From: Collinsella aerofaciens ATCC 25986
Lineage (GTDB): Bacteria > Actinomycetota > Coriobacteriia > Coriobacteriales > Coriobacteriaceae
Length of the DNA: 64,000 nt
Assembly: GCF_010509075.1 (NCBI RefSeq)
Contig: NZ_CP048433.1
Location: forward strand, 310,001 to 374,000
Direction of reading: 5' to 3'
Shown here: positions 1 to 64,000 of the stretch, in pieces
Layout of the letters: the number at the start of each line of letters is the position of its first letter
How positions within the stretch are numbered: the stretch's first letter is position 1
The notes under the pieces: generated by a model
Seen by the model: only the letters and a program-made list of their open reading frames with translations
What the model was told of the DNA's origin: nothing
Database searches by the model: none
Program-made: the position numbers and the translations under genes

Positions 1-1610
1 TCGATGGCTTCAACTTCGCCCACGGCGTGATTGCCGGCGTGCTTGCGCGCCTGTTTGTGGAGGGCCGCGTGGCGAGCCCGGATATGAAGGCGTTGTTGCA
101 CGAGCTTTCGCCCATCGATTCTTCTGAACTCGAGCTCATGGATCCGCTCGCTACCGATTCCACGCGTATCTTCGATACCGTGGTCGCTGCCTATCTGCTG
201 GATTCCGATCGCTCCGAGTTCGATGAGGCATATCTTGCCGATACGTATCTGCAGATGGCGCTGCCTGCGGCGTGCGGCGCAGAGGGTGCTGGTGAGGACG
301 CTCCGGCGCCTGCCGCCCGTACTGCGGCTCTGACGCTGGCGCTCGTGGCACCGTTGCGCGAGTGCATGGCCCGTGAGAATGCCGCCAACGTGTTCGATGG
401 CATCGAGATGCCGCTCGTTCCGGTACTTGCCAAGATGGAGCGCGCGGGCATGCTCGTGGACCCCGACCGTCTGCACAGTCTGTCCGAGGGTCTGGCGACC
501 CAGATTACCGAGGTTGAGCGCAGTATTCGCGACCTGGCGGGTGACGAGACCTTTAATATTGGCAGTCCCATGCAGCTGTCGCATGTGCTCTTTGATGTGA
601 TGGGGCTTCCGACCAAGGGCCTCAAGAAGACTAAGCGCGGCTATTATTCGACCAACGCCAAGGTGCTGAGCGACCTTGCGCGTGACCACGAAATCGTGCG
701 TCTGATCTTGGACTGGCGTGAGAAGTCTAAGATCAAGTCCACCTATCTGGACACCCTGGGCCCGCTACGCCGTGGTGACGGTCGCGTACACACTACGTAC
801 AACCAGACCATCACGGCAACGGGGCGTCTGTCCTCGAGCGACCCGAACCTGCAGAACATCCCGACGCGCTCGGAGCTGGGTCGTACCGTTAAGACGGCGT
901 TTTCGGCAGGCGAGGGAAGCGTCTTTTTGGCGGTGGACTACTCGCAGATCGAGCTGCGTCTGCTGGCGCATCTCTCGGGTGACGAGCACTTGGTGCGCGC
1001 CTTTAACGAGGGCGAGGACTTCCATGCCGAGACGGCGGCGCGCGTGTTCGGTGTGCCGGTGTCCGAGGTAACGCCCGACCTGCGCAGTCGCGCCAAGGCC
1101 GTGAACTTTGGCATCGTGTATGGCCAGCAGGCCTACGGCCTGTCGCAGTCGCTGCATATCTCGATGGCCGAGGCACGCGACATGATCGACCGCTACTACG
1201 AGGCCTACCCGGGCGTGCGCACGTTCCTCGACAACGTGGTGGCACGCGCCAAGCAGACGGGCTACGCCGAGACCATGTACGGCCGCCGTCGTCATATTCC
1301 GGAGCTCAAGGCCAAAAACCCGCAACTCCGCGGCTTTGGCGAGCGCACGGCCATGAACCATCCCATGCAGGGCACCGCAGCAGACATCATCAAGATCGCC
1401 ATGGCCCGCGTAAGTCGTCGCCTGGAAGAAGAAGGCTTTGCCGCCCACATGATCTTGCAGGTACACGACGAACTGGACTTTGAGTGCCCCGTCGACGAAG
1501 TCGAGCGCCTCACCGCCATGGTCCGCGACGTCATGGAACACGTAGTAGACCTCCGCGTCCCCCTAATCGCCGAAGCCAGCACCGGCATAACCTGGGCCGA
1601 CGCCAAATAG
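1..1610 (+). CDS. polA: DNA polymerase I, C-terminal part (partial at window edge)
   Basis: The frame is open from the first base, so the true start is upstream of the window. The visible ~535 residues are the end of a family A DNA polymerase, used in gap filling, Okazaki fragment maturation and repair. Motifs in order: the SSDPNLQNIP segment near 830-865, motif A DYSQIELR at 936-959, motif B (O helix, RAKAVNFGIVYG) near 1090-1125 and motif C VHDEL near 1461-1475. The part before the polymerase domain corresponds to the 3'-5' exonuclease-like fold, but I could not identify a convincing set of catalytic acidic residues. A strong hairpin follows the stop. The family assignment is secure; whether a 5' nuclease domain is present cannot be seen. 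Confidence 0.95.
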   Translation, partial: DGFNFAHGVIAGVLARLFVEGRVASPDMKALLHELSPIDSSELELMDPLATDSTRIFDTVVAAYLLDSDRSEFDEAYLADTYLQMALPAACGAEGAGEDAPAPAARTAALTLALVAPLRECMARENAANVFDGIEMPLVPVLAKMERAGMLVDPDRLHSLSEGLATQITEVERSIRDLAGDETFNIGSPMQLSHVLFDVMGLPTKGLKKTKRGYYSTNAKVLSDLARDHEIVRLILDWREKSKIKSTYLDTLGPLRRGDGRVHTTYNQTITATGRLSSSDPNLQNIPTRSELGRTVKTAFSAGEGSVFLAVDYSQIELRLLAHLSGDEHLVRAFNEGEDFHAETAARVFGVPVSEVTPDLRSRAKAVNFGIVYGQQAYGLSQSLHISMAEARDMIDRYYEAYPGVRTFLDNVVARAKQTGYAETMYGRRRHIPELKAKNPQLRGFGERTAMNHPMQGTAADIIKIAMARVSRRLEEEGFAAHMILQVHDELDFECPVDEVERLTAMVRDVMEHVVDLRVPLIAEASTGITWADAK

Positions 1611-1640
1611 GGAAGTGCCCACAACCCCAAAGTAACCAAA

Positions 1641-1679
1641 ACAGAGGGGAGCCCCTTCCAAAAAGGGGCTCCCCTCTGT
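1641..1679. terminator. Perfect 17-bp hairpin after polA
   Basis: Arms 1641-1657 and 1663-1679 are perfect reverse complements around a 5-nt loop. No long T-run follows on the + strand; on the - strand the stem is followed by a short T-run. It probably separates polA from the convergent HAD gene. Confidence 0.75.
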
Positions 1680-1716
1680 TCAAATAAATTCAGCCAAGTA
1701 TCTAGACACTCAAGAG

Positions 1717-1904
1717 GCCATCTTGGCGGCAAGCAAAGTCAACATGGCCATGCCCGGGGCCGACCGCTTGATTTTTGTAGATTCCGCACGAGCCGAAGAG
1801 CACTAAATGTGCTCTTCGTGCGAGCCCAGGACTTGACCGAGCAAAAATCAAGCGGTCGGCCCCGGGCATGGCGACGGGATAGATTAACGAGCCGCCAAGA
1901 TGGC
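1717..1904. repeat. Long nested inverted repeat between convergent genes
   Basis: Three nested pairs of arms. Outermost, 1717-1730 matches 1891-1904 (14 bp), the right arm lying inside the last codons of the HAD gene. Then 1747-1777 matches 1842-1872 perfectly (31 bp). Innermost, the GCACG and AAGAGCAC segments around 1786-1801 pair with 1809-1821 with a 5-nt bulge. The left half looks like an inverted copy of the 3' end of the HAD gene and its downstream sequence, with an unrelated ~17-nt stretch between the outer and middle arms. Confidence 0.85.
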
Positions 1905-2711
1905 GTCGATGAGCGTCAGTACGCCCCCGTCGTTGTTGCTCGGAATGCGCCACTTGGCGTGCACGTTCATGTGCTCTTCGGCATTGTCCACGATAAAGCT
2001 GTGACCGACGCGCTCCAGCATGGGGATGTCGTTGTACGTATCGCCCACGGCGGCAGCATCGGCAATATCGATGCCCAGGTGCTCGCACAGGTGCGCGACG
2101 CCGGCGCCCTTGTCGACGCCCAGGTTCATAAAGTCGATCCACTCGCGCCCGGCGTTGGTGACGTAAAGCTTGTCCGAGAACTCGGGGCTATAAGTCTCGC
2201 GGAATGCGGGCTCGGCGTCGTAGCCGGGGAAGAAGACCGAAATCTTGTTGGACTCGAAATCAATGCCCTCAAAGCTGTCGACGTAGTTGATTGTGTTGTA
2301 GTAGACGCTGATCTCGTCGTGGTATTGATGGTCGCGGGCAAGCACGTAGAACTCGTCGAAGCAGCACAGGACGGGGACAGCGCGAGGATCCTCCGAGGCA
2401 CGGTTCAAGACCTGCTGATACAGCTCCACGTCAATATTGCTCTTATAGATATAGCTGCCGCGATAGATCACGCAAGCTCCGTTGTCGGGACAAAAGGCGA
2501 GGCGGTTCTTGATGCCCTCGAACATCTCCTCGAGCTTGGGGGCGGGACGTCCGCTGGCGGGGCAGAATACGATGCCGGCGTCGGCGAGCTTGTCCAGGCG
2601 CTCATCAAGACCCTGGGGTAGCACACGCTCGTCGGTCAGCAGCGTCTTGTCCATATCGACGGCGAGAATCTTAATGTTGCCGATGTTGGCGTCCGATTCG
2701 TAAGTTTGCAT
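1884..2711 (-). CDS. HAD-superfamily phosphatase, Cof/YwpJ type
   Basis: A 275-residue haloacid dehalogenase-fold hydrolase, probably acting on a sugar phosphate or other small phosphorylated metabolite in the cytoplasm. Motif I is DMDKTLLTD near residues 19-27, with the nucleophile Asp followed by a Lys-Thr variant of the usual DxDGT. A CPASGRP segment carries motif II, and motif IV is GDTYNDIPML near residues 224-233. The long insert between motifs II and III fits the C2 cap of the Cof family. A purine-rich stretch precedes the ATG. The last codons form part of the inverted repeat shared with the polA side. The substrate cannot be told from sequence. Confidence 0.85.
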   Translation of the reverse strand: MQTYESDANIGNIKILAVDMDKTLLTDERVLPQGLDERLDKLADAGIVFCPASGRPAPKLEEMFEGIKNRLAFCPDNGACVIYRGSYIYKSNIDVELYQQVLNRASEDPRAVPVLCCFDEFYVLARDHQYHDEISVYYNTINYVDSFEGIDFESNKISVFFPGYDAEPAFRETYSPEFSDKLYVTNAGREWIDFMNLGVDKGAGVAHLCEHLGIDIADAAAVGDTYNDIPMLERVGHSFIVDNAEEHMNVHAKWRIPSNNDGGVLTLIDAILAAR

Positions 2712-2854
2712 AAAAATGCGCCTTTCGTTTCGAGATTGTTTCAGACGTTATAACCATCAACTAGTAGTCGAGCGTATTTTCGCAGGAATGGTGCGTATTT
2801 GCACCACGCTTCACAAAGTAATGAAAAAACTTTTCAGAAATTTGAATTTGTCGC

Positions 2855-2882
2855 TTGTGCTGCGGGCACTTTAGCGTAATAT
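2855..2882 (+). promoter_or_regulatory. Candidate promoter of the argG leader
   Basis: TTGTGC at 2855-2860 and TAATAT at 2877-2882 are 16 bp apart, about 100 nt upstream of the leader peptide. ATTTGAATT-like words, loosely resembling ARG-box half sites, occur near 2840 and 2948. This is inference from sequence only. Confidence 0.4.
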
Positions 2883-2985
2883 AGCGACCATCGAAAACGG
2901 AGACGGAAAAACAACCGCTTACCGAGTAAAAGGTACCGTTTACGATATTTGAATTGCGCCCGGCGATACGTGAAAGGAGAGGCAG

Positions 2986-3060
2986 ATGCAGTTCGTAAAG
3001 ATCATCACCACTGCAGACAATGCCATCCGACGCCAGCGCGCAATTTCCCGACGACGATAA
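2986..3060 (+). CDS. Arginine-rich leader peptide upstream of argG
   Basis: A 24-residue ORF with a strong ribosome-binding site (GAAAGGAGAGG, 5 nt before the ATG) and a TAA stop. Six of its last ten residues are arginine, in the order RRQRAISRRR, ending in three consecutive CGA codons. It lies 205 nt upstream of argG on the same strand. A short peptide with a run of codons for the pathway's end product is the signature of attenuation by ribosome stalling, as in the his, trp and leu leaders. Downstream are overlapping hairpins (3068-3112) and a later hairpin followed by five T (3125-3171). I infer arginyl-tRNA-dependent control of argG; it is not shown. Confidence 0.6.
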   Translation: MQFVKIITTADNAIRRQRAISRRR

Positions 3061-3067
3061 CAATCGT

Positions 3068-3171
3068 CTCTGTCCGCATGGGGCGAATTGCCTCAACAGA
3101 GTCATTTTGAGGTCGTTGGGTTTTAGCACGACATTGCTGCATGTTTCTAGGGCATGTATGTGCTGATTTTT
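3068..3171 (+). promoter_or_regulatory. Candidate attenuator hairpins of the argG leader
   Basis: CTCTGT (3068-3073) can pair with ACAGAG (3096-3101). CCTCAA (3091-3096) can pair with TTGAGG (3107-3112). The two stems interleave, so they cannot easily form together. A further hairpin pairs AGCAC (3125-3129) with GTGCT (3160-3164), has an inner TGCATG/CATGTA stem, and is followed by TTTTT at 3167-3171. This is the arrangement expected of an antiterminator and terminator, but the stems are short and need a folding calculation. Confidence 0.4.
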
Positions 3172-3265
3172 GCTATTTAACCTGATATTGCACGGTATAT
3201 GACCTTGAAATGACTTGCAACTGACCGATGTTCTAACTAGCTACCAAGGGCGAAAGGAAACAGCC

Positions 3266-4492
3266 ATGAGCAAGGAAAAAGTCGTTCTCGCATATTCCGG
3301 TGGTCTTGATACATCCGTATGTGTCAAGTGGCTCCAGGACGAGAAGAATCTCGATGTCGTTTGCGTCTGCGGCAACGTGGGCCAGGAAGAGATCGGACTG
3401 GATGCCAAGAAGCAGAAGGCGCTCGACCTGGGCGTTCTCGATTGCCAGGTGCTCGACCTGCGCGACGAGTTCTCCGATGAGTTCCTGACCAAGGCCATCG
3501 CAGCAAACTCCATGTACGAGAACAAGTATCCGCTGCTCTCCGCCCTGTCTCGCCCGCTGCTTGCCAAGAAGCTCGTCGAGGTCGCCCACGAGTTTGGCGC
3601 GACCTACGTCGCCCACGGCTGCACCGGCAAGGGTAACGACCAGGTTCGTTTTGAGGCTGCCGTCAAGGCCCTCGACCCTGAGCTCAAGGTTATCGCCCCG
3701 GTGCGCGAGTGGGATCTGAAGTGCCGTCCCGACGAGGTCGCCTATGCCCACGCCCACAACGTGCCGGTTCCCGAGGGTGCCAACGATAACCCCTACTCCA
3801 TCGACGACAACCTGTGGGGTCGCGCCATCGAGTGCGGTCACCTGGAGGACCCTTGGAACGAGCCGCTCGATGACGCTTGGGTTATGACCAAGAACCCCGA
3901 GGACACGCCTGACGCCCCGACCTATACCGAGATCGAGTTTGAGGCCGGCAAGCCTGTCGCCGTCGACGGCAAGAAGATGAAGCTCTCCGAGATCGTCATC
4001 GCCCTCAACAAGATTTCGGGCGACAACGGCTTTGGCCGTCTTGACCTGGTCGAGGATCGTCTGGTGGGCCTCAAGAGCCGCGAGTGCTATGAGGTTCCCG
4101 GCGCCCTGACGCTCATCACCGCCCACAAGGCGCTCGAGGACATCTGCGTCGAGGGCGACCTGCTCAAGACCAAGATCAAGCTCGAGCAGGATTGGGCCAC
4201 CGCCGTGTACAACGGCCAGTGGTACAGCCCGCTCAAAAACGCGCTCGACGCCTTTATGGCCGACACCCAGAAGTTCGTGACCGGCACCGTCCGTCTGAAG
4301 TTCTTTAAGGGCAACTGCCATGTCGTCGGCCGCAAGAGCCCGTTTAGCCTGTATGACTACGGTCTGGCTACCTACGACCGCGACACTACGTTTGACGAGA
4401 AGGCCAGTGCCGGCTTTATCGAGATCGATACGCTGTCACTCAAGACGTGGGCAAAGGTCCAGGGCCCCAGCTCTGCTGCCGCCCAGGCCTAG
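3266..4492 (+). CDS. argG: Argininosuccinate synthase
   Basis: Joins citrulline and aspartate with ATP to give argininosuccinate, the penultimate step of arginine synthesis, in the cytoplasm. 408 residues, normal family length. The N-terminal ATP pyrophosphatase P-loop VLAYSGGLDTS is near residues 6-16, followed by an AHGCTGKGNDQVRFE segment near residue 115, typical of ArgG. I start at ATG 3266 because GAAAGGAAA lies just upstream and family members begin directly before this P-loop; an in-frame upstream start would add 17 unrelated residues. It follows the Arg-rich leader, and argH lies about 520 bp downstream. Confidence 0.97.
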   Translation: MSKEKVVLAYSGGLDTSVCVKWLQDEKNLDVVCVCGNVGQEEIGLDAKKQKALDLGVLDCQVLDLRDEFSDEFLTKAIAANSMYENKYPLLSALSRPLLAKKLVEVAHEFGATYVAHGCTGKGNDQVRFEAAVKALDPELKVIAPVREWDLKCRPDEVAYAHAHNVPVPEGANDNPYSIDDNLWGRAIECGHLEDPWNEPLDDAWVMTKNPEDTPDAPTYTEIEFEAGKPVAVDGKKMKLSEIVIALNKISGDNGFGRLDLVEDRLVGLKSRECYEVPGALTLITAHKALEDICVEGDLLKTKIKLEQDWATAVYNGQWYSPLKNALDAFMADTQKFVTGTVRLKFFKGNCHVVGRKSPFSLYDYGLATYDRDTTFDEKASAGFIEIDTLSLKTWAKVQGPSSAAAQA

Positions 4493-4645
4493 CGCCTCCT
4501 TCCCTTGGTATCCGCGCGGCCCATCCGCGTGATACATAACGGGCGCACGGGGTCCCTACCTTTCGTTATGCTTGCTGACACTTCTTAACATCGGTGGCCC
4601 CTACGTTCCGCCCGCATATATGATGCCGCGACTGTGGCTGAGTCC

Positions 4646-4675
4646 GAGCCCCGCCGGGGTTGTCCGGCGGGGCTC
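4646..4675 (+). terminator. Terminator-like hairpin after argG
   Basis: Perfect 12-bp arms (4646-4657 and 4664-4675) with a 6-nt loop, followed by a pyrimidine stretch CTTCT rather than a T-run. It lies about 150 nt past the argG stop and 50 nt before the small ORF. Confidence 0.65.
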
Positions 4676-4725
4676 CTTCTATCAATTTGGCGGCTCTGCG
4701 CCTATATATATGAGGAGTATCCATT

Positions 4726-4896
4726 ATGTTCAATGCTATCGCGCATGCTTTACTTGCCCTCGCGCCCGAGTTCGATGCTGCAAGGGTCGAGGACGTCCCT
4801 GTGAGCCTGAAGGCCTGGATCGATGGTTCGCAGGGCAACATCCGGAGGGAGACGTTGGGCGCCAAGTGCATGGCGCGTCACTTCTTTGCAAATTAG
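4726..4896 (+). CDS. Small hypothetical protein between argG and argH
   Basis: A 56-residue ORF that I do not recognise. GAGGAG lies 7-8 nt before the ATG, and third codon positions are mostly G or C, as in neighbouring real genes. The predicted peptide is soluble, with an alanine/leucine-rich start, a central acidic part and a basic stretch near residues 41-43; there is no signal peptide or membrane segment. It sits between an upstream hairpin and argH, on the same strand as both. It could be a small accessory protein or a translated leader for argH. Comparison with other Coriobacteriia would decide. Confidence 0.5.
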   Translation: MFNAIAHALLALAPEFDAARVEDVPVSLKAWIDGSQGNIRRETLGAKCMARHFFAN

Positions 4897-5014
4897 CTAC
4901 ATGGCTCCGCACACGGTGGGGAATGTGTAAAACTAGCGGTTGAAAAATCGCTTTAGCGATATGGCGCATTGCTTTGGGCGCTTGTTTTGGTATTTGGAGA
5001 AAGGGGACGGTTCC

Positions 5015-6445
5015 ATGGCTCTTTGGGGCGGTCGTTTTGAGGCAGGCGTGGCCGAGGTCACGCAGGAGTTTGGCGCGTCGCTGCCGGTCGACAAACATCT
5101 CTATAAGCAGGATATCGCAGGCTCTAAGGCACATGCCAAGATGCTGGCGGCCCAGGGCATCATCAGTGCCGAGGACGAGCAGGCGATTGCCAAGGGCCTG
5201 ACCGGAATCGAACAGGATATCGATGCCGGCAACTTCACCTTCGACATCAACGACGAAGACATTCATATGTCCATCGAGAGCGAGCTGACGCGTCGCATCG
5301 GCGAGGCCGGTAAGCGCTTGCATACCGGACGTTCGCGCAACGACCAGGTGGCGACCGACACGCGCCTGGGCGTCAAGGCGCTGGCCAAGGAGCTCATGGA
5401 GGCCAATCTTGAGCTGCGCCATGTGCTGGTGGATGCGGCTAAGAAGTACGACAAGGTGATTCTGCCGGGTTACACGCATATGCAGCACGCTCAGCCCGTG
5501 CTGCTCTCGCATCATCTGCTGGCGTATTCCTGGATGTTCGCGCGCGACTTTACACGCTTGAAGGCCGCCTTTGATGCCGCCGACAACTGCCCGCTGGGTG
5601 CTGCCGCGCTTGCCGGTACGAGCTATCCGCTCGATCGCCAGATGACGGCTGCCGAACTTGGCTTTGCGGGCGTGATTCCTAACTCACTCGATGCTGTTTC
5701 CGACCGTGATTTCCTGCTCGATCTGCATTACGCTGGCTCCGTCATGGCCATGCACCTGTCGCGTCTTTCCGAGGAGATCGTGCTGTGGTCGAGCTCCGAA
5801 TTTGGCTTTATCACGCTTTCAGACTCCTACTCCACCGGCTCGTCCATCATGCCGCAGAAGAAGAATCCCGACTTTGCCGAGCTTATTCGCGGCAAGAGCG
5901 GCCGTGTCTATGGCAACCTGGTGCAGCTGCTCGTGACCATGAAGGGCCTGCCGCTTGCTTATAACAAGGACTTGCAGGAGGACAAGGAGGGCGCGCTCGA
6001 TACCGCCCATACGCTCATGCAGTGCCTGTCGGTTATGGCCGGAATGATTTCGACTTGGACCGTCAACGAGGATGCCATGGCGCGCGAGTGCGGCGTGGGG
6101 CACCTTGCCGCTACCGATGTTGCCGATTACCTGGCCAAGCGTGGCCTGCCGTTCCGCGAGGCACATGCCGTGGTGGGGCATCTGGTTCTGATGTGTGAGA
6201 AGCGCGGCTGCAATCTTGAGGACCTGCCGTTTGAGGTGTTCCAGGAGGCAAGCCCGCTCTTTGAGCACGACATTACCGAGGCGCTCGACATCCCGTCGAT
6301 TGTCGCCGCGCGCACGACCGAGGGCGGCACCGCCCCTGCCGCCGTTGCCGTGCAGCTGCAGCGTGCCGAGGCGCAGCTCGTGGTCGACGAAGGTGTGTTT
6401 GGATCGCTAACCAAGGTCGTCGAGATGGGTCACGGGGCAAAGTAG
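5015..6445 (+). CDS. argH: Argininosuccinate lyase
   Basis: Cleaves argininosuccinate to arginine and fumarate, the last step of arginine synthesis. 476 residues, aspartase/fumarase superfamily. Visible motifs: HTGRSRNDQVATD near residue 106, THMQHAQPVLLSHH near residue 155, and the superfamily signature GSSIMPQKKNPD near residue 276, with the flexible catalytic loop. Start at ATG 5015 with GAGAAAGGGG upstream; the N-terminus ALWGGRF is the typical ArgH start. The longer upstream frame adds 25 atypical residues. It is transcribed in the same direction as argG. Confidence 0.97.
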   Translation: MALWGGRFEAGVAEVTQEFGASLPVDKHLYKQDIAGSKAHAKMLAAQGIISAEDEQAIAKGLTGIEQDIDAGNFTFDINDEDIHMSIESELTRRIGEAGKRLHTGRSRNDQVATDTRLGVKALAKELMEANLELRHVLVDAAKKYDKVILPGYTHMQHAQPVLLSHHLLAYSWMFARDFTRLKAAFDAADNCPLGAAALAGTSYPLDRQMTAAELGFAGVIPNSLDAVSDRDFLLDLHYAGSVMAMHLSRLSEEIVLWSSSEFGFITLSDSYSTGSSIMPQKKNPDFAELIRGKSGRVYGNLVQLLVTMKGLPLAYNKDLQEDKEGALDTAHTLMQCLSVMAGMISTWTVNEDAMARECGVGHLAATDVADYLAKRGLPFREAHAVVGHLVLMCEKRGCNLEDLPFEVFQEASPLFEHDITEALDIPSIVAARTTEGGTAPAAVAVQLQRAEAQLVVDEGVFGSLTKVVEMGHGAK

Positions 6446-6495
6446 AGGTTTGGCTGAAGACGTATTGTCCATTTATTGATAAATCGTTTTCGCTT

Positions 6496-6529
6496 TACGG
6501 GCGCCTGCTGATGTGGGAGCCCGTATTTT
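6496..6529 (+). terminator. Terminator after argH
   Basis: A TACGGGC stem (6496-6502) pairs with GCCCGTA (6519-6525), followed by TTTT. The rest of 6530-6830 holds the ndk upstream region; I see no gene or recognised RNA in it. Confidence 0.7.
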
Positions 6530-6830
6530 GTTGCTATGGGGGAGGGGCTTGTCGAGAACTTCTGTAGGACCTTTGGGCAGGTTGTGAAGGGGATACGTTC
6601 GCGGGCGGCAACCGACCGCCTGCTCTGTTCGGCGCGGTTGATGGGCGGTCGGATGGTACTCTAATCGGGCTTCGAAACAGAAGTGACACATATGGAGCGC
6701 TTTAATAAATTGCAACGTTTCAATAAACAGCTTTTTGTTTAACTGCAGCTAAAACTCTGTTACGATGCAGTCCAGGCGGGTGCCGGAATGGGACTTGGGC
6801 ACGCGCGAACCTACTTGAAAGGCTACTTTT

Positions 6831-7235
6831 ATGGCTATCGAGAAGACCTTCATCATGATTAAGCCCGACGCCGTGCGCGACCGCAAGATCGGCGAGATCG
6901 TTGCTCGCATTGAGCGCAGCGGCCTTGTCATCGAGCGCATGGAGATGACCACGCTCGAGCGCGCTACCGTCGAGGAGCACTACGCCCATCTGGCCGACAA
7001 GCCCTTCTTTGGCGGTCTCTGCGACTTTATGACGAGCGGTCCGGTCGTCAAGATGGTCGTTTCCGGTCTCTCCGCTGTTGCTAAGATGCGCACCCTCATG
7101 GGCGCTACTAATCCGCTTGACGCTGCTCCTGGTACCATCCGCGGCGACTTTGCCGTCGATGTCAACGCCAACGTGATCCACGGCTCCGACTGCCTGGAGA
7201 ACGCCGAGATTGAGATCAAGCGCTTCTTTGGCTAA
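6831..7235 (+). CDS. ndk: Nucleoside diphosphate kinase
   Basis: Transfers the gamma phosphate of ATP to nucleoside diphosphates through a phosphohistidine intermediate. 134 residues, the normal length. It begins with the family's TFIMIKPDAV segment, and the active-site histidine is in NVIHGSD near residues 115-121. GAAAGG lies before the ATG. It is monocistronic, with a strong terminator directly downstream. Confidence 0.97.
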   Translation: MAIEKTFIMIKPDAVRDRKIGEIVARIERSGLVIERMEMTTLERATVEEHYAHLADKPFFGGLCDFMTSGPVVKMVVSGLSAVAKMRTLMGATNPLDAAPGTIRGDFAVDVNANVIHGSDCLENAEIEIKRFFG

Positions 7236-7273
7236 ACCAGCTTTGACTCCTTAAAGCTGTTAGCGTGTGGCTT

Positions 7274-7307
7274 GGGCGCCGCGGAACTCCATCCGCGGCG
7301 CCCTTTT
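7274..7307 (+). terminator. Terminator of ndk
   Basis: An 11-bp GC-rich stem (7274-7284 with 7293-7303) followed by TTTT. Confidence 0.85.
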
Positions 7308-7323
7308 ATTCCAAAATCTATGA

Positions 7324-7360
7324 AGGGGCCCGCTCGGTCATGAGTTCCGAGCGGGCCCCT
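7324..7360 (-). terminator. Terminator of rpiB
   Basis: A 14-bp perfect stem (7324-7337 with 7347-7360) lies just beyond the rpiB stop on the - strand. Confidence 0.75.
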
Positions 7361-7386
7361 GCTGTTAGCTTGTGGCACTGAGTGGT

Positions 7387-7854
7387 TTAGGCCTCGTCGA
7401 CGACCTTGAGGCCGCGCGTGTGATCGATCTCGTTGAGGAGGTTAACGCGACGCTCGTGACGGCCGCCCTCAAACTCGGCGTCGAGCCACTCGTCGACGAT
7501 CATCTTAGCGAGCTCGGAGCCCACGACACGGGCACCAAAGGCGAGCACGTTGGTGTTGTTGTGCATGCGGGAGAGCTTGGCGCTGAAGGGCTCGGAGCAC
7601 ACGACGGCGCGTACGCCCTCGACCTTGTTGGCAGCCAGGCTAATCCCGACACCGGTGCCACAGATGAGGATGCCCAGGTCGACGTCGCCGTTGGCAACGG
7701 CCTTACCCACCTTGTAGCCGGCGATGGGGTAGTCAAAGCTCTCGGAGGTGTCGGTGCCAAAGTTCACGACCTCGCAGCCGCGCTCCTTCAGGTGCTCGGA
7801 GATGATGTTCTTGAGCTCGACGGCGGCGTGGTCGTTGCCGATACCAATCTTCAT
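7387..7854 (-). CDS. rpiB: Ribose-5-phosphate isomerase B
   Basis: Interconverts ribose 5-phosphate and ribulose 5-phosphate in the pentose phosphate pathway. 155 residues, LacA/RpiB family. The N-terminal GNDHAAVELK segment and the active-site cysteine in ILICGTGVGISLAANK near residues 63-78 are both present, as is the MHNNTNVLAFGAR segment near residue 97. It is divergent from the cysteine desulfidase gene, with a 271-bp shared upstream region. Confidence 0.95.
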   Translation of the reverse strand: MKIGIGNDHAAVELKNIISEHLKERGCEVVNFGTDTSESFDYPIAGYKVGKAVANGDVDLGILICGTGVGISLAANKVEGVRAVVCSEPFSAKLSRMHNNTNVLAFGARVVGSELAKMIVDEWLDAEFEGGRHERRVNLLNEIDHTRGLKVVDEA

Positions 7855-7885
7855 GAGTGGTTCCTCTCTGGTCTGTGCGGCGCAA

Positions 7886-7972
7886 ATGCTAAAGGTTTTA
7901 CCGCGTTCGACTGCATGATAGCGCGACTTTTGCGTAAACGCTCGGGCGTTTTTTGGTCAAACGCTTTAGCAT
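7886..7972. promoter_or_regulatory. Inverted repeat in the rpiB / cysteine desulfidase divergent region
   Basis: ATGCTAAAG at 7886-7894 and its reverse complement CTTTAGCAT at 7964-7972 flank the divergent upstream region, and similarity extends a few bases on each side. Between them lies a small AACGC/GCGTT hairpin followed by T6 near 7936-7955. It may be an operator pair or looping site; no function is shown. Confidence 0.35.
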
Positions 7973-8125
7973 GCAACAAGACCGGCTTCTCATGAATGAA
8001 TGCTGTCAGTTTGTGCTTGAGCGCCGTCCGCCGGAACCATGGTTGCAGTTTTTGATGCATTGTTATCAAATAAAGGAGCTAACTATTTTTGAGAGCCCAG
8101 CCCGTTATGCAAGCAGGAGATACCT

Positions 8126-9445
8126 ATGCCTACCGATTCCCTTCGTGATGCCGCGTTTTGCGATGTTTTGAACCGCGAGCTTGTCTGTGCACTCGGCTGC
8201 ACCGAGCCCATTGCCGTTGCCTATGCAGCAGCGCTGGCGAGCCAGACGCTCGGTTACGAGCCCGATCATATGGATGTTGCCTGCTCGGGCAACATCATCA
8301 AGAACGTTAAGAGCGTGACCGTGCCCAACTCGGGCGGTATGCACGGTATTGAAGCCGCGGCCGTGCTGGGTGCCGTGGGCGGCGACGCCAAAAGCGCGCT
8401 CGAGGTGCTCGAGAGCGTTAACGATGAAGACCGTGCTCGCGTGGCCGAGCTCCTCGCCGACGCCGACTACTGCGATGTATCGCTTGTCGAGGGTGTGCCC
8501 AACCTCTACATCAAGGTGACTGCCACGGCCGGGGGCCATACCGCGGTCGTCGAGATTACCGACCACCACACCAATGTCACGTGCCATACCCTCGACGGTA
8601 TTCCGGTGTGCGGCAAGTCGGCGGGGGAGTGTGCCGCCTGCGCCGAGCGCGTCGTGGCCGAGCGGGCGGCAGATAACGCCGACACGCCCATGTCGATCGA
8701 GACCATCATCGACTTTATCGAGGACGGTGACATTGAGGACGCCCGTGCTGCCGTTGAGCGTCAGATTGAGCTGAATGGCGCAATCAGTGCCGAGGGCCTT
8801 GCGCACGCTTGGGGCGCCGAGGTGGGTCGTACGCTGCTGGGTGCTCGTGCCGATGACGTCGCCTGCCGTGCCCGTGCCCGTGCGGCCGCCGGGTCCGACG
8901 CCCGCATGAACGGCTGCGCGCTGCCGGTCGCCATTGTGTGCGGCTCGGGCAATCAGGGCATTACCTGCGCATTGCCCGTCATGGAGTATGCCGAGTACCT
9001 GCGTTGCGACCACGAGCGCCTGGTGCGCGCCGTGATGCTGTCCGATCTTATCGCCGTGCATATCAAGAGCTATATTGGTGCGCTCTCGGCGTTTTGCGGT
9101 GCTATTTGCGCCGCGTGCGGCGCCGGCGCCGCGATTACCTGGCTGTGCGGTGGCACGCGCGAGCAGATTGGCGCGACGGTCTCGAACACGCTCGGTAACG
9201 TGGGCGGCATCGTGTGCGACGGCGCCAAAGCGAGCTGTGCCGCCAAGATCTCGGCTGCCGTCGATGCGGCGATTCTGGGCCATGATATGGCCATGCAGGG
9301 TCGCGGCTTCCGCGCCGGCGAGGGCCTGATCCAAGATACCGTTGAGCAGACAATCGCCAGTATGGGCTACGTAGGCCGCGTAGGCATGAAGGACACCGAC
9401 GTCGAGATCCTCAACATCATGATCGGCAAAACCCAGGTGTGCTAG
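8126..9445 (+). CDS. L-cysteine desulfidase / UPF0597 (CyuA-like) protein
   Basis: A predicted iron-sulfur enzyme that breaks L-cysteine into pyruvate, ammonia and sulfide in the cytoplasm. 439 residues. The conserved N-terminal ALGCTEPIA segment is near residues 22-30, and family signatures CSGNIIKNV, SGNQGITC and GNVGGIVCDGAKASC follow. Several conserved cysteines fit the proposed [4Fe-4S] site. AGGAGA precedes the ATG. It stands alone, with a hairpin directly after the stop and a hairpin repeat element further on. The related serine dehydratase alpha chain is less likely given the ALGCTEP start. Confidence 0.85.
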   Translation: MPTDSLRDAAFCDVLNRELVCALGCTEPIAVAYAAALASQTLGYEPDHMDVACSGNIIKNVKSVTVPNSGGMHGIEAAAVLGAVGGDAKSALEVLESVNDEDRARVAELLADADYCDVSLVEGVPNLYIKVTATAGGHTAVVEITDHHTNVTCHTLDGIPVCGKSAGECAACAERVVAERAADNADTPMSIETIIDFIEDGDIEDARAAVERQIELNGAISAEGLAHAWGAEVGRTLLGARADDVACRARARAAAGSDARMNGCALPVAIVCGSGNQGITCALPVMEYAEYLRCDHERLVRAVMLSDLIAVHIKSYIGALSAFCGAICAACGAGAAITWLCGGTREQIGATVSNTLGNVGGIVCDGAKASCAAKISAAVDAAILGHDMAMQGRGFRAGEGLIQDTVEQTIASMGYVGRVGMKDTDVEILNIMIGKTQVC

Positions 9446-9472
9446 TTACGCGGTTTTACCAAACCGCGTAAC
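9445..9472 (+). terminator. Perfect 12-bp hairpin at the end of the cysteine desulfidase gene
   Basis: Arms 9445-9456 and 9461-9472 begin on the last base of the stop codon, with a 4-nt loop. There is no T-run. It may protect the mRNA 3' end or act together with the repeat element that follows. Confidence 0.5.
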
Positions 9473-9480
9473 CAGTCGAC

Positions 9481-9587
9481 GCTGCAAACGCCCCCAAGCG
9501 GCAATCTGCCTTTCAATCGTCGGGCATGGCCAGAAGGCCTATGCCCTCCTCTTTCAAGGCACATTGCTCGCTTAGGGGCATTTTCGC
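9481..9587. repeat. Structured intergenic repeat, copy 1
   Basis: A ~107-nt imperfect palindrome. The outer stem pairs 9481-9505 with 9562-9587. Inner words TGCCTTTCAA and CTTTCAAGGCA pair across the element, and a terminal hairpin has arms GGGCATGGCC and GGCCTATGCCC with a 4-nt AGAA loop. Three related copies occur in this window. No coding potential is seen. Confidence 0.75.
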
Positions 9588-9634
9588 TGACTTGTGCTCA
9601 ACCTGCGGCGATATTTGGTTTGGAGCGAGGGGTC

Positions 9635-10393
9635 CTACGACAGTTCGTCGGCTACTTGGTGTTCGTAGAAGGCTTCTACTACGGCGTTGAATTCGCGGGC
9701 GAAGTCTTCCATGGTTCCGCGCCAGGTGGCTTGGCTGGGCTTGCCTTGGCCCACAAAGGCGGTTTGGATGCCGCAATCGGGGGACGGGAAGTCGCGTTTG
9801 GGATCGTTGCCCACCATAAGGACCTCGTGTGGCTCGAGTCCCATCACCTGAAGCTGCTCTAGATAGTAGGTGGCATCGGGCTTGCAGCGGGTGGTGTTTC
9901 CCATGTGCGTGACGAGCTCAAAGGGGGCGTCGGCCAGGTCGCCCCAGCCCATGCGGCACTCGATGGCCCCTTGGGGAAAGCTGGGGTTGGTAAAGAGCGC
10001 GCAACGCAGCCCTGCGTCCTGTACGGCCTGGAGCGCGGCGTGTGCGCCCGGCATGGCGTGGGCGTTAATGACATCGTCGTTCTTGTACGGAAGAACTTCG
10101 CGGTCATAGTAGGTAAACGCCTCGTAGATGAGGGGATCGGAGAGGCGGATCCCGCATCGGCGCTCGACCTCTTCTTGGTAAAACTCAAGATTGGTGCGGT
10201 TGTCCGTGCCGCTGCGGCGATTGGCGTTGAGGTCGACTAGGATGGTGCCGAGGCGTGCCATCGTGCCACCGCGGCTGCGGCGCCCGATATCCGCGAGCAT
10301 CGAAGAGACATCCTTAAAATAGCGAAGGATGAACGCGTTGAGGTTGATGCTGAGAAGCGTCTCGTCCATATCGAAAACGACTGCTTTGAGCAC
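9635..10393 (-). CDS. HAD-family hydrolase
   Basis: A 252-residue predicted phosphatase of the haloacid dehalogenase superfamily. Motif I is FDMDETLLS near residues 7-15, motif II an ALFTNPS segment, and motif IV is MVGNDPKRDF. I start at GTG 10393 because GAGAAAGG lies just upstream and motif I then sits at the usual distance from the N-terminus; the longer frame adds 57 residues of non-conserved, AT-rich translation. It is divergent from rpsA. The substrate is unknown. Confidence 0.8.
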   Translation of the reverse strand: MLKAVVFDMDETLLSINLNAFILRYFKDVSSMLADIGRRSRGGTMARLGTILVDLNANRRSGTDNRTNLEFYQEEVERRCGIRLSDPLIYEAFTYYDREVLPYKNDDVINAHAMPGAHAALQAVQDAGLRCALFTNPSFPQGAIECRMGWGDLADAPFELVTHMGNTTRCKPDATYYLEQLQVMGLEPHEVLMVGNDPKRDFPSPDCGIQTAFVGQGKPSQATWRGTMEDFAREFNAVVEAFYEHQVADELS

Positions 10394-10680
10394 GCGGGCA
10401 CCTTTCTCGAAAAATCGATCTAGAATCGTTGGCTCCGGATACTTTACCCCAAAGCCGAATGCCTGGCTGGTTATCGTCAAGTTGCGGAGACGTGTGTTCA
10501 TAAGATTACGAAAAAGTCTCCACACGAGTAAAAAATCGCAGTTCACGCTTGAAATCGAACTCATTTCCCCGTAACCTATACGAACGTGATTGCATAAGCG
10601 TCACATTAGTATCTGTCGGCTCCCGAGTGTTCCTAAACGTTGTGTGCTTGTCGCACCCTTCTGTAGGTCCTAGCAATCGG

Positions 10681-10708
10681 GGCCCCGTAGTTCGAAAGGG
10701 GTCCACCT
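10681..10708 (+). promoter_or_regulatory. Hairpin sequestering the rpsA ribosome-binding site
   Basis: GGCCCC at 10681-10686 can pair with GGGGTC at 10698-10703, which contains the Shine-Dalgarno bases of rpsA. S1 is known to control its own translation in other bacteria, so this could be a translational switch. It is inference from pairing only. Other than candidate promoter sequence, I see nothing more in 10394-10680. Confidence 0.4.
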
Positions 10709-11875
10709 TTGAGTGAGATTCAGAACTCGTCCATTTTCTCTCTTGACGATGTCAACGAGGAGGAGATGAACAACCTCATCGACGGTACGATTACCGACTT
10801 TGATGAGGGCGATCTCGTTAACGGCACTGTCGTTAAGATCGAGCATGACGAGGTGCTCGTTGACATCGGATTCAAGTCCGAGGGCGTTATCCCGGTCCGC
10901 GAGCTGTCCATCCGCAAGGACGCTAACCCTGCAGACATCGTTGCACTCGGTGATCCCATCGAGGCTCTGGTTCTCCAGAAGGAGGACAAGGACGGTCGTC
11001 TGGTCCTGTCCAAGAAGCGTGCCGAGTACGAGCGTGCTTGGAACCGCATCGAGGAGAAGTTCAACTCCGGCGAGAACGTCGAGGGCGAGGTTATCGAGGT
11101 TGTCAAGGGCGGCCTGATCCTCGACATCGGCCTGCGTGGCTTCCTGCCTGCTTCCCTCGTCGACCTCCGTCGCGTCAAGGACCTCACCTCTTACATGGGC
11201 ACCCGCATCGAGGCCCGCGTCATCGAGATGGACCGTAACCGCAACAACGTCGTCCTCTCCCGTCGCGTCGTGCTCGAGGAGTCCCGTAAGGCCGAGCGCT
11301 CCGAGATCCTGTCCAAGCTCAAGTCTGGTATGCGTCTCCAGGGCACCGTTTCCTCCATCGTCGACTTCGGCGCCTTCGTCGACCTCGGCGGTATCGACGG
11401 CCTCATCCACATCTCCGAGCTCTCCTGGAACCACGTCAACCATCCTTCCGAGGTTGTCAAGGTCGGCCAGGAGGTCGAGGTCGAGGTTCTCGACGTCGAT
11501 CTCAACCGCGAGCGCATCTCCCTGGGTCTCAAGCAGACCACCGAGGATCCGTGGCGCGCACTGGTCAAGAAGTACCCCGTCGGCGCTATCGTCGAGGGCA
11601 CTGTGACCAAGCTTGTCCCGTTTGGCGCTTTCGTCGACCTGGGCGAGGGCATCGAGGGCCTGGTGCACATCTCCGAGATGGCCAACAAGCACGTCGACCA
11701 GCCTTCTCAGGTCACCCACGTGGGCGACAAGGTTCAGGTCAAGGTCATGGAGATCGACCTCGACCGTCGTCGTATCTCTCTGTCCATGAAGTCCGCTGCT
11801 GAGACTCTGGGCGTCGAGATCGAGGTTACCCCGCTTCCTTCCGAGAAGAAGGACGAGGAGACCGACGCCGAGTAA
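10709..11875 (+). CDS. rpsA: 30S ribosomal protein S1
   Basis: Binds mRNA on the small ribosomal subunit. 388 residues with four S1 RNA-binding repeats, at approximately residues 30-105, 115-190, 200-275 and 285-360; the last two carry the DFGAFVDLG and PFGAFVDLG cores. Four repeats are usual in Actinobacteria, against six in E. coli. The start is TTG 10709, supported by GAAAGGGG upstream and by the absence of any ATG that preserves the acidic N-terminus. The C-terminal tail is acidic. A strong terminator follows. Confidence 0.95.
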   Translation: MSEIQNSSIFSLDDVNEEEMNNLIDGTITDFDEGDLVNGTVVKIEHDEVLVDIGFKSEGVIPVRELSIRKDANPADIVALGDPIEALVLQKEDKDGRLVLSKKRAEYERAWNRIEEKFNSGENVEGEVIEVVKGGLILDIGLRGFLPASLVDLRRVKDLTSYMGTRIEARVIEMDRNRNNVVLSRRVVLEESRKAERSEILSKLKSGMRLQGTVSSIVDFGAFVDLGGIDGLIHISELSWNHVNHPSEVVKVGQEVEVEVLDVDLNRERISLGLKQTTEDPWRALVKKYPVGAIVEGTVTKLVPFGAFVDLGEGIEGLVHISEMANKHVDQPSQVTHVGDKVQVKVMEIDLDRRRISLSMKSAAETLGVEIEVTPLPSEKKDEETDAE

Positions 11876-11901
11876 ATCGGTTTGACGATCACTTGTTTTA
11901 A

Positions 11902-11933
11902 GGGATCCGTCCGCAATGGACGGGTCCCTTTTT
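11902..11933 (+). terminator. Terminator of rpsA
   Basis: An 11-bp stem (11902-11912 with 11918-11928, one mismatch) followed by TTTTT. Confidence 0.85.
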
Positions 11934-12200
11934 GCTTTCGCTGCTGATGCACGCGATGCTACCCGGGCTGTCCACAGGCTATTGGGTTGTCGGTGAATGA
12001 AAAAATGCCGACATCCCGCCTCGGGGAGGAGGCGGGAACGCACCGAGTAGACGGAGGGGTGCGGAGCGCGGTCGCGTCTCGACTGACGACATTGCCCATC
12101 GACAACCCTATTGTACTGCATGGCGTGGTTCTTGGTTTATCGTGTCGAACGCTTGTGTTGTGCCATTGCCTGCGGCAACGGTGTGCTACACTCTTGCACT

Positions 12201-12562
12201 GCTGAGTGGACCAGACGGTCGCGCGATGTGCTGTTTGCAGTACGCGTGAGGAAAGTCCGGGCTCCAGAGGGCGGGATGCCGGCTAACGGCCGGGCGGAGT
12301 GATCCGACGGAAAGCGCCGCAGAAAAGAAGACTCCCACCTGCGCCGCAAGGCGTAAAGGGAAAAGCTGAAACGGTGGTGTAAGAGACCACCAGCGTCGTG
12401 GCAACACGGCGGCTTGGCAAGCCCCATCCGGAGCAAGCGCGAATAGGAACGCTATGGGCCGGCCCGGTCCGCGTTCGGGTAGCGTGCGTGGAGCTGCACG
12501 GTAACGTGCAGACAAGATAAATGACCGTTCACGACAGAACCCGGCTTATAGGCCCACTCAGC
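12201..12562 (+). ncRNA. rnpB: RNase P RNA
   Basis: Catalytic RNA that trims tRNA 5' leaders. The universally conserved GAGGAAAGTCCGGGCTCC core segment is at about 12248-12265, and the matching ACAGAACCCGGCTTA segment is near 12534-12548. The ends are set by helix P1, where 12201-12209 pairs with 12554-12562. It is a type A layout from the order of conserved blocks. A possible promoter (TTGCCT at 12166, TACACT at 12187) lies just upstream. 11934-12165 holds no gene that I can see. Confidence 0.95.
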
Positions 12563-12573
12563 ACTTTGTTGAC

Positions 12574-12681
12574 GCTGCGAACCCGTCAGCGCGGCAATCT
12601 GCCTTTCAAGCCTTCGGGCATGACCATAAGGTCAATGCCCTCGTCTTTCAAGGCACCTTGCTCGCGCTGACGGGTTCTCGC
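12574..12681. repeat. Structured intergenic repeat, copy 2
   Basis: The same architecture as copy 1, lying right after the RNase P RNA. The outer stem pairs CCCGTCAGCGCG with CGCGCTGACGGG, where copy 1 has a different but also complementary pair. The same TGCCTTTCAA / CTTTCAAGGCA core is present, and the inner hairpin has a GGGCATGACC arm and an ATAA loop. It may end the rnpB transcript. Confidence 0.75.
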
Positions 12682-12789
12682 TTTCGTTTACGGAATCATC
12701 GGTGTTGCCGTTCTATTTACTGGGATTAACGGTACGGTCTTTGCCGTATTATTGAGGCTGTTTGTTGCTTTGCTTGTTGTTGAGGGGCT

Positions 12790-13428
12790 TTGTTGGACAG
12801 CTATTTTACTCTGCAATCGAATATTGAGGCTTCGGGCGAGTTTGTGGACCGCAAGAGCCGGTTTATTGCCCAGCTGGTCCATATTGAGTCCGAGGATGAG
12901 GCGAATGCCTTTATCGAGATGGTTCGCAAGCGTCATTACGATGCTCGACACAATGTTCCCGCGTGGATTTTGGTCGATGGGCGCGAGCGCCAGAGCGATG
13001 ATGGTGAGCCGAGCCGCACGAGCGGTATGCCGACGCTCGAGGTGCTGCGCGGCGCGGGGCTCAAAAATGTTTGCTGCGTAGTGACGCGCTATTTTGGTGG
13101 CACGCTGTTAGGTCCTGGTGGCTTGGTGCGCGCATATACCGCGGCGACGCAGGCGGCGGTGGCAGCTGCTCGGGAGGCTGGGCAGATCGTCGAGATGACG
13201 AGCGTCGTGCCCGTTGACGTGCATGTGGCCTATCCGCAGTATGAGCAGGTGCTTCGTTTGGCGCAGGATTCGGGTGCCAAGGTTTCGGATACCGATTACG
13301 CGGATACCGTGACGATTCATTTGGTGTTTAAAGCGGGGGAGCAGGAGCCGTTTTGCGCAAAGATGCGCGAGCTTATGGCGGGGCGCGAGGAGATTGAGGT
13401 CGGCGCTCCCAAATTTGCCGAGTTCTAA
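12790..13428 (+). CDS. YigZ/IMPACT-family protein (UPF0029)
   Basis: A 212-residue conserved protein of unknown biochemical role. Family members have an N-terminal domain related to eukaryotic IMPACT and a C-terminal DUF1949 ferredoxin-like domain. The YigZ signature region, with DGEPSRTSGMP near residues 77-87 and RYFGGTLLGPGGLVRAY near 101-117, is clear. I keep TTG 12790, preceded by a GGGG-containing purine stretch; no ATG lies nearby that keeps the conserved start. It stands alone between the repeat element and a bidirectional terminator. Confidence 0.85.
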   Translation: MLDSYFTLQSNIEASGEFVDRKSRFIAQLVHIESEDEANAFIEMVRKRHYDARHNVPAWILVDGRERQSDDGEPSRTSGMPTLEVLRGAGLKNVCCVVTRYFGGTLLGPGGLVRAYTAATQAAVAAAREAGQIVEMTSVVPVDVHVAYPQYEQVLRLAQDSGAKVSDTDYADTVTIHLVFKAGEQEPFCAKMRELMAGREEIEVGAPKFAEF

Positions 13429-13431
13429 CGG

Positions 13432-13483
13432 CGACGGCCGGCGTACTTTTGGATGGATCCCAAGCGCGCCGGCCGTCGTTTTT
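13432..13483. terminator. Terminator between convergent genes
   Basis: A 12-bp perfect stem (13432-13443 with 13467-13478) followed by TTTTT on the + strand, between the YigZ-like gene and the convergent C-GCAxxG-C-C gene. Confidence 0.8.
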
Positions 13484-13496
13484 CTGTTGCTGCCGT

Positions 13497-13943
13497 TTAC
13501 TCGGCGAGCTGCTTTAGCATATCGCAGGCGATCTCGACGGCATCGTCGATGCAGCCGGGGCAGCTGCGGAGCGGACCCTTGTCCGATCCGATGCCCTTGA
13601 GCGTGCCGCAGACGGTCGTCGTGTTCTTCTCGCCAAAACGCTTGGCGATTTCGCGCGACAGCTTGTAGGTCTGGCCCTTGGTCTTGGGGTTTTCCATGCC
13701 GTCGCTCATTACAAAGCCCATGATGGCCACGGCGCCCGAGATGGCGCCGCAGGTTTCGGTCATGCCGCCCATGCCGGCGCCAAAGCCCTCGGTGAGGGTA
13801 AAGGCGACTTGGGGGTCGAGCCCGACGGCGGGTGCGAGCGTGCAGGCGACGGCCTGGGCGCAGTTAAAGCCACGGGCGTGGTATTCGGCAGCTTGAGCCT
13901 GACAGGCGGTGATGTCGAGCTGGGCCGTATCGATTTGCTTCAT
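13497..13943 (-). CDS. C-GCAxxG-C-C family protein
   Basis: A 148-residue protein of a family defined by spaced cysteines: an N-terminal FNCAQAV segment, a central CGAISGAVAIMG segment near residue 69, and a C-terminal pair SCPGCIDDA. The cysteines suggest binding of a metal or iron-sulfur cluster, often seen in anaerobes, but no reaction is established. The start at 13943 is chosen for its AAGGAGA ribosome-binding site; the longer frame extends into the divergent upstream region. Confidence 0.8.
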   Translation of the reverse strand: MKQIDTAQLDITACQAQAAEYHARGFNCAQAVACTLAPAVGLDPQVAFTLTEGFGAGMGGMTETCGAISGAVAIMGFVMSDGMENPKTKGQTYKLSREIAKRFGEKNTTTVCGTLKGIGSDKGPLRSCPGCIDDAVEIACDMLKQLAE

Positions 13944-14174
13944 CGTTGTCTCCTTGGTCACGGTGTACCCGCCTATGGTACTCGTGACGGGGCATGTAAT
14001 CATCGAGAGCTTCATGTATGCCTCATTTTTATCTATCGAGCAAATGCCCAAGGCTTGAGATAAATACCCCTGATCAATTTGTCCACTAACCTACCTTGTG
14101 GATGGGTTGAGAGGGGTGCGGGGTAGCGGTATCGTGAACCGAATAAAACTAAAACCCAGGCAAGGGAGCTAGAT

Positions 14175-15458
14175 ATGAGCGAGCAGACCATCGGTACCAC
14201 ATGTGTTCAGGGCGGCTATCACCCGGGAGATGCCGAGCCGCGCCAGGTGCCCATCTACCAGTCCACCACGTGGAAGTACGACACGTCCGAGCACATGGGC
14301 AAGCTGTTTGACCTGGAGGAGTCGGGCTACTTCTACAGCCGCCTGCAGAACCCCACGTGCGATCTGGTTGCCGCCAAGATCTGCGAGATGGAGGGAGGCA
14401 CCGCCGCGATGCTCACGAGCTCGGGCATGGCTGCGAACTTCCTCGCGATCTTTAACGTGGCCGGTGCCGGCGATCATGTGGTCGCGAGCTCTGCCATTTA
14501 CGGCGGTACCTATAACCTGCTCGCCCACACCATGGGCCGCATGGGCGTTACCTGCACGTTCGTCGCCCCCGACTGCACCGATGAGGAGCTCGAGGCAGCC
14601 TTTGAGCCCAATACCAAGCTCGTCTTTGGCGAGACGATCGCCAACCCCGCCCTTGCTGTGCTCGATATTGAGCGCTTTGCCAAGGCCGCACATGACCACG
14701 GCGTGCCGCTGATGGTCGACAACACCTTCCCGACGCCCGTGATGTGCCGTCCCTTCGAGTGGGGCGCCGACATCGTTACGCACTCCACCACCAAGTACAT
14801 GGATGGACATGCTGCCTACCTGGGCGGTGTGATTGTTGACCACGGCCAGTTTGACTGGATGGCCCACGCGGATAAGTTCCCGGGTCTCACCACGCCCGAC
14901 GAGAGCTACCACGGCGTGACGTATGCCGAGAAGTTCGGTCGCGAGGGTGCCTTCATTACTAAGGCCACCGCGCAGCTCATGCGCGACCTCGGCCCCATGC
15001 AGAACCCGCAGGCGGCCTTCTTCCTGAACAGCTCGCTCGAGAGCCTGCATGTACGCATGCCGCGTCATTGTGAGAACGGCCTGGCCGTTGCCAAGTTCCT
15101 GCAGAGCCATCCCAAGGTACGCTTTGTGAGCTATCCGGGCCTGGAGGGCGATAAGTACTATGACATCGCTCAGAAGTACATGCCCAACGGTACCTGCGGC
15201 GTTGTGAGCTTTGGCTTTAACGGTGGTCGCGCGGCGGCCGAGACCTTTATGAAGAGCCTTAAGCTCGCCCAGATTGCCACGCATGTGGCCGACGCCCGCA
15301 CTTGCTGCCTGCATCCCGCTAACGCCACGCATCGCCAGATGAACGATGAGGAGCTCATCGCCTGTGGCATCTCCGCCGACATGGTGCGCCTGTCGTGCGG
15401 CCTTGAGGACACGGCCGATCTGATTGCCGACCTTGAGCAGGCGCTCGAGCAGTGCTAG
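14175..15458 (+). CDS. O-acetylhomoserine sulfhydrylase (Cys/Met PLP enzyme)
   Basis: A Cys/Met-metabolism PLP enzyme of 427 residues, most like O-acetylhomoserine aminocarboxypropyltransferase, which makes homocysteine from O-acetylhomoserine and sulfide. The PLP-binding lysine is in THSTTKYMDGH near residue 204, the phosphate-binding SSGMAAN near 81 and the VDNTFPTP segment near 181. Methionine gamma-lyase is a close relative and cannot be excluded. AAGGGAG precedes the ATG. No SAM riboswitch or T-box is evident in the short upstream region. Confidence 0.85.
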   Translation: MSEQTIGTTCVQGGYHPGDAEPRQVPIYQSTTWKYDTSEHMGKLFDLEESGYFYSRLQNPTCDLVAAKICEMEGGTAAMLTSSGMAANFLAIFNVAGAGDHVVASSAIYGGTYNLLAHTMGRMGVTCTFVAPDCTDEELEAAFEPNTKLVFGETIANPALAVLDIERFAKAAHDHGVPLMVDNTFPTPVMCRPFEWGADIVTHSTTKYMDGHAAYLGGVIVDHGQFDWMAHADKFPGLTTPDESYHGVTYAEKFGREGAFITKATAQLMRDLGPMQNPQAAFFLNSSLESLHVRMPRHCENGLAVAKFLQSHPKVRFVSYPGLEGDKYYDIAQKYMPNGTCGVVSFGFNGGRAAAETFMKSLKLAQIATHVADARTCCLHPANATHRQMNDEELIACGISADMVRLSCGLEDTADLIADLEQALEQC

Positions 15459-15530
15459 GCTAGCTCCGTTCAAGGTGCCGATGCTGGCAGAAAGCTTCGG
15501 CGACCTTTCGTTCCGATTCCGTAGGCGGGA

Positions 15531-15572
15531 CCCCAATCGCGACTGTTCGCAGGCGATTGGGGCCCCGTTTTT
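15531..15572 (+). terminator. Terminator after the O-acetylhomoserine sulfhydrylase gene
   Basis: A 10-bp stem (15531-15540 with 15553-15562) followed by CCCCG and TTTTT. It runs almost into the start of the MFS gene. Confidence 0.75.
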
Positions 15573-15598
15573 GCGTTGCACCACTCGAAAGGATAGAT

Positions 15599-16903
15599 AT
15601 GGAGAAAACTGCAGAGCAACTGCGCCGCGAGCGCATTGCCCTAGAGGGCGACACGCATGGCAAGAACAAATGGGCGATTCTGTTTACCGTGCTCATCATG
15701 ACGTTTATGGTATGTCTGGATTCGACCGTCGTGACCGTGGCGCTGCCCGTGATGCAAAAGGAGCTGGGCGTGGGCCTCGATCGCATTCAGCTGGTGAGCT
15801 CGGTGTATCTGCTTGCGACGTGCGTGGCCATGCTGCCGTTTGGCCGTCTGGGCGACGTGCGCGGCAAGGTCGGCGTGTTCCAGCTGGGCGTCATCGTCTT
15901 TACGGTCGGTTCGCTGCTGTGCGGCCTTTCGGCCTCGCTCGAGGTCCTTATTCTGGCACGCATTGTTCAGGGCGTCGGTTGCGCGGCGGCCATGGCTAAC
16001 AATATGGGTATCATCACCGAGTCGTTTCCGGCGTGCGAACGAGGCCGTGCCATGGGTATTCTCGCGACCTTCGTGGCCCTCGGCATGATGTGTGGCCCCG
16101 TGCTGGGCGGCATGCTGGTGGCAAGCTTTCCCTGGGAGAGTATCTTCCTCATCAACCTGCCCATTGGTGTCATCTCGTTTATCGTGGGGCTCTATACACT
16201 GCCACATGTTAAGCCGGAGGCCGGCGAGCGCTCCATGTCCCTGATCGAGGCCGCTCGTCGCTGCTTTGCAAATTCGGCCTTCACCATCAACCTTGTCTGC
16301 ATGCTCATCGTGTTCGTTGGCATTGGCGCATCCGAGTTTATCCTGCCGTTCTATTTTCAGGACGCCCACGGCTTTGGTTCCGACATCTCGGGACTACTCT
16401 TTTTGGCGCTGCCGATGGTGAATGCCTTTATCGGCCCGCTTTCGGGTACGGTTTCGGACCGTGTTGGCTGCGAGGGCCCCACGGCAGTCGGCCTGGGCGT
16501 GTACGTGTGCGGTCTTTTTGCGGTAAGCACGCTCGACGAGTGCTCTTCCATCCCTGTGATCGTGTGCTGTGCCGCGTTTATGTCGTGCGGCACGTCGATT
16601 TTCCAGAGCCCCAATAACTCGCTGTATATGGGCTCGGCTCCGCGCGAGGCACTCGGTTTTGCGGGCAGCTTGGGCAGTTTGGCGCGCTATGCCGGCATGG
16701 CACTCGGCATTACGGTGGCGTCGAATATCCTGTATGGGCAGATGAGCGTGGCGATGGGCGAGGCCGTGACCAGTTTTGTTGCAGGCCGTCCGGATGTGTT
16801 CTTGTTTGGTTTCCGTTCGGTGTTCTATGTGTTGATGGTTGTGGCCGCTGTGGGCTTTGCGCTCGCCGTGGTGCGTTTGGTGAGGATGCGTGCCCGCCAT
16901 TAA
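15599..16903 (+). CDS. MFS transporter, DHA2-like (drug/H+ antiporter type)
   Basis: An integral membrane exporter of 434 residues with roughly 12-14 hydrophobic segments. Segment 1 carries LDSTVVTVALPVM, the DHA2-type motif D1 near residues 40-52. The MFS motif A appears as GRLGDVRGK near residues 80-88, and a GPVLGGML antiporter motif C follows. Start at ATG 15599 with GAAAGGATA upstream; an in-frame TTG lies within the preceding terminator. The substrate is unknown. Confidence 0.85.
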   Translation: MEKTAEQLRRERIALEGDTHGKNKWAILFTVLIMTFMVCLDSTVVTVALPVMQKELGVGLDRIQLVSSVYLLATCVAMLPFGRLGDVRGKVGVFQLGVIVFTVGSLLCGLSASLEVLILARIVQGVGCAAAMANNMGIITESFPACERGRAMGILATFVALGMMCGPVLGGMLVASFPWESIFLINLPIGVISFIVGLYTLPHVKPEAGERSMSLIEAARRCFANSAFTINLVCMLIVFVGIGASEFILPFYFQDAHGFGSDISGLLFLALPMVNAFIGPLSGTVSDRVGCEGPTAVGLGVYVCGLFAVSTLDECSSIPVIVCCAAFMSCGTSIFQSPNNSLYMGSAPREALGFAGSLGSLARYAGMALGITVASNILYGQMSVAMGEAVTSFVAGRPDVFLFGFRSVFYVLMVVAAVGFALAVVRLVRMRARH

Positions 16904-17062
16904 TGCGTTGGGAGGCTGTCTGCCACGAATCGGGCCTATCTACTGGTCTTGCGGCTTTATGGTGCGATGCGGCTTGTGGGGCGGGCGAGGGTCGGTCCGT
17001 GGTAGACTATCGAACAACGTTTATTAATCGCGCGGTATCTTGCCGCGAGAAGGGGTTGCGCC

Positions 17063-17641
17063 ATGCAGGAGCTTGAGGATCGTATTCGCCATGACGGCAT
17101 CGTAAAGGCCGGTAACGTCCTTAAGGTTGATGCCTTCCTCAACCACCAATGCGATGTTGAGCTGTTCGACCACATGGGTGCCGAGTGGGCCCGTCTGTTC
17201 GAGGGCGTCGAGATCAACAAGATCCTGACGATCGAGGCTTCGGGCATTGGCATGGCTTGCATTGCAGCCCAGCATTTTGGCGGCGTGCCGGTGGTCTTTG
17301 CCAAGAAGGCCCAGTCCATCAACCTTGACGGCGAGCAGTATGCCACGACCATCTACTCCTTTACCAAGCAGAAGGAGTACCCGGTCATCGTTGGCAAGCG
17401 CTTCCTGTCCGAGGGCGACAAGGTCCTGATCATCGACGACTTTTTGGCCAACGGGTGCGCGCTCGAGGGTCTTATCAAGATCTGCGAGGCTGCGGGTGCC
17501 GAGGTTGCCGGCATTGGCATCGCCGTTGAGAAGGGCTTCCAGGGCGGTGGCGATAAGCTCCGCGAGCGCGGCTTCCGCGTTGAGAGCCTGGCCCGTATCG
17601 CCGATATGGACTGCGAGACCGGCGAGATTACCTTCGCCTAA
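17063..17641 (+). CDS. xpt: Xanthine phosphoribosyltransferase
   Basis: Salvages xanthine to XMP using PRPP. 192 residues, the normal length for Xpt. The PRPP-binding loop [14 protein letters not shown] is near residues 122-135, and the family's KVDAFLNHQ segment is near residues 20-30. AGAAGG precedes the ATG. In Firmicutes this gene often follows a purine riboswitch; I looked and did not find its conserved core in 16904-17062. A perfect hairpin terminator follows. Confidence 0.92.
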
Positions 17642-17669
17642 GCGCGCAACACAAGCGATTGGTATGCGA

Positions 17670-17704
17670 TGTGACAAAGGGACCGTCCCTTTGTCACATT
17701 TTTT
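17670..17704 (+). terminator. Perfect palindromic terminator after xpt
   Basis: 13-bp perfect arms (17670-17682 and 17686-17698) around a 3-nt loop, then TTTTTT. It ends 20 nt before the next gene. A partly similar palindrome with a GTCCC centre occurs at 60238-60270. Confidence 0.85.
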
Positions 17705-17724
17705 GTATGAGGGGAGGTGTTGAT

Positions 17725-18105
17725 ATGGATGAGAACAAGATGGGATGGCGTGAGTATGCGCACTATGCCGAGATGTCGGTCGAGGAGTTGGCGCGCGATT
17801 GCGAGGTGCAGGTGTTTCGCGCGACGGGTCCGGGCGGCCAGGGTGTGAACACGACGGACTCGGCGGTGCGCATGAAGCATGGGCCCACGGGGATTGTCGT
17901 GACGGCGCGCGAGAGCCGTAGCCAGTTTCAGAATCGCAGCTGCTGTTTGCGTAAGCTGAGGGCAGAGCTTGAGCGTCGTGGCCGTCCACCGCGCCGACGC
18001 GTAAAGACCAAGGTTCCCCAGCGCTCTCGCCAGCGCAGACTCAACGACAAACACTTCAACGCCATTAAAAAGGCCAACCGTCGCAAACCGGGCAGCGACG
18101 AATGA
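17725..18105 (+). CDS. RF-1 domain protein (ArfB/peptidyl-tRNA hydrolase-like)
   Basis: A 126-residue protein with the catalytic domain of peptide release factors but no codon-recognition domains. The GGQ motif is in [10 protein letters not shown] near residues 34-43. The C-terminus is very basic ([16 protein letters not shown]), as in ArfB/YaeJ, which inserts a basic tail in the empty mRNA channel of stalled ribosomes. Start at ATG 17725 with GGGGAGG upstream. A ribosome-rescue role is inferred from architecture. Confidence 0.75.
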
Positions 18106-18112
18106 TCTCTTC

Positions 18113-18130
18113 ATAAGTTGCGGTGAAATA
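18113..18130. repeat. Single half-copy of the TTGCGGTGAAATA palindrome
   Basis: TAAGTTGCGGTGAAATA matches the arms of the palindromes at 35154, 36466 and (with two changes) 61920, including a preceding TCTTCA-like flank. No matching second arm lies nearby. It sits between convergent genes. Confidence 0.6.
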
Positions 18131-18137
18131 GGGGTGG

Positions 18138-19100
18138 CTAGTGGGTGGGGCGCCAGACGTGGAGGGCGCCGGCGAGGATGTCGACCTCGATGCGCGAGGC
18201 GACAACGGGCTCGCCGTCGGCCTGGATGGGGTAGTCGGGCTCCTCAAAGGTGAGCTCAACATGGCGGCAGCGGCGCATGCGAACCGGCGGCAACTTGGTA
18301 TGGTGGCCGTCCTTGGCCGAAAGGAACATAGGCAGGGCAACCGCGCGAGGGACGGGGCCGCAGGCGTAGCAGACGTCGAGTGTGTCGTCACAGGGGTCGG
18401 CATCGGGGCAGATGCGATAGCCCGAGCCATACGTAGGACCCAGCTGAATCGCCATGATGATCGCCCTCACGCGTTCGGCGGGCGCCCCGTCAAAGCTGAC
18501 TGACATGGGGTAGTTGCGATAGCGTAGGCCAAACTGCTCAAGTCCCGAGAGAGTGTAGAGCGGCGCGCCCGTCAAGCCGGTCTTTTTGCGCAGCTCGGTG
18601 GTGCCAAGGCCGATGGCGGCATCGATGCCGACCGAAAGCGTCTGGTCGTAGTACTCAACGGTAGCCTCGCCGCTACCGCTTGCTGGGTTCCATGAGCGAA
18701 TACGCCCGATGTCTTGACGCTGCAGCTCACAGGTGAGCAGCGCGCCAAAATCCTTACCGGAGAAATCTTCGATACCGAGCGTTTGGGCAAAATCGTTGCC
18801 GGAGCCAACGGGTAGGACGGCAAGGGCAGGACGGCCCGATTCATCCTGCGTCATGAGTCCATTGACGACCTCGTGGATCACGCCGTCGCCGCCAAGGGCG
18901 ATAACGGTGCGATAGCCCTGAGCCTGGGCGGCCAGCTCCTTGGCGTGCCCCATGCGCTCGGTTAGCACCAGGTCAAACTGGGATGCGCGTGCAGTCATGT
19001 CCAAAAAGCGCTGCAGGCGCTCGGCAACTTCATGCGCCGCACCCGACTGGGCGGCTGGGTTGGCGATGATGAGCGTGCGACCAAAATCAGTTGCGTGCAT
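18138..19100 (-). CDS. Diacylglycerol/lipid kinase family protein (YegS/DgkB-like)
   Basis: A 320-residue soluble kinase of the DAGK catalytic family, which phosphorylates diacylglycerol or related lipids. The signature ALGGDGVIHEVVNGL is near residues 67-81, and PVGSGNDFAQTLG, the second nucleotide-binding block, near 97-109. I start at 19100 (GGGAG upstream, family N-terminus RTLIIANP); the longer frame adds 24 residues of different character. It may be cotranscribed with the ClC gene upstream on the same strand (87-nt gap). Confidence 0.85.
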   Translation of the reverse strand: MHATDFGRTLIIANPAAQSGAAHEVAERLQRFLDMTARASQFDLVLTERMGHAKELAAQAQGYRTVIALGGDGVIHEVVNGLMTQDESGRPALAVLPVGSGNDFAQTLGIEDFSGKDFGALLTCELQRQDIGRIRSWNPASGSGEATVEYYDQTLSVGIDAAIGLGTTELRKKTGLTGAPLYTLSGLEQFGLRYRNYPMSVSFDGAPAERVRAIIMAIQLGPTYGSGYRICPDADPCDDTLDVCYACGPVPRAVALPMFLSAKDGHHTKLPPVRMRRCRHVELTFEEPDYPIQADGEPVVASRIEVDILAGALHVWRPTH

Positions 19101-19187
19101 GTGGCGACTCCCGGCGTATGACGTGACGGTGCGGTCGCGCTCAGGTCGAATTGCCCCCGATTGTGGCTGCACGGCGAATACTTACGT

Positions 19188-20609
19188 CTACTCTATCAGG
19201 TCGTTGTGGCGCTCGATAGCATCCGCTACCGTACCGCCCTCATCCACAATAAGCGAACGGCGCTTGGGTGAGATGATGCGCTGGGCGGGGTACACGCCGC
19301 GGTGCCCGCCGGTTAGGTAGCTGATAAAGGCCACGATGACAAAGAACCCGGCGGCCGTGCCGTGGAACAGGTCGATGGCCATCATGCAGGTGGTGATGGG
19401 CACGTTGAGGCCGGCGCAGAATACACCGAGCATGCCCAGCGCCGCCAGAAAGCTGGGGTCGATTCCGACGAGGCAACCGATCCAGCCGCCGAGCGCCGCA
19501 CCGATGCCAAACAGGGGCGTGACCTCGCCGCCTTGGAAGCCGGCGCCCAGGGTCAGCGCTGTGACGACCAACTTGATGGCTGCGTCCACCAGGGTGGTGT
19601 TGCCGGCGAACCCGGCGCCTGAGAGCCAGGTGGCAAGGCCGGCATACTTCCAGGCGCCGAGCATCGCGTAGGCCGCGAGCACCACGAGCGCGCCCACGAG
19701 TGCGCGAACGAGGTAATTGGTGATAATGCGACCGTACAGGCTCTTGACGGTTCGAACCGACCAGGCAAAGAGGCGTGCCGTCAGACCGAAGATGATGGCG
19801 CTGATAACAACGATGACGACCGTTTTGGGCGTCATGCCGGGAACGCTGGCGATGACATTCGCCTCGTACTCGGTACCCAGGGCGAGTGATGTAAAGTAGC
19901 CGGTAAACGAGGCGACCAGGCAGTAGATGCCCGCGGTGTAGTCGATCTTGCCGATAAAGCACATCTCCATGCCAAAGAAAGCTCCGGCAAGGGGCGAACC
20001 GAATACGGCGCCAAAGGCCGATGAGATGCCGGCGAGCATGAGGTCGTGGTGGTCATGCTTTTTGAGGTGGGCGAGGCTCGAGATGTTGCTGGCGATGGTG
20101 CCGCCAATCTGCACCGCGGCTCCCTCGCGACCGGCCGATCCGCCCGTTAGGTGCGTGAGCGTGGAGCAGACGAAGGTGAGGACGGCCATGCGCATATGGA
20201 TGAGGCGCGTGCCCAGAGCGGAGTCGATGACCAGGTTGTTGCCGCGCTTGGCGGCAAGACCGTGGTTTTTGTACACCCATGCGGTGGCCATGCCCACAAC
20301 GGGAAGCAGCGCGTAAATCCACGCATGGCGCTCGCGATAGTCGGTCGCGATATTCAGCGAGGCCAAAAACGCCCAGGCGGCAACGCCCATGGCGAGCGAG
20401 ACAATGATGACGAGTGCGAGCAACTTGGCGCTCGCGAGTAGGTTGCGGGCGTTGCGGCGCGTGTCGGCAGCCAAGAGGTGCTCGGAGCGGGTGAGCTGAT
20501 GCCTGCCTGCCGTGATAACGTCGTTCAGGGAGAAAAAACCGCCTTCGTCGAGCGGCTGGGAATGATCCCGCGCTTCGTTTGCGCTTTCGGGTTTGTCGTT
20601 ATGAGCCAT
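19188..20609 (-). CDS. ClC-family chloride/fluoride channel or antiporter
   Basis: A 473-residue integral membrane protein with about ten hydrophobic segments. The helix-F motif reads GGSAGREGAAVQIGG, where classical chloride members have GREGP, and the later pore segment reads GAGFQGGEVTPLFGIG. From memory these two features resemble fluoride-type ClC proteins (CLC-F), so fluoride export is a reasonable inference. No fluoride riboswitch was recognised upstream. Start at ATG 20609 with AGAGGA upstream. A hydrophilic ~60-residue N-terminus precedes the first helix. Confidence 0.8.
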   Translation of the reverse strand: MAHNDKPESANEARDHSQPLDEGGFFSLNDVITAGRHQLTRSEHLLAADTRRNARNLLASAKLLALVIIVSLAMGVAAWAFLASLNIATDYRERHAWIYALLPVVGMATAWVYKNHGLAAKRGNNLVIDSALGTRLIHMRMAVLTFVCSTLTHLTGGSAGREGAAVQIGGTIASNISSLAHLKKHDHHDLMLAGISSAFGAVFGSPLAGAFFGMEMCFIGKIDYTAGIYCLVASFTGYFTSLALGTEYEANVIASVPGMTPKTVVIVVISAIIFGLTARLFAWSVRTVKSLYGRIITNYLVRALVGALVVLAAYAMLGAWKYAGLATWLSGAGFAGNTTLVDAAIKLVVTALTLGAGFQGGEVTPLFGIGAALGGWIGCLVGIDPSFLAALGMLGVFCAGLNVPITTCMMAIDLFHGTAAGFFVIVAFISYLTGGHRGVYPAQRIISPKRRSLIVDEGGTVADAIERHNDLIE

Positions 20610-20819
20610 ACGTTCCTCTTTTAGGTTGCAACGCAAGCATTATAAAACGCGGTAAACGCGACGAGCCGGTGGGTTGGTTTCCATTCTGTTTCGCGGCCTG
20701 CAACCGACAGGTGTATTTGCGGATATAGGCCGAGTCGCGGTCGTGCGTCGGGGGATTATACTGAGACAAGCATAAAGAATCGGCGCCCGTGTTGTGCGCC
20801 GTGGCATTAAGAGGTGCAT

Positions 20820-22082
20820 ATGGCAGAGAAACTCATTCCGCTGGAGGACGCACAGTCGATTATCCTGTCGCATGTTGCTCCGACCGATCTCGTCGAGATT
20901 CCCGTGTGGCAGGCCACCGGTCTTCCCTTGGCCGAGGACGCGGTGGCCGACATCGACATCTCGCCGTTTGCCAACAGCGCCATGGACGGGTATGCCGTGC
21001 GCTCGGCGGACTTGGCACAGGCATCTGGCGAGGCGCCGGTGACGCTCGACGTTATCGGACACGAGGCCGCGGGCCATGTCTTTGAGGGCACAATCGGCGC
21101 GGGCGAGACCGTCCGCATCATGACGGGCGCGCCGGTGCCCGAAGGTGCCGATGCCGTGGTGAAGTACGAGATCGTCGACGTACTCGATGGCGACGGCAAC
21201 GAGGGCTCGCACGTTCGCTTCTCGGCACCTGCCAAGGTAGGGGAGAACGTTCGCTCTGCCGCCGAGGAGGCCCATGCCGGCGATGTTGTGATGCATGCCG
21301 GCGAGGTCGTGGCTCCGGCGGGCGCCGGCTTGCTGGCAAGCGCCGGATACGCGAGCGTGAAGGTGCACGCTGCCCCACGTGTGGGCATCATCTCGCTGGG
21401 CACGGAACTGGTCGCACCGAGTAAGGTACCGGCGTGCGGTCAGATTCGCGATTCCAACTCCTCGGCGCTGATGGCCGAGGCGCTCGATGCCGGCGCCGAG
21501 CCCGTGTTCTACGGTATTGCGCCCGACGATGAGCAGGCGATTGGCGAGCTGGTGCATCGCGCCACGCGAGAGTGCGATTTTGTCATTACGAGCGGCGGCG
21601 CCTCGGCGGGCGATTACGACTACGTGACGGCGCTCGTCCGGCGCGAGGGCGAGGTGCTGTTCGACCGCATCTCGATGCGTCCGGGCAAGGCCATCACGTT
21701 TGGTTTGCTCGGGGGTAAGCCCTACCTCGGGCTTTCGGGCAATCCCGCTGCTGCGTATGTGGGCTTTGAGATGCTCGCCCGTCCGGCGATCCGCAAGATG
21801 CGCGGCTTTGCCGAGGGTGCGCGTCCCGTGCAGCAGGCGATATTGACGCACTGCGTGAAGAAGCGCCAGGACCGACGCTTCTTCGATCGCGCCACGGTTT
21901 TGCGCGACCCCGAGACCGGTGAGCTGTTGGTGACCGAGGCCAAGACGCAGAATTCGGCGCTGCTCGGCACGATGCAGCGGTCCAACTGCCTGCTGCGTAT
22001 TGACGAAGGACCGTGCGAGCTCAAGGCGGGCGACGTCGTGGATGTCGTGCGTGTCGACCTGCCCGAGGGCACGGTGTTGTAA
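20820..22082 (+). CDS. moeA: Molybdopterin molybdenumtransferase
   Basis: Inserts molybdate into adenylated molybdopterin. 420 residues. The MoeA domain II segment SPFANSAMDGYAVR is near residues 44-57, the GASAGDYD segment near 260, and the SGNPAAAYVGFE segment near 306. AAGAGG supports ATG 20820 over GTG 20814. It is followed 10 nt later by mogA and then by modABC, forming a molybdenum block. Confidence 0.95.
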   Translation: MAEKLIPLEDAQSIILSHVAPTDLVEIPVWQATGLPLAEDAVADIDISPFANSAMDGYAVRSADLAQASGEAPVTLDVIGHEAAGHVFEGTIGAGETVRIMTGAPVPEGADAVVKYEIVDVLDGDGNEGSHVRFSAPAKVGENVRSAAEEAHAGDVVMHAGEVVAPAGAGLLASAGYASVKVHAAPRVGIISLGTELVAPSKVPACGQIRDSNSSALMAEALDAGAEPVFYGIAPDDEQAIGELVHRATRECDFVITSGGASAGDYDYVTALVRREGEVLFDRISMRPGKAITFGLLGGKPYLGLSGNPAAAYVGFEMLARPAIRKMRGFAEGARPVQQAILTHCVKKRQDRRFFDRATVLRDPETGELLVTEAKTQNSALLGTMQRSNCLLRIDEGPCELKAGDVVDVVRVDLPEGTVL

Positions 22083-22092
22083 GAGGAAGACT

Positions 22093-22572
22093 ATGGAGTT
22101 GAAGATTTCGATCGTGACGTGCTCGGATACGCGCGATCTTGCTCAGGACGAGGCTGGAGCCGCACTCGAGGAACTTATCGAGGCGCAGGGCTGGACGGTC
22201 GTCTCACATGTGGTCGTGCGCGACGACGCCAGCGAGATCGGTGATGCCATTGTGGAAGCTGCCGATGAGTGCCACGCCAATGTCGTACTCACCTGCGGCG
22301 GCACAGGGCTTTCGATGCGAGATGTAACGCCCGAGGCGACGCGTGCCGTCTGCGACCGCGATGTGCCGGGTATTGCAGAGGCAATCCGTGCGTACTCCAT
22401 GACCAAGACGCGCCGCGCTATGCTCTCGCGCGCTATTTGCATGCAACGAGGTCATACGCTTGTCGTAAACTTTCCCGGTTCTACGAAGGCCGCCCGCGAA
22501 AGCTGGGAGGCCATAGCAGACCAGCTGGAGCATGCGGCTCAGATGACAGCGGGCGGCGGACATACCAACTAA
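22093..22572 (+). CDS. mogA: Molybdopterin adenylyltransferase (MogA/MoaB family)
   Basis: Adenylates molybdopterin before metal insertion by MoeA. 159 residues. The conserved TCGGTGLSMRDVTPEAT segment near residues 69-85 and NFPGSTKAARE near 130-140 mark the MogA/MoaB/MPTb family. AGAGGAAGA precedes ATG 22093; an in-frame start inside moeA is much less likely. MogA and MoaB cannot be separated by eye, but the pairing with moeA fits the MogA role. Confidence 0.88.
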   Translation: MELKISIVTCSDTRDLAQDEAGAALEELIEAQGWTVVSHVVVRDDASEIGDAIVEAADECHANVVLTCGGTGLSMRDVTPEATRAVCDRDVPGIAEAIRAYSMTKTRRAMLSRAICMQRGHTLVVNFPGSTKAARESWEAIADQLEHAAQMTAGGGHTN

Positions 22573-22585
22573 GCGGTTTACCTGC

Positions 22586-22620
22586 GGCGGGGCGACCTGA
22601 ACGGCTGCTCCGCCTTTGTT
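22586..22620 (+). terminator. Terminator after mogA
   Basis: The GGCGGGGC stem (22586-22593) pairs with GCTCCGCC (22607-22614) with one mismatch, followed by TTTGTTTT. Confidence 0.65.
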
Positions 22621-22662
22621 TTCCGCCGAAGCGGCACCGAGATGCACGGCAACTCGAATCTA

Positions 22663-22715
22663 TATTCTCTAGCGAGAATAATTTCTCACTATCATTATTC
22701 GCGCGGAAGTATAAT
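22663..22715 (+). promoter_or_regulatory. Candidate operator and promoter of modABC
   Basis: A 7-bp palindrome TATTCTC-TAGC-GAGAATA (22663-22680) overlaps a second weaker one, GAGAA-TAAT-TTCTC (22674-22687), and GAATAAT/ATTATTC repeats extend to 22700. A TATAAT -10 box is at 22710-22715. The palindromes overlap the -35 region, as expected for a repressor such as a molybdate-sensing regulator. No such regulator gene is in the window. Confidence 0.5.
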
Positions 22716-22775
22716 CTAGTAACAGAATAAAGCCTGCGGCGGGGTGCCCGGGCATAGCGTTCGAAAGGGTTGAAT

Positions 22776-23651
22776 ATGTTCGATATGGTTTCACGCCGCG
22801 GTTTTGTCTCGCTTTCTGCTGCCGCTGCCGCCGGCCTTGGCCTTGCCGGCTGCTCGGGCAACAAGACGTCCGAGCCCGCTGGTTCCGATGCCGGCTCCGC
22901 CAAGGCCTCTTCCAAGAAGGAAACCGTCGAGCTACAGATTTTCGCCGCCAACTCACTCGAGAAGGCCCTACCCGAGGTTCAGGAGCTCTACACCGACCAG
23001 ACTGGCACCACGTTTGCCGATACGCAGTTTAAGGCTTCCGGCGATTTGGTCGAGCAGATGCGCGCCGGTGCCGCCGTCGACGTGCTCATCACGGCCTCCA
23101 AGGGCACCATGGACGATGCCGAGGTCGCCGAGCTCGTCGACGTCGACACACGTGAGGACATGTTCGTCAACGACCTTGTGATCGTTCGTGCCGAGGGCTC
23201 CGACACCAAGGTTGAGGCCATCGCGGACGTCGCGAACCTGGACGGCAAGATCGCCATCGGCGACGCCAAGACCGTTCCCGCCGGCAAGTACGCCAACCAG
23301 GCGCTGGCTTCCGTAGGCCTCTATACCGGCACCGAGGGCGACGACGGCGAGTATGCACCCGAGCTTGTCGACAAGGTGGCCCTGGCCGACAAGGTCGGCA
23401 CCGCTGCCGCCTACGTTTCTACGGGCGACTGCGTGGCTGGCTTTGTCTACAGTTCCGACATCTTCCGCTATGACGGCATCGAGGAGGCCTTCGTGTGCCC
23501 CGAGGACTCGCACAAGCCCATCGTGTACCCGGGCGCAGTGGCCGATAGCTCCGAGCACGCCGACGAGGCCAAGGCGTTTATCGACTTTTGCCTGACCAAC
23601 AAGAAGGCCCAGAAGATTTGGGCCAAATACGGCTTTGAGCTTTCCGAGTAG
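22776..23651 (+). CDS. modA: Molybdate ABC transporter substrate-binding lipoprotein
   Basis: Captures molybdate (or tungstate) outside the membrane and hands it to ModB. 291 residues. The N-terminus SRRGFVSLSAAAAAGLGLAGC combines a twin-arginine-like pair with a lipobox, Cys near residue 26, followed by a Ser/Ala/Lys linker. The mature part starts with LQIFAANSLEKAL, matching the ModA fold's first strand, and KASGDLVEQM is the usual ligand-loop region. ATG 22776 is chosen because GAAAGGG is 6 nt upstream. It is first in the modABC operon. Confidence 0.92.
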   Translation: MFDMVSRRGFVSLSAAAAAGLGLAGCSGNKTSEPAGSDAGSAKASSKKETVELQIFAANSLEKALPEVQELYTDQTGTTFADTQFKASGDLVEQMRAGAAVDVLITASKGTMDDAEVAELVDVDTREDMFVNDLVIVRAEGSDTKVEAIADVANLDGKIAIGDAKTVPAGKYANQALASVGLYTGTEGDDGEYAPELVDKVALADKVGTAAAYVSTGDCVAGFVYSSDIFRYDGIEEAFVCPEDSHKPIVYPGAVADSSEHADEAKAFIDFCLTNKKAQKIWAKYGFELSE

Positions 23652-23719
23652 TGCGGCTTGGCGCGATAATTCCATCGTTTTGTGTTTCACTCCGTCCTTG
23701 TATTCGCTTGGAGCTTTTC

Positions 23720-25162
23720 GTGCTTAATAGATTCCGCATGCTTGTCGCCTGTGCTTTGACCTTCGCGCTTTGCTGGGTGCCGGGATTTGCGTTTGCTGGG
23801 GACGCTGAGGACGGGGCCCAGATTGCTGCGACCGCTCATGGGCTTTCCTATGGGATCGAGGGTTTTGAGCGGTTGGCCAAGGGGACTGCTCGTGCCATGG
23901 AGGGTCAGCCTGAGGGCTACCGGTTTCCTGTTGACGAGGACGTGGACCTTGTAGTGGCGCCTGCTGCCGATCGCGTTGTGGTGTGGATATCGCCTAAGGC
24001 GGTCGAGAAGTATGGATTGGATCCGCAGGACAACGAGTGCGTATCGGGTCTCAAGGCCCTCGTCTGTAAGCTCGACAGCGCAAACTGCATGGGTGGTGCG
24101 CAGCTAGGGGACGTGGATCTTCCTTGGTATGTCACGGCGGAAACAACGTTTGATGCCGGCGGTTATACCTATGGCTTTGACGAGCGCGGTGCGGATGGGG
24201 ACCGCTATGTGGTGATTGCATCAGCCTCGGGTGATGCCAAGGGCGGCGCGCGTTGGCTTGATAGCGCTCAAATGGTAGAAGCATCGTCTGTCGTGTTGCG
24301 GGATGAGCAGGGGCCCTTGACCTCTCTGGCCTCCTTATTGGGCGACATCGACTATCGCCCGTTTTGGGTGTCCATAAAATCGAGCGGCCTTGCCCTGGTG
24401 ATTGCCTTTGCACTGGGCCTGTTTGCCGCATGGAAGACCATGGGTACTACGAGCCGCATCAAGGGCCTGCTCGATTCGGTCTTTACGATTCCTATGGTGC
24501 TGCCGCCTACGGTGTGCGGCTTTTTGCTGCTTATGCTGTTTGGCCGCTCGACCGGGGTGGGCCAGTGGCTTATCGCGCACGGCGTCTCGATCGTCTTTAC
24601 GTGGCCCGCGGCGGTGATATCTGCTGTGGTGGTGTCGTTCCCCCTGGTCTACCGTACGGCGCTCGGTGCCTTCGAGAGCCTCGATACGCAGATGCTCGAC
24701 GCCGCGCGAACCTTGGGATGGTCCGAACGTCGCATCTTTGCCAAGCTCATGATGCCGCTCGGCTGGCCCTCCATCGCCGCCGGCACGGTGCTCGCCTTTG
24801 CCCGCGCGATGGGCGAGTTTGGCTGCACGCTGTTCTTTGCGGGCAACTACGCCGGTATTACGCAGACCATCCCCATCGCCATCTACTTTGAGTGGATGGG
24901 CGGCAACACATCGGTGGCCCTCTTTTGGGTCGCCGTCGTGATCGTGTTCAGTTTCCTGGTCATTCTGTTCATCAACATGTACACCGCGCATTCGCAAAAG
25001 TATCGCGAGCGGGGCCTTTCCCGCGCGGAGCGCAAACAGGCCAAAGATCTCGCCGGACAGGGCGATTCGCTCGACCCGGCGGGCGGCGATGCCTTGCGTA
25101 TTGATCGCGAGGCACTGGCCGAGCTCATGCGCGATGATGCGGCGCCGCAGGGAGGTCGATAA
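23720..25162 (+). CDS. modB: Molybdate ABC permease with an extra extracytoplasmic N-terminal domain
   Basis: The membrane channel of the molybdate importer. It is about 480 residues where ModB is usually ~225. Residues 1-27 form a signal-like segment (LVACALTFALCWVPGFAFA). Residues ~28-210 form a hydrophilic domain I do not recognise, with three cysteines. From ~215 the standard permease follows, including the EAA-type loop DAARTLGWSERRIFAKLMMPL. I prefer GTG 23720 (GGAG 6 nt upstream); GTG 23651, overlapping the modA stop, is possible. A charged ~60-residue tail follows the last helix. Confidence 0.85.
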   Translation: MLNRFRMLVACALTFALCWVPGFAFAGDAEDGAQIAATAHGLSYGIEGFERLAKGTARAMEGQPEGYRFPVDEDVDLVVAPAADRVVVWISPKAVEKYGLDPQDNECVSGLKALVCKLDSANCMGGAQLGDVDLPWYVTAETTFDAGGYTYGFDERGADGDRYVVIASASGDAKGGARWLDSAQMVEASSVVLRDEQGPLTSLASLLGDIDYRPFWVSIKSSGLALVIAFALGLFAAWKTMGTTSRIKGLLDSVFTIPMVLPPTVCGFLLLMLFGRSTGVGQWLIAHGVSIVFTWPAAVISAVVVSFPLVYRTALGAFESLDTQMLDAARTLGWSERRIFAKLMMPLGWPSIAAGTVLAFARAMGEFGCTLFFAGNYAGITQTIPIAIYFEWMGGNTSVALFWVAVVIVFSFLVILFINMYTAHSQKYRERGLSRAERKQAKDLAGQGDSLDPAGGDALRIDREALAELMRDDAAPQGGR

Positions 25163-25165
25163 GCT

Positions 25166-26236
25166 ATGTCGCTCGTTTTGGATATCAAAAAGCGCTATCC
25201 CGGGTTTATGCTCGACATGCAGCTCGAGGCCGGCGAGGAGCGCGTGGCGCTGCTGGGCGCCTCGGGTTGCGGCAAGAGCTGCACACTGCGCTGCATTGCC
25301 GGTGTGGAGACGCCTGACGAGGGCAAGATCGTCGTCAACGGCGTGACCTTTTTTGACTCGGCGGCGGGCATCAACCTGTCGCCCCAGGCGCGCAAATGCG
25401 CCCTGCTGTTCCAAAACTATCAGCTGTTTCCCAACATGACGGTGGCCGATAACGTATGTGCCGGTGTAAAGGGCGCGGGCGATGCCGCCGCGCGCAAAAA
25501 GCTCGCCGAGCGCTATCTGAGCATTTTCGGTCTAGCCGATTTTGCCGACCGCTATCCCGCACGACTTTCGGGCGGTCAGCAGCAACGTGTGGCGCTTGCG
25601 CGCATGGTGGCGGCGCATCCGGGCATCTTTATGTTCGACGAGCCCATGAGCGCACTCGATTCCTATCTTAAGAGCGCCCTCGAACAGAACATGCTCGACC
25701 TGTTCGATGTGTGCAACCGCACCGTGCTCTACGTGAGCCACGATATCGACGAGGCATGTCGCCTGTGCCAGCGTATCTGCGTGATGCACGATGGGCATGT
25801 TGAGGAGATCGGCTCCGTCGAGGACGTGGTCCGCCGTCCGCAGACGCTGGCGGCACTGCGCCTGACGGGGTGCAAGAACACAAGCCGGGCGCGCAAGGTC
25901 GGCGACGAGGAAGTCGAGGCTCTCGACTGGGGCATGAGCTTTAACGTGGGTCGTGAGGTTCCCGATACTGTGGCGTTCCTGGGCATTCGCGCAAGCTACT
26001 TCCATGTTGACAATCGCGCTGAGCGGGGGCGCAACAGCTATGATTTGCACGTGGCCCGTGTGAGCGATTCGCGCTTTGAGCGGCTGGTATTGCTGGACGT
26101 GCCGCGCGCTGATGCGCCCACGCGTCTGCAGTGGAAGGTCAACAAAGTGAACGTTGCTGCCGACGGGCTGCCGCAAGCAGGCGAGACGCTGCGCATGCAC
26201 TTCGATGCGAGTAGGATCCACCTGGTTTGTCGATAG
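25166..26236 (+). CDS. modC: Molybdate ABC transporter ATP-binding protein
   Basis: Powers molybdate import. 356 residues. Walker A GASGCGKS is near residues 32-39, the ABC signature LSGGQQQR near 133-140, Walker B IFMFDEP near 153-159, and the switch histidine in YVSHD near 191-195. The C-terminal ~120 residues would be the regulatory region (molybdate-binding TOBE domain in ModC), but sequence identity there is weak by eye. It starts 3 nt after the modB stop. Confidence 0.92.
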   Translation: MSLVLDIKKRYPGFMLDMQLEAGEERVALLGASGCGKSCTLRCIAGVETPDEGKIVVNGVTFFDSAAGINLSPQARKCALLFQNYQLFPNMTVADNVCAGVKGAGDAAARKKLAERYLSIFGLADFADRYPARLSGGQQQRVALARMVAAHPGIFMFDEPMSALDSYLKSALEQNMLDLFDVCNRTVLYVSHDIDEACRLCQRICVMHDGHVEEIGSVEDVVRRPQTLAALRLTGCKNTSRARKVGDEEVEALDWGMSFNVGREVPDTVAFLGIRASYFHVDNRAERGRNSYDLHVARVSDSRFERLVLLDVPRADAPTRLQWKVNKVNVAADGLPQAGETLRMHFDASRIHLVCR

Positions 26237-26437
26237 CGCCGGGTAATGCTGTCGGGGATATAAGCCTCGGCGGCTTTGTCTTGCCGCTTGCCGAATGAGG
26301 GATGACAGACTCTTATCAATCAAGATAATTATTTATTAAACGACGGCACGCGAGGCTGTCGTACGAATGTCAACGGTGTTCGTCTGGACGATGACCGCTG
26401 ATATAGTGGACCTTGACTGGTTAAGGAGGGTGCGCAC

Positions 26438-26506
26438 ATGCCGCAGACGACATACATTCGCCGCGTTGCCGCGCGCGCCCTGTATATGGCTCGGAGTCGC
26501 ATATGA
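26438..26506 (+). CDS. Short ORF (possible leader peptide) before the double-cubane operon
   Basis: A 22-codon ORF with an almost ideal ribosome-binding site (TAAGGAGGG, 7 nt before the ATG). The peptide has five arginines and two tyrosines. Its stop overlaps, as ATGA, another ORF (26503-26673) that runs into the start of the next gene. A TATAGT -10 element lies near 26402. It may be a leader peptide or a translational coupler. The rest of 26237-26437 shows only a weak hairpin after modC. Confidence 0.4.
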   Translation: MPQTTYIRRVAARALYMARSRI

Positions 26507-26665
26507 GCAGGTATGTTCACGGCTCCGGGAGAGACGACGCACAACTAAATAATCGACCGCAAAGCAGGTTCCCTAAAATTCCGGGTTTGAGCACGGCCGG
26601 GCAATCGCCGTCCGTCGTGCAGCAATACCGTAGCTATCCGTATTTGGTTCGAGAGGGGAACCGTC

Positions 26666-27949
26666 ATGGCTGAAGAATTTGATTTCCATCCGATGTGGGA
26701 GAGCCTCGGCATGAATCTTGCCGACCACGATATGCTGCTGGGCGCCGTGGGCCAGATGTACGGCGATATGTTCCTGACGCAGAACAATCGCCCCAAGTCC
26801 ACGTCCTACCTGGACTTTGTGGCCACCAACATCCATAGCGGTCGCATTAAGGAGATGCTCGACAAGAAGGAGGCCGGCGAGGCTACCAAAATCGTCGGTT
26901 CGTTCTGCGTCTACGTGCCCGAGGAGATTGTGCTCGCCTGCGACGGCATTCCTGTTGGCCTGTGCTCGGGTGCCGATTGGGCAACCGATAAGGTCGAGGA
27001 GCACCTGCCGCGCAACACCTGTCCGCTTATCAAGAGCTTTGCCGGCTTTAAGCTGGGCGAGGTCTGCCCCTACATTGAGTCGAGTGACCTGGTGGTAGGC
27101 GAGAACACCTGCGATGGCAAGAAGAAGGCCTACGAGTTCTTTGCCACGCAAAAGAACATGTACGTCATGGATATTCCCAACGTGCACGACGAGTCGACGC
27201 TCGTGACCTGGAAGGCCGAGGTTAAAAAGCTTGCCGCCAAGATCGAGGAAGAGTGCGGCGTCACGATTACGCCTGAGCGCCTGAAGGCTGCCATCCACGC
27301 CGTCAACGGGAAGCGTCGCGCCCTGCAGCGTCTGGCTGCGACCCGCGCTGCCGATCCGGCGCCCATCAGCGGTCTCGACAGCCTGCTGACCGTTCAGGCC
27401 GCCTTTATGGATGACACGCCGCGTCTGACCGGCGCCATCAACGAAATGGCGGCTGAGTGCGAGCAGCGCGTTGAGGCCGGCGAGGGTGTGGCGCCCAAGG
27501 GCACCAAGCGCATCCTGTACACCGGTACGCCCATGGCCGTGCCCAACTGGAAGCTGTTCAACCTCATCGAGAAGGCCGGCGGCGTCGTGGTGGGCGAGGA
27601 GTCCTGCACGGGCTCGCGCTACTACAAGGACCTGGTCGACGAGTCCGGTGAGACGGTTGACGAGATGCTCGACGCCATCGCCGAGCGCTACTTTAAGATC
27701 AACTGCGCCGTCTTTACGCCCAACCACCAGCGTATGAAGGACATTGTCCAGATGGCCAAGGACCTGCATGCCGACGGCATCGTCGACGTGGCCTTGCAGT
27801 TCTGCACGCTCTACGAGATGGAGTCGTTTGCCGTGGAGAAGGCCGCCGAAGAGGCCGGCATCCCGTTTATGCACATCACGACCGACTACGCCGGCGAGGA
27901 TGCAGGCCAACTGCAAACCAGGATTGAGGCTTTCTTGGAAACCATTTAG
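26666..27949 (+). CDS. Double-cubane / 2-hydroxyacyl-CoA dehydratase family iron-sulfur protein (HgdB-like), paralogue 1
   Basis: A 427-residue iron-sulfur protein of the family that includes 2-hydroxyacyl-CoA dehydratase subunits, benzoyl-CoA reductase subunits and the double-cubane cluster proteins. Conserved cysteine segments are RNTCPLIKS near residue 118, [21 protein letters not shown] near 150 and [10 protein letters not shown] near 312. The lack of separate alpha and beta subunits, and the gene next to an activating ATPase, fit the double-cubane type, which makes very low-potential electrons. The start follows GAGAGGGGA. It is the first of three linked genes; the substrate is unknown. 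Confidence 0.75.
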
Positions 27950-27964
27950 GGCTATCCGGTCCAG

Positions 27965-28066
27965 CGGCTTCCCCAAGCACCCGATCTTGCCGTTCAAACC
28001 ATCGCTTGCATACCAAAGTACGCGGCGCTCCTCTTTCACGGCAACCTCGGGCACCTGGGAAAGCCG
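27965..28066. repeat. Structured intergenic repeat, copy 3
   Basis: The outer stem pairs CGGCTTCCCCA with TGGGAAAGCCG, then CCCGATCTTGCCG with CGGCAACCTCGGG. The core words TTCAAACCATCG and CTCCTCTTTC match copies 1, 2 and 4. The inner hairpin is GCATAC-CAAA-GTACGC. It fills most of the gap between the two paralogous genes. Confidence 0.75.
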
Positions 28067-28103
28067 TTTCCTTGGTTGGTTAAAAGGTTTGTTAAGGAGT
28101 TAT

Positions 28104-29267
28104 ATGTCGGAAAATATTGAGCAGCCGTTGCCGTCCACGTTTGAGGAGTTCAACGAGCAACGCAAGGCGGCGTTTATTCGCGTCAAGGATTATAAGCAGG
28201 CGGGTAATCGCCTGGTCGGCTTTTTGTGCAGCTATACGCCGCTCGAGATTATCGATGCTGCGGGGGCCGCAAGTGTCGCTCTGTGTGGTACGTCTGACGA
28301 GGTGATTCCTGAGGCCGAGAAGGTGCTGCCGGCAAACCTCTGCCCGCTCATCAAGTCGACGTACGGTTTTGCCTATTCGCAAAAGTGCCCGTTTACGTAC
28401 TTTAGCGACATGATCATCGGCGAGACCACCTGCGACGGCAAGAAGAAGATGTACGAGCTGCTCAACGAACTCAAGCGCACGCACATTCTGCATCTTCCGC
28501 AGGGTCGCGATCGCGCCTACGAGCGTGAGGGCTGGTACGAGGAGTGCCGCCTGCTCAAGGAGGAGCTCGAGAACTTCTACGGCATCGCGATTACCGACGA
28601 TGATCTGCGCGCTGCCGTCCGTCGTCGCAACCGCTTGCGTGCGGCCCAGCTCGAGATGTTTGCGCTGCAGGCCAACCAGCCGGCGGCCATGAGCGGCGTC
28701 GACCTGATGAGCACCATGTTTGCCGGTACGTTTAGCTTTGATATCGAGGCCTATACGCAGCAGCTGGAGCAAAAGGTTGTCAAGCTGCGCGAGGCCTACG
28801 ACGCGAGCGAGCGCCCGGTTGCGGCGGATGCCAAGCGCATTCTGATCACCGGCTGCCCGGTGGGCGGCGTGATCAACAAGATCGGTCGCACCATCGAGTC
28901 CAACGGTGGTGTGGTCGTGTGCATGGACGACTGCTCGGGCGAGCGCACGGCGGCCATGATGATCGACCCGGAGGCTCCCGACATCCTTCGCGCCATCGCC
29001 GACCGTTACCTGGATATCAACTGCTCGGTCATGACGCCCAACGACGGTCGTATGGAAAACACGCTGGCCATGTGCGAGAAGTATCACGTCGATGGCGTAG
29101 TGGAGAGCGTGCTCCAGGCGTGCCACACCTTTAACGTGGAGAGTGCGCGCATGCAGGAGGCTGTCGAGGGTGCGGGTATTCCGTATATGAAGATCGAGAC
29201 CGACTACAGCAACGGTGACATGGGCCAGATCGAGACCCGCATCGCCGCCTTCATCGAAACCCTCTAG
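28104..29267 (+). CDS. Double-cubane / 2-hydroxyacyl-CoA dehydratase family iron-sulfur protein (HgdB-like), paralogue 2
   Basis: A 387-residue paralogue of the gene before it, sharing the [28 protein letters not shown] and DDCSGER cysteine segments, and ending with the same [14 protein letters not shown]-type C-terminus. ATG 28104 follows AAGGAGTTAT; the frame is open upstream but unrelated. Either the two proteins are independent homodimers with different substrates, or they form a heterodimer; the equal spacing of motifs allows both. The stop codon lies within the outer stem of the following repeat element. Confidence 0.75.
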
Positions 29268-29370
29268 CTTCCTCAGGCACCGGATCTTGCTCCTCAAACC
29301 GTCGCTTGCGTACCCAATGTACGCTGCGCTCCTCTTTCGGGGCAATCTCCGGCACCTGAGAAACCTAGAG
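29262..29370. repeat. Structured intergenic repeat, copy 4 (contains a stop codon)
   Basis: The outer stem CTCTAGCTTCCTCAGG (29262 onward) pairs with a segment ending CCTGAGAAACCTAGAG at 29370. The first bases are the last codon and TAG stop of the preceding gene. The core ATCTTGC / CTCCTCTTTC words and the inner hairpin GCGTAC-CCAAT-GTACGC match copy 3. Confidence 0.75.
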
Positions 29371-29422
29371 CTAAGGCGCCTGAACGCGCCGCTACCTTTG
29401 ATGTTTAGATTGGGAGAGAGCC

Positions 29423-30187
29423 ATGATAGGGATCGGGATCGATATCGGGTCTACGGCGGCTAAGGCTGCTGTGGTCGATGGAGGGGGTTCGGTGGCGTGG
29501 ACGTGCGTGCAGCCAACCGGGTTCTCCTCGGTCGATGCTTCCGAGCGGCTGCGCGAGGCACTGGCAGCGGCGGGTTATGACGTGGCTGCCGACGACGTGC
29601 GCGTGGTCGCGACTGGCTACGGCCGTGTTGCCGTGCTCTATGCGCACAAGGTCGTGACCGAGATCACCTGCCACGGCACCGGTGCCGTGCGCCTGTTTGG
29701 CGATCACGGCACGGTGATTGACGTGGGCGGCCAGGACACCAAGGTCATTCAGCTTAAAAGTGGCCGCGTGGCCAAGTTCGCCATGAACGACAAGTGCGCT
29801 GCCGGTACGGGGCGCTTTTTGGAGATCATGGCCGACCGTCTGGGTATTTCCCAACAGCAGATGGCCGACCTTGCGCGTTCCGGTGAGCCCACCAAGATCA
29901 GCAGCATGTGCACGGTGTTTGCCGAAAGCGAGGTTATCAGCCTGATCGGCCGCGGTGAGCCGCGCGAGAACATTGCGCGTGGCGTGATCGACAGCGTGGT
30001 CTCGCGCGTGGCGACCATGGCCGGGCAGGCCGCGGGCGCCCCGTACTACCTGACGGGAGGCCTGTGCGAGAACGCCTTCGTGGTGGAGCGGTTGGGCGAG
30101 CTACTGAGGTCGCCGGTGACCACCTCGCCCCAGGCTCGCTTTGCCGGAGCGATCGGTGCGGCGATTCGCGCACAGGCGCTCAATTAA
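29423..30187 (+). CDS. Activator ATPase of the BadF/HgdC family
   Basis: A 254-residue ASKHA-fold ATPase that passes electrons, driven by ATP hydrolysis, to a partner iron-sulfur enzyme. The N-terminal IGIDIGSTAAKAA phosphate loop is near residues 4-16, DVGGQDTKVI near 99-108, and the cluster-bridging cysteines in NDKCAAGTGRF and SSMCTVFAES, which bind one [4Fe-4S] between two subunits. It follows the two double-cubane-type genes and directly precedes selD. Confidence 0.88.
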   Translation: MIGIGIDIGSTAAKAAVVDGGGSVAWTCVQPTGFSSVDASERLREALAAAGYDVAADDVRVVATGYGRVAVLYAHKVVTEITCHGTGAVRLFGDHGTVIDVGGQDTKVIQLKSGRVAKFAMNDKCAAGTGRFLEIMADRLGISQQQMADLARSGEPTKISSMCTVFAESEVISLIGRGEPRENIARGVIDSVVSRVATMAGQAAGAPYYLTGGLCENAFVVERLGELLRSPVTTSPQARFAGAIGAAIRAQALN

Positions 30188-30257
30188 TGCATCCGCCGCA
30201 GGCTCGCATTCATGCGTATACTGGGAGAAAATGATTGACCGATGAGAGGAGGTATCG

Positions 30258-31307
30258 ATGGCTGACGATCAGATTAAGCTCACGTCTATGACGGCCGCGA
30301 GCGGTTGAGCCGCTAAGTTGGCTCCTGGAGCCCTCGCCCAGGTCCTGGGCGACTTGCCAAATGTGCATAACGACAACTTGCTCGTGGGGTTCGATACCTC
30401 CGACGATGCGAGCGTCTTCCGCGTAGGGGAGAACCTGGGGCTTGTGCAGTCCATCGACTTCTTTCCACCGATGGTCGACGATCCGTTCCTGTTTGGCCAG
30501 ATTGCCGCGGCAAATTCGCTGTCGGACATCTACGCCATGGGCGGGCGGCCGAGCCATGCCATGAACCTACTCTGCATACCCAGTTGTCTGGGCATCGAGG
30601 TTGCCGGTCAGATTCTGGCGGGCGGCGCCGACAAGTGCGTCGAGGCCGGCTGCTCCATCGCGGGCGGCCACACCATCAACGACGACGAGCCCAAGTACGG
30701 CCTGTCCGTGAGCGGGTTTGTCGCGCTTGACCGTATGCTCGCCAACAGCGGCGCGCGCGTGGGCGATGCGTTGCTGCTGACCAAGGCGGTTGGCTCGGGC
30801 ATCATCACCACGGCCATTAAGGGCGAGCTCATCGAGCAGGACGAGGCCGCAGCCGTGTTTGACTCGATGCGTACCCTCAACGAGGCCCCGATTCGTCTGG
30901 CCGAGGGACTCGAGCTTCACGGCTGTACTGACATTACGGGCTTTGGTCTGATCGGGCATGCGTGCGAGATGGCCGAGGGCTCGGGCGTGCAGGTTGAGCT
31001 TGCGTCGGGGGCGGTGCCGCTCTTTGACCAGGTGCTCGACATGGCGCGTCTGGGCATTATCCCCGCGGGCTCCTACCGCAACCAGGACTTCTTTGGCCCG
31101 CGCGTGGCTGCCGACGAAGACCTGGAGCCGGGCATGCTGGATGCGCTGTACGATCCGCAGACGTCTGGTGGTTTGCTTATTGCGGCGCCCGCGAGGGATG
31201 TGGATGAGCTTGCGCGTCGCCTGGATGCCGAGGGGCGCATCGCCGCTGTCGTTGGTCGCGTGTGCGAGGCGGAGCCGGGCGGTCCTGCCGTCCGCGTTGT
31301 TCGCTAG
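30258..31307 (+). CDS. selD: Selenophosphate synthase with selenocysteine at the active site
   Basis: Makes selenophosphate, the selenium donor, from selenide and ATP. Reading from ATG 30258 (AGAGGAGG upstream) gives 349 residues with one in-frame TGA at 30306-30308, residue 17, in the context SGUAAKLAPG; E. coli SelD has Cys at this catalytic site. The codons on both sides of the TGA encode conserved SelD sequence, so it is a selenocysteine codon, not a broken gene. Later motifs: DDASVF and the GGHTINDDEPKYG loop. Without recoding the ORF appears to start at 30318. It lies upstream of yedF. Confidence 0.93.
30306..30340 (+). promoter_or_regulatory. Selenocysteine UGA and candidate bacterial SECIS in selD
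   Basis: The TGA at 30306 is followed, 12 nt on, by a perfect GGCTC-CTG-GAGCC hairpin (30320-30332), in the position expected for a SelB-binding element. The apical loop is small and less typical than that of fdhF, so the exact structure is uncertain. Confidence 0.5.
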
Positions 31308-31331
31308 CCCGCACGTTTATGTAACTGTTTG

Positions 31332-31353
31332 CCGTTCTCTAGAACGGTTCTTT
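31332..31353 (+). terminator. Small hairpin between selD and yedF
   Basis: CCGTTCT and AGAACGG (31332-31338 and 31341-31347) form a perfect palindrome followed by TTCTTTC. It may be a weak terminator or a binding site; the loop would be four bases. Confidence 0.35.
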
Positions 31354-31367
31354 CGAAAGGAAAAACT

Positions 31368-31994
31368 ATGTCTACCAAAATTGAAGTCAATGCCATGGGC
31401 GATGCCTGCCCGCTGCCCGTCGTCAAGACGCTCAAAGCCCTGAAGCAGCTCGATGGCGAGGGCGCCGTGGTGACCTCGGTCGATAACGAGACTGCCGTCA
31501 AGAACATCTCCAAGATGGCGCAGGAGAAGGGCTGCACGGCCTCGGTCGAGAAGGTTTCTGACGCCGAGTGGCACGTGACCGTGGCGACCTCTGGCGCCGT
31601 TGCCGTGGCCGATCCTGAGCAGGATGGCGCTGCCTTCTGCGACGCCAGCGCCGGCAAGGGCAAACTCGTCATTTCCGTCTACACCGATTGCATGGGCCGT
31701 GGCGACGACGAGCTGGGCCACAAGCTTATGAAGGCGTTTGTCTTTGCCGTGACGCAGCAGGAGGAACTGCCCGCGACCATGCTGTTCTACAACGGCGGTG
31801 CCAAGCTCACCGTCGAGGGCTCGCCGGTGCTCGATGACCTGAAGGGCCTGGCCGAGCAGGGTGTCGAGATTCTCACCTGCGGTACCTGCCTCGACCACTA
31901 TGGCATTAAAGACCAGCTTGCGGTGGGCGAGGTCACGAATATGTACGTGATCGTGGAGAAGATGGAGCAGGCCGTGCGCGTCGTGCGCCCGTAG
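31368..31994 (+). CDS. yedF: Selenium-metabolism sulfurtransferase-like protein YedF
   Basis: 208 residues in two parts. Residues ~3-75 are a TusA/SirA-like domain with the active cysteine in GDACPLPVVKT. Residues ~105-205 are a DsrE-like domain with ILTCGTCLDHYG. This fusion is the YedF family, which travels with selD in selenium-using bacteria and is thought to carry reactive selenium or sulfur. Start at ATG 31368 with GAAAGGAAA upstream. It is next to a DUF3343 gene and a cysteine desulfurase, which would release the chalcogen. Confidence 0.88.
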   Translation: MSTKIEVNAMGDACPLPVVKTLKALKQLDGEGAVVTSVDNETAVKNISKMAQEKGCTASVEKVSDAEWHVTVATSGAVAVADPEQDGAAFCDASAGKGKLVISVYTDCMGRGDDELGHKLMKAFVFAVTQQEELPATMLFYNGGAKLTVEGSPVLDDLKGLAEQGVEILTCGTCLDHYGIKDQLAVGEVTNMYVIVEKMEQAVRVVRP

Positions 31995-32013
31995 CGTATT
32001 GGTTGGAGTTGCC

Positions 32014-32265
32014 ATGAGGGAGAAGCGCCCGGCGCTTGTCATCACGTTTCCCACCACGGCGGCCGCCATGGGGTGCGAGTCCCTGTGCATCGAGCGCGGC
32101 CTTCCCGGGCGCACGATTCCCGTGCCCGGGGAGGTTGCCGCCGGCTGCGGCTTGGCGTGGAAGGCGCTGCCTGCCGATGGGGAGCTGCTGCGCGGCGAAC
32201 TCGCCGCGGCGGGCGTTCCCACCGAGGGCTATACCGTGATTGATATGTGGGAGGTCGTGCGATGA
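32014..32265 (+). CDS. DUF3343 protein (putative Se/S carrier-like)
   Basis: An 83-residue protein. DUF3343 members occur beside selenium genes and are proposed, without direct proof that I know of, to carry selenium or sulfur. The PGEVAAGCGLAWKA segment near residues 34-47 contains the conserved Cys-Gly pair, and a second cysteine is in MGCESLC. GGAGTTGCC precedes the ATG. Its stop overlaps the start of the next gene by four bases, so the two are probably translated together. A longer relative lies at 59834-60229. Confidence 0.75.
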   Translation: MREKRPALVITFPTTAAAMGCESLCIERGLPGRTIPVPGEVAAGCGLAWKALPADGELLRGELAAAGVPTEGYTVIDMWEVVR

Positions 32266-33401
32266 TCTACCTGGATAACGCGGCGACGACCATGCACAAG
32301 CCGCAGACGGTCATCGATGCCGTGACGCAGGCGATGTGCTCGCTCGGCAATGCCGGGCGCGGCGCCACGTCGGGTGCCCTCGATGCCGCTCGTACGATTC
32401 ACGGTTGCCGTGCCAAGCTCGCGCGCCTTTTAGGTTGCCCGAGGGCGGACCATGTGTGCTTTACGCCCAACTCTACCGCGGCGCTCAACACCGCCATCTG
32501 TGGCGTGGTGCGCCCCAGCGACCGCGTGGTCACGACGGTGCTTGAGCACAACTCCGTGCTGCGTCCGCTCAACCGCCTGGCGGCCGAGCGGGGCGTGACT
32601 GTTGAGCATGCGGGCTGTGATACCAACGGCGTGCTCGACTACGACGAGCTCGAGCGGCTAGTCACGCCCGGTACGCGTGCCGTGGTGGTGACGCACGCCT
32701 CCAATGTGACCGGCAACGCGGTCGACATTGCACGCGTAGCTGCCATGGCCCATGCGGCCGGTGCGCTCGTGATTGTCGATGCCTCGCAGTCTGCCGGCAC
32801 GGCGAAGATTGACATGGATGCCATGGGGCTCGATGTTGTGTGCTTTACCGGCCATAAGGGGCTCATGGGTCCACAGGGCACCGGTGGTCTGGCCGTGGCG
32901 GAGGGCATTGACGTGGCTCCGTGGGCCATGGGCGGCACCGGCGTGCACAGCTTCGATGCGCTGCAGCCGCTCGAGTGGCCCACGCGCCTTGAGGCGGGCA
33001 CGCTCAACGGCCATGGCATCGCGGGCCTTTCCGCCGGCCTTGACTTTATCGAGGCCCAAGGCGGGGTTGAGGCGATTGCGGCGCATGAGCGCTCGCTCGC
33101 TGATCGCTTCCTTGCCGGTGTGCGCGAGATTCCGGGGGTTAAGCTCTACGGCGCGTTTGACCAGCCCGTGCGCTCGGCGATCGTCTCACTCAACGTGGGC
33201 GATATCGACTCCGCCGAGATCTCGGACGCGCTCATGCAGGGGTGGGGGATTGCGACGCGCCCTGGCGCCCATTGCGCTCCGCTCATGCACCGCGCGCTCG
33301 GGACCGAGCGCCAGGGTATTGTCCGTTTCTCGTTTGGGTATTTCAACACGGACGAGGAAGTCGACACCGCGATTGACGCTTTGCGCGATTTAGCCTGCTA
33401 G
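32262..33401 (+). CDS. Cysteine desulfurase / selenocysteine lyase-type aminotransferase
   Basis: A 379-residue class V PLP enzyme. It begins with YLDNAATTMHKP, has the PLP lysine in CFTGHKGLMGPQGTGG near residues 204-219, and the C-terminal RPGAHCAPLMHRALGT loop with the active cysteine near residue 334. The first and last are typical of group II (SufS/CsdB) desulfurases, some of which split selenocysteine. Its place after selD, yedF and DUF3343 suggests it supplies selenide or persulfide to that pathway. Start at ATG 32262, overlapping the DUF3343 stop. Confidence 0.85.
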   Translation: MIYLDNAATTMHKPQTVIDAVTQAMCSLGNAGRGATSGALDAARTIHGCRAKLARLLGCPRADHVCFTPNSTAALNTAICGVVRPSDRVVTTVLEHNSVLRPLNRLAAERGVTVEHAGCDTNGVLDYDELERLVTPGTRAVVVTHASNVTGNAVDIARVAAMAHAAGALVIVDASQSAGTAKIDMDAMGLDVVCFTGHKGLMGPQGTGGLAVAEGIDVAPWAMGGTGVHSFDALQPLEWPTRLEAGTLNGHGIAGLSAGLDFIEAQGGVEAIAAHERSLADRFLAGVREIPGVKLYGAFDQPVRSAIVSLNVGDIDSAEISDALMQGWGIATRPGAHCAPLMHRALGTERQGIVRFSFGYFNTDEEVDTAIDALRDLAC

Positions 33402-33415
33402 AGCGTATATACTTG

Positions 33416-33445
33416 CGGGACGGGTCTTTTGCCCGTCCCGTTTTT
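33416..33445 (+). terminator. Terminator of the selD-yedF operon
   Basis: A 9-bp perfect stem (33416-33424 with 33432-33440) followed by TTTTT. Confidence 0.85.
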
Positions 33446-33468
33446 GTTTCGACCCGAAAGGTGTGCCT

Positions 33469-34827
33469 ATGGCCTCATCCGCCCCGCGCGGTCTGCGCTC
33501 CGACCATGTCGTTACCGTCGGCATCGCCCTGTTCTCGATGCTCTTTGGCGCCGGCAACCTTATCATTCCGCCGCTGCTGGCGCTGCAAGCAGGTTCAGCC
33601 ACGCCGGTCGCCATGTTCGGCTTTCTGATTGCCGCTATCGGTTTGCCCGTCATGGGATTTATCGCCGTCGCGCTCGCCGGCACGGCCCGCGAGCTGGCCG
33701 GCCGCGTGCATCCCAAGTTTGGTGAATTCTTCGTTGCGGCGGTCTATCTGGCCATCGGTCCGTGCCTGGCCATTCCTCGCACAAGCTCTACGGCGTTCGA
33801 AATGCTGGTGCCGCTGCTGCCCGAGGGTGTTTCGCTCGGCACGGCTCGCCTGGTGTTTGCCGTTGGTTTCTTTATCGTCGCGTTTGCGCTCACGCTGCGT
33901 CCGGGTGTCATCACGCGCGTGCTCGGTCGCATAACGGGCCCCGCGCTTATTGCGCTCATCGTGCTGGTCGTGGGTGCTGCCGTGATCTCGCCGCTGGGGC
34001 CGGCTGCCGCGCCTCAGGCTCCCTACGATGCGGGCGCCGCCGTGCAGGGCTTTCTGACTGGCTATCAGACCATGGACCTGCTCGCGTCGCTCGCCTTTGG
34101 CATCATCATCGCCGAGACCATCCATGAGTTGGGCGTTACCGATGACAAGCGCGTGGCCTTCGAGATTTCGCGTTCTGGTGTGATTGCAGGCGTGCTCATG
34201 GCCGTCATCTACTGCGGTTTGGCCCTTGCCGGTATGCAGCTCGGCACCGTGATGCCCGACGCTACCAACGGCGCCGCCATCCTTGCCCGCTCTGCCTCCA
34301 TGCACTTTGGCCTTGCCGGCACGGTCGTGGTCTTCGCGATCTTTTTCCTCGCCTGCATGAACGTGTGCATCGGTCTTATTAGCTGCTGCTCGCGCTATTT
34401 CTGTGAGACGTACGTAGTTGAAGGGGGAGCGGAGGCCTCCGAGGAGGCCATGCGCCGCCCCTTCGCGATCCTTGCCTTTGTGTTCGCGGCGTTTTCGTGC
34501 GTGCTCTCCAACGTGGGCCTCGACGTGATCCTTATGTTCTCGGTGCCCATGCTTAACGCCTTGTATCCCGTCTCCATCGTGCTGGTTCTCATGGGTTTGG
34601 TACACGGCTTTTGCGACGCTCATCCGCAGGTGTGGGTCTGGGTTGGCGGTGTGGTTGCCGTGCAGAGCGTGATCACCTCGGTCCGCGATGCGTTCTTTGG
34701 GGGCACGTGGCTGCCGTTTGATGCGCTGCCGTTGGCGGATATCGGTGCCGCGTGGGCGCCGGTTGCCGTGGTGGCATTTGTGATCGGCCTGCTCCATAGT
34801 CGTTTTGTCGCACATTCGAGGAGCTAA
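33469..34827 (+). CDS. brnQ: Branched-chain amino acid carrier (LIVCS/BrnQ family)
   Basis: A 452-residue integral membrane transporter with about 12 hydrophobic segments. The family start, FSMLFGAGNLIIPPLLAL near residues 22-39, is clear, and the QTMDLLASLAFGIII segment near 198-212 is typical of BrnQ, which brings in leucine, isoleucine and valine with Na+ or H+. GAAAGG supports ATG 33469. It lies just after the sel-operon terminator and before the tRNA genes. Confidence 0.88.
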   Translation: MASSAPRGLRSDHVVTVGIALFSMLFGAGNLIIPPLLALQAGSATPVAMFGFLIAAIGLPVMGFIAVALAGTARELAGRVHPKFGEFFVAAVYLAIGPCLAIPRTSSTAFEMLVPLLPEGVSLGTARLVFAVGFFIVAFALTLRPGVITRVLGRITGPALIALIVLVVGAAVISPLGPAAAPQAPYDAGAAVQGFLTGYQTMDLLASLAFGIIIAETIHELGVTDDKRVAFEISRSGVIAGVLMAVIYCGLALAGMQLGTVMPDATNGAAILARSASMHFGLAGTVVVFAIFFLACMNVCIGLISCCSRYFCETYVVEGGAEASEEAMRRPFAILAFVFAAFSCVLSNVGLDVILMFSVPMLNALYPVSIVLVLMGLVHGFCDAHPQVWVWVGGVVAVQSVITSVRDAFFGGTWLPFDALPLADIGAAWAPVAVVAFVIGLLHSRFVAHSRS

Positions 34828-34838
34828 GGCATCAATGC

Positions 34839-34867
34839 TTGCACAGGCGGGGAGTCTCCCCTATAAT
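34839..34867 (+). promoter_or_regulatory. Sigma-70-type promoter of the tRNA pair
   Basis: TTGCAC at 34839-34844 and TATAAT at 34862-34867, exactly 17 bp apart, about 50 nt before tRNA-Pro. Confidence 0.75.
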
Positions 34868-34918
34868 TTCCTTCGCTTTGGGACACGCAAGGTTTAGACC
34901 TTAGCTGCTCAACACCTT

Positions 34919-34995
34919 CGGGACGTGGCGCAGTTTGGTAGCGCGCCTGCTTTGGGAGCAGGATGTCGCAGGTTCAAATCCTGTCGTCCCGACCA
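34919..34995 (+). tRNA. tRNA-Pro (anticodon TGG)
   Basis: A 77-nt cloverleaf with a 7-bp acceptor stem CGGGACG/CGTCCCG, anticodon loop TTTGGGA and T loop TTCAAAT. CCA is encoded. Confidence 0.95.
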
Positions 34996-35001
34996 TATCT
35001 T

Positions 35002-35075
35002 GCGGGCGTAGTTCAATGGTAGAACCCCAGCCTTCCAAGCTGATGACGCGGGTTCGATTCCCGTCGCCCGCTCCA
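35002..35075 (+). tRNA. tRNA-Gly (anticodon TCC)
   Basis: A 74-nt cloverleaf with acceptor GCGGGCG/CGCCCGC, anticodon loop CTTCCAA and T loop TTCGATT. CCA is encoded. It lies 6 nt after tRNA-Pro, in one transcript. Confidence 0.95.
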
Positions 35076-35086
35076 TAAGATAGATG

Positions 35087-35123
35087 AATGGCTCTGATTC
35101 CTTTTGGGACCAGAGCCATTTTC
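35087..35123 (+). terminator. Terminator of the tRNA operon
   Basis: A 10-bp perfect stem (35087-35096 with 35111-35120) followed by TTC; with the stem's own TT this gives TTTT. Confidence 0.8.
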
Positions 35124-35153
35124 ATATACATGCCGGGACCCCACATCCCCTCC

Positions 35154-35224
35154 TAAGTTGCGGTGAAATAGTTCCTGGATTAGCCGCAAAAGCTGTTATT
35201 CAGGAACTATTTCACCGCAACTTA
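35154..35224. repeat. 71-bp palindromic element A
   Basis: Perfect 24-bp arms (35154-35177 and 35201-35224) around a 23-nt loop. It lies just downstream of the AbiEi-like gene and after the tRNA terminator. The arms and part of the outer flank recur in element B. Confidence 0.9.
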
Positions 35225-35285
35225 TTGAGACCGAGCGGGCTGGGTCGATGATGGGTTCTGTTGTCGAGAAGATGAGGGCAGCCGG

Positions 35286-36293
35286 TCAGGAGTCTGCGTA
35301 GGGCTTTGTGGTTGGTATGCCGTAGCCGCGCATCATGGAGCCGAACGCTTTGACATCGTAGGTGTCTGAGAGCTTGAAATGAATGACGTTGTGGCCCATG
35401 GCACGCAGGTTCGCGTCGCGCACGAGGGCAGCTCGATAGGTTTTTGCCGCAGTATGTTCCGGATCATTTTGGGCATCGTCCTCAAACTTGCCTAGTCCAT
35501 GCAGCTCAGCCAGCATCCAAGAGCCGTCTGGCATCTGCCAGCCGTAATCTGCCAAATAATAGCCGGCGTTTCCCGGTCGAGTGATTTCAACCTGAAGTTC
35601 GGGAGCGGCAACTCCCGCCAGAATCATTGCCGCCCGTGCCTCGGATTCTCCACCGTTATCCGATCTGCCATCCATGTGTTCAAAAACGTCAAATGCGCGC
35701 GCAATGCCGTGCAGTCCGCGACAGTTCGCTTGTGCATATGCACGCAATTCTTCACGCTCGACACCGTACTCACGAGCCAACCCGTCGACATAGCCTAGTG
35801 CATATCGAAAAGCGCTCGTTCGGGCGATGTCGACCACCGTGCGATATGGATCCGTTAACGTAAACGGGCCGAGCTGCCATACGTCGCCCGGCCGCCAGCG
35901 TCGGTATTCAACGAATTCGTACATATCGCGTCTGGTGGAACGCGGTAGCAGCACTTGCACCCTGTCGAGAAGCGAATATGCAGAACCGATGCCATAGAGC
36001 AGTGCCGCCGTTGCTCCACAAAACACGGCATCCGGTTCAACGACTGCAATAGCGGATGCCAATTGAAAGATGCGATCTTCGACGCCGAGGCCATTCCAAT
36101 ACGCGGGATCAGCGTAGACATGGTTGTAGAGTCGAATAATCATCTCTTTTTGCATGAGCGCGTAGGCACAGCGTTCATCCCATTTTTTGGTAGCTACAAA
36201 CAGATGCCCGCCATGATGGGCCTCGAATAACCGGAAGAATAGCTCTGCTTGCGATTTGGAACAGCGTTTATCATGACTCATTTTCGACCCCAT
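35286..36293 (-). CDS. AbiEi-antitoxin-like / DUF559-type protein
   Basis: 335 residues. The N-terminal ~110 residues resemble the AbiEi antitoxin-like domain: a winged helix ending in a RLYNHVYADP-type segment, then DAVFCGATAALLYGIGS. The C-terminal ~130 residues, with ADYGWQMPDGSWMLAELHG and a final helix before VIHFKLSD, resemble the endonuclease-like DUF559 fold. Such solitary proteins are common in Actinobacteria and have no proven function; no AbiEii nucleotidyltransferase partner is adjacent. It is bounded by palindromes A and B. The start could be 36281 instead. Base composition is less GC-rich than its neighbours. Confidence 0.65.
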   Translation of the reverse strand: MGSKMSHDKRCSKSQAELFFRLFEAHHGGHLFVATKKWDERCAYALMQKEMIIRLYNHVYADPAYWNGLGVEDRIFQLASAIAVVEPDAVFCGATAALLYGIGSAYSLLDRVQVLLPRSTRRDMYEFVEYRRWRPGDVWQLGPFTLTDPYRTVVDIARTSAFRYALGYVDGLAREYGVEREELRAYAQANCRGLHGIARAFDVFEHMDGRSDNGGESEARAAMILAGVAAPELQVEITRPGNAGYYLADYGWQMPDGSWMLAELHGLGKFEDDAQNDPEHTAAKTYRAALVRDANLRAMGHNVIHFKLSDTYDVKAFGSMMRGYGIPTTKPYADS

Positions 36294-36465
36294 GGTCTCG
36301 AGGGGGAGTGAATGGCACTACGCTATCCCATATTTGGTCCGCCAGACCTTGCCATGAACTGACCAAAAGCTTGACGGGGCAGGTCAGAGTCATGAGTCGG
36401 AGCCAAACATATCGGCAAACGGTTGATTAGTGCCCCTCGGCGGCACTAAAAACCACCCTTACAGA

Positions 36466-36534
36466 AAGTTGCGGTGAAATAGTTCCTGAAAGGCTCGAAT
36501 AAGCCTAAATCCAGGAACTATTTCACCGCAACTT
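36466..36534. repeat. Palindromic element B (69-71 bp)
   Basis: Perfect 23-bp arms (36466-36488 and 36512-36534) around a 23-nt loop that holds its own hairpin AGGCT-CGAATA-AGCCT. It lies 14 nt past the stop of the PIN gene. In 36294-36465 I see only a small AGTGCC/GGCACT hairpin. Confidence 0.9.
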
Positions 36535-36548
36535 AGGAGGGGATGGGG

Positions 36549-37025
36549 TTAGCTGCGGGGGCGGTGGCGGAGTTTGTCGATGGTGGAGTCGGTGCTTCGG
36601 CTGCGGGCTTCGGCGGCGAGGTCGCGAGCGTCGGCAGCGGTTTGGCGCTTGCGGCGGTAATCGATCATGCCTTGGATGATGGGCTTTCCAAAGCTCACGA
36701 CATCATCGTTGTAGATGGCGGTTCGGGCTGCGAGGAGGCAGTCGGAAAAGTCCATATGGGTCTTGCCAAAGAGTTTGACGGCAAGGGCGACAACGGTGGG
36801 CTCGTCGACCATGACGTCATCGAGCAGCCTCTTCATGGCCGCAGCAATCTCAACGCGGGGAACCTTATAGACGTCGCGCAGCGTGACCACGACGCGCGTG
36901 ATGATTTCGGGGTAAACACGAGCAGTGCGCGTGGCGATGACCTTGGCGGCGCGCGGTGACAGAACTTCGTCGTCGTCAAGCAGGTAGCGTAGGATGACGG
37001 TCTCGTCGATGATGGTGCTACTCAT
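36549..37025 (-). CDS. PIN-domain toxin (VapC-like)
   Basis: A 158-residue predicted RNase toxin. The PIN-type acidic residues are in IIDETVILRYLL near residue 7, PEIITRVVVTLRDVY near 42, and MDFSDCLLAA near residue 93. A long basic tail after residue 125 is unusual for VapC. Its start overlaps the end of the antitoxin gene by 8 bp, the usual arrangement for coupled synthesis. The mRNA or tRNA target is unknown. Confidence 0.75.
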   Translation of the reverse strand: MSSTIIDETVILRYLLDDDEVLSPRAAKVIATRTARVYPEIITRVVVTLRDVYKVPRVEIAAAMKRLLDDVMVDEPTVVALAVKLFGKTHMDFSDCLLAARTAIYNDDVVSFGKPIIQGMIDYRRKRQTAADARDLAAEARSRSTDSTIDKLRHRPRS

Positions 37026-37341
37026 GGATATCTACTTCCTCGGGACCCAAAATCGAATCGTCGCATTCTGTAGCAAGGTACTCAATCCAGGCATTGCGCT
37101 CCTCGGAGCGGCGATTGGGGTCCCCATATGCTTTGAGCGATCCATAGGCGGCGGTGCCGTCCTTTGAGCGCACGGCGACCGGCTGAAAGGGAAGCTTGCG
37201 CATCAAAATGCTCTGCGCGACAAAAAGGCGAACGGCCTCGGCAAGCGATGTGCCCATGGCGTCGTAGAGGCGCTCGGCATGCTGTTTGTCCTCTTCGCGA
37301 ATGCGCACCTGCAGGATGGCTCGTTTTTGCGTCGATGACAT
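37018..37341 (-). CDS. RelB/DinJ-type antitoxin
   Basis: A 107-residue protein with an N-terminal ribbon-helix-helix part (ILQVRIREEDKQHAERLYDAMGTSLAEAVRLFV, residues ~8-40, typical of RelB/DinJ) and a longer C-terminus that would wrap the toxin. I start at 37341 (AAGGGGG upstream). It pairs with the PIN gene, so this is a mixed RelB-type antitoxin and PIN toxin module. A palindromic operator candidate lies 47 bp upstream. Confidence 0.75.
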   Translation of the reverse strand: MSSTQKRAILQVRIREEDKQHAERLYDAMGTSLAEAVRLFVAQSILMRKLPFQPVAVRSKDGTAAYGSLKAYGDPNRRSEERNAWIEYLATECDDSILGPEEVDIHE

Positions 37342-37354
37342 CACTGGCCCCCTT

Positions 37355-37591
37355 AATGAGCGTGCAATATGAATGGTCAAATACAACATTGGCTAATAAT
37401 AGCCAATCTTATAACCACTGCTTTATTGCACTCAAGTTAATGAGCGCGAAATATATATCAAACGTATTACATCCTTTATAAACGAGCGTGAAATCTCCCC
37501 TGGATTTACGCATGTAATACACTCACCTTTATAGCTATCCGAGAATAGTTCCAACCTGCCAAAACCCCTGCAATACACCCGTATTGCAGGG
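37355..37591. promoter_or_regulatory. Direct repeats and half-sites upstream of the formate hydrogenlyase operon
   Basis: Three direct repeats of AAYGAGCGYGMAAT start at 37355, 37439 and 37481, 84 and 42 bp apart, so on one face of the helix. Four GTATTRC half-sites follow: 37464-37470 (forward), 37514-37520 (reverse), 37570-37576 (reverse) and 37581-37587 (forward). The last two form a perfect palindrome, CCCTGCAATAC-ACCC-GTATTGCAGGG (37566-37591). The region is AT-rich and fits a multi-site regulatory region. No promoter could be assigned with confidence. Confidence 0.5.
37388..37407 (-). promoter_or_regulatory. Candidate operator of the toxin-antitoxin pair
   Basis: Perfect palindrome ATTGGCTA-ATAA-TAGCCAAT upstream of the antitoxin start. 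RelB-type antitoxins usually repress their own operon at such sites. Confidence 0.55.
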
Positions 37592-37769
37592 CCTATGCTC
37601 AAGTTTGCCCCCTGCAACTGCGTATATTTAACATGTATATCGTTGGAGGAATTCTATCGAAGTGCCTGTTTCGCCGCATGCGCTCGATACGCCGATGCCG
37701 GACCACGGGCGGTCCGGGGCAACGTCGGCAGGGTCTCTCCGGCATGGGATTCAGGAGGGAGTGAACAAC

Positions 37770-38288
37770 ATGGGCAATAAACGAGTCGTGGCTGATTCTT
37801 CACGCTGCATTGGGTGCCAAACCTGTATGGCGGCGTGCATCGAGGCACACGATATTCCCGGCAACATCGCCGCACCTCGCTTGCGCGTAACGCGCACCTA
37901 CGAGATCTCCGCGCCGGTGGCATGTCACCACTGCGAGGACGCTCCGTGCGCGAAGGCCTGTCCTACGGGCGCCTTGTTCTTTGATCCAAAGAACCATCGT
38001 ATCGGCGTCAACGAGGACAACTGCATCGGCTGCAAGAGCTGCGTCATGGCATGCCCCTTTGGCGCCGTGAGCGTGGCGACCACGCAGGTCCCCGTCTTGA
38101 TGGGTGACGTTCGCGTGGGTTCGCAGACTAAGAGCTTCGTGCTCAAGTGCGACCTGTGCGTGGACCGTCCCGGCGGTCCGGCGTGTGCCGAGGCGTGCCC
38201 GACCAAGGGCCTCACCCTGGTAGACGAGGAGCGTCTGGCAGAACTGACTGCCGAGCGTGCCCGCGCCACCATCGAAAACGAGGCGTAA
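37770..38288 (+). CDS. Four-cluster ferredoxin of the HydN/HycB family
   Basis: A 172-residue electron carrier. Cysteine sets for four [4Fe-4S] clusters appear as CIGCQTCMAAC, CHHCEDAPCAKACP, CIGCKSCVMACP and a C-terminal CDLCVDR...CAEACP. HydN/HycB-type proteins take electrons from formate dehydrogenase H. ATG 37770 follows GGAGGGAG. It lies 75 nt before fdhF, so it is likely the direct partner of FdhF. A long open frame upstream of this ATG is probably not translated. Confidence 0.88.
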   Translation: MGNKRVVADSSRCIGCQTCMAACIEAHDIPGNIAAPRLRVTRTYEISAPVACHHCEDAPCAKACPTGALFFDPKNHRIGVNEDNCIGCKSCVMACPFGAVSVATTQVPVLMGDVRVGSQTKSFVLKCDLCVDRPGGPACAEACPTKGLTLVDEERLAELTAERARATIENEA

Positions 38289-38362
38289 ACGTCGGGCGAC
38301 AGGCCCAATGATTGTCAAATAAGTACCGAGTATTCGGTAGCAGAGAAAGGAAGGAGGGTGTC

Positions 38363-40585
38363 ATGGAGAAGCATAAAGTGATTTGCCCGTACTGCGGCGC
38401 CGGTTGCCAGTTTAACCTCTTGGTCCAAAACGGCCAGGTCGTGGGTACCGAACCGCTCAACGGCATCACCAACCAGAGCGAGCTGTGCCTTAAGGGCATG
38501 AGTGGCTACGACTTCATCAACGACACCAAGATCTTGACTCCTCGCGTACTGCACCCGATGATTCGCCGCACTAAGGGCGCGGATCTTGAGCGCGTAAGCT
38601 GGGACGAGGCACTGGATTTCACCGCATCTAAGATGCAGGCCATAATTGACGAATATGGTCCTAACGCTGTCATGACCACCGGCTCTTCGCGAGGCGGCGG
38701 CAATGAGGCGAACTACGTCATGCAGAAGTTTACGCGTGCGTGCATCGGCACCCACAGCGTGGACAACTGCGCCCGTACTTGACACGGCCCTACTGTCCTC
38801 GGTCTGATGGACACGGTTGGTTCAGGTTGCATGTCATGCTCCATCCCCGGTATGGAGGATGCGGGCTGCATTTTCCTCTTCGGCTATAACCCTGCCGATT
38901 CGCACCCCATCGTCGCAAGGCGTATCGTGCGAGCCAAAGAAAAGGGTTGCAAGATCATCGTCGCCGATCCGCGCCATATCGAAACCGCGCGTATCGCCGA
39001 TCTCTACCTTCCGATCAAGAACGGTTGCAATGTTGCGTTCCTCAACGCCTTTGCCAACTGTCTGGTCAACGATGGCCTCTACGACAAGGAATTCGTCGCC
39101 GAGCACACGAACGGCTTTGACGAGTGGTGGGAGACCATCAAGAACTACACTCCCGAATCCGTACAGGACATCACGGGTGTCGAGCCCGCGCTGATCCACC
39201 AAGCTGCCGAGATGTACGCCACGGCGAAGCCCTCTGCCATCATTGGCTGGGGCATGGGCGTATGCCAGCAGAAGCAGAACCTGAAGACGGTGCACACCAT
39301 CGCCTCCATCGCCTGCGTTGCCGGCCAGATCGGCAAACCCAATTCCGGCCTCGCGCCCGTGCGCGGTCAGAACAACGTCCAGGGCTCCTGCGATATGGGC
39401 ATGCTGCCCAACCTGTACCCTGGCTACCAAAAGGTCACCGACCCCGCAGTGCGTGCCAAGTTTGCCAAGGCTTGGGGCGTGCCCGAGGAAAAGCTCCCGC
39501 TCGAGGAGGGCTACAAGCTCACCGACCTGGGTCACCTGGTCGACGAGGGCAAGGTGCACTGCTTCTACAACTACGGCGAGGACCCGGTGCAGACCGAGCC
39601 CGATTCGGCCGGCATGCGCAAGACGCTCTCCGAGCTGGATCTGTTCATTTGCCAGGACATCTTTATGACGCAGACGACCATGCTCGCCGACGTCATCCTG
39701 CCTGCCACCTCTTGGGGCGAGCACGAGGGTGTCTTTACCGCATCCGACCGTAGCTTCCAGCACTTTGACGCGGCCGTTCCGCCCAAGGGCGAGTGCCGTC
39801 ACGACTGGGAGATCTTCGCGGACCTGTCCACGCGCATGGGCTATCCCATGCACTACGACAACACCGAGCAGATCTGGAACGAGTGCATTAGCCTGTGCCC
39901 CAACTTTGTGGGCGCGACCTACGAGAAGATGGCTCCCGAGGGCGGCTACGCCCAGTGGCCGGTCAAGAGCACCGATGTGAACGACCACGGTACGCCCGAC
40001 ATGTTCGCTGGTGGTAAGTTCACCACCAAGGACGGTCGCGCCAACCTGATGGCGCACGACTGGGAGGCGCCCTCCGAGCTTCCCGACGATGAGTACCCGC
40101 TCATCCTGTGCACCGTCCGCGAGGTCGGCCACTACAGCTGTCGTTCGATGACCGGCAACTGCAAGACGCTGGCGCTGCTTGCCGACGAGCCCGGCTTTGT
40201 CCGCATGAATCCCGCGGACGCCCAGGCGCGCGGCATCAAGAACGGCGACATCGTCTCGATTCACAGCCGCCGTGGCCAGGTATACAGCCGCGCCGACGTG
40301 AGCGACCGTATCAACAAGGGCACGGTCTACATGACCTACCAGTGGTGGATCGGCAAGTGCAACGAGCTGACCATGCACAAGGTCGACCCGGTCTCGCATA
40401 CGCCCGAGGACAAGTTCTCCGCCTGCCAGGTCGACGCCATTGCCGACCAGGTCTGGGCAGAGGGCGAGGTCGAGCGTCAGTACACCGAGCTCAAGCAGGC
40501 TCTGGTGGACGCCGCCGCTCCCCAGGATGTTGAGCCCGGCGCCGCCAAGTTCGACGACGAGACGCACGTGAATCAAATCGTGTAG
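38363..40585 (+). CDS. fdhF: Formate dehydrogenase H, selenocysteine-containing
   Basis: Oxidises formate to CO2 with a bis-MGD molybdenum centre. Reading from ATG 38363 (AAGGAGGG upstream) gives 740 residues with an in-frame TGA at 38780-38782, residue 140, in CARTUHGPTV. E. coli FdhF also has Sec140, the molybdenum ligand. The N-terminal cluster motif is CPYCGAGCQF. The frame is conserved on both sides of the TGA. Without recoding the gene appears as two ORFs. It lacks a Tat signal, so it is cytoplasmic, as a formate hydrogenlyase subunit should be. Confidence 0.96.
38780..38820 (+). promoter_or_regulatory. Selenocysteine UGA and bacterial SECIS of fdhF
   Basis: After the TGA, TGTCC (38794-38798) pairs with GGACA (38809-38813). 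The apical loop contains GGTCT starting 21 nt after the T of the TGA, the same spacing and motif that I recall for the E. coli fdhF SelB-binding hairpin. Confidence 0.75.
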
Positions 40586-40606
40586 TCCCGTTCTCGTTGG
40601 CTTTTT

Positions 40607-40650
40607 GGGCCGGGCGTCCCGTACGTTCGGGAGCCCGGCCCGTTATTTTG
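40607..40650 (+). terminator. Hairpin between fdhF and hyfA
   Basis: A 14-15-bp GC-rich stem (40607-40621 with 40628-40641, one bulge) followed by GTTATTTT. It may end part of the transcripts, so that fdhF is made in excess of the hydrogenase. Confidence 0.7.
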
Positions 40651-40663
40651 AAAGGAAGTGGGG

Positions 40664-41281
40664 ATGAACCGCTTCATCGACATCAACCCGGAGAGGTGCA
40701 TCGGCTGCGGAACATGCCAGTCCGCCTGTGCCGACGCCCACCGGATGCAGGGTCTTCAGGATACGCCGCGCCTGGCGCTCGTGAAGACCGGCGGTATTTC
40801 GGCCGCCCTTGCCTGCCACCATTGCGAGGGTGCCCCCTGCGCCGAGGTTTGCCCGGTGAATGCCATCGAGCACGATGGCGACCGCATCCACGTCAAGGAG
40901 CAGGAGTGCATCGGGTGCAGGCTGTGCGCCATCGCGTGCCCCTTCGGAGCCATCCATCCCGATGGCACGTCTATCGCCGGTGTCGCAGGCATGTGCGACC
41001 CGACGCCTTCGTATCCTAAGTCCCTGAGCAGCCTGCTTACGTGGGCTCCTGGCCAGTACACCTGCGCTGTCAAGTGCGACCTGTGCGCATTCGATCCGGA
41101 CGGCCCGCATTGTGTGGCGGCGTGCCCCACCAAGGCGCTTACCGTCATGGGCGGCGCGGCCGATCGCGAGCTCGACGAGGCCAAGCGCCTGCGCTCGATC
41201 GAAAACGGTCCGGTCGTCGACGCTACCGCTGTGGCCCAGGGCCTGTCCGAGAAAGCAGAAGGGAGCGTAAACAATGGATAG
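40664..41281 (+). CDS. hyfA: Hydrogenase-4-type ferredoxin subunit HyfA
   Basis: A 205-residue four-cluster ferredoxin, the same length I recall for E. coli HyfA. Cysteine sets CIGCGTCQSAC, CHHCEGAPCAEVCP, CIGCRLCAIACP and CDLCAFD...CVAACP are visible. It wires FdhF to the membrane hydrogenase. ATG 40664 follows GAAAGGAAG. Its stop overlaps the start of hyfB. Confidence 0.88.
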   Translation: MNRFIDINPERCIGCGTCQSACADAHRMQGLQDTPRLALVKTGGISAALACHHCEGAPCAEVCPVNAIEHDGDRIHVKEQECIGCRLCAIACPFGAIHPDGTSIAGVAGMCDPTPSYPKSLSSLLTWAPGQYTCAVKCDLCAFDPDGPHCVAACPTKALTVMGGAADRELDEAKRLRSIENGPVVDATAVAQGLSEKAEGSVNNG

Positions 41282-43292
41282 CATGACGCTGTTTATCGCA
41301 TCGCTTGCCGTCTCGTGCATCGGTGCGCTCGCCTCGGTTCTGCTGATCAAGGCCGATAACGCCGCCAAGACCGCCGGCTGCCTTATCGGCGCCGTCGCGG
41401 CCGTGCTGTCGTTCATCGCGGGCCTCGAGGCCGTGCTTGGCGACGTTTCGTCCCTCAACACGGTCTTCTTCTTCCCGTTCGCCCGTCTCGAGCTCTTGCT
41501 TAACGGCCTTGCGGGCCTGATCGTGGTCCTCATCTCGATCCTCGCCTTTGCGGGCTTCATCTACGGTCTGTCCTACTTCGACGAGTACCCGGGCAAGGTC
41601 GGGCGCGCCGGCTTCTTCATGAACACCTTCGTCGCCTCGATGATGCTCGTCATCACCGCCGACAACGTGTTCTGGTTCCTGGTCGCCTTTGAGCTCATGT
41701 CCCTTACGAGCTACTTCCTTGTCGTCATTGAGGAAAACAAGAACTCCATCAAGGGCGGTTGGCTCTACTTCGTCATCGCGCACGTGGGCTTCGTCCTCAT
41801 CATGGCGAGCTTCCTGCTCATGACCAACGGCGTGGGCGGTTCCTTCAGCTTCAGTGATTTCCGTACGCATGACTTTGGACCCGCCATCTCCTCCGTGTGC
41901 TTCGTCCTCGCGTTCTTCGGATTTGGCGCAAAGGCCGGTATCATCCCGCTGCACTCCTGGCTGCCCCAGGCGCACCCCGAGGCGCCGTCCAACGTGTCCG
42001 CCCTCATGTCCGGCGGCATGATCAAGATCGGCATCCTGGGAATCCTCAAGGTCGGTCTCGACCTGCTCGCGGGTTCGGGCGTCCAGCTCTGGTGGGGCCT
42101 CATGGTCCTGGTCTTTGGATCCATCTCCTCGGTCCTGGGCGTCGTCTACGCCCTCCACGAGCACGACATCAAGCGCCTGCTGGCCTATCACTCCGTCGAG
42201 AACATTGGCATCATCTTGCTCGGTGTCGGCGCGTCCATGACGGCGCACGCCCTGGGCAACGACGTCATCGCGACGATCGCGCTCATGGCCGCCCTCTACC
42301 ACACGCTCAACCACGCCATGTTCAAGGGCGAGCTGTTCCTCGGCGCGGGCTCCCTGCTCTATGCCACGGGTACGCGCAACATGGAGAAGATGGGCGGTCT
42401 GTTCCGCCGCATGCCGGTCACGGCCGTCTGCTTCCTCATCGGCGCTCTTGCCATCTCGGCCATCCCGCCGCTCAACGGCTTCGTTTCCGAGTGGTTCACC
42501 TACCAGTCCCTGTTCAACATCTCGACGCTCTCCGACCCGGTCGTCATGGTGTTCGCCGTCGCCTCCGCGGCCGCGCTCGCCATCACCGGTGCCCTGGCCG
42601 TTACGTGCTTCGTGAAGGCCTACGGCGTCTCGTTCGCGAGCAGCCCGCGTTCCCAGGAGGCTGCGAACGCCAAGGAGTCCCCGGCTCCGATGTTGTTCTC
42701 GCAGATGCTCCTCGCGGCCATCTGCGTGGTGCTGGGAATCGGCTCTCCCGTCATCGCCCCGGTTCTGGGCGACGTCGCCCAGAGCGTGCTTGCCGGCTCC
42801 GCCGTCACGGCCACCTCGGGCGTGTCTCTGGTGAACGAGATTTCCGGTGCCGCCACCTCCACCCCCGCGATCGCCATCGCGCTCGTGGTCCTCACCGGCC
42901 TCGCGTTCGCGTTGAGGTCCTGCCTCGGCGCCAAGGCCCCCGCTAAGAAGACCGACCCTTGGGCGTGCGGCTACGAGCCCAACGAGCACATGCCCGTCGT
43001 CGCCACGAGCTTCGCGTCCGACGTCGAACTCTTCATGGGCCCGCTCTACACCCTGCGCGAGGTATGCACCAAGATCTGCTGGTCCATCGCGCACGTGTTC
43101 CAGAAGCTCACCGGTGTCGCCCAGGGCGTCGAGCCCCTGCCCGACCGTTTCCTGGTCGATGCACCGAGCGAGGGTGCCGACAAGCTGGCCGGCCTCGCCT
43201 CCAAGATCGAGGGCGGCAACTACTCCGTATACATCTGCTACATCGTCGCGGCGCTCGTGGTCTTCCTCGTGCTCGCCGTGGTCATGGTCTAG
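41274..43292 (+). CDS. hyfB: Hydrogenase membrane subunit HyfB (NuoL/antiporter-like)
   Basis: A 672-residue integral membrane protein related to NuoL and Mrp antiporter subunits, with about 15-16 hydrophobic segments. The family core GAKAGIIPLHSWLPQAHPEAPS is near residues 221-242, and the LAYHSVENIG segment near 302. The hydrophilic part near residues 550-585 is typical of HyfB/HycC. It would form part of the proton-translocating arm. It overlaps the hyfA stop by 8 bp. Confidence 0.9.
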   Translation: MDSMTLFIASLAVSCIGALASVLLIKADNAAKTAGCLIGAVAAVLSFIAGLEAVLGDVSSLNTVFFFPFARLELLLNGLAGLIVVLISILAFAGFIYGLSYFDEYPGKVGRAGFFMNTFVASMMLVITADNVFWFLVAFELMSLTSYFLVVIEENKNSIKGGWLYFVIAHVGFVLIMASFLLMTNGVGGSFSFSDFRTHDFGPAISSVCFVLAFFGFGAKAGIIPLHSWLPQAHPEAPSNVSALMSGGMIKIGILGILKVGLDLLAGSGVQLWWGLMVLVFGSISSVLGVVYALHEHDIKRLLAYHSVENIGIILLGVGASMTAHALGNDVIATIALMAALYHTLNHAMFKGELFLGAGSLLYATGTRNMEKMGGLFRRMPVTAVCFLIGALAISAIPPLNGFVSEWFTYQSLFNISTLSDPVVMVFAVASAAALAITGALAVTCFVKAYGVSFASSPRSQEAANAKESPAPMLFSQMLLAAICVVLGIGSPVIAPVLGDVAQSVLAGSAVTATSGVSLVNEISGAATSTPAIAIALVVLTGLAFALRSCLGAKAPAKKTDPWACGYEPNEHMPVVATSFASDVELFMGPLYTLREVCTKICWSIAHVFQKLTGVAQGVEPLPDRFLVDAPSEGADKLAGLASKIEGGNYSVYICYIVAALVVFLVLAVVMV

Positions 43293-43309
43293 AGAGGGGA
43301 GAGGATATT

Positions 43310-44233
43310 ATGAACATCGTTCTTGCGATGGCGCAGGGCCTCGTGGTCATGCTGGTCGCGCCCTTCTTCTCCGGCCTCGCCCGTGTGATTCGCGCGAAGA
43401 TGCACAATCGCCGCGGTCCGTCCATCCTTCAGGATTACCGGGACCTCGCGAAGCTCATGGCGCGTCCCGAGTCCGTGAGTTCCGACTCGAGCTTCGTGCT
43501 GCGCATCATGCCGCCGCTGTTCCTCGCGGTGTCGTTTATGCTCGCCATGGGCCTGCCCATGTTCACGCTCCAGAGCCCCATGCCCGTCTTTGGTGACGCC
43601 ATCACCATCATGTACGCGCTCGCGCTGTCCCGCTTCTTCTTCGCGCTGTCCGGCGTGGATTCCTCCAACGCCTACGCGGGCTTCGGCGGTATCCGCGAGC
43701 TCCTCATGAGCGTGCTCATCGAGCCGTCCATGCTCATCGCGCTGTTCACCGTCGCCATCGTGTGCGGCTCCACGGACATTGCGACCATGGGTCAGCACAT
43801 CGTTACGGGCAACGTCTCGAGCGTCGTCGCCGTTATCCTCGCCGGCGTCGCCTTCGCGGCCGCCTGTTACATGGAGCTCGGCAAGCTTCCGTTCGATCAG
43901 GCCGAAGCCGAGCAGGAGCTCCAGGAGGGCCCGCTCGCCGAGCTCTCCGGCCCGTCCCTGGCCATGATGAAGCTCGCCATGGGCATGAAGCAGGTCGTGG
44001 TCGTCGCTTGGTTCACCTCCATCTTCATCCCCTGGGGAGAGCCCGCGACCATCGGCGTCACCGCTCTCGTGGGCGCCGTCGTCTTCCTCGTCAAGTGCCT
44101 GGTCGATTTCGTCGTCTGCGGCGTGCTCGAGAACTCCGTTTCCCGTTCGCGCTTCAAGGTGCTCGGTAACCAGACCTGGGCCGTCGTCGGCATCGCGGTC
44201 CTCGCGTTCGTCTTCGTCGTCGTAGGCGTGTAG
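43310..44233 (+). CDS. hyfC: Hydrogenase membrane subunit HyfC (NuoH-like)
   Basis: A 307-residue membrane protein homologous to NuoH and HycD, with about eight helices. The RRGPSILQDYRDLAKLM segment near residues 33-49 and ELGKLPFDQAEAEQELQEGP near 188-207 are family hallmarks. It anchors the soluble hydrogenase module. ATG 43310 is preceded by GAGAGGGGAGAGG; the longer frame overlaps hyfB. Confidence 0.92.
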   Translation: MNIVLAMAQGLVVMLVAPFFSGLARVIRAKMHNRRGPSILQDYRDLAKLMARPESVSSDSSFVLRIMPPLFLAVSFMLAMGLPMFTLQSPMPVFGDAITIMYALALSRFFFALSGVDSSNAYAGFGGIRELLMSVLIEPSMLIALFTVAIVCGSTDIATMGQHIVTGNVSSVVAVILAGVAFAAACYMELGKLPFDQAEAEQELQEGPLAELSGPSLAMMKLAMGMKQVVVVAWFTSIFIPWGEPATIGVTALVGAVVFLVKCLVDFVVCGVLENSVSRSRFKVLGNQTWAVVGIAVLAFVFVVVGV

Positions 44234-44249
44234 GGAGAAGGGAGAAACT

Positions 44250-45707
44250 ATGTCAATCGAATCGAGCTTGTCCCTCTTTGCCATGGTGGCGATCGCCGTC
44301 CCCATGCTGGGCTCCCTGCTCATCGTCATGCTGCCGCGTCCCTACGCTAAATGGATCTGCGCCTTTGCCGGCGGCATCGCCACGGTCGCTTCCGTTGGCT
44401 TGGCCGCGACGTTTGCCGGAAACGGCATGAACGCGGTCGATGTAACCTGGGCGAGTATGGGCCAGACCTTGGTCATGGGCTTCATATTCGACCGGATGAG
44501 CACGCTGCTCGCACCCGCGTTCGTCGCTATCGGCCTGCTCGTCGTCATCTATTCGTTCCCGTACATGAGCGATAAGAATAAGGAGCATCCCGACGCGCCC
44601 CGTCGTCGCTTCTACGTGTACTTCTCCACGTTCATCGGCGCCATGGCCGGTCTCGCCTACAGCTCCACCATCGTCGGCCAGCTCGTTTTCTTCGAGATCA
44701 CCGGTGTGTGCTCCTGGGGCCTCATCAGCTACTACATGACGCCCACGGCCAAGAAGGCCGGTATGAAGGCGCTCATCATCACCCATATCGGCGCTCTGGG
44801 ACTCTACATCGGCGCGGCCTTCCTGTTCGCCGGAACCGGCACGTTCGCGCTGAGCGCGATCTCCCAGCTCGATTCCGGTATGAAGACCGTCGTGCTGCTG
44901 CTCATCCTGTTCGCTGCTTGGGCCAAGTCCGCCCAGTTCCCGCTCTACATGTGGCTGCCCTCCGCAATGGAGGCCCCCACGCCCGTTTCCGCCTACCTTC
45001 ATGGCGCGTCCATGGTTAAGGTCGGCGTGTGCGTGTTCGCCCGCGCTCTTGCGAGCGCCGGCGATATCCCCGAGATCGTCGGTTGGGTCGCCATCATCGA
45101 CGCCGTCGTGACCATGCTCTTCGGCTTCCTCATGTACCTGCCCCAGAAGGATATGAAGCGCCTGCTCGCCTTCTCGACGATCGCGCAGCTCGCCTACGTG
45201 TTCTTTGGCCTGGGCCTCTCCGTGTTCGGAAGCCAGATGGCGTTTAACGGCGCCGTCGAGCACATCTTCAACCACGCGTTCACCAAGACCCTGTTCTTCC
45301 TCATCGCTGGCTCTCTCAGCTTCACGCTGGGAACCCGTATGCTGCCCAAGATCCAGGGCCTCATGAAGAAGTACCCGGTCACGGGCGTGGGCTTTGCGGT
45401 CGCCGCGACCGCTATCGCCGGCGTGCCCCCCATGAGCACGTTCTTTTCCAAGTTCCAGATCATTTCCGGTGGCTTCGCGGTTGGTGCTACCAACACGGTC
45501 ATCTTTGTCCTCGTGTGCGTCATGGTCGTCGAGACCGTCGCCACCTTCGCATGGTTCCTGCGTTGGATGGGTAAGGTCCTGCCCGGTGAGCCGAGCGAGA
45601 CCGTGGCCGCCGGCCAGCCCCTTCCGCGCGCCATGGCGTTCGTGTTCGTCGTCCTCATGATCATGGTCGTCGTCGCCGGTCCTCTGTCCTCTAGTTGGAT
45701 GGGTTAG
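44250..45707 (+). CDS. hyfD: Hydrogenase membrane subunit HyfD (NuoL/M/N-like)
   Basis: A 485-residue antiporter-like membrane protein. The core segment WAKSAQFPLYMWLPSAMEAPTP near residues 226-247 and LLAFSTIAQLAYVFFGLG near 304-321 match NuoL/HyfD. Its presence with hyfE and hyfF distinguishes the hydrogenase-4 type from the shorter hydrogenase-3 (hyc) type. GGGAGAAA precedes the ATG. Confidence 0.9.
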   Translation: MSIESSLSLFAMVAIAVPMLGSLLIVMLPRPYAKWICAFAGGIATVASVGLAATFAGNGMNAVDVTWASMGQTLVMGFIFDRMSTLLAPAFVAIGLLVVIYSFPYMSDKNKEHPDAPRRRFYVYFSTFIGAMAGLAYSSTIVGQLVFFEITGVCSWGLISYYMTPTAKKAGMKALIITHIGALGLYIGAAFLFAGTGTFALSAISQLDSGMKTVVLLLILFAAWAKSAQFPLYMWLPSAMEAPTPVSAYLHGASMVKVGVCVFARALASAGDIPEIVGWVAIIDAVVTMLFGFLMYLPQKDMKRLLAFSTIAQLAYVFFGLGLSVFGSQMAFNGAVEHIFNHAFTKTLFFLIAGSLSFTLGTRMLPKIQGLMKKYPVTGVGFAVAATAIAGVPPMSTFFSKFQIISGGFAVGATNTVIFVLVCVMVVETVATFAWFLRWMGKVLPGEPSETVAAGQPLPRAMAFVFVVLMIMVVVAGPLSSSWMG

Positions 45708-45717
45708 GAGGTAGGAC

Positions 45718-46371
45718 ATGGGTTATTCGTTAGTCAATATCCTGGGCGGTCTTCTGATCGTGACCTCCACCATGGTGGTCGTCTCGAAGACCATCCCGTC
45801 CGCCATCAAGTGGTACGCGATCCAGTCGGTTGTCCTGGTGGGCGTGCTGCTCACCCTGGGCCTCACCACCGGTGCCACCGAGCTTCTCATGTGGGCCGCG
45901 TCGGCCTTCGTCACCAAGGTGATCCTCGTTCCGTTCATTCTCAACCGTGCCTACAAAAAGATGGGTTCGCCTGCCGATAGCACGTTGACCTCCTCCGTCA
46001 AGCCGGCCTGGACCATCATCCTCACCGGTCTGGAGGTGGCCATCTGCTTCGCGGTGGTCACGCGCCTGAGCCTGCCCACCGCTGAGGTGGCTACTCCGGC
46101 CCTCGCCATCAGCTTCGCGCACTTCTTCGTCGGCCTCACGTGCATCATCTCCCAGCGCAACATCCTCAAGCAAATCTTCGGGTACTGCCTTATGGAGAAC
46201 GGTAGCCACGTGACGCTCGCCCTGCTCGCGCCCACGGCCCCCGAGATCATCGAGATCGGCATCGCCACCGACGCCATTTTCGCCGTCATCATCATGTCCG
46301 CCGTCGTCGTGAGGATCTGGAACGACACCAAGTCGCTCGACTCCCACGACCTGACCGAATTGAAGGGGTAG
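45718..46371 (+). CDS. hyfE: Hydrogenase membrane subunit HyfE (NuoK-like)
   Basis: A 217-residue membrane protein with about six or seven helices; the C-terminal ~100 residues resemble NuoK. The segment GYCLMENGSHVTLALLAP near residues 156-173 is typical of HyfE. Start 10 nt after hyfD, with GGAGGTAGGAC. Confidence 0.88.
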   Translation: MGYSLVNILGGLLIVTSTMVVVSKTIPSAIKWYAIQSVVLVGVLLTLGLTTGATELLMWAASAFVTKVILVPFILNRAYKKMGSPADSTLTSSVKPAWTIILTGLEVAICFAVVTRLSLPTAEVATPALAISFAHFFVGLTCIISQRNILKQIFGYCLMENGSHVTLALLAPTAPEIIEIGIATDAIFAVIIMSAVVVRIWNDTKSLDSHDLTELKG

Positions 46372-46374
46372 GCC

Positions 46375-47940
46375 ATGGATGTTTCAATGCTGACGGTCGC
46401 CCTGCTCGCTTGTCCCCTCGTGTTCTCCCTGATTATGGCTGCGCTCCCCAAGACGACGTCCTACAGCGTCTTTGCGGGGCTCAACACCATCTCCGTCGCG
46501 GCGACCCTCGTCCTTTCGGTCGTCACCGCGGGAACCATGCTCTCGAGCGGGCAGAATATCGACGCTTTGGGCCTGTGGCTCCATCTCGATTCGCTCTCGT
46601 CGATCTTCGTCCTTCTGGTAGGCATCATCGGGTTCATCACCGGCGTGTACTCCATCTCCTATATCAAGATCGATATCAAGGAGAAGACCATGCCGGCCGA
46701 GCGCACCAAGCAGTACTACGCGCTGTTTAGCCTGTTCGTTTTCACGATGCTGCTCGCCTGCCTGTCCAACAACATCATCCTCACCTGGGCGGCGGTCGAG
46801 GCCACCACGCTGTCGACCGTGTTCCTCGTGGGCATCTACAAGAACAAGCAGGCGCTCGAGGCGTCTTGGAAGTACGCGATGGTCTGCACCGCCGGCGTGG
46901 CCTTCGGCCTGTTCGGCACGCTGCTCATCTACGCGAACGCCGCCGATATCATGCCCAACGCGCATGAGGCAGCCTTCCTCACCTCCATCATGCCCTACGC
47001 CGACCAGTTCGACCCGATGCTCGTGCGCCTCGCGTTCGCGTTCATCGTCATCGGCTTCGGCACCAAGGCGGGCCTGTTCCCCATGCACACTTGGCTGCCC
47101 GACGCGCACTCCCAGGCTCCGAGCCCGGTCTCCGCGCTGCTCTCGGGCGTGCTGCTCAAGTGCGCCATGCTGGTGATCATCCGCTTCTACTCCCTGTCCA
47201 TCATCACGGTGGGCGACACCTATCCGCGTACGCTCCTGCTCATCCTGGGCACGCTGTCCATCCTGGTGGCCGCCCTGTGCATCTTCAAGCAGGACGATAT
47301 CAAGCGCCGCTTCGCGTACTCCTCCGTCGACAACGTCGGCGTGGTCGCGCTGTGCCTGGGTATCGGTGGTCCGCTCGGTATCGCCGCCTGCCTGCTGCAC
47401 TGCATCTTCCACGGTTTCACGAAGGCGCTCGCCTTCTGCATGGCCGGTAACATCCAGCACATCTACCACACCCGCGACCTGAACAAGATCAAGGGCGTCG
47501 TCGAGATCGCTCCCGTCACGGCAGCGCTCACCATCATCGCCCTGCTCGCGCTCGCCGCCTTCCCGCCGTTCGCCCTGTTCATCTCCGAGTTCCTCACCTT
47601 CGTGGCCGGCATCCAGTCCGGTCCCATCTGGGTGGTCGTGCTCGTGGCCATTGGCCTCACCGGCGTGTACTTTGCCCTTACCGGCATCGCGCTCAAGTCC
47701 ATCTTCGGCAAGGCGCCCGAGGGCATGAAGCGCCACGAGGTGCCCGCCCTCATGATCATCCCCGAGATCGCCCTCGCGATCGTGGTCATGTGGTTCGGTA
47801 TCGCCACCCCGGTCGCCATCACGAGCGGCGTCGAGGATGCAACGTCCGTCGTTTTGAACCAGAGCGTCGAAGAGCTCCACGAGGCCCCTCTCTACCGCAT
47901 GGTGTTCAGTTCCCAGACCAAGACAAGTGAGGTGAATTAG
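46375..47940 (+). CDS. hyfF: Hydrogenase membrane subunit HyfF (NuoM/N-like)
   Basis: A 521-residue antiporter-like membrane protein. GTKAGLFPMHTWLPDAHSQAP is near residues 225-245, and FAYSSVDNVGVVALCLG near residue 310. With HyfB and HyfD it gives three antiporter-like subunits, suggesting more ion-pumping capacity than hydrogenase 3. It follows hyfE by 3 nt. Confidence 0.9.
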   Translation: MDVSMLTVALLACPLVFSLIMAALPKTTSYSVFAGLNTISVAATLVLSVVTAGTMLSSGQNIDALGLWLHLDSLSSIFVLLVGIIGFITGVYSISYIKIDIKEKTMPAERTKQYYALFSLFVFTMLLACLSNNIILTWAAVEATTLSTVFLVGIYKNKQALEASWKYAMVCTAGVAFGLFGTLLIYANAADIMPNAHEAAFLTSIMPYADQFDPMLVRLAFAFIVIGFGTKAGLFPMHTWLPDAHSQAPSPVSALLSGVLLKCAMLVIIRFYSLSIITVGDTYPRTLLLILGTLSILVAALCIFKQDDIKRRFAYSSVDNVGVVALCLGIGGPLGIAACLLHCIFHGFTKALAFCMAGNIQHIYHTRDLNKIKGVVEIAPVTAALTIIALLALAAFPPFALFISEFLTFVAGIQSGPIWVVVLVAIGLTGVYFALTGIALKSIFGKAPEGMKRHEVPALMIIPEIALAIVVMWFGIATPVAITSGVEDATSVVLNQSVEELHEAPLYRMVFSSQTKTSEVN

Positions 47941-47944
47941 CACC

Positions 47945-49717
47945 ATGGCAGAACCTGAAAAGAAGGACTACGCTCGTCGCTGCGAAAGCCACGTCGAGGC
48001 CCTGCGCGCTGCAGTGCCGGGCGCTATCGAGAAGGTCGAGTGGCAGTGCGAGGACCAGCTGACGATTACCGTCAAGCAGGACAAGCTGCCCGAGGCCGTC
48101 CACTACCTGTACTACGAGCGCTACGGCTGGATTCCCGTGATCATCGGCAACGATGAGCGCAGCCTGTGCGGCCGCTACGCCGTGTATTACGTCATCTCCA
48201 TGGAGGGGGAGGACCCCGGCTGGGTGACCGTGCGCACCGAGGTCGATCCCGCCAAGATGACGTTCCCGTCCGTGACGCCGTTCGTCCCCGCCTGCGTGTG
48301 GGGCGAGCGCGAGCTGCGCGACATGTTCGGCCTGATCCCCGAGGGTCTGCCCGACCGTCGCCGCCTGGTACTGCCCGATGACTGGCCCAGCGGCCTGTAC
48401 CCGCTGCGCAAGGACTCCATGGACTACCGCTTCCGTCCCGCTCCCGCGAGCGACATGGAAAACTACGAGTTCTTGGCCGACACCAAGGGCAAGGAGACCA
48501 CGCTCGTCCCCATGGGCCCGCTGCACATTACCTCCGACGAGCCTGGCCACTTCCGCCTGTTCGTCGAGGGCGAGACGATCGTCGATGCCGACTACCGTCT
48601 GTTCTACGTGCACCGCGGCATGGAGAAGGTCGCCGAGACGCGCCTGAACTATGACGCCGTGACGTTCCTCGCCGACCGTATCTGCGGCATCTGCGGCTGC
48701 GCTCACTCGGTGGCCTATGCCGAGGCCGTCGAGCGCGCCCAGGGCATTCATGTCCCGCCGCGCGCCCAGTACATCCGTGCCATCATGCTCGAGGTCGAGC
48801 GCCTGCACTCGCATCTGCTCAACATTGGCCTGGCGTCGCACTACACGGGCTTCGACTCCGGCTTCCAACAGTTCTTCCGCGTCCGCGAGAAGTCCATGGA
48901 CCTGGCCGAGAAGCTCTCCGGTCACCGCAAGACCTACGGCCTCAACGTGATCGGCGGCGTGCGTCGCGACATTTTGGCCGAGCAGAAGCTCTCCACGCTC
49001 ACGACCATCCACCAGCTGCGCTCCGAGGTTCAAGAGCTCGTCGACGTGCTGCTCTCCACGCCCAACTTCATTGAGCGTACGAGCGGCATCGGCATCTTGG
49101 ACCGCAAGATCGCACGTGACTTCTCGCCGGTCGGCCCGCTCATGCGTGGCTCGGGCTATGCCCGCGACGTGCGCTTTGACCATCCCTTCGACGGCTACGC
49201 CGATCCGGACGTCCAAAAGATGCACGCCGCCACGGCCGACACCTGCGATGCCTTCGGCCGCACCGCCGTTCGCATCCAGGAGGTCTACGATTCGATCGAC
49301 ATGATCGAGACCATGCTCGAGAACTGCCCGTCGGGCCCCATCCTCACCACGGATTGGGAGTACACCCCGCACAAGTACGCCATCGGCGCCACCGAGGCGC
49401 CGCGCGGCGAGGACGTGCACTGGGCCATGCTCGGCAATAACCAGAAGTGCTACCGCTGGCGCGCCAAGGCCGCCACGTACAGCAACTGGCCGGTCCTGCG
49501 CTACATGTTCCGCGGCAACACCGTGGGCGACGCGGCGCTGATCGTCGGTTCGCTCGACCCGTGCTACTCCTGCACCGATCGCGTGACGGTGACCGATGTC
49601 GCCGCCAAGCGCGACCACGTGCTCGACAAGGAGCAGTTCGAGAACGTCTGGCGCGACAAGTCGCCGCTTGCGGGCGAGGGAACCATAGCCGCTCCGCTCG
49701 ATGAGGAGGCGCTCTAA
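47945..49717 (+). CDS. hyfG: [NiFe] hydrogenase large subunit HyfG (NuoC/NuoD fusion)
   Basis: 590 residues. Residues ~1-170 are NuoC-like (WGERELRDMFGLIPEGLPDRR). The rest is the NuoD-like catalytic part. The two CxxC pairs that bind the Ni-Fe centre are both present, in RICGICGCAHS near nt 48679 and DPCYSCTDR near nt 49558, so it should be an active hydrogenase of group 4. About 45 residues follow the second pair, which fits a C-terminal extension removed by the HycI protease. Confidence 0.94.
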   Translation: MAEPEKKDYARRCESHVEALRAAVPGAIEKVEWQCEDQLTITVKQDKLPEAVHYLYYERYGWIPVIIGNDERSLCGRYAVYYVISMEGEDPGWVTVRTEVDPAKMTFPSVTPFVPACVWGERELRDMFGLIPEGLPDRRRLVLPDDWPSGLYPLRKDSMDYRFRPAPASDMENYEFLADTKGKETTLVPMGPLHITSDEPGHFRLFVEGETIVDADYRLFYVHRGMEKVAETRLNYDAVTFLADRICGICGCAHSVAYAEAVERAQGIHVPPRAQYIRAIMLEVERLHSHLLNIGLASHYTGFDSGFQQFFRVREKSMDLAEKLSGHRKTYGLNVIGGVRRDILAEQKLSTLTTIHQLRSEVQELVDVLLSTPNFIERTSGIGILDRKIARDFSPVGPLMRGSGYARDVRFDHPFDGYADPDVQKMHAATADTCDAFGRTAVRIQEVYDSIDMIETMLENCPSGPILTTDWEYTPHKYAIGATEAPRGEDVHWAMLGNNQKCYRWRAKAATYSNWPVLRYMFRGNTVGDAALIVGSLDPCYSCTDRVTVTDVAAKRDHVLDKEQFENVWRDKSPLAGEGTIAAPLDEEAL

Positions 49718-49718
49718 T

Positions 49719-50435
49719 ATGCTGAAGCTTTGGAAGGTTAACGCCAAGGCCGGCGACGCGACGGTCAAGTACCCGTTTGCGCCGTTCCCCACTAACAAGG
49801 ACATGCGCGGCAAGCCCGAGCACAATGCCGAGCTCTGCATCGCCTGTGGTGCCTGCGGCGTGGCGTGCCCGGCCGATGCCATTCGCATGGACACCGACCT
49901 TGCGGCCGATACCATCACCTGGTCGATCGACTACGGTCGCTGCATCTTCTGCGGCCGCTGCGAGGAAGCCTGCCCCATGGAGGCCATCAAGCTCACCGAG
50001 GAGTTTGAGCTGGCCGTCATGAGCAAGGATGACCTCACCAGCAAGAGCGTCTACACGCTCGAGCACTGCTCGCGCTGCGGCAAGCCGTTTGCCCCGCACA
50101 AGGAGATCGACTACGCCAAGCTCCTGCTGCAAAAGACCGGCGGCATGGAGGCCATCCAGGCCGCCCGTACCGTCGGTATGTGCCAGGAGTGCAAGCGCGA
50201 GCTCGATGCCCTGCGCGCCGCCTCGGCCGTAAAGACCGGCAACGCTGCCGGCATGGCTGCCAACGAGACGCTCGCGTCCGGTGAGCCCCAGGGCCCCGGC
50301 ATGGAGTATCTGGGCGGCCACGGCGTGAACCCGGAGTATATCGACCGCGAGCTCAATCCCGATGCGCCCGAGATTCCCGCCGGTCCGGCGCCGGTCGAGG
50401 GCATCATCATGGATTTTGAAACGAAGGAGGAGTAA
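49719..50435 (+). CDS. hyfH: Hydrogenase ferredoxin subunit HyfH (NuoI-like)
   Basis: A 238-residue two-cluster ferredoxin. CIACGACGVACP near residue 43 and CIFCGRCEEACP near 76 bind two [4Fe-4S] clusters. A further CSRCGKPF and CQECKRE pair near residues 111 and 158 could bind zinc or another metal. It is longer than E. coli HyfH, with a C-terminal acidic/proline-rich tail. ATG 49719 overlaps the hyfG end region, preceded by GAGGAGG. Confidence 0.9.
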   Translation: MLKLWKVNAKAGDATVKYPFAPFPTNKDMRGKPEHNAELCIACGACGVACPADAIRMDTDLAADTITWSIDYGRCIFCGRCEEACPMEAIKLTEEFELAVMSKDDLTSKSVYTLEHCSRCGKPFAPHKEIDYAKLLLQKTGGMEAIQAARTVGMCQECKRELDALRAASAVKTGNAAGMAANETLASGEPQGPGMEYLGGHGVNPEYIDRELNPDAPEIPAGPAPVEGIIMDFETKEE

Positions 50436-50437
50436 CC

Positions 50438-51220
50438 ATGGCCGAACCCACGCTTTTGCCCGAGCGGCTTCAGTACCGCCCGACCAAGATCGAGCTCGAC
50501 GAGAGCATCGAGAAGGCCAAGGCGACCCTTCTTAAGAAGATCAAGCGCTCGGTGTACGTCTACCGTGTCGACTGCGGCGGCTGCAACGGCTGCGAGATCG
50601 AGATCTTCGGTTCCATCACGCCCGTCTTTGACGTCGAGCGCTTTGGCATCAAGGTCGTGCCCTCGCCCCGTCACGCCGACGTACTGCTGTACACCGGCGC
50701 CGTGACGCGTGCCATGCGCATGCCGGCCCTGCGCGCGTTTGAGGCCGCACCCGATCCAAAGATCGTGGTGTCCTATGGCGCGTGCGGCTGCACCGGCGGC
50801 ATCTTCTACGACAACTACTGCGTCTGGGGCGGCACGGATAAGATTCTGCCGGTCGATGTCTACATCCCCGGCTGCCCGCCCAGCCCCGCGCAGACCGTCT
50901 ACGGCTTTGCCATGGCGCTCGGTCTGCTGGACCAAAAGCTCCATGCCGAGACCACGGTGGAGGCCGCCGGCGAGCAGGCCGATATCCTGCACCCCGGCGT
51001 GCCGTACAAACTGCGCGTTGCCATCGAGCGCGAGGCTCGCGCCATGAGCGGCTACCGTTACGGCCGCGACCTGGCCAACGAGTTTATGGACACGCTCGAG
51101 GGTGCGCCCAAGGGCGATATCCGCGGTGCCATGGCGCTGCTCATTGACAAGCAGGACGATCCGCGCCGCGTTGAGGTCTACTCGGCGCTGCAGGATCTGG
51201 TGCTGGCCGGAGGTCGCTAG
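50438..51220 (+). CDS. hyfI: Hydrogenase small subunit HyfI (NuoB-like)
   Basis: A 260-residue small subunit carrying the proximal [4Fe-4S] cluster. The ligands are in CGGCNGCEIEI near residues 47-57, GACGCTGG near 111-118 and PGCPPSP near 145-151. It joins HyfG in the catalytic unit. AAGGAGGAG lies before the ATG. Confidence 0.92.
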   Translation: MAEPTLLPERLQYRPTKIELDESIEKAKATLLKKIKRSVYVYRVDCGGCNGCEIEIFGSITPVFDVERFGIKVVPSPRHADVLLYTGAVTRAMRMPALRAFEAAPDPKIVVSYGACGCTGGIFYDNYCVWGGTDKILPVDVYIPGCPPSPAQTVYGFAMALGLLDQKLHAETTVEAAGEQADILHPGVPYKLRVAIEREARAMSGYRYGRDLANEFMDTLEGAPKGDIRGAMALLIDKQDDPRRVEVYSALQDLVLAGGR

Positions 51221-51802
51221 ATGGAGCTCACGGACCGCTCTGGTTACTTTGCGGGCCCCGGTATGCTCGGCGGCTCCTTTGGCGATGCCTCGCGCGCAAG
51301 CGACGAGGCCGCCGAGGGCGTCGCCGACCCCTGTCTGGGCCATGCGCCCGACCAGGTGGTCTTTTACGAGCTCACGCGTAAGTTTGTGGAGACCGAGGAA
51401 GACGTTCCCCAGGAGGCCTGCGACGTGCTGTACTACACGCTCGCCGTGGGCCACCACACCGGCGTTCTCGATTGCTTTGAACCGCGCCTGTCGGTGCCGG
51501 TGGATGTGTTCTATTCGCTCGTCGACGCGTTGCCGGAGGGGGAGGCCAAGACCAAGTTCGAGGCCATCCGTTCCTTTGGCGAGTGCCAGCTCGACAAGGC
51601 GGCGGTGCCGTCGCTGCTCGAGGTCTGCGATGCGCTGCTCGACGAGCGCGGTTTTCGCGGGTCGGCCAAGGCCGGCATCTCTGTGTTCGATGACGACTTT
51701 GGCCTGCATGCCCAGCAGGTTGCGTTCTTAATGAAGTTTCGCGATCTGGTTGAGCGCGTGCGCGATGTGTCGGGCGTGTATCTGACGGGGAGGTTGCAGT
51801 AA
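51221..51802 (+). CDS. Formate hydrogenlyase maturation protein HycH/HyfJ
   Basis: A 193-residue cytoplasmic accessory protein. Segments such as FYELTRKFVETEEDVPQEA near residues 48-66, YYTLAVGHHTGVLDCF and KAGISVFDDDFGLHAQQVAFL match the HycH family. HycH is needed to make active formate hydrogenlyase, by an unclear mechanism. It starts immediately after hyfI and overlaps the protease gene by one base. Confidence 0.85.
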   Translation: MELTDRSGYFAGPGMLGGSFGDASRASDEAAEGVADPCLGHAPDQVVFYELTRKFVETEEDVPQEACDVLYYTLAVGHHTGVLDCFEPRLSVPVDVFYSLVDALPEGEAKTKFEAIRSFGECQLDKAAVPSLLEVCDALLDERGFRGSAKAGISVFDDDFGLHAQQVAFLMKFRDLVERVRDVSGVYLTGRLQ

Positions 51803-52305
51803 TGGGTCGCGTTGTGGATGGTCACGTGAACGGCGCCCCGTTTGCGGGTATCGTGCTCACGGCGGGAAGCGTGCTGCGTGCCGACGATGCCGCCGGCCCC
51901 GTGCTCTCCAAAAAGATGGAGGACGCGCCGCTCGCCGGTTGGTACACCATCGACGGCGGCCAGACGCCTGAAGACGACATCATCGAAGTCAAGCGCGAGC
52001 GTCCGCCGCGTTTGGTTTTGGTCGATGCCGCCGACATGGCGCTGCCCGTCGGCTCCATCCGCTTGCTCGACAAACGTGACGTGGCCCGCAAGTCGATGTT
52101 CACCACGCATTCGCTTCCCTTGTCGATTCTGATCGAAGAGATTGAGCAATCGTGCGAAGATATCGTCTTCATAGGGATTCAGCCGGGCGATACGGAGTTC
52201 TACAACCCCATGTCCCCGGAGGTCTTTGAGGCCGTCGACGCCGTGTACGACGCCGTGGCCGCCAACGACTTTTCCCACTTTGTCCGCTTGGGGCAGGAGC
52301 TATAG
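51802..52305 (+). CDS. hycI: Hydrogenase maturation protease HycI
   Basis: A 167-residue endopeptidase that removes the C-terminal extension of the hydrogenase large subunit after nickel insertion. The nickel-sensing acidic residues are in AGSVLRADDAAGP near residues 23-35, a variant of the usual GN-L-DDG motif, with DAADMALPVG near 75-84 and a later TTHSLPL histidine. Its substrate should be HyfG. Confidence 0.88.
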   Translation: MGRVVDGHVNGAPFAGIVLTAGSVLRADDAAGPVLSKKMEDAPLAGWYTIDGGQTPEDDIIEVKRERPPRLVLVDAADMALPVGSIRLLDKRDVARKSMFTTHSLPLSILIEEIEQSCEDIVFIGIQPGDTEFYNPMSPEVFEAVDAVYDAVAANDFSHFVRLGQEL

Positions 52306-52344
52306 CGGCGCTTGCCTCTGCTGAATAGGAAAGAAGTGATTGAC

Positions 52345-53184
52345 ATGGCAGATTCCAAGGTGGAGTACCCCGCTCCCGATTGCCTGGCGCCCGCCGCGAT
52401 CGAGGCTAAGACCGAGGCCGCCGGCGTGACCAAGGCTAACCTGCCGGTCGCTAAGGCCTTTCTGTTGGCAATGTTCGCCGGCGCGTTTATCGCCTTCGGC
52501 GGCCTGTTCTTTACGGTGTTTTTGAGCGACAGCACGCTGGGCTGGGGTGCCCAGCGCGTCGTGGGCGGCCTGTGCTTTTGCCTGGGCCTGGTGTTGGTGC
52601 TGGTGTGCGGCGCCGAGCTGTTTACCGGCAATTCGCTTATGGTCTGCGCACTCAAGAGCAAAAAGATCACCCTTGTCCAGATGCTTAAGGCCTGGGTCGT
52701 CGTGTGGGTCGGCAATTTTGTCGGTGCCTTGTTCATCGTCTTTTTGGTGTACATGGCCGGCATTTACAAGCTCAACGGCGAGGCGGTCGCCAATTCCATG
52801 GTGAGCGTCGCCGCCGGCAAGGTGACGATCGACTGGGTGACGATCTTCTTCCGCGGCATCCTGTGCAACATCTTTGTGTGCCTGGCCGTGTGGATCGGTA
52901 CCGCCGGCAAGACTGTGGTCGATAAGGTTGTGGGCATTCTGCTGCCCATCGCCGCCTTTGTGGCCTGCGGTTTTGAGCACTGCGTCGCCAACATGTACTT
53001 TTTGCCCATGGGCGCCGTGATGCATGCATGCGGCTACGGTGCCAAGGTCGCCGGCGCCGATGCGCTCAACGCCGCGGGCATTGCGTTTAACTTGTCCGCC
53101 GCCACGCTGGGCAACATCGTGGGCGGCGCGGTTCTGGTCGCGCTCGGCTACTGGTTTATCTACGCCAAGAAGTCCGAGGCGTAA
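52345..53184 (+). CDS. focA: Formate channel of the FocA/NirC family
   Basis: A 279-residue membrane protein with six helices. The hallmarks are CGAELFTGNSLMV near residues 92-104, WVGNFVGALF near 127-136 and GFEHCVANMYF near 214-224, the conserved formate/nitrite channel segments with the pore histidine. It is the last gene of the formate hydrogenlyase block, so formate is the likely substrate. ATG 52345 follows AGGAAAGAAG. Confidence 0.88.
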   Translation: MADSKVEYPAPDCLAPAAIEAKTEAAGVTKANLPVAKAFLLAMFAGAFIAFGGLFFTVFLSDSTLGWGAQRVVGGLCFCLGLVLVLVCGAELFTGNSLMVCALKSKKITLVQMLKAWVVVWVGNFVGALFIVFLVYMAGIYKLNGEAVANSMVSVAAGKVTIDWVTIFFRGILCNIFVCLAVWIGTAGKTVVDKVVGILLPIAAFVACGFEHCVANMYFLPMGAVMHACGYGAKVAGADALNAAGIAFNLSAATLGNIVGGAVLVALGYWFIYAKKSEA

Positions 53185-53205
53185 GGTATCGTCTGTTTGA
53201 CTTTG

Positions 53206-53241
53206 GCCTCCCGCGGGGCGTTGCCGTGCGGGAGGCTTTTT
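53206..53241 (+). terminator. Terminator of the formate hydrogenlyase operon
   Basis: A 9-bp perfect stem (53206-53214 with 53228-53236) followed by TTTTT. Confidence 0.85.
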
Positions 53242-53305
53242 GGGTCTGGGGCCCGTTGCCGGGCCTTTGGCCTGCTGTGTTTGGCTGATGAAAGGGGTAA
53301 TCGAG

Positions 53306-55423
53306 ATGGCATCTGCTGTGAAGCGTGACGGTCGCGCCGTGGTGACCACATGCGGGGGATGCTATGCCGATTGCGCCTTTGCGGCACGCGTTGAGGACGG
53401 TCGCGTGGTGGCTGAGTTGCCGGTTGTGGGACATCCGTGCGTGACGCGTGCCCTGTGCGCCCGCGGACGGCATCGCCTGGCAATGCCGTTTGACGAGCGC
53501 GACCGCATCGTGCACCCCATGCGTCGCCGAGCTGATGGCTCGGGGTTCGATGCGATTTCGTGGGACGAGGCGTTTTCGGAGATCGCGGCGCGCCTTGGGG
53601 GGATTGTTGACGAACATGGCGCTCGTGCGCTGGGTATGACGCTCGGCGTGCCCTCGTTCGACCGCTACTGGGGCTATCGTCTTATGCATGCGCTGGGTTC
53701 GCCCAACGTGTACGGTGCCGATGGCGCCTGCGAGGTAAGCCGTCTCACTGGTTGGGAGCATAGCTTGGGCTATAGCCCCGCCTCCGACCTGGCGCATACC
53801 GATTGCATTATGTATCTGGGGCGTTCCATTGTCGATTCGTCGACGATGGGGGCCGTTGATGCACTCAACGATGCGCGCCGGCGCGGGGCGAAGATCATCG
53901 TGGTCGACCCCCGGCGCAGCGGCTCGGCTGCGCTTGCCGACCGCTGGTTGCGCGTGCGCCCGGGCTGCGACTTGGCGCTGCTGTTGGGTATTGCCCATGT
54001 CTTGATTGCCGAGGATCTGTATGACCACGAGTTCGTGACCCGCTATACCACGGGTTTTGACGAGCTGGCGCAGGCGGCCAGTGCTTGGACACCCGAGTGG
54101 GCCGAATCGATGTGCGACGTGCCGGCCGCAGAGATTGTCGCCACGGCGCGCGATCTCGCTGCCGCCGCGCCTGCCGCTGTGGTGGATGCGGGCTTTCATG
54201 GCGGCATCGGTATCGCGTATGCCAACAGTACCCAGACCGCGCGCGCGATTTGTCTGGTCGATGTGCTGCTGGGCTGCATCGGACACGCGGGCGGTGCCCT
54301 CAACCCGCCCACGCCGCTTGCGTTGGGCGACCTCGATCCCGCACGCTTTGCGACGCCGCCGGTGCCGCGCGGGCCCAAGCTGGGGTCCGAGCGCTATCCA
54401 CTGGTCGATCCGGTGCGCGGTCTGTGCACGACCATCGGTCAGTCGATTCTTGCCGGTGATTTGCGTGGACTCATCGTCTATGCCAGTAACCCCGGTGCGG
54501 GCTATGGCAATGTACAGGCTTGGTTGAGTATTTTGCAGCAGCTCGACTTGCTCGTGACGATTGATATTCTCTGGTCCGAGACGGCGCGTGTTTCTGACTT
54601 CGTGCTGCCCGACGTGACGTATCTGGAGGCCGACCGCGGTGTGGGTACGGTCGTGGGCGCCAACGATGCGCGCGTGTTCTACCGCAACGCCGTGCTGCCC
54701 GTGCAGCATGACGACACACGTCCCGGTCGGGAGATTTTTGCCGGTCTGGCGCAGGCGTGTGGCGTGGGCGAGTACTTCCAGTTTACGTCTGACGATCTGG
54801 CGGCTGCCCAGGTGGCGCCTTTTGGGATCAATCTGGACGAGCTCAAGGAGCGCGGCTGGGCCGACACGGGTGTTGCGTTGCCGTCGCGTACGGGCGAGCC
54901 GGCGATTCCCTTGGATGGCGGCAAAATTGCGCTGGCAAGCGACGTATGGGAACGAGCCGGTCTGGGTCGTGTACCCAACTGGATCGCTCCCATGGTGGAG
55001 CCCGGTCCGGGGATGTTTCGCCTCATTAGCGGCAACCGTCCCTTTGAGTCGCATACCTCGCGAAGGCTTGCGGCCCAAGGTGCCGCCGAGGCTGGATCGG
55101 ACCTGGATGCCGTGCAGATGAATGTCGATGCTGCTGCGCACATGGGCATTGCCGACGGCGAGATCGTCGAACTCGTGAGCGATATGGGCCGCGATCGCGT
55201 ACGCGTGGAGACGACGCCCTATCTGCATCCGGCGTGCATCTTTACGTCGGCTGCTCCCGGTGGGCGTTCGCTTGGCTCCGATGCCGGTGGCGCTCAAGGC
55301 TTGGGCGTGGGCCCGCTCGACCATACGCCGTTGCGTTGGGACCCGTTGACGGGCGCCGCGCTCACCCAGGAAAACGCCGTTCGCGTGGAAAAGATCGCGG
55401 CGCGCGAGGATAATAACGAGTAA
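53306..55423 (+). CDS. Orphan molybdopterin oxidoreductase (DMSO reductase family)
   Basis: A 705-residue cytoplasmic member with no Tat signal. The N-terminal cluster motif is CGGCYADCAF followed by a distant cysteine in CVTRALCARG. At the metal-ligand position it has DGACEVSR, so cysteine is the likely ligand, as in polysulfide and thiosulfate reductases. MGD-binding parts follow (VVDPRRSGSAALAD, ASNPGAGYGNVQ, RLISGNRPF). No electron-transfer or membrane subunit is adjacent. It sits between the formate hydrogenlyase terminator and selA. The substrate is unknown. Confidence 0.85.
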   Translation: MASAVKRDGRAVVTTCGGCYADCAFAARVEDGRVVAELPVVGHPCVTRALCARGRHRLAMPFDERDRIVHPMRRRADGSGFDAISWDEAFSEIAARLGGIVDEHGARALGMTLGVPSFDRYWGYRLMHALGSPNVYGADGACEVSRLTGWEHSLGYSPASDLAHTDCIMYLGRSIVDSSTMGAVDALNDARRRGAKIIVVDPRRSGSAALADRWLRVRPGCDLALLLGIAHVLIAEDLYDHEFVTRYTTGFDELAQAASAWTPEWAESMCDVPAAEIVATARDLAAAAPAAVVDAGFHGGIGIAYANSTQTARAICLVDVLLGCIGHAGGALNPPTPLALGDLDPARFATPPVPRGPKLGSERYPLVDPVRGLCTTIGQSILAGDLRGLIVYASNPGAGYGNVQAWLSILQQLDLLVTIDILWSETARVSDFVLPDVTYLEADRGVGTVVGANDARVFYRNAVLPVQHDDTRPGREIFAGLAQACGVGEYFQFTSDDLAAAQVAPFGINLDELKERGWADTGVALPSRTGEPAIPLDGGKIALASDVWERAGLGRVPNWIAPMVEPGPGMFRLISGNRPFESHTSRRLAAQGAAEAGSDLDAVQMNVDAAAHMGIADGEIVELVSDMGRDRVRVETTPYLHPACIFTSAAPGGRSLGSDAGGAQGLGVGPLDHTPLRWDPLTGAALTQENAVRVEKIAAREDNNE

Positions 55424-55475
55424 TTGACTCAGCTAATGTATTTGACTGATCCACGTTTCTTTTGAAAGGCCGCAC

Positions 55476-56933
55476 ATGAGCGATAGCCAGAACATGTCCG
55501 ATGAGGTACGCGCCCGACTGCGCGCCATTCCCTCCGTCAACGAGCTGCTCGCAGAGTGGCCAGTTGTGAAGGCTGTGGGGGAGACCTGCGACGCGGTGGT
55601 GCATGCCGCCGTGACGGCAGAGCTCGACGAGGAGCGCGCCGCCATTCGCGCCGGCGCCGCCCCGCGCTCTAAACGCGATCTGGCTTCGGCCATCGAGTGG
55701 CGTGCGCACCGCTCCGCGCTGCCGAGCCTGCGCCCAGCAGTTAATGCCACGGGTGTGGTCATCCATACCAACTTGGGCCGCGCCCCGCTCGCGGAGTCGG
55801 TCGCCAAGGCCGTGGCCGAGGTTGCGCGCGGGTACAGCACGCTCGAGTACAGTGTGGACACTTGTTCGCGCGGGTCGCGCAAGGAGCACGCCGCGCAGCT
55901 GATCCGCTCGCTCACCGGTGCCGAGGACGCGCTCGTGGTCAACAACAACGCCGCCGCGGTACTGCTGGTGCTGGCGACCCATGCCGCAGGCAAGGAGGTC
56001 ATCGTCAGCCGCGGCGAGCTTGTCGAGATCGGCGGCAGCTTCCGTATCCCCGATGTTATGGAGGCCTCGGGTGCCAAGCTCGTTGAGGTCGGGGCCACCA
56101 ACCGCACGCATTTGAGCGACTACGAGCGCGCCATTACGCTCGATACGGCAATGATCCTCAAGGTCCATCCTTCCAACTATCGCATCGAGGGTTTTCACGA
56201 AGAGGTGGGCTCTCGGGAGCTTGCCGCCCTGGCCCACAAGCATGGCCTGCTGTTCTACGAGGACCAGGGCTCGGGCGCGCTGTTGCCCGACGACATCTTG
56301 GTGCGCGGCGGCGAAGAAACCACGCCGGCTTCGGTTTCGGCGGGGCTCGATATCGTGTCGTGCTCGGGCGATAAGCTGCTGGGTGCCGCGCAGGCGGGCA
56401 TTATCATGGGTCGTCGCGATCTGGTCCAGGCCTGTGGGTCACATCCGCTTATGCGCGCCTTGCGTCCGGGTAAGCTCGCACTGGCGGCGCTCGAGGCTAC
56501 ACTGCGCATCTACTTGGATGGGGCGGATGTGGCCCATCGCGAGGTGCCGGTGCTCAACATGCTCACGCTCCCGCAGGCTCATCTGGAGCGTCGTGCCCGC
56601 AAGCTGCGCGATCGGATGGTCGCCGGGCTCGATAAGGCCGGTTGCCCGTGCGCCGTTCAGGTGGAGATCGTCGAGGAGTCGTCGACCCCCGGTGGCGGCT
56701 CGCTGCCTACCGTGGAGCTGCCCACGATGTGCGTTGCCGTGCGTCTTGTTGACGCGCGCTTGACGGTCGATGCGCTCAAGCGCTCGCTTGTCCAGGACTT
56801 CGACACGCCGGTCGTCACGCGAACCTCGCACGATCGCATTTTGTTTGACGTCCGTACGCTCGTGGGCGACCGCGATATCGAGACGGCGGCGTCGACGCTC
56901 GTCGCGTGCGTTGAGAAGGCGATTGCTCGATGA
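55476..56933 (+). CDS. selA: L-seryl-tRNA(Sec) selenium transferase
   Basis: Converts seryl-tRNA(Sec) to selenocysteinyl-tRNA(Sec) using selenophosphate. 485 residues. The PLP-binding lysine is in CSGDKLLGAAQAGI near residues 304-317. Earlier segments are NATGVVIHTNLGRAPL near 90-105 and VNNNAAAVLLVL near 154-165. GAAAGG precedes the ATG. Its stop overlaps selB by four bases. Confidence 0.96.
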   Translation: MSDSQNMSDEVRARLRAIPSVNELLAEWPVVKAVGETCDAVVHAAVTAELDEERAAIRAGAAPRSKRDLASAIEWRAHRSALPSLRPAVNATGVVIHTNLGRAPLAESVAKAVAEVARGYSTLEYSVDTCSRGSRKEHAAQLIRSLTGAEDALVVNNNAAAVLLVLATHAAGKEVIVSRGELVEIGGSFRIPDVMEASGAKLVEVGATNRTHLSDYERAITLDTAMILKVHPSNYRIEGFHEEVGSRELAALAHKHGLLFYEDQGSGALLPDDILVRGGEETTPASVSAGLDIVSCSGDKLLGAAQAGIIMGRRDLVQACGSHPLMRALRPGKLALAALEATLRIYLDGADVAHREVPVLNMLTLPQAHLERRARKLRDRMVAGLDKAGCPCAVQVEIVEESSTPGGGSLPTVELPTMCVAVRLVDARLTVDALKRSLVQDFDTPVVTRTSHDRILFDVRTLVGDRDIETAASTLVACVEKAIAR

Positions 56934-58897
56934 GTGAGGTTCAGGCGCTGGTGGAGTGCCCCGTTATCGTTGGCACGGCGGGTCACGTTGACCATGGTAA
57001 GTCGGCACTGATCGAGGCACTGACTGGCAAGAATCCCGATCGTCTGGAGGTTGAGCGCCGTCGCGGTATGACCGTGGAGCTGGGCTTTGGCGAGCTGGCG
57101 CTGCCGAGTGGCAAGATCGTCGGCCTGGTCGACGTGCCGGGCCACTCGCATTACCTGCGCGCCATGGTGCAGGGCGCCACGGGCATCGACGTGGCCGTGC
57201 TGGTGGTCTCTGCCGTTGAGGGTGTAATGCCGCAGACGCGCGAGCACGTGCACGTGCTGGAGCTGCTGGGCGTCACGCATATGGTGGTGGCGCTGACGAT
57301 GTGTGACCTGGCCGATGCCGAGATGACCGAGCTTGCCGAGCTCGATGTCGATGATTTTTTGTCGGGTACCGTGTTTGCGGGCGCGCCGATTGTGCCCGTG
57401 TCGTCTAAGACGGGCGAGGGGATCGACGGGCTGCTTGCGGTGCTCGACGAGCAGGTAAGCGCCTGCTGGGATGCCTGCCGCGACCGTGCCGAGCGCACCG
57501 ATGCCGCGCCGCGCCTGCCGATTGACCGCTGCTTTACGATTAAGGGCGTCGGCACTGTCGTAACGGGAACGCTGCACGATGCGCCGGTTGCGGTGGGCGA
57601 CGAGCTGATGGCTTTGCCGTCGCGTACGGTCTGTCGCGTGCGCGGGATTCAGGTGCATGGCGATACGCCGCGCGCGCTGCCTGGTCAGCGTGTGGCGCTC
57701 AACCTAGTTGGTGACGGTGTCGCGGCGCTTGACCGTGGCGAGATGCTGGGCGTGGCGGACCGCTTTGGCCAGACGTTGCGCTTTATGATGACGTTCACCT
57801 ACCTGGGCCGCGAGGGCGCCAAGCCGCGTGTGCTCGAGTCGGGTGCGCGCGTGCATGTGATGGCCGGCACAGCCGAGGTCGTCGGCCGTATCATGCTCAT
57901 GGAGGGCGAGGCCCCCATGGCGGTGGGAGAGACGCGAGTGGTGCAGGTACGCTTGGAGGAATCGCTGCCACTGCGCGCCGGAGACCATGCCGTGGTGCTG
58001 TCGTATTCGCCCGTTATGCTCATCGGCGGCGGGCGCGTGCTGCTTTCGCGCTGCCGTCGTTCGCGCGAACTTACTGAGGGGGAGCGCGCGCTGCTTGCAG
58101 CGCTTGAGGCCGGCGATGCCGTCGCTGGTGTGGACGCGTGGCTGGCGCTGCAGATGTTGCCAGTCGTGGTAGCCGACGTTGCCGCGGCGCTAGATCTTCT
58201 TTCCGGTGAGGCCGATGCCGCGCTGAAAGAGTTGGTGGCGCGAGGTGCTGTTTGCGAGCTTGCCGGCTCGGGCGATGCGCTGTATGTGAATGCCGCCGCG
58301 CTCGATGCCGCCATGGACGTGCTGGCGGCGACCCTGACCGCTATGCACGCGGCTGCCCCCAAGGAGACGGGCTTTACGCCCGGCGCCGTTGCCCATGCTG
58401 CGTGGCCTGCCGCTGACGATGCAGTTGCCGCAGCCCTGATTTCCGAGGGCTGCTCGCGCGGCGTGTGCGCCGCCGAGGGGGCCGAGGTGTTCGACCCGCA
58501 CTCCGCTGCCGCCGCGGCGCGCGTGGTGCACGAGGCTTGCGAGCGCATCGTTGCCTTGCTGGACGAAGCTGGCCTCGATGCGCCGACGCTGCCAGAGGTA
58601 GGCGAGCAACTGCAGCTCGATCGCGGCACCATGACGCGAGCCCTGCGCGAGCTTTCGCTCAACCGCGCGATCGTTAAGGTCGAGCGCGACGTTGCCCTGT
58701 CTGCTGCTGCCGAGGCCCATGCGCGTGAGCTCGTCGCCGCCGCCATTGAGGCAGCCGGCGGTGCTGCCACCACGAGCGCTCTGCGCGAGGCCCTTGGTGT
58801 GTCGCGCAAACGCGCCATCAGCATCCTTGAGCACCTGGATGCCGTGCGCTTTACGGTACTCGACAAAGAAGCCGGCGGCCTGAGGTCCCTGCGCTAG
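56930..58897 (+). CDS. selB: Selenocysteine-specific elongation factor
   Basis: Brings Sec-tRNA to the ribosome at UGA codons followed by a SECIS hairpin. 655 residues. The G domain has GTAGHVDHGKSAL (G1) near residues 15-27 and DVPGHSHYLRAM (G3) near 66-77, then EF-Tu-like domains. The C-terminal ~200 residues form the winged-helix repeats that bind the mRNA hairpin (a final segment LGVSRKRAISILEHLD). ATG 56930 overlaps the selA stop; tRNA-Sec follows 36 nt after the stop. Confidence 0.96.
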   Translation: MSEVQALVECPVIVGTAGHVDHGKSALIEALTGKNPDRLEVERRRGMTVELGFGELALPSGKIVGLVDVPGHSHYLRAMVQGATGIDVAVLVVSAVEGVMPQTREHVHVLELLGVTHMVVALTMCDLADAEMTELAELDVDDFLSGTVFAGAPIVPVSSKTGEGIDGLLAVLDEQVSACWDACRDRAERTDAAPRLPIDRCFTIKGVGTVVTGTLHDAPVAVGDELMALPSRTVCRVRGIQVHGDTPRALPGQRVALNLVGDGVAALDRGEMLGVADRFGQTLRFMMTFTYLGREGAKPRVLESGARVHVMAGTAEVVGRIMLMEGEAPMAVGETRVVQVRLEESLPLRAGDHAVVLSYSPVMLIGGGRVLLSRCRRSRELTEGERALLAALEAGDAVAGVDAWLALQMLPVVVADVAAALDLLSGEADAALKELVARGAVCELAGSGDALYVNAAALDAAMDVLAATLTAMHAAAPKETGFTPGAVAHAAWPAADDAVAAALISEGCSRGVCAAEGAEVFDPHSAAAAARVVHEACERIVALLDEAGLDAPTLPEVGEQLQLDRGTMTRALRELSLNRAIVKVERDVALSAAAEAHARELVAAAIEAAGGAATTSALREALGVSRKRAISILEHLDAVRFTVLDKEAGGLRSLR

Positions 58898-58933
58898 ATT
58901 GGCTGCTCGGTTTGGTAAAATACCGCCGCACTT

Positions 58934-59030
58934 GGGAACGGATGGGCTCCGGTGGGCTCCGCGGTCCTCAAAACCGTTGCGAGGCGTGCAAAACGTCTTG
59001 GATGTGTTCGATTCACATACGTTCCCGCCA
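58934..59030 (+). tRNA. selC: Selenocysteine tRNA (anticodon TCA)
   Basis: A 97-nt tRNA with acceptor GGGAACG/CGTTCCC, anticodon loop CCTCAAA (anticodon TCA, pairs with UGA), a long variable arm (AGGCGT/ACGTCT) and T loop TTCGATT. GCCA ends the gene. The long D and variable arms are features of bacterial tRNA-Sec. The eighth acceptor pair appears mismatched (G-A). It directly follows selB and would complete a selA-selB-selC cluster. Confidence 0.93.
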
Positions 59031-59038
59031 TACGCTAC

Positions 59039-59094
59039 CAGCGCTTTTGTGCTCGCGGTCTTGCTGCGTGCCGCAAAGGCGCTGTTTTGTTTTT
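59039..59094 (+). terminator. Terminator after tRNA-Sec
   Basis: CAGCGCTTTTG (59039-59049) pairs with CGCAAAGGCGCTG (59072-59084) with mismatches, followed by TTTTGTTTTT. Confidence 0.7.
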
Positions 59095-59185
59095 GCATGG
59101 GTTTGCCGTGCCGCCCGCTTTATCGGCGACGGTATTTGGCTTCGTGTGCTGGGTTTTGAGCATGCCGATGGGGGTGGTTTGCCGT

Positions 59186-59818
59186 ATGACTACCGTAAGA
59201 CGGTCCGATCTTTCTTGTGTCGTCCAGGCGGGCGGGTTGTCGTCGCGCATGGGCTGCGATAAGGCACGGATGTCGTTTTGCGGCGAGCCGCTCATCGAGC
59301 GCGTGCTGGGTCGGCTGGCTCCAGTTGCCGGCGAGTTAGTCGTGACGACTTCGCGTCCCAGCGAGCTTGCCTATCTTGAGGAGCACGCGTTTGGCGGCCT
59401 GGTGCCGCGAATAGTGCCGGACCTTGAGGGGTCGGCGGGTGCCATGCGCGGCATCGCGAGCTCGTTGGCTGCGGCCCGATTGCCGCTCGTGGCGATCGTC
59501 GCCTGCGATATGCCGTTTGTCTCGCCGGAACTCATCGGCGCGCTTGCCGATCGTTTTGAGGCCGAGGCGATCGACGTGTGCGTGCCACGCGAGGAGCAAG
59601 GGATTGAGCCGCTTTGCGCCGTCTGGCGCCGTGACGCTTGTGCGCCGGTTGCCCAAGAGCTGCTTGCCTGCGACCGCCAGCGCATTCGCTGCCTGATCAA
59701 TCGCGTTCAGGCCGGTTATATGGATGAGCCGCAGATTGTTAAGGCCGCGGGCTCGACGCTCTGCTTCGAAAACGTCAATACGCCCGAGGAGTTTGCGGCG
59801 GCCGAGTTACTCGCCTAG
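59186..59818 (+). CDS. mobA: Molybdenum cofactor guanylyltransferase
   Basis: Adds GMP to molybdopterin to form MGD, the cofactor form needed by FdhF. 210 residues. The nucleotide-binding signature QAGGLSSRMGCDKARMSF is near residues 14-31, AIVACDMPFVSPE near 101-113 and the NVNTPEE end. I prefer ATG 59186, because upstream ATGs (59162, 59168) add only a few residues and the frame further up runs through tRNA-Sec. It follows the sel genes, linking selenium and molybdenum functions. Confidence 0.88.
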   Translation: MTTVRRSDLSCVVQAGGLSSRMGCDKARMSFCGEPLIERVLGRLAPVAGELVVTTSRPSELAYLEEHAFGGLVPRIVPDLEGSAGAMRGIASSLAAARLPLVAIVACDMPFVSPELIGALADRFEAEAIDVCVPREEQGIEPLCAVWRRDACAPVAQELLACDRQRIRCLINRVQAGYMDEPQIVKAAGSTLCFENVNTPEEFAAAELLA

Positions 59819-59833
59819 ACGATTGGAGTTGCC

Positions 59834-60229
59834 ATGTCTCACGATATTTGTCCCGACACGGGAGAGCCTTGCACTTGCGATGGTTCCGAGCCCTGTACCT
59901 GCGGCTGCGGTGGCTGTGGACATACTGCGGAAGAGGAAGCGGCCGCCGCGGCGTATCGTGAGGCACACCGCGAAGGCCCATCCGGTGATGCCCTCGACCA
60001 CGAGCGCAAGATTATCGTGTCGTTCGATAGCACCTTCGATGTGATGGAATGCGAACAGCTGTGTCTTGCCGCCGGTGTGCCCGGGCGCATCATGCCACTG
60101 CCCGGCTCCATTACCGCAGGCTGCGGGCTGTGCTGGGCCATGCCATTCTCGGGCGATGCGCTCGCCGCCTTCCGAGCCGCCACCGAGGGCCGCATAGCCC
60201 CTGCCGACTACCATCAGCTCGTCCTCTAG
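59834..60229 (+). CDS. DUF3343 protein with a cysteine-rich N-terminus
   Basis: 131 residues. Residues 1-33 hold eight cysteines (CPDTGEPCTC, PCTCGCGGCGH), which suggests metal or chalcogen binding. Residues ~55-131 are a DUF3343 domain with PGRIMPLPGSITAGCGLCWA, matching the protein at 32014-32265. GGAGTTGCC precedes the ATG, the same ribosome-binding context as that paralogue. It lies 15 nt after mobA. A role in delivering selenium or sulfur to molybdenum enzymes is inference. Confidence 0.75.
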   Translation: MSHDICPDTGEPCTCDGSEPCTCGCGGCGHTAEEEAAAAAYREAHREGPSGDALDHERKIIVSFDSTFDVMECEQLCLAAGVPGRIMPLPGSITAGCGLCWAMPFSGDALAAFRAATEGRIAPADYHQLVL

Positions 60230-60237
60230 CCACCACA

Positions 60238-60270
60238 CCACCACAAAGGTGCCTGTCCCCAATGTGGTGG
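60238..60270. repeat. Palindrome with a GTCCC centre after the DUF3343 gene
   Basis: CCACCACA (60238-60245) pairs with TGTGGTGG (60263-60270), followed by TTT. The interior AAAGGTGCCTGTCCC resembles the centre of the palindromic terminator at 17670-17698. It probably works as a terminator. The rest of 60271-60485 is upstream sequence of gdhA, with no gene seen. Confidence 0.5.
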
Positions 60271-60485
60271 TTTGGAACATGTGGACGAAACAGCTTCGAA
60301 ACACGCGATTTGCGCGTTGGGCACTCAAAAACGCTTCTACCTGCATCGTAATCAAAACGAAACATCTGCTCGTCGGCTTATGCGAAACTTTGCTGCAACA
60401 GTGCGATATTATCCATACTCGATAAAGCTCGCGGCGCATGGGGCGCCTCGAACGACACTTTTCTTTTCCATCAATTGGAGGAAGC

Positions 60486-61841
60486 ATGAGCTACACGCAG
60501 AAAGTTCTCGACGAGCTCAAGGCCCGCTATCCCGAGCAGCCTGAGTTCATCCAGGCCGCGACCGAGATTCTCGGCACCATCCAGCCGGCGCTCGACGCCC
60601 ATCCCGAGTACGAGGAGGCCGCCCTGCTTGAGCGCCTCGTCGAGCCCGAGCGCATCGTCATGTTCCGTGTTCCCTGGGTCGACGACCAGGGCAAGGTTCA
60701 GGTCAACCGCGGCTACCGCGTCGAGTTCAACTCTGCCATTGGACCCTACAAGGGCGGCCTGCGCTTTAACCCGACGGTCACCCTGGGCATGCTCAAGTTC
60801 CTGGGCCTGGAGCAGATCCTCAAGAACAGCCTGACCACCCTTCCCATGGGCGGCGGCAAGGGCGGTTCCGACTTTGACCCCAAGGGCAAGTCCAACAACG
60901 AGATCATGCACTTCTGCCAGTCCTTCATGACCGAGCTCTATCGCCACATCGGCCCCAACACCGACGTTCCCGCCGGCGACCTGGGCGTTGGCGGCCGCGA
61001 GGTTGCCTACCTGTTCGGTCAGTACAAGCGCCTGACCAATGAGTGGACCGGCGTCCTTACCGGCAAGGGCCTCTCTTTTGGCGGCTCGCTCGCCCGTACC
61101 GAGGCCACCGGCTACGGCCTGGCCTACTTTGTGGACGAGTACCTCAAGAGCCGCGGCGACTCCTTCGAGGGCAAGAACGTCGTCGTTCACGGCTCCGGTA
61201 ACGTCGCCATCTACGCGGTCCAGAAGGTCTCCCAGCTCGGCGGCAAGGTGCTGGCCTGCTCCGACACCCATGGCTGGGTCGAGGATCCCGACGGCATCGA
61301 CTACACCGTGCTCGAGCATGTCTACAACAAGAAGCGCTCCGGCCACGACAAGGGCGTTACGCTCGCCATGTACGTCGACGAGAAGCCCAATGCCACGTGG
61401 CACGAGGGTGACGGCCGCGGCGTGTGGCAGCTGCCCTGCGACATCGCGCTGCCCTGCGCTCGCGAGAACACGCTGCTGCTCGAGGACGCCCAGGCGCTCG
61501 TCGCCAACGGCTGCAAGGTGGTCGGCGAGGGCGCGAACATGCCCACGACCATCGAGGCCACGACCTACTTCCAGGAGCACGGCGTCGCCTTTATGCCCGG
61601 TAAGGCTGCCAACGCCGGCGGCGTGCTCGTGTCCGGCTTGGAGATGAGCCAGAACGCCGAGCACCTGTCCTGGACCTTCGAGGAGGTCGACGGCAAGCTC
61701 GAGCAGCTCATGCGCGGCATGTTCCACAACGTGGACGACACTGCCAAGGAGTACGGCCAGGAGGGCAACTTTGTCATGGGCGCCAACATCGCCGGCTTCC
61801 TGAAGGTCGCCGACGCCATGCTCGCTCAGGGCGTCTGCTAA
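60486..61841 (+). CDS. gdhA: Glutamate dehydrogenase, NADP-type
   Basis: Interconverts glutamate with 2-oxoglutarate and ammonia. 451 residues, the hexameric bacterial type. The glutamate-binding catalytic segment LPMGGGKGGSDFDPKGKS is near residues 119-136, with the catalytic lysine in it. VPAGDLGVGGRE follows, and the nucleotide-binding VVHGSGNVA is near residue 236. Family length and these segments favour NADP use in ammonia assimilation. GGAGGAAGC precedes the ATG. Confidence 0.94.
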   Translation: MSYTQKVLDELKARYPEQPEFIQAATEILGTIQPALDAHPEYEEAALLERLVEPERIVMFRVPWVDDQGKVQVNRGYRVEFNSAIGPYKGGLRFNPTVTLGMLKFLGLEQILKNSLTTLPMGGGKGGSDFDPKGKSNNEIMHFCQSFMTELYRHIGPNTDVPAGDLGVGGREVAYLFGQYKRLTNEWTGVLTGKGLSFGGSLARTEATGYGLAYFVDEYLKSRGDSFEGKNVVVHGSGNVAIYAVQKVSQLGGKVLACSDTHGWVEDPDGIDYTVLEHVYNKKRSGHDKGVTLAMYVDEKPNATWHEGDGRGVWQLPCDIALPCARENTLLLEDAQALVANGCKVVGEGANMPTTIEATTYFQEHGVAFMPGKAANAGGVLVSGLEMSQNAEHLSWTFEEVDGKLEQLMRGMFHNVDDTAKEYGQEGNFVMGANIAGFLKVADAMLAQGVC

Positions 61842-61866
61842 TTCTTCGCTCGACATAGCATCGAGG

Positions 61867-61899
61867 AAGGCTTCCAGTCATCTTGGCTGGGAGCCTTTT
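61867..61899 (+). terminator. Terminator of gdhA
   Basis: An 11-bp stem with one mismatch (61867-61877 with 61887-61897), ending in TTTT. Confidence 0.8.
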
Positions 61900-61919
61900 C
61901 TATCCCGGAGGACTCCTCA

Positions 61920-61990
61920 TAACTTGCGGTGATATACGGACTGTTTTGCGTTCCAGAACGACTAATCAGTCCGTATATCACCGCAAGTTA
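61920..61990. repeat. 71-bp palindromic element C
   Basis: Perfect 24-bp arms (61920-61943 and 61967-61990) around a 23-nt loop holding CGTTC-CA-GAACG. Outer arm bases TTGCGGTGA-ATA match elements A and B; the inner seven bases differ but remain self-complementary. It lies after the gdhA terminator. Confidence 0.9.
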
Positions 61991-62071
61991 TGGATGGGTG
62001 GGAGGATTTTGTCCTAAAACGGTGTGCGGCCCCTCGTTTGGTACACTTAAAAGTACTGGACAAGTGAAGAG

Positions 62072-62986
62072 ATGGGGGAGAACGTGCTCAAGTTCGGTAC
62101 CTACGTCCGTGTTGGAAACGCGGCCGAAGCCTATGAGCTCTTACAGAAGAACCGCAACAACAAGATTGTGGGCGGCGGCATCTGGATGCGCCTGGGTTCG
62201 CGTCGCGTGGCGACGGCGATTGACCTTTCGGCCTGCGGACTCGATCAGATCGAGGAGACCGAGACCGAGTTTCGCATCGGTGCCATGTGCACCCTGCGCC
62301 AGCTCGAGCGTCATGCTGGGCTCAACGCGCTTGTCAACAATGTCTTTGAGTTCGCCGTCCACGACATCGTGGGCGTGCAGCTGCGCAATACCGCCACGGT
62401 GGGCGGCAGCATCTACGGCCGCTTTGGTTTTTCGGACGTGCTCTCGGCCTTTTTGGCGCTCGATTCGTATGTTGAGCTGACGGGCGCCGGCCGCGTGCCG
62501 CTCGCCGAGTTCGTCGACATGGGTTACGTGCGCGACGTGATCGAGCACATCGTGGTCGTTAAGCACGACTATCGTGCAAGCTACGAGGCTGTGCGCAAGG
62601 CCGCGACCGACTTCCCCTCGCTCAACGTCACCGCCGCCTGGTGGGACAACAGCTGGCATGTCACCGTGGGCGCCCGCCCGCTGCGCGCGACCCTGCTGCA
62701 GGGTGAGGCATGCGGCCTTACCGCCGAGCAGCCTTCCGAGGACGAGCTACGCGCCCTGGCCGCGTCCGTACGCGCGCTGAGCTATGGCACCAACCTGTGG
62801 GGCTCGGCCGACTACCGCCGCCGCATCTCGGCCCCGCTCGCCATCCAGGCTGTGCGTCGCGCCGCCGGCATCGAGCTTTCGGCCGCGCTTGCCCGCGAGC
62901 TCGAGACCGTGCAAGTGCCTAAGTTCGCCACGGACGAGTATTCCTGCCGCCGCGTGCCCGGCGTCGATTCTAGTGAGGTGCGCTAA
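62072..62986 (+). CDS. FAD-binding subunit of a molybdenum hydroxylase (xanthine dehydrogenase type)
   Basis: A 304-residue flavoprotein subunit that passes electrons from the iron-sulfur clusters. The FAD-binding segments IVGGGIWMRLG near residues 32-42 and LRNTATVGGSIYGRF near 107-121 match the CoxM/XdhB family. A weak AGTGAAGAG site precedes the ATG. Its stop overlaps the next gene (TAATG), so the two are coupled. The substrate could be xanthine, another purine, nicotinate or a related ring. Confidence 0.82.
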   Translation: MGENVLKFGTYVRVGNAAEAYELLQKNRNNKIVGGGIWMRLGSRRVATAIDLSACGLDQIEETETEFRIGAMCTLRQLERHAGLNALVNNVFEFAVHDIVGVQLRNTATVGGSIYGRFGFSDVLSAFLALDSYVELTGAGRVPLAEFVDMGYVRDVIEHIVVVKHDYRASYEAVRKAATDFPSLNVTAAWWDNSWHVTVGARPLRATLLQGEACGLTAEQPSEDELRALAASVRALSYGTNLWGSADYRRRISAPLAIQAVRRAAGIELSAALARELETVQVPKFATDEYSCRRVPGVDSSEVR

Positions 62987-64000
62987 TGGCTGCCAAACTC
63001 ATCGATCTTTCCTTTACGCTCAACGGCCGCAAGGTCAAGGTCCAGATTGCCCCCGACACCATGCTCTTTGCGCTTTTGCGCGAGCAGGGTTGCGCGTCGG
63101 TGCGCTGTGCCTGCGAAACCACCAACTGCGGCCTGTGCACGGTGTGGCTCGACGGCGACCCGGTGCTGAGCTGCTCGGTTCCCGCCGCGCGCGTCGAGGG
63201 TCGCTCCATCACTACGCTCGAGGGCCTCAAGGCCGAGTCTGAGGCGCTCGCCCGTGCGATGGCTGCCGAAGGCGCCGAGCAGTGCGGTTTTTGCGCCCCC
63301 GGCCTTATCATGAACGTGCTGGCGCTCGCCCGCGCTGCCAAGGAGGACCCGAGCCTCGTCGCCACGCGCGAGGAGCTCTCGCGCCAGCTCGCCGGTAACC
63401 TCTGCCGTTGCAGCGGCTACGAGAGCCAGCTGCGCGCCATCGTTCGCTTCCTCAACGAGTCTGGCGTGCAGGTGGGCTTTGAGATGCCCGAGCTGCCGGT
63501 CAATAACACCAGCTGCGATGGCGTCTCGTATAAGCAGATCACTCACAAGCAGCCCAAGAAGGACTCGAAGGCCCTGCTCGAGGGGCGTCCCGTCTACACG
63601 GGCGATATGGTGCCCGCCGGTGCGCTCATCGTCAAACTCAAGCGCAGCCCCTATGCCCGCGCCAAGATCCGCTCCATCGATACGTCGCGCGCGCTGAAGG
63701 TGCCCGGCGTCGTGGGCGTCTACACCTACGAGGACGTGCCCAAGCGCCGCTTTACCATCGCCGGCCAGAGCTATCCGCAGCCGAGTCCCTACGACCGCCT
63801 GATTCTCGAGAACCTCGTCCGTTACCAAAACGAGGAGGTGGCGATCGTCGCCGCCGAGACTGAGGAGGCTGCCGACAAGGCGCTCAAACTCATTAAGGTC
63901 GACTATGAGGTGCTTGAGCCGCTGCTCGACTTTACCAAGGCACTCGATAACGACATCGTGGTTCACCCCGAGGGCGACGTGACCTTTATGTTCCCGCAGG
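62986..64000 (+). CDS. Molybdenum hydroxylase with fused [2Fe-2S] domain (xanthine dehydrogenase type), partial
   Basis: Open to the window edge, with 338 residues visible. Residues ~1-150 are a two-cluster [2Fe-2S] domain: CACETTNCGLC near residues 40-50, a later C in LSCSVP, CGFCAPGLIMN near 100-110 and NLCRCSGYESQ near 137-147. From ~195 the molybdopterin domain begins (VYTGDMV, RSPYARAKI, VYTYEDVP). Fusion of the iron-sulfur domain to the catalytic subunit is seen in the selenium-dependent xanthine dehydrogenase group, but the catalytic part lies beyond the window. Confidence 0.85.
   Translation, partial: MAAKLIDLSFTLNGRKVKVQIAPDTMLFALLREQGCASVRCACETTNCGLCTVWLDGDPVLSCSVPAARVEGRSITTLEGLKAESEALARAMAAEGAEQCGFCAPGLIMNVLALARAAKEDPSLVATREELSRQLAGNLCRCSGYESQLRAIVRFLNESGVQVGFEMPELPVNNTSCDGVSYKQITHKQPKKDSKALLEGRPVYTGDMVPAGALIVKLKRSPYARAKIRSIDTSRALKVPGVVGVYTYEDVPKRRFTIAGQSYPQPSPYDRLILENLVRYQNEEVAIVAAETEEAADKALKLIKVDYEVLEPLLDFTKALDNDIVVHPEGDVTFMFPQ

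Follow-up and report, generated by a model that had tools for sequence, protein, structure and literature searches.

Short palindromic repeats occur commonly behind genes. The attC sites of integrons also lie directly behind stop codons; they vary in sequence on a fixed fold and are folded from the bottom strand. Among the repetitive extragenic palindromes (REPs) of E. coli, 446 of 4,072 predicted copies lie no more than 15 nt from a stop codon, and REPs so placed are reported to stall ribosomes (PMC12306157). The GTAG- and CGTC-tagged REPs are 20–40 bp long with unpaired end tags, the CGTC stems being of 8–9 bp (PMC3733652).

The palindromic element of Collinsella aerofaciens ATCC 25986 considered here resembles the E. 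coli REP/BIME elements, dispersed extragenic palindromes of which some stand directly behind stop codons. Unlike them, it has a ∼107-nt core, several conserved purine loops and a separate 28-nt hairpin plus linker, its hairpin 1 starts at −1 to +9 nt from the stop in 86 of 98 copies with a clear upstream ORF, and no Y1 transposase gene stands beside it in its own genome; in the latter respect it is similar to the CGTC-tagged REPs, which likewise have no dedicated transposase (PMC3733652). With the GTAG-/CGTC-tagged REPs as characterized there it shares the location of palindromic repeats between genes, and a possible likeness to CGTC REPs is that GCAGCGTCGA is read on its minus strand next to the big hairpin; inspection by eye for tags gave no constant GTAG, while the minus-strand linker contains CGTC. 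A search of that article's text gave no mention of Collinsella, Eggerthella, Slackia or Actinobacteria. As in attC sites, the element lies behind stop codons, carries varied sequence on one fold and has the bottom strand folded; in contrast to attC sites, it is dispersed behind housekeeping genes, and no RYYYAAC...GTTRRRY ends were noticed by eye.

The absence of a matching named family, noted in the initial annotation, held in Rfam, where no family scored over threshold for the element, and the literature as far as covered gave no description of it. Family RT-19 was rejected (26.3 bits versus a gathering threshold of 78.3; out of register); only the copy behind rnpB matches it, in an alignment that spans that copy's flank.

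Architecture, covariation and strand

The window (the whole stretch of 64,000 nt that was analysed) contains four copies. The features are as follows.

8126..9445, + strand: gene before copy 1, Pfam PF03313 (serine dehydratase alpha chain), initially annotated as a cysteine desulfidase gene
9443..9445, + strand: TAG stop of the PF03313 gene, abutting copy 1
9445..9472, + strand: hairpin 1 of copy 1, GTTACGCGGTTTTACCAAACCGCGTAAC, which shares its opening G with the final base of the TAG stop
9473..9485, + strand: conserved linker CAGTCGACGCTGC of copy 1, between hairpin 1 and the big hairpin; its final five bases are the start of the covariance-model match
9481..9587, − strand (the structured strand): big hairpin of copy 1, class I, from covariance model and fold
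9522..9546, + strand: apical hairpin of copy 1, GGGCATGGCC-AGAA-GGCCTATGCCC, with the pyrimidine tract TCCTCTTTC behind it when read along the gene
9588..9612, + strand: conserved class I tail of copy 1, TTGTGCTCAACCTGCGG after CGCTGAC (9585..9591, overlapping the end of the big hairpin)
12203..12564, + strand: rnpB, RNase P RNA class A (Rfam RF00010, 282 bits), directly preceding copy 2
12574..12681, − strand: big hairpin of copy 2; it begins 10 nt beyond the end of rnpB and has no hairpin 1
12616..12640, + strand: apical hairpin of copy 2, loop ATAA
27962..28069, − strand: copy 3, class II, between HGD-D genes at 26666..27949 and about 28104..29267
29262..29370, − strand: copy 4, class II, overlapping the TAG stop of the second HGD-D gene, upstream of a BadF/BcrA-type ATPase gene (29423..30187)

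Copies 1 and 2 had been described as repeats with shared core words and self-complementary stems. The core words were found as described, TGCCTTTCAA at 9507 and 12600 (+ strand) and CTTTCAAGGCA..TTGC at 9551 and 12645, as were the GGGCAT...ATGCCC inner hairpins (9522–9546, loop AGAA; 12616–12640, loop ATAA). Self-complementarity of the outer stems is perfect in copy 2; in copy 1 (CCCCCAAGCG/CGCTTAGGGG) the + strand has a C.A mismatch, which on the other strand is a G.U pair.

The big hairpin is built of a long outer stem, a 2×2 purine loop, 6–7 bp, a tandem G.A loop and an apical hairpin whose loop is mostly of 4 nt. We distinguish two classes; class labels, like presence calls and site comparisons, were assigned by eye. 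The larger class I (∼70% of copies) runs from the stop codon through the 28-nt hairpin 1, GACGCTGC and the big hairpin to the tail, the whole unit being ∼170 nt long. Class II copies are smaller and lie mostly between genes of operons.

In copies 1 and 2 the fold is much better than in dinucleotide-shuffled sequences (z = −6.4 and −8.7; 0/200 shuffles as good). Among five copies of the own genome, both sides were changed in 18 of 41 pairs, a number reached by none of 500 shuffles. The same was seen in 17 orthologous copies at the pheS stop, taken from 17 of the 18 occupied sites: 16/30 pairs changed on both sides, and 0/500 shuffles reached 16. In the pheS-site alignment 96.5% of 508 cells are paired, versus 30–48% in slid registers. 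Conservation of structure by compensating stem changes, the core of the initial claim, is thus confirmed for this dispersed palindromic element.

The strand proposed for the structure has to be corrected, as the conserved fold is better on the opposite one. This minus strand is purine-rich, and mismatches of the + strand become G.A, G.G and G.U on it. It shows an excess of wobble pairs (G.U 228 versus A.C 58 in 105 distinct copies) that persists in 50 dereplicated copies (29:8 and 15:4 for isolated mismatches). The D/ABC split used in this strand-asymmetry test was made by the word GGTGC and differs from the class I/II split. The structured strand is the complement of the upstream gene's coding strand. 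The strand, the 28-nt leading hairpin, the link to stop codons and the empty sites go beyond the initial annotation.

Position at gene ends and the terminator question

Copies sit directly behind a stop codon or the end of an RNA gene, mostly in one orientation. Analysis of 120 named loci gave 124 matches to hairpin 1, and 98 usable cases remained once 26 matches that lacked either the linker or a 60-codon upstream frame had been removed. Hairpin 1 starts at −1 to +9 nt from the stop codon in 86 of these 98 (44/49 when counted by distinct upstream gene ends), as compared with 25/292 ordinary terminator-like hairpins at the same distance. The range of −1 to +14, within the <15 nt applied to E. 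coli, takes in 88/98. In the first 80 loci the respective counts were 55/65 and 57/65, and one annotated record is concordant (CDS end 2999, element match from 3001). Some of the removed matches resemble a lone hairpin (L255, L289, L301 and L305), and others show no big hairpin of the element's kind (L258, L278 and L294).

The stops near copies are 61 TAG, 29 TAA and 8 TGA; the genome G039 has 847, 689 and 202. The slight over-representation of TAG (p = 0.03) arises partly because the first G of the hairpin can complete the codon. TAG as an insertion target is unneeded, given that no TAG is present where a copy follows a tRNA gene, rnpB or certain sites other than stops.

In G039 a same-direction gene precedes 30 of 37 copies; the seven exceptions may be either real inversions or errors of the gene finder, a crude periodicity score used for orientation and neighbour calls. 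Three class I copies lie at most about 55 nt from the next same-direction gene, and those of Gordonibacter and Slackia directly precede a ribosome-binding site; class I is therefore not confined to transcript ends.

A role as terminator, suggested initially, finds partial support in the sequence. A hairpin with a T-rich run was detected in the gene's direction inside 15 of 32 class I cores and in none of the 32 in antisense, while each of two controls gave 1/32. Class II cores had a terminator-like hairpin in 1/13 cases, and antisense of both classes in 0/45. No such signal is present in 17/32 class I cores; a separate downstream terminator-like hairpin accompanies 8/32 class I copies. A consensus scan of positions 9400–12800 found 3 terminator-like sites versus 3.1 expected, i.e. 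no excess. In sequence, a sense-direction hairpin of terminator-like form is thus frequent in class I cores and rare in class II cores, a difference that fades in a wider window (16/32 versus 3/13, not significant, p = 0.18). The 15 class I cores resemble intrinsic (Rho-independent) terminators in their hairpin and T-rich run, but the palindrome is much larger, its opposite strand is the conserved one, its copies have the identity of a dispersed family and those of class II stand inside operons.

Distribution and turnover between relatives

The genome holds five exact-core copies, from which we built the covariance model. Its search of the own genome yielded 54 rows at E ≤ 10, corresponding to 45 copies; the nine rows left out were seven other-strand duplicates, one chance match (E = 8.8) and the row at 1351465, rejected by eye as an unrelated hairpin. 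Model matches were found in 36/39 sampled genomes of the genus, in 57/197 genomes of the class and in 11/296 sampled genomes of the phylum; all 11 are inside the class, so that among the 296 there was no match outside it. In other families of the order, matches were checked through 12 named loci that were folded; eight of these had the big hairpin and four did not. The dispersed and structure-conserved character that had been proposed is borne out genome-wide and genus-wide. Both outcomes named beforehand as speaking against it, a lack of further copies and a lack of covariation, were looked for, and neither was observed.

Occupancy differs between relatives. At the cdsA stop (30 loci) 10 sites are occupied and 9 empty, and at pheS the element is present in 18 of 31 examined sites and missing in 13. 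Comparison by eye of 32 sites between the own genome and G039 gave 5 of the same type, 11 of different type, inverted or chimeric, and 16 lacking the element or with a cut-down copy. Flanks at empty and swapped sites are mostly 83–98% identical between relatives; nested copies were seen among close relatives. The family is thus mobile or fast-recombining, and in the broad sense of many extragenic copies polymorphic between relatives it is a REP-like dispersed palindrome. This part of the initial suggestion of a mobile REP-like palindrome stands; the linked RAYT (REP-associated Y1 transposase) gene was not found in the own genome.

Neither a target-site duplication nor a terminal inverted repeat is seen consistently in the occupied/empty pairs at cdsA, and there is no common 3′ end; a clean repeated TAG is present in locus L118 only, with TAC or TAT in the others. 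Since occupied cdsA sites carry ∼35 extra right-hand bases unlike other copies, some empty sites may be deletions. The in-place type swaps may reflect gene conversion rather than transposition.

Interpretation and rival explanations

We favor, with a probability of roughly 0.6, a family of large palindromic elements, REP/MITE-like and spread across the order, that serve as gene-end punctuation. The repeat would be non-autonomous; its purine-rich minus strand would be moved or exchanged in the form of folded single-stranded DNA, or copies would change via hairpin recombination, and they would be kept where harmless or helpful, as transcribed gene-end punctuation. Class I may act as a terminator or 3′ block, and class II, beside the stop codon, as a spacer or stabiliser between cistrons. 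Points against this reading are the lack of a consistent target-site duplication or inverted repeat, the absence of the element beside the Y1 genes of the own genome, the possible origin of type swaps by gene conversion, the conservation of a strand other than that of the mRNA, and the class I cores that have no terminator-like signal or stand close before a further gene. Size, internal architecture, strand asymmetry and near-fixed stop-codon register are here combined in a common human gut genus. As a given stop codon can differ among relatives in whether it carries the element, and of which type, natural strain pairs let the effect of a gene-end hairpin on expression be read; strain differences also let the source of mobility be sought, and annotation of Coriobacteriia could mask or name elements of the family.

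An element that acts only in cis, at the 3′ end of the mRNA, as a terminator or as a stabiliser or modulator of translation, selected per gene after an old spread and with copies now immobile, would account for the tight stop-codon link, the orientation with the gene, the terminator-like class I cores and the compensatory change at pheS, and the reported stalling of ribosomes at stop-proximal E. coli REPs (PMC12306157) fits as well. We regard it as unlikely: sites are empty or swapped between relatives with mostly 83–98% identical flanks, the pheS copy is missing in 13 of 31 sites, and the strand that keeps the wobble pairs is not that of the mRNA, which fits poorly with a purely mRNA-level role.

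An attC-like recombination site of folded bottom-strand DNA, where a putative enzyme would bind to the purine-rich hairpin and so insert or exchange the elements that follow genes, agrees with the strand asymmetry of a structured strand complementary to the coding strand, the varied sequence on one fold, the placement directly behind stop codons and the in-place swaps. It appears decidedly unlikely even so: no integron integrase over cut-off was present in the own genome (12 TIGR02249 matches, the best with 71.6 bits versus a cut-off of 265), the copies follow scattered housekeeping genes and rnpB rather than being arrayed as cassettes, and no common crossover base was found. An integron proper was rejected on the integrase search. 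A further proposal, an order-wide strand-asymmetric folded-DNA system whose putative enzyme acts on the folded bottom strand to exchange or insert elements specifically behind stop codons, we hold to be doubtful, at slightly better odds than the attC-like site. If this were true, bacteria would swap entire gene-end modules in the manner of cassettes, each a terminator or an insulator between cistrons.

A RAYT-driven REP family in the strict sense is the least probable explanation: Y1 transposase genes are present in 36/42 genus genomes, and the number of RAYT-like genes (Y1 matches minus those below E 1e-30, taken as IS200 type) correlates weakly with element row count in 39 genus genomes (Spearman 0.45), with 0–5 rows in each of the five genomes without a RAYT-like gene, but copy number and kinship are confounded, the correlation vanishes within 20 high-copy genomes, and RAYT linkage was rejected in the own genome, where none of the four Y1_Tnp genes has the element beside it. 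The nearest model match there is ∼4 kb away; three of these four loci were inspected directly, and the Y1 gene at 673928 has a different repeat, its own, on its flanks.

Carriage by a virus or phage was dropped as well, with 0 viral contigs showing the hairpin-1 pattern and 0 phage records matched by blastn of copy 1. Plasmid records gave one match, a 900-kb C. aerofaciens record.

Copies of the element and their fold

The palindromic repeat described in the initial annotation has its core words and inner hairpins at both stretches where they were claimed (9481-9587 and 12574-12681). Both stretches outfold shuffled sequence, with z scores of −6.4 and −8.7, and in neither case did any of 200 shuffles fold as well. 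The exact core pattern occurs in five copies in the genome of Collinsella aerofaciens ATCC 25986, all behind a same-direction gene or rnpB. Covariance model R1 was built from these five copies, and its search of the same genome gave 54 rows at E ≤ 10. We discounted seven rows as the other strand of a listed place, one as a chance match (E = 8.8) and, on inspection, 1351465 as an unrelated long hairpin; 45 copies were left, including four in the window.

Copies of the element in the window (R1 model)
9481-9587: copy 1, after the cysteine desulfidase gene
12574-12681: copy 2, after rnpB
27962-28069: copy 3, class II
29262-29370: copy 4, class II

Single-sequence folding found the minus strand, opposite to that of the initial annotation, more stable at 45 of 46 places (the exception being 1584630; the 46 include 1351465). 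Mismatches C.A, C.U and C.C of the plus strand are G.U, G.A and G.G on the minus strand, where the central loop, UUGAAAG..../....UUGAAAGG, has tandem G.A pairs. Minus-strand G.U pairs numbered 228 versus 58 A.C in 105 distinct copies (119 before removal of identical ones), an excess that may be partly circular because the copies were collected with a minus-strand model. Isolated mismatches are a fairer measure of strand than these totals: in two sequence-split groups (50 copies after dereplication) the G.U versus A.C counts were 29 to 8 and 15 to 4. The folded strand is the complement of the preceding gene's coding strand. Judged from sequence, the minus-strand structure would fit a folded-DNA role or selection against an over-stable mRNA hairpin.

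The claim that the stems covary was borne out: 18 of 41 pairs were changed on both sides in the five copies (shuffle mean 8.6; 0 of 500 as high), and one of five covariation measures (further pair types) was reached by 3 of 500 shuffles. A stricter test used a single place, the pheS stop codon before pheT. By eye, the element was present at 18 and absent at 13 of 31 hand-picked sites (29 fetched, the own site and that of the relative genome G039) out of 58 genomes with pheS. Seventeen of the occupied sites (L417 was omitted) were aligned by sequence only, and the structure was predicted from the same alignment; 96.5% of 508 cells were paired, 16 of 30 pairs were changed on both sides and two neighbouring U.G/G.U pairs were each retained in 16 of 17 sequences. 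None of the five measures was reached in 500 shuffles, a result inflated by kinship of the sequences. Pairing fell to 30–48% when partners were slid by 1–3 columns, a control that flatters the structure, since that alignment was also its source. The double changes at the pheS site remain despite the kinship and same-alignment caveats.

Two classes and their register with gene ends

The larger class I copies make up 32 of the 45 and the smaller class II copies 13. In the gene direction, class I runs from the stop codon through hairpin 1 (∼28 nt; GTTACGCGGTTTTACCAAACCGCGTAAC and related forms), a linker with GACGCTGC or a near variant at its end, the big hairpin (the ∼107-nt core) and CGCTGAC to a tail; a few copies have no hairpin 1 (e.g. 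the rnpB copy and those at 1217362 and 1474042). One hairpin-1 sequence matches 15 places in the own genome within three mismatches, 14 of them listed copies, while the 15th (1204125) heads a truncated copy. By crude gene calls, 25 of the 32 class I copies have a convergent neighbour (11) or a next same-direction gene >100 nt away (14), three lie ∼55 nt or less from a following same-direction gene and four are ambiguous. Class II copies have no hairpin 1 and mostly sit between genes of one direction, such as pheS and pheT, cysS and rlmB (two in tandem) or the HGD-D and BadF/BcrA-type genes (window copies 3 and 4); two (73728 and 1038905) are inverted.

Nested or tandem copies, with a cut-off hairpin 1 and linker and a complete second element ∼46–48 nt on, were seen at loci L262, L300, L314, L334 and L111. 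In several copies the class I tail is followed by a short repeat like TAGTCATTGGGGACGTTCTTAAATGACTAGTC that resembles a separate REP (e.g. own genome, G000:C1, near 932332, 1382374 and 1897361).

Scanning named genomes with the hairpin-1 pattern gave at least 120 stretches holding 124 hairpins, 98 of which were usable (linker present, upstream open frame of at least 60 codons). Among the matches listed, the distance from the stop to the start of hairpin 1 is −1 to +9 nt in 86 of 98 cases (−1 to +14 in 88) and in 44 of 49 when similar gene ends are merged, with the second copy of tandem pairs near 53 nt; the first 80 listed loci alone gave 55 of 65 in register. For comparison, ordinary terminator-like hairpins in G039 start within 0–9 nt of the stop in 25 of 292. 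In an annotated C. aerofaciens record, the M20 peptidase CDS ends at 2999 and the element match starts at 3001. Stops beside listed copies (61 TAG, 29 TAA, 8 TGA versus 847, 689 and 202 in G039; p = 0.03) suggest that TAG is somewhat favoured, not required. TAG is the commonest stop codon of G039:C1 (L139-L254), at 847 of 1738 genes by a crude gene finder. In the portion of the literature consulted, the nearest described effect to a stop-adjacent element is the ribosome stalling reported in E. coli for REPs that lie no more than 15 nt from the stop codon (PMC12306157).

The proposal that the element acts as a terminator drew partial support from sequence. A hairpin with a T-rich run was found in 15 of 32 class I cores in sense and in none in antisense, two controls of equal length having it in 1 of 32 each; class II cores had it in sense in 1 of 13 (Fisher test, p = 7e-6 for strand and 0.016 for class). 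With a wider window including hairpin 1, the signal is in 16 of 32 and 3 of 13, a class difference that is not significant (p = 0.18). Downstream of the element, a further terminator-like signal is present for 8 of the 32 class I copies and 2 of the 13 in class II. Consensus scanning of 9400-12800, done separately, gave no excess of terminator-like sites (3 versus 3.1 expected), with one weak site in copy 1. From the core signal counts, class I resembles a module for gene ends, about half of its copies carrying a putative built-in terminator; class II resembles an intercistronic module in which a terminator is mostly absent.

Spread, turnover and possible mobilisers

R1 matches were found in 36 of 39 genus genomes (0 to 53 rows each), in 57 of 197 class genomes (28 from the genus itself, 7 others from the family, 21 others from the order and 1 from beyond it) and in 11 of 296 phylum genomes, all within the class. 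Twelve loci of organisms other than C. aerofaciens were folded: eight have the big hairpin and four do not.

Outside loci with the big hairpin (folding)
Gordonibacter sp. 28C, two loci
Slackia equolifaciens
Candidatus Aphodovivens avistercoris
Two uncultured Coriobacteriaceae
One Eggerthellaceae MAG
Collinsella tanakaei

At both Gordonibacter loci and the Slackia locus the element abuts the next gene's ribosome-binding site.

Thirty orthologous loci at the cysteine-desulfidase stop, extracted from 39 matches, comprised 10 occupied, 9 empty, 9 unlike without the element and 2 ended by contig ends. At the empty sites the stop codon abuts the end of the convergent gene; the occupied sites have ∼35 right-hand bases missing from other copies, so some of the empty sites may reflect deletion. 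L118 carries a different big-hairpin type, L119 a different hairpin 1 and L111 a nested pair. By eye, 32 of the 45 own sites were comparable with G039 (flanks mostly 83–98% identical): 5 held the same type, 11 were different, inverted or chimeric and 16 lacked the element or had it reduced; the remaining 13 were rearranged, too far apart or without a clear counterpart. The rnpB 3′ side holds an element in the own genome, in G039 and in one of 11 other sites that were read; coordinates by themselves place one there in at least 12 additional genomes of the genus.

The idea of a linked REP-associated transposase (RAYT) found no support in the own genome: the nearest R1 match is ∼4 kb from its four Y1 transposase genes. 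Three of these four loci were read, and one of them, the RAYT-like gene at G000:C1:673928-674254, is flanked by a repeat of its own, CATTGGGGACAGACTTACATGAGTG. RAYT-like gene number correlates with R1 row count (Spearman 0.45, p = 0.004; 39 genomes, kinship not controlled); within the 20 high-copy genomes the correlation is gone. No integron integrase exceeded the cut-off in the own genome, no constant target duplication was seen, viral contigs gave no hairpin-1 pattern match and phage records no blastn match; the plasmid set had one matching record, a 900-kb Collinsella record. We class the element as a variant of known REP/MITE-like palindromes; no earlier description of the element was found in the literature examined, including PMC8040213, PMC3733652 and PMC12306157.

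Other features of the window

Another family of dispersed hairpins, AAGTTGCGGTGAAATAGTTCCTG...CAGGAACTATTTCACCGCAACTT, occurs at 35155-35224, 36466-36535 and 61921-61990 (where the arms are changed yet still paired), with a half copy at 18105; a similar hairpin lies near 227742 of the own genome. Going by its sequence, an ORF at 30318-31307 resembles selD (selenide, water dikinase), and a tRNA-Sec gene is at 58934-59026. Positions 1747-1777 and 1842-1872 form a perfect 31-nt inverted repeat with a spacing of 64 nt.
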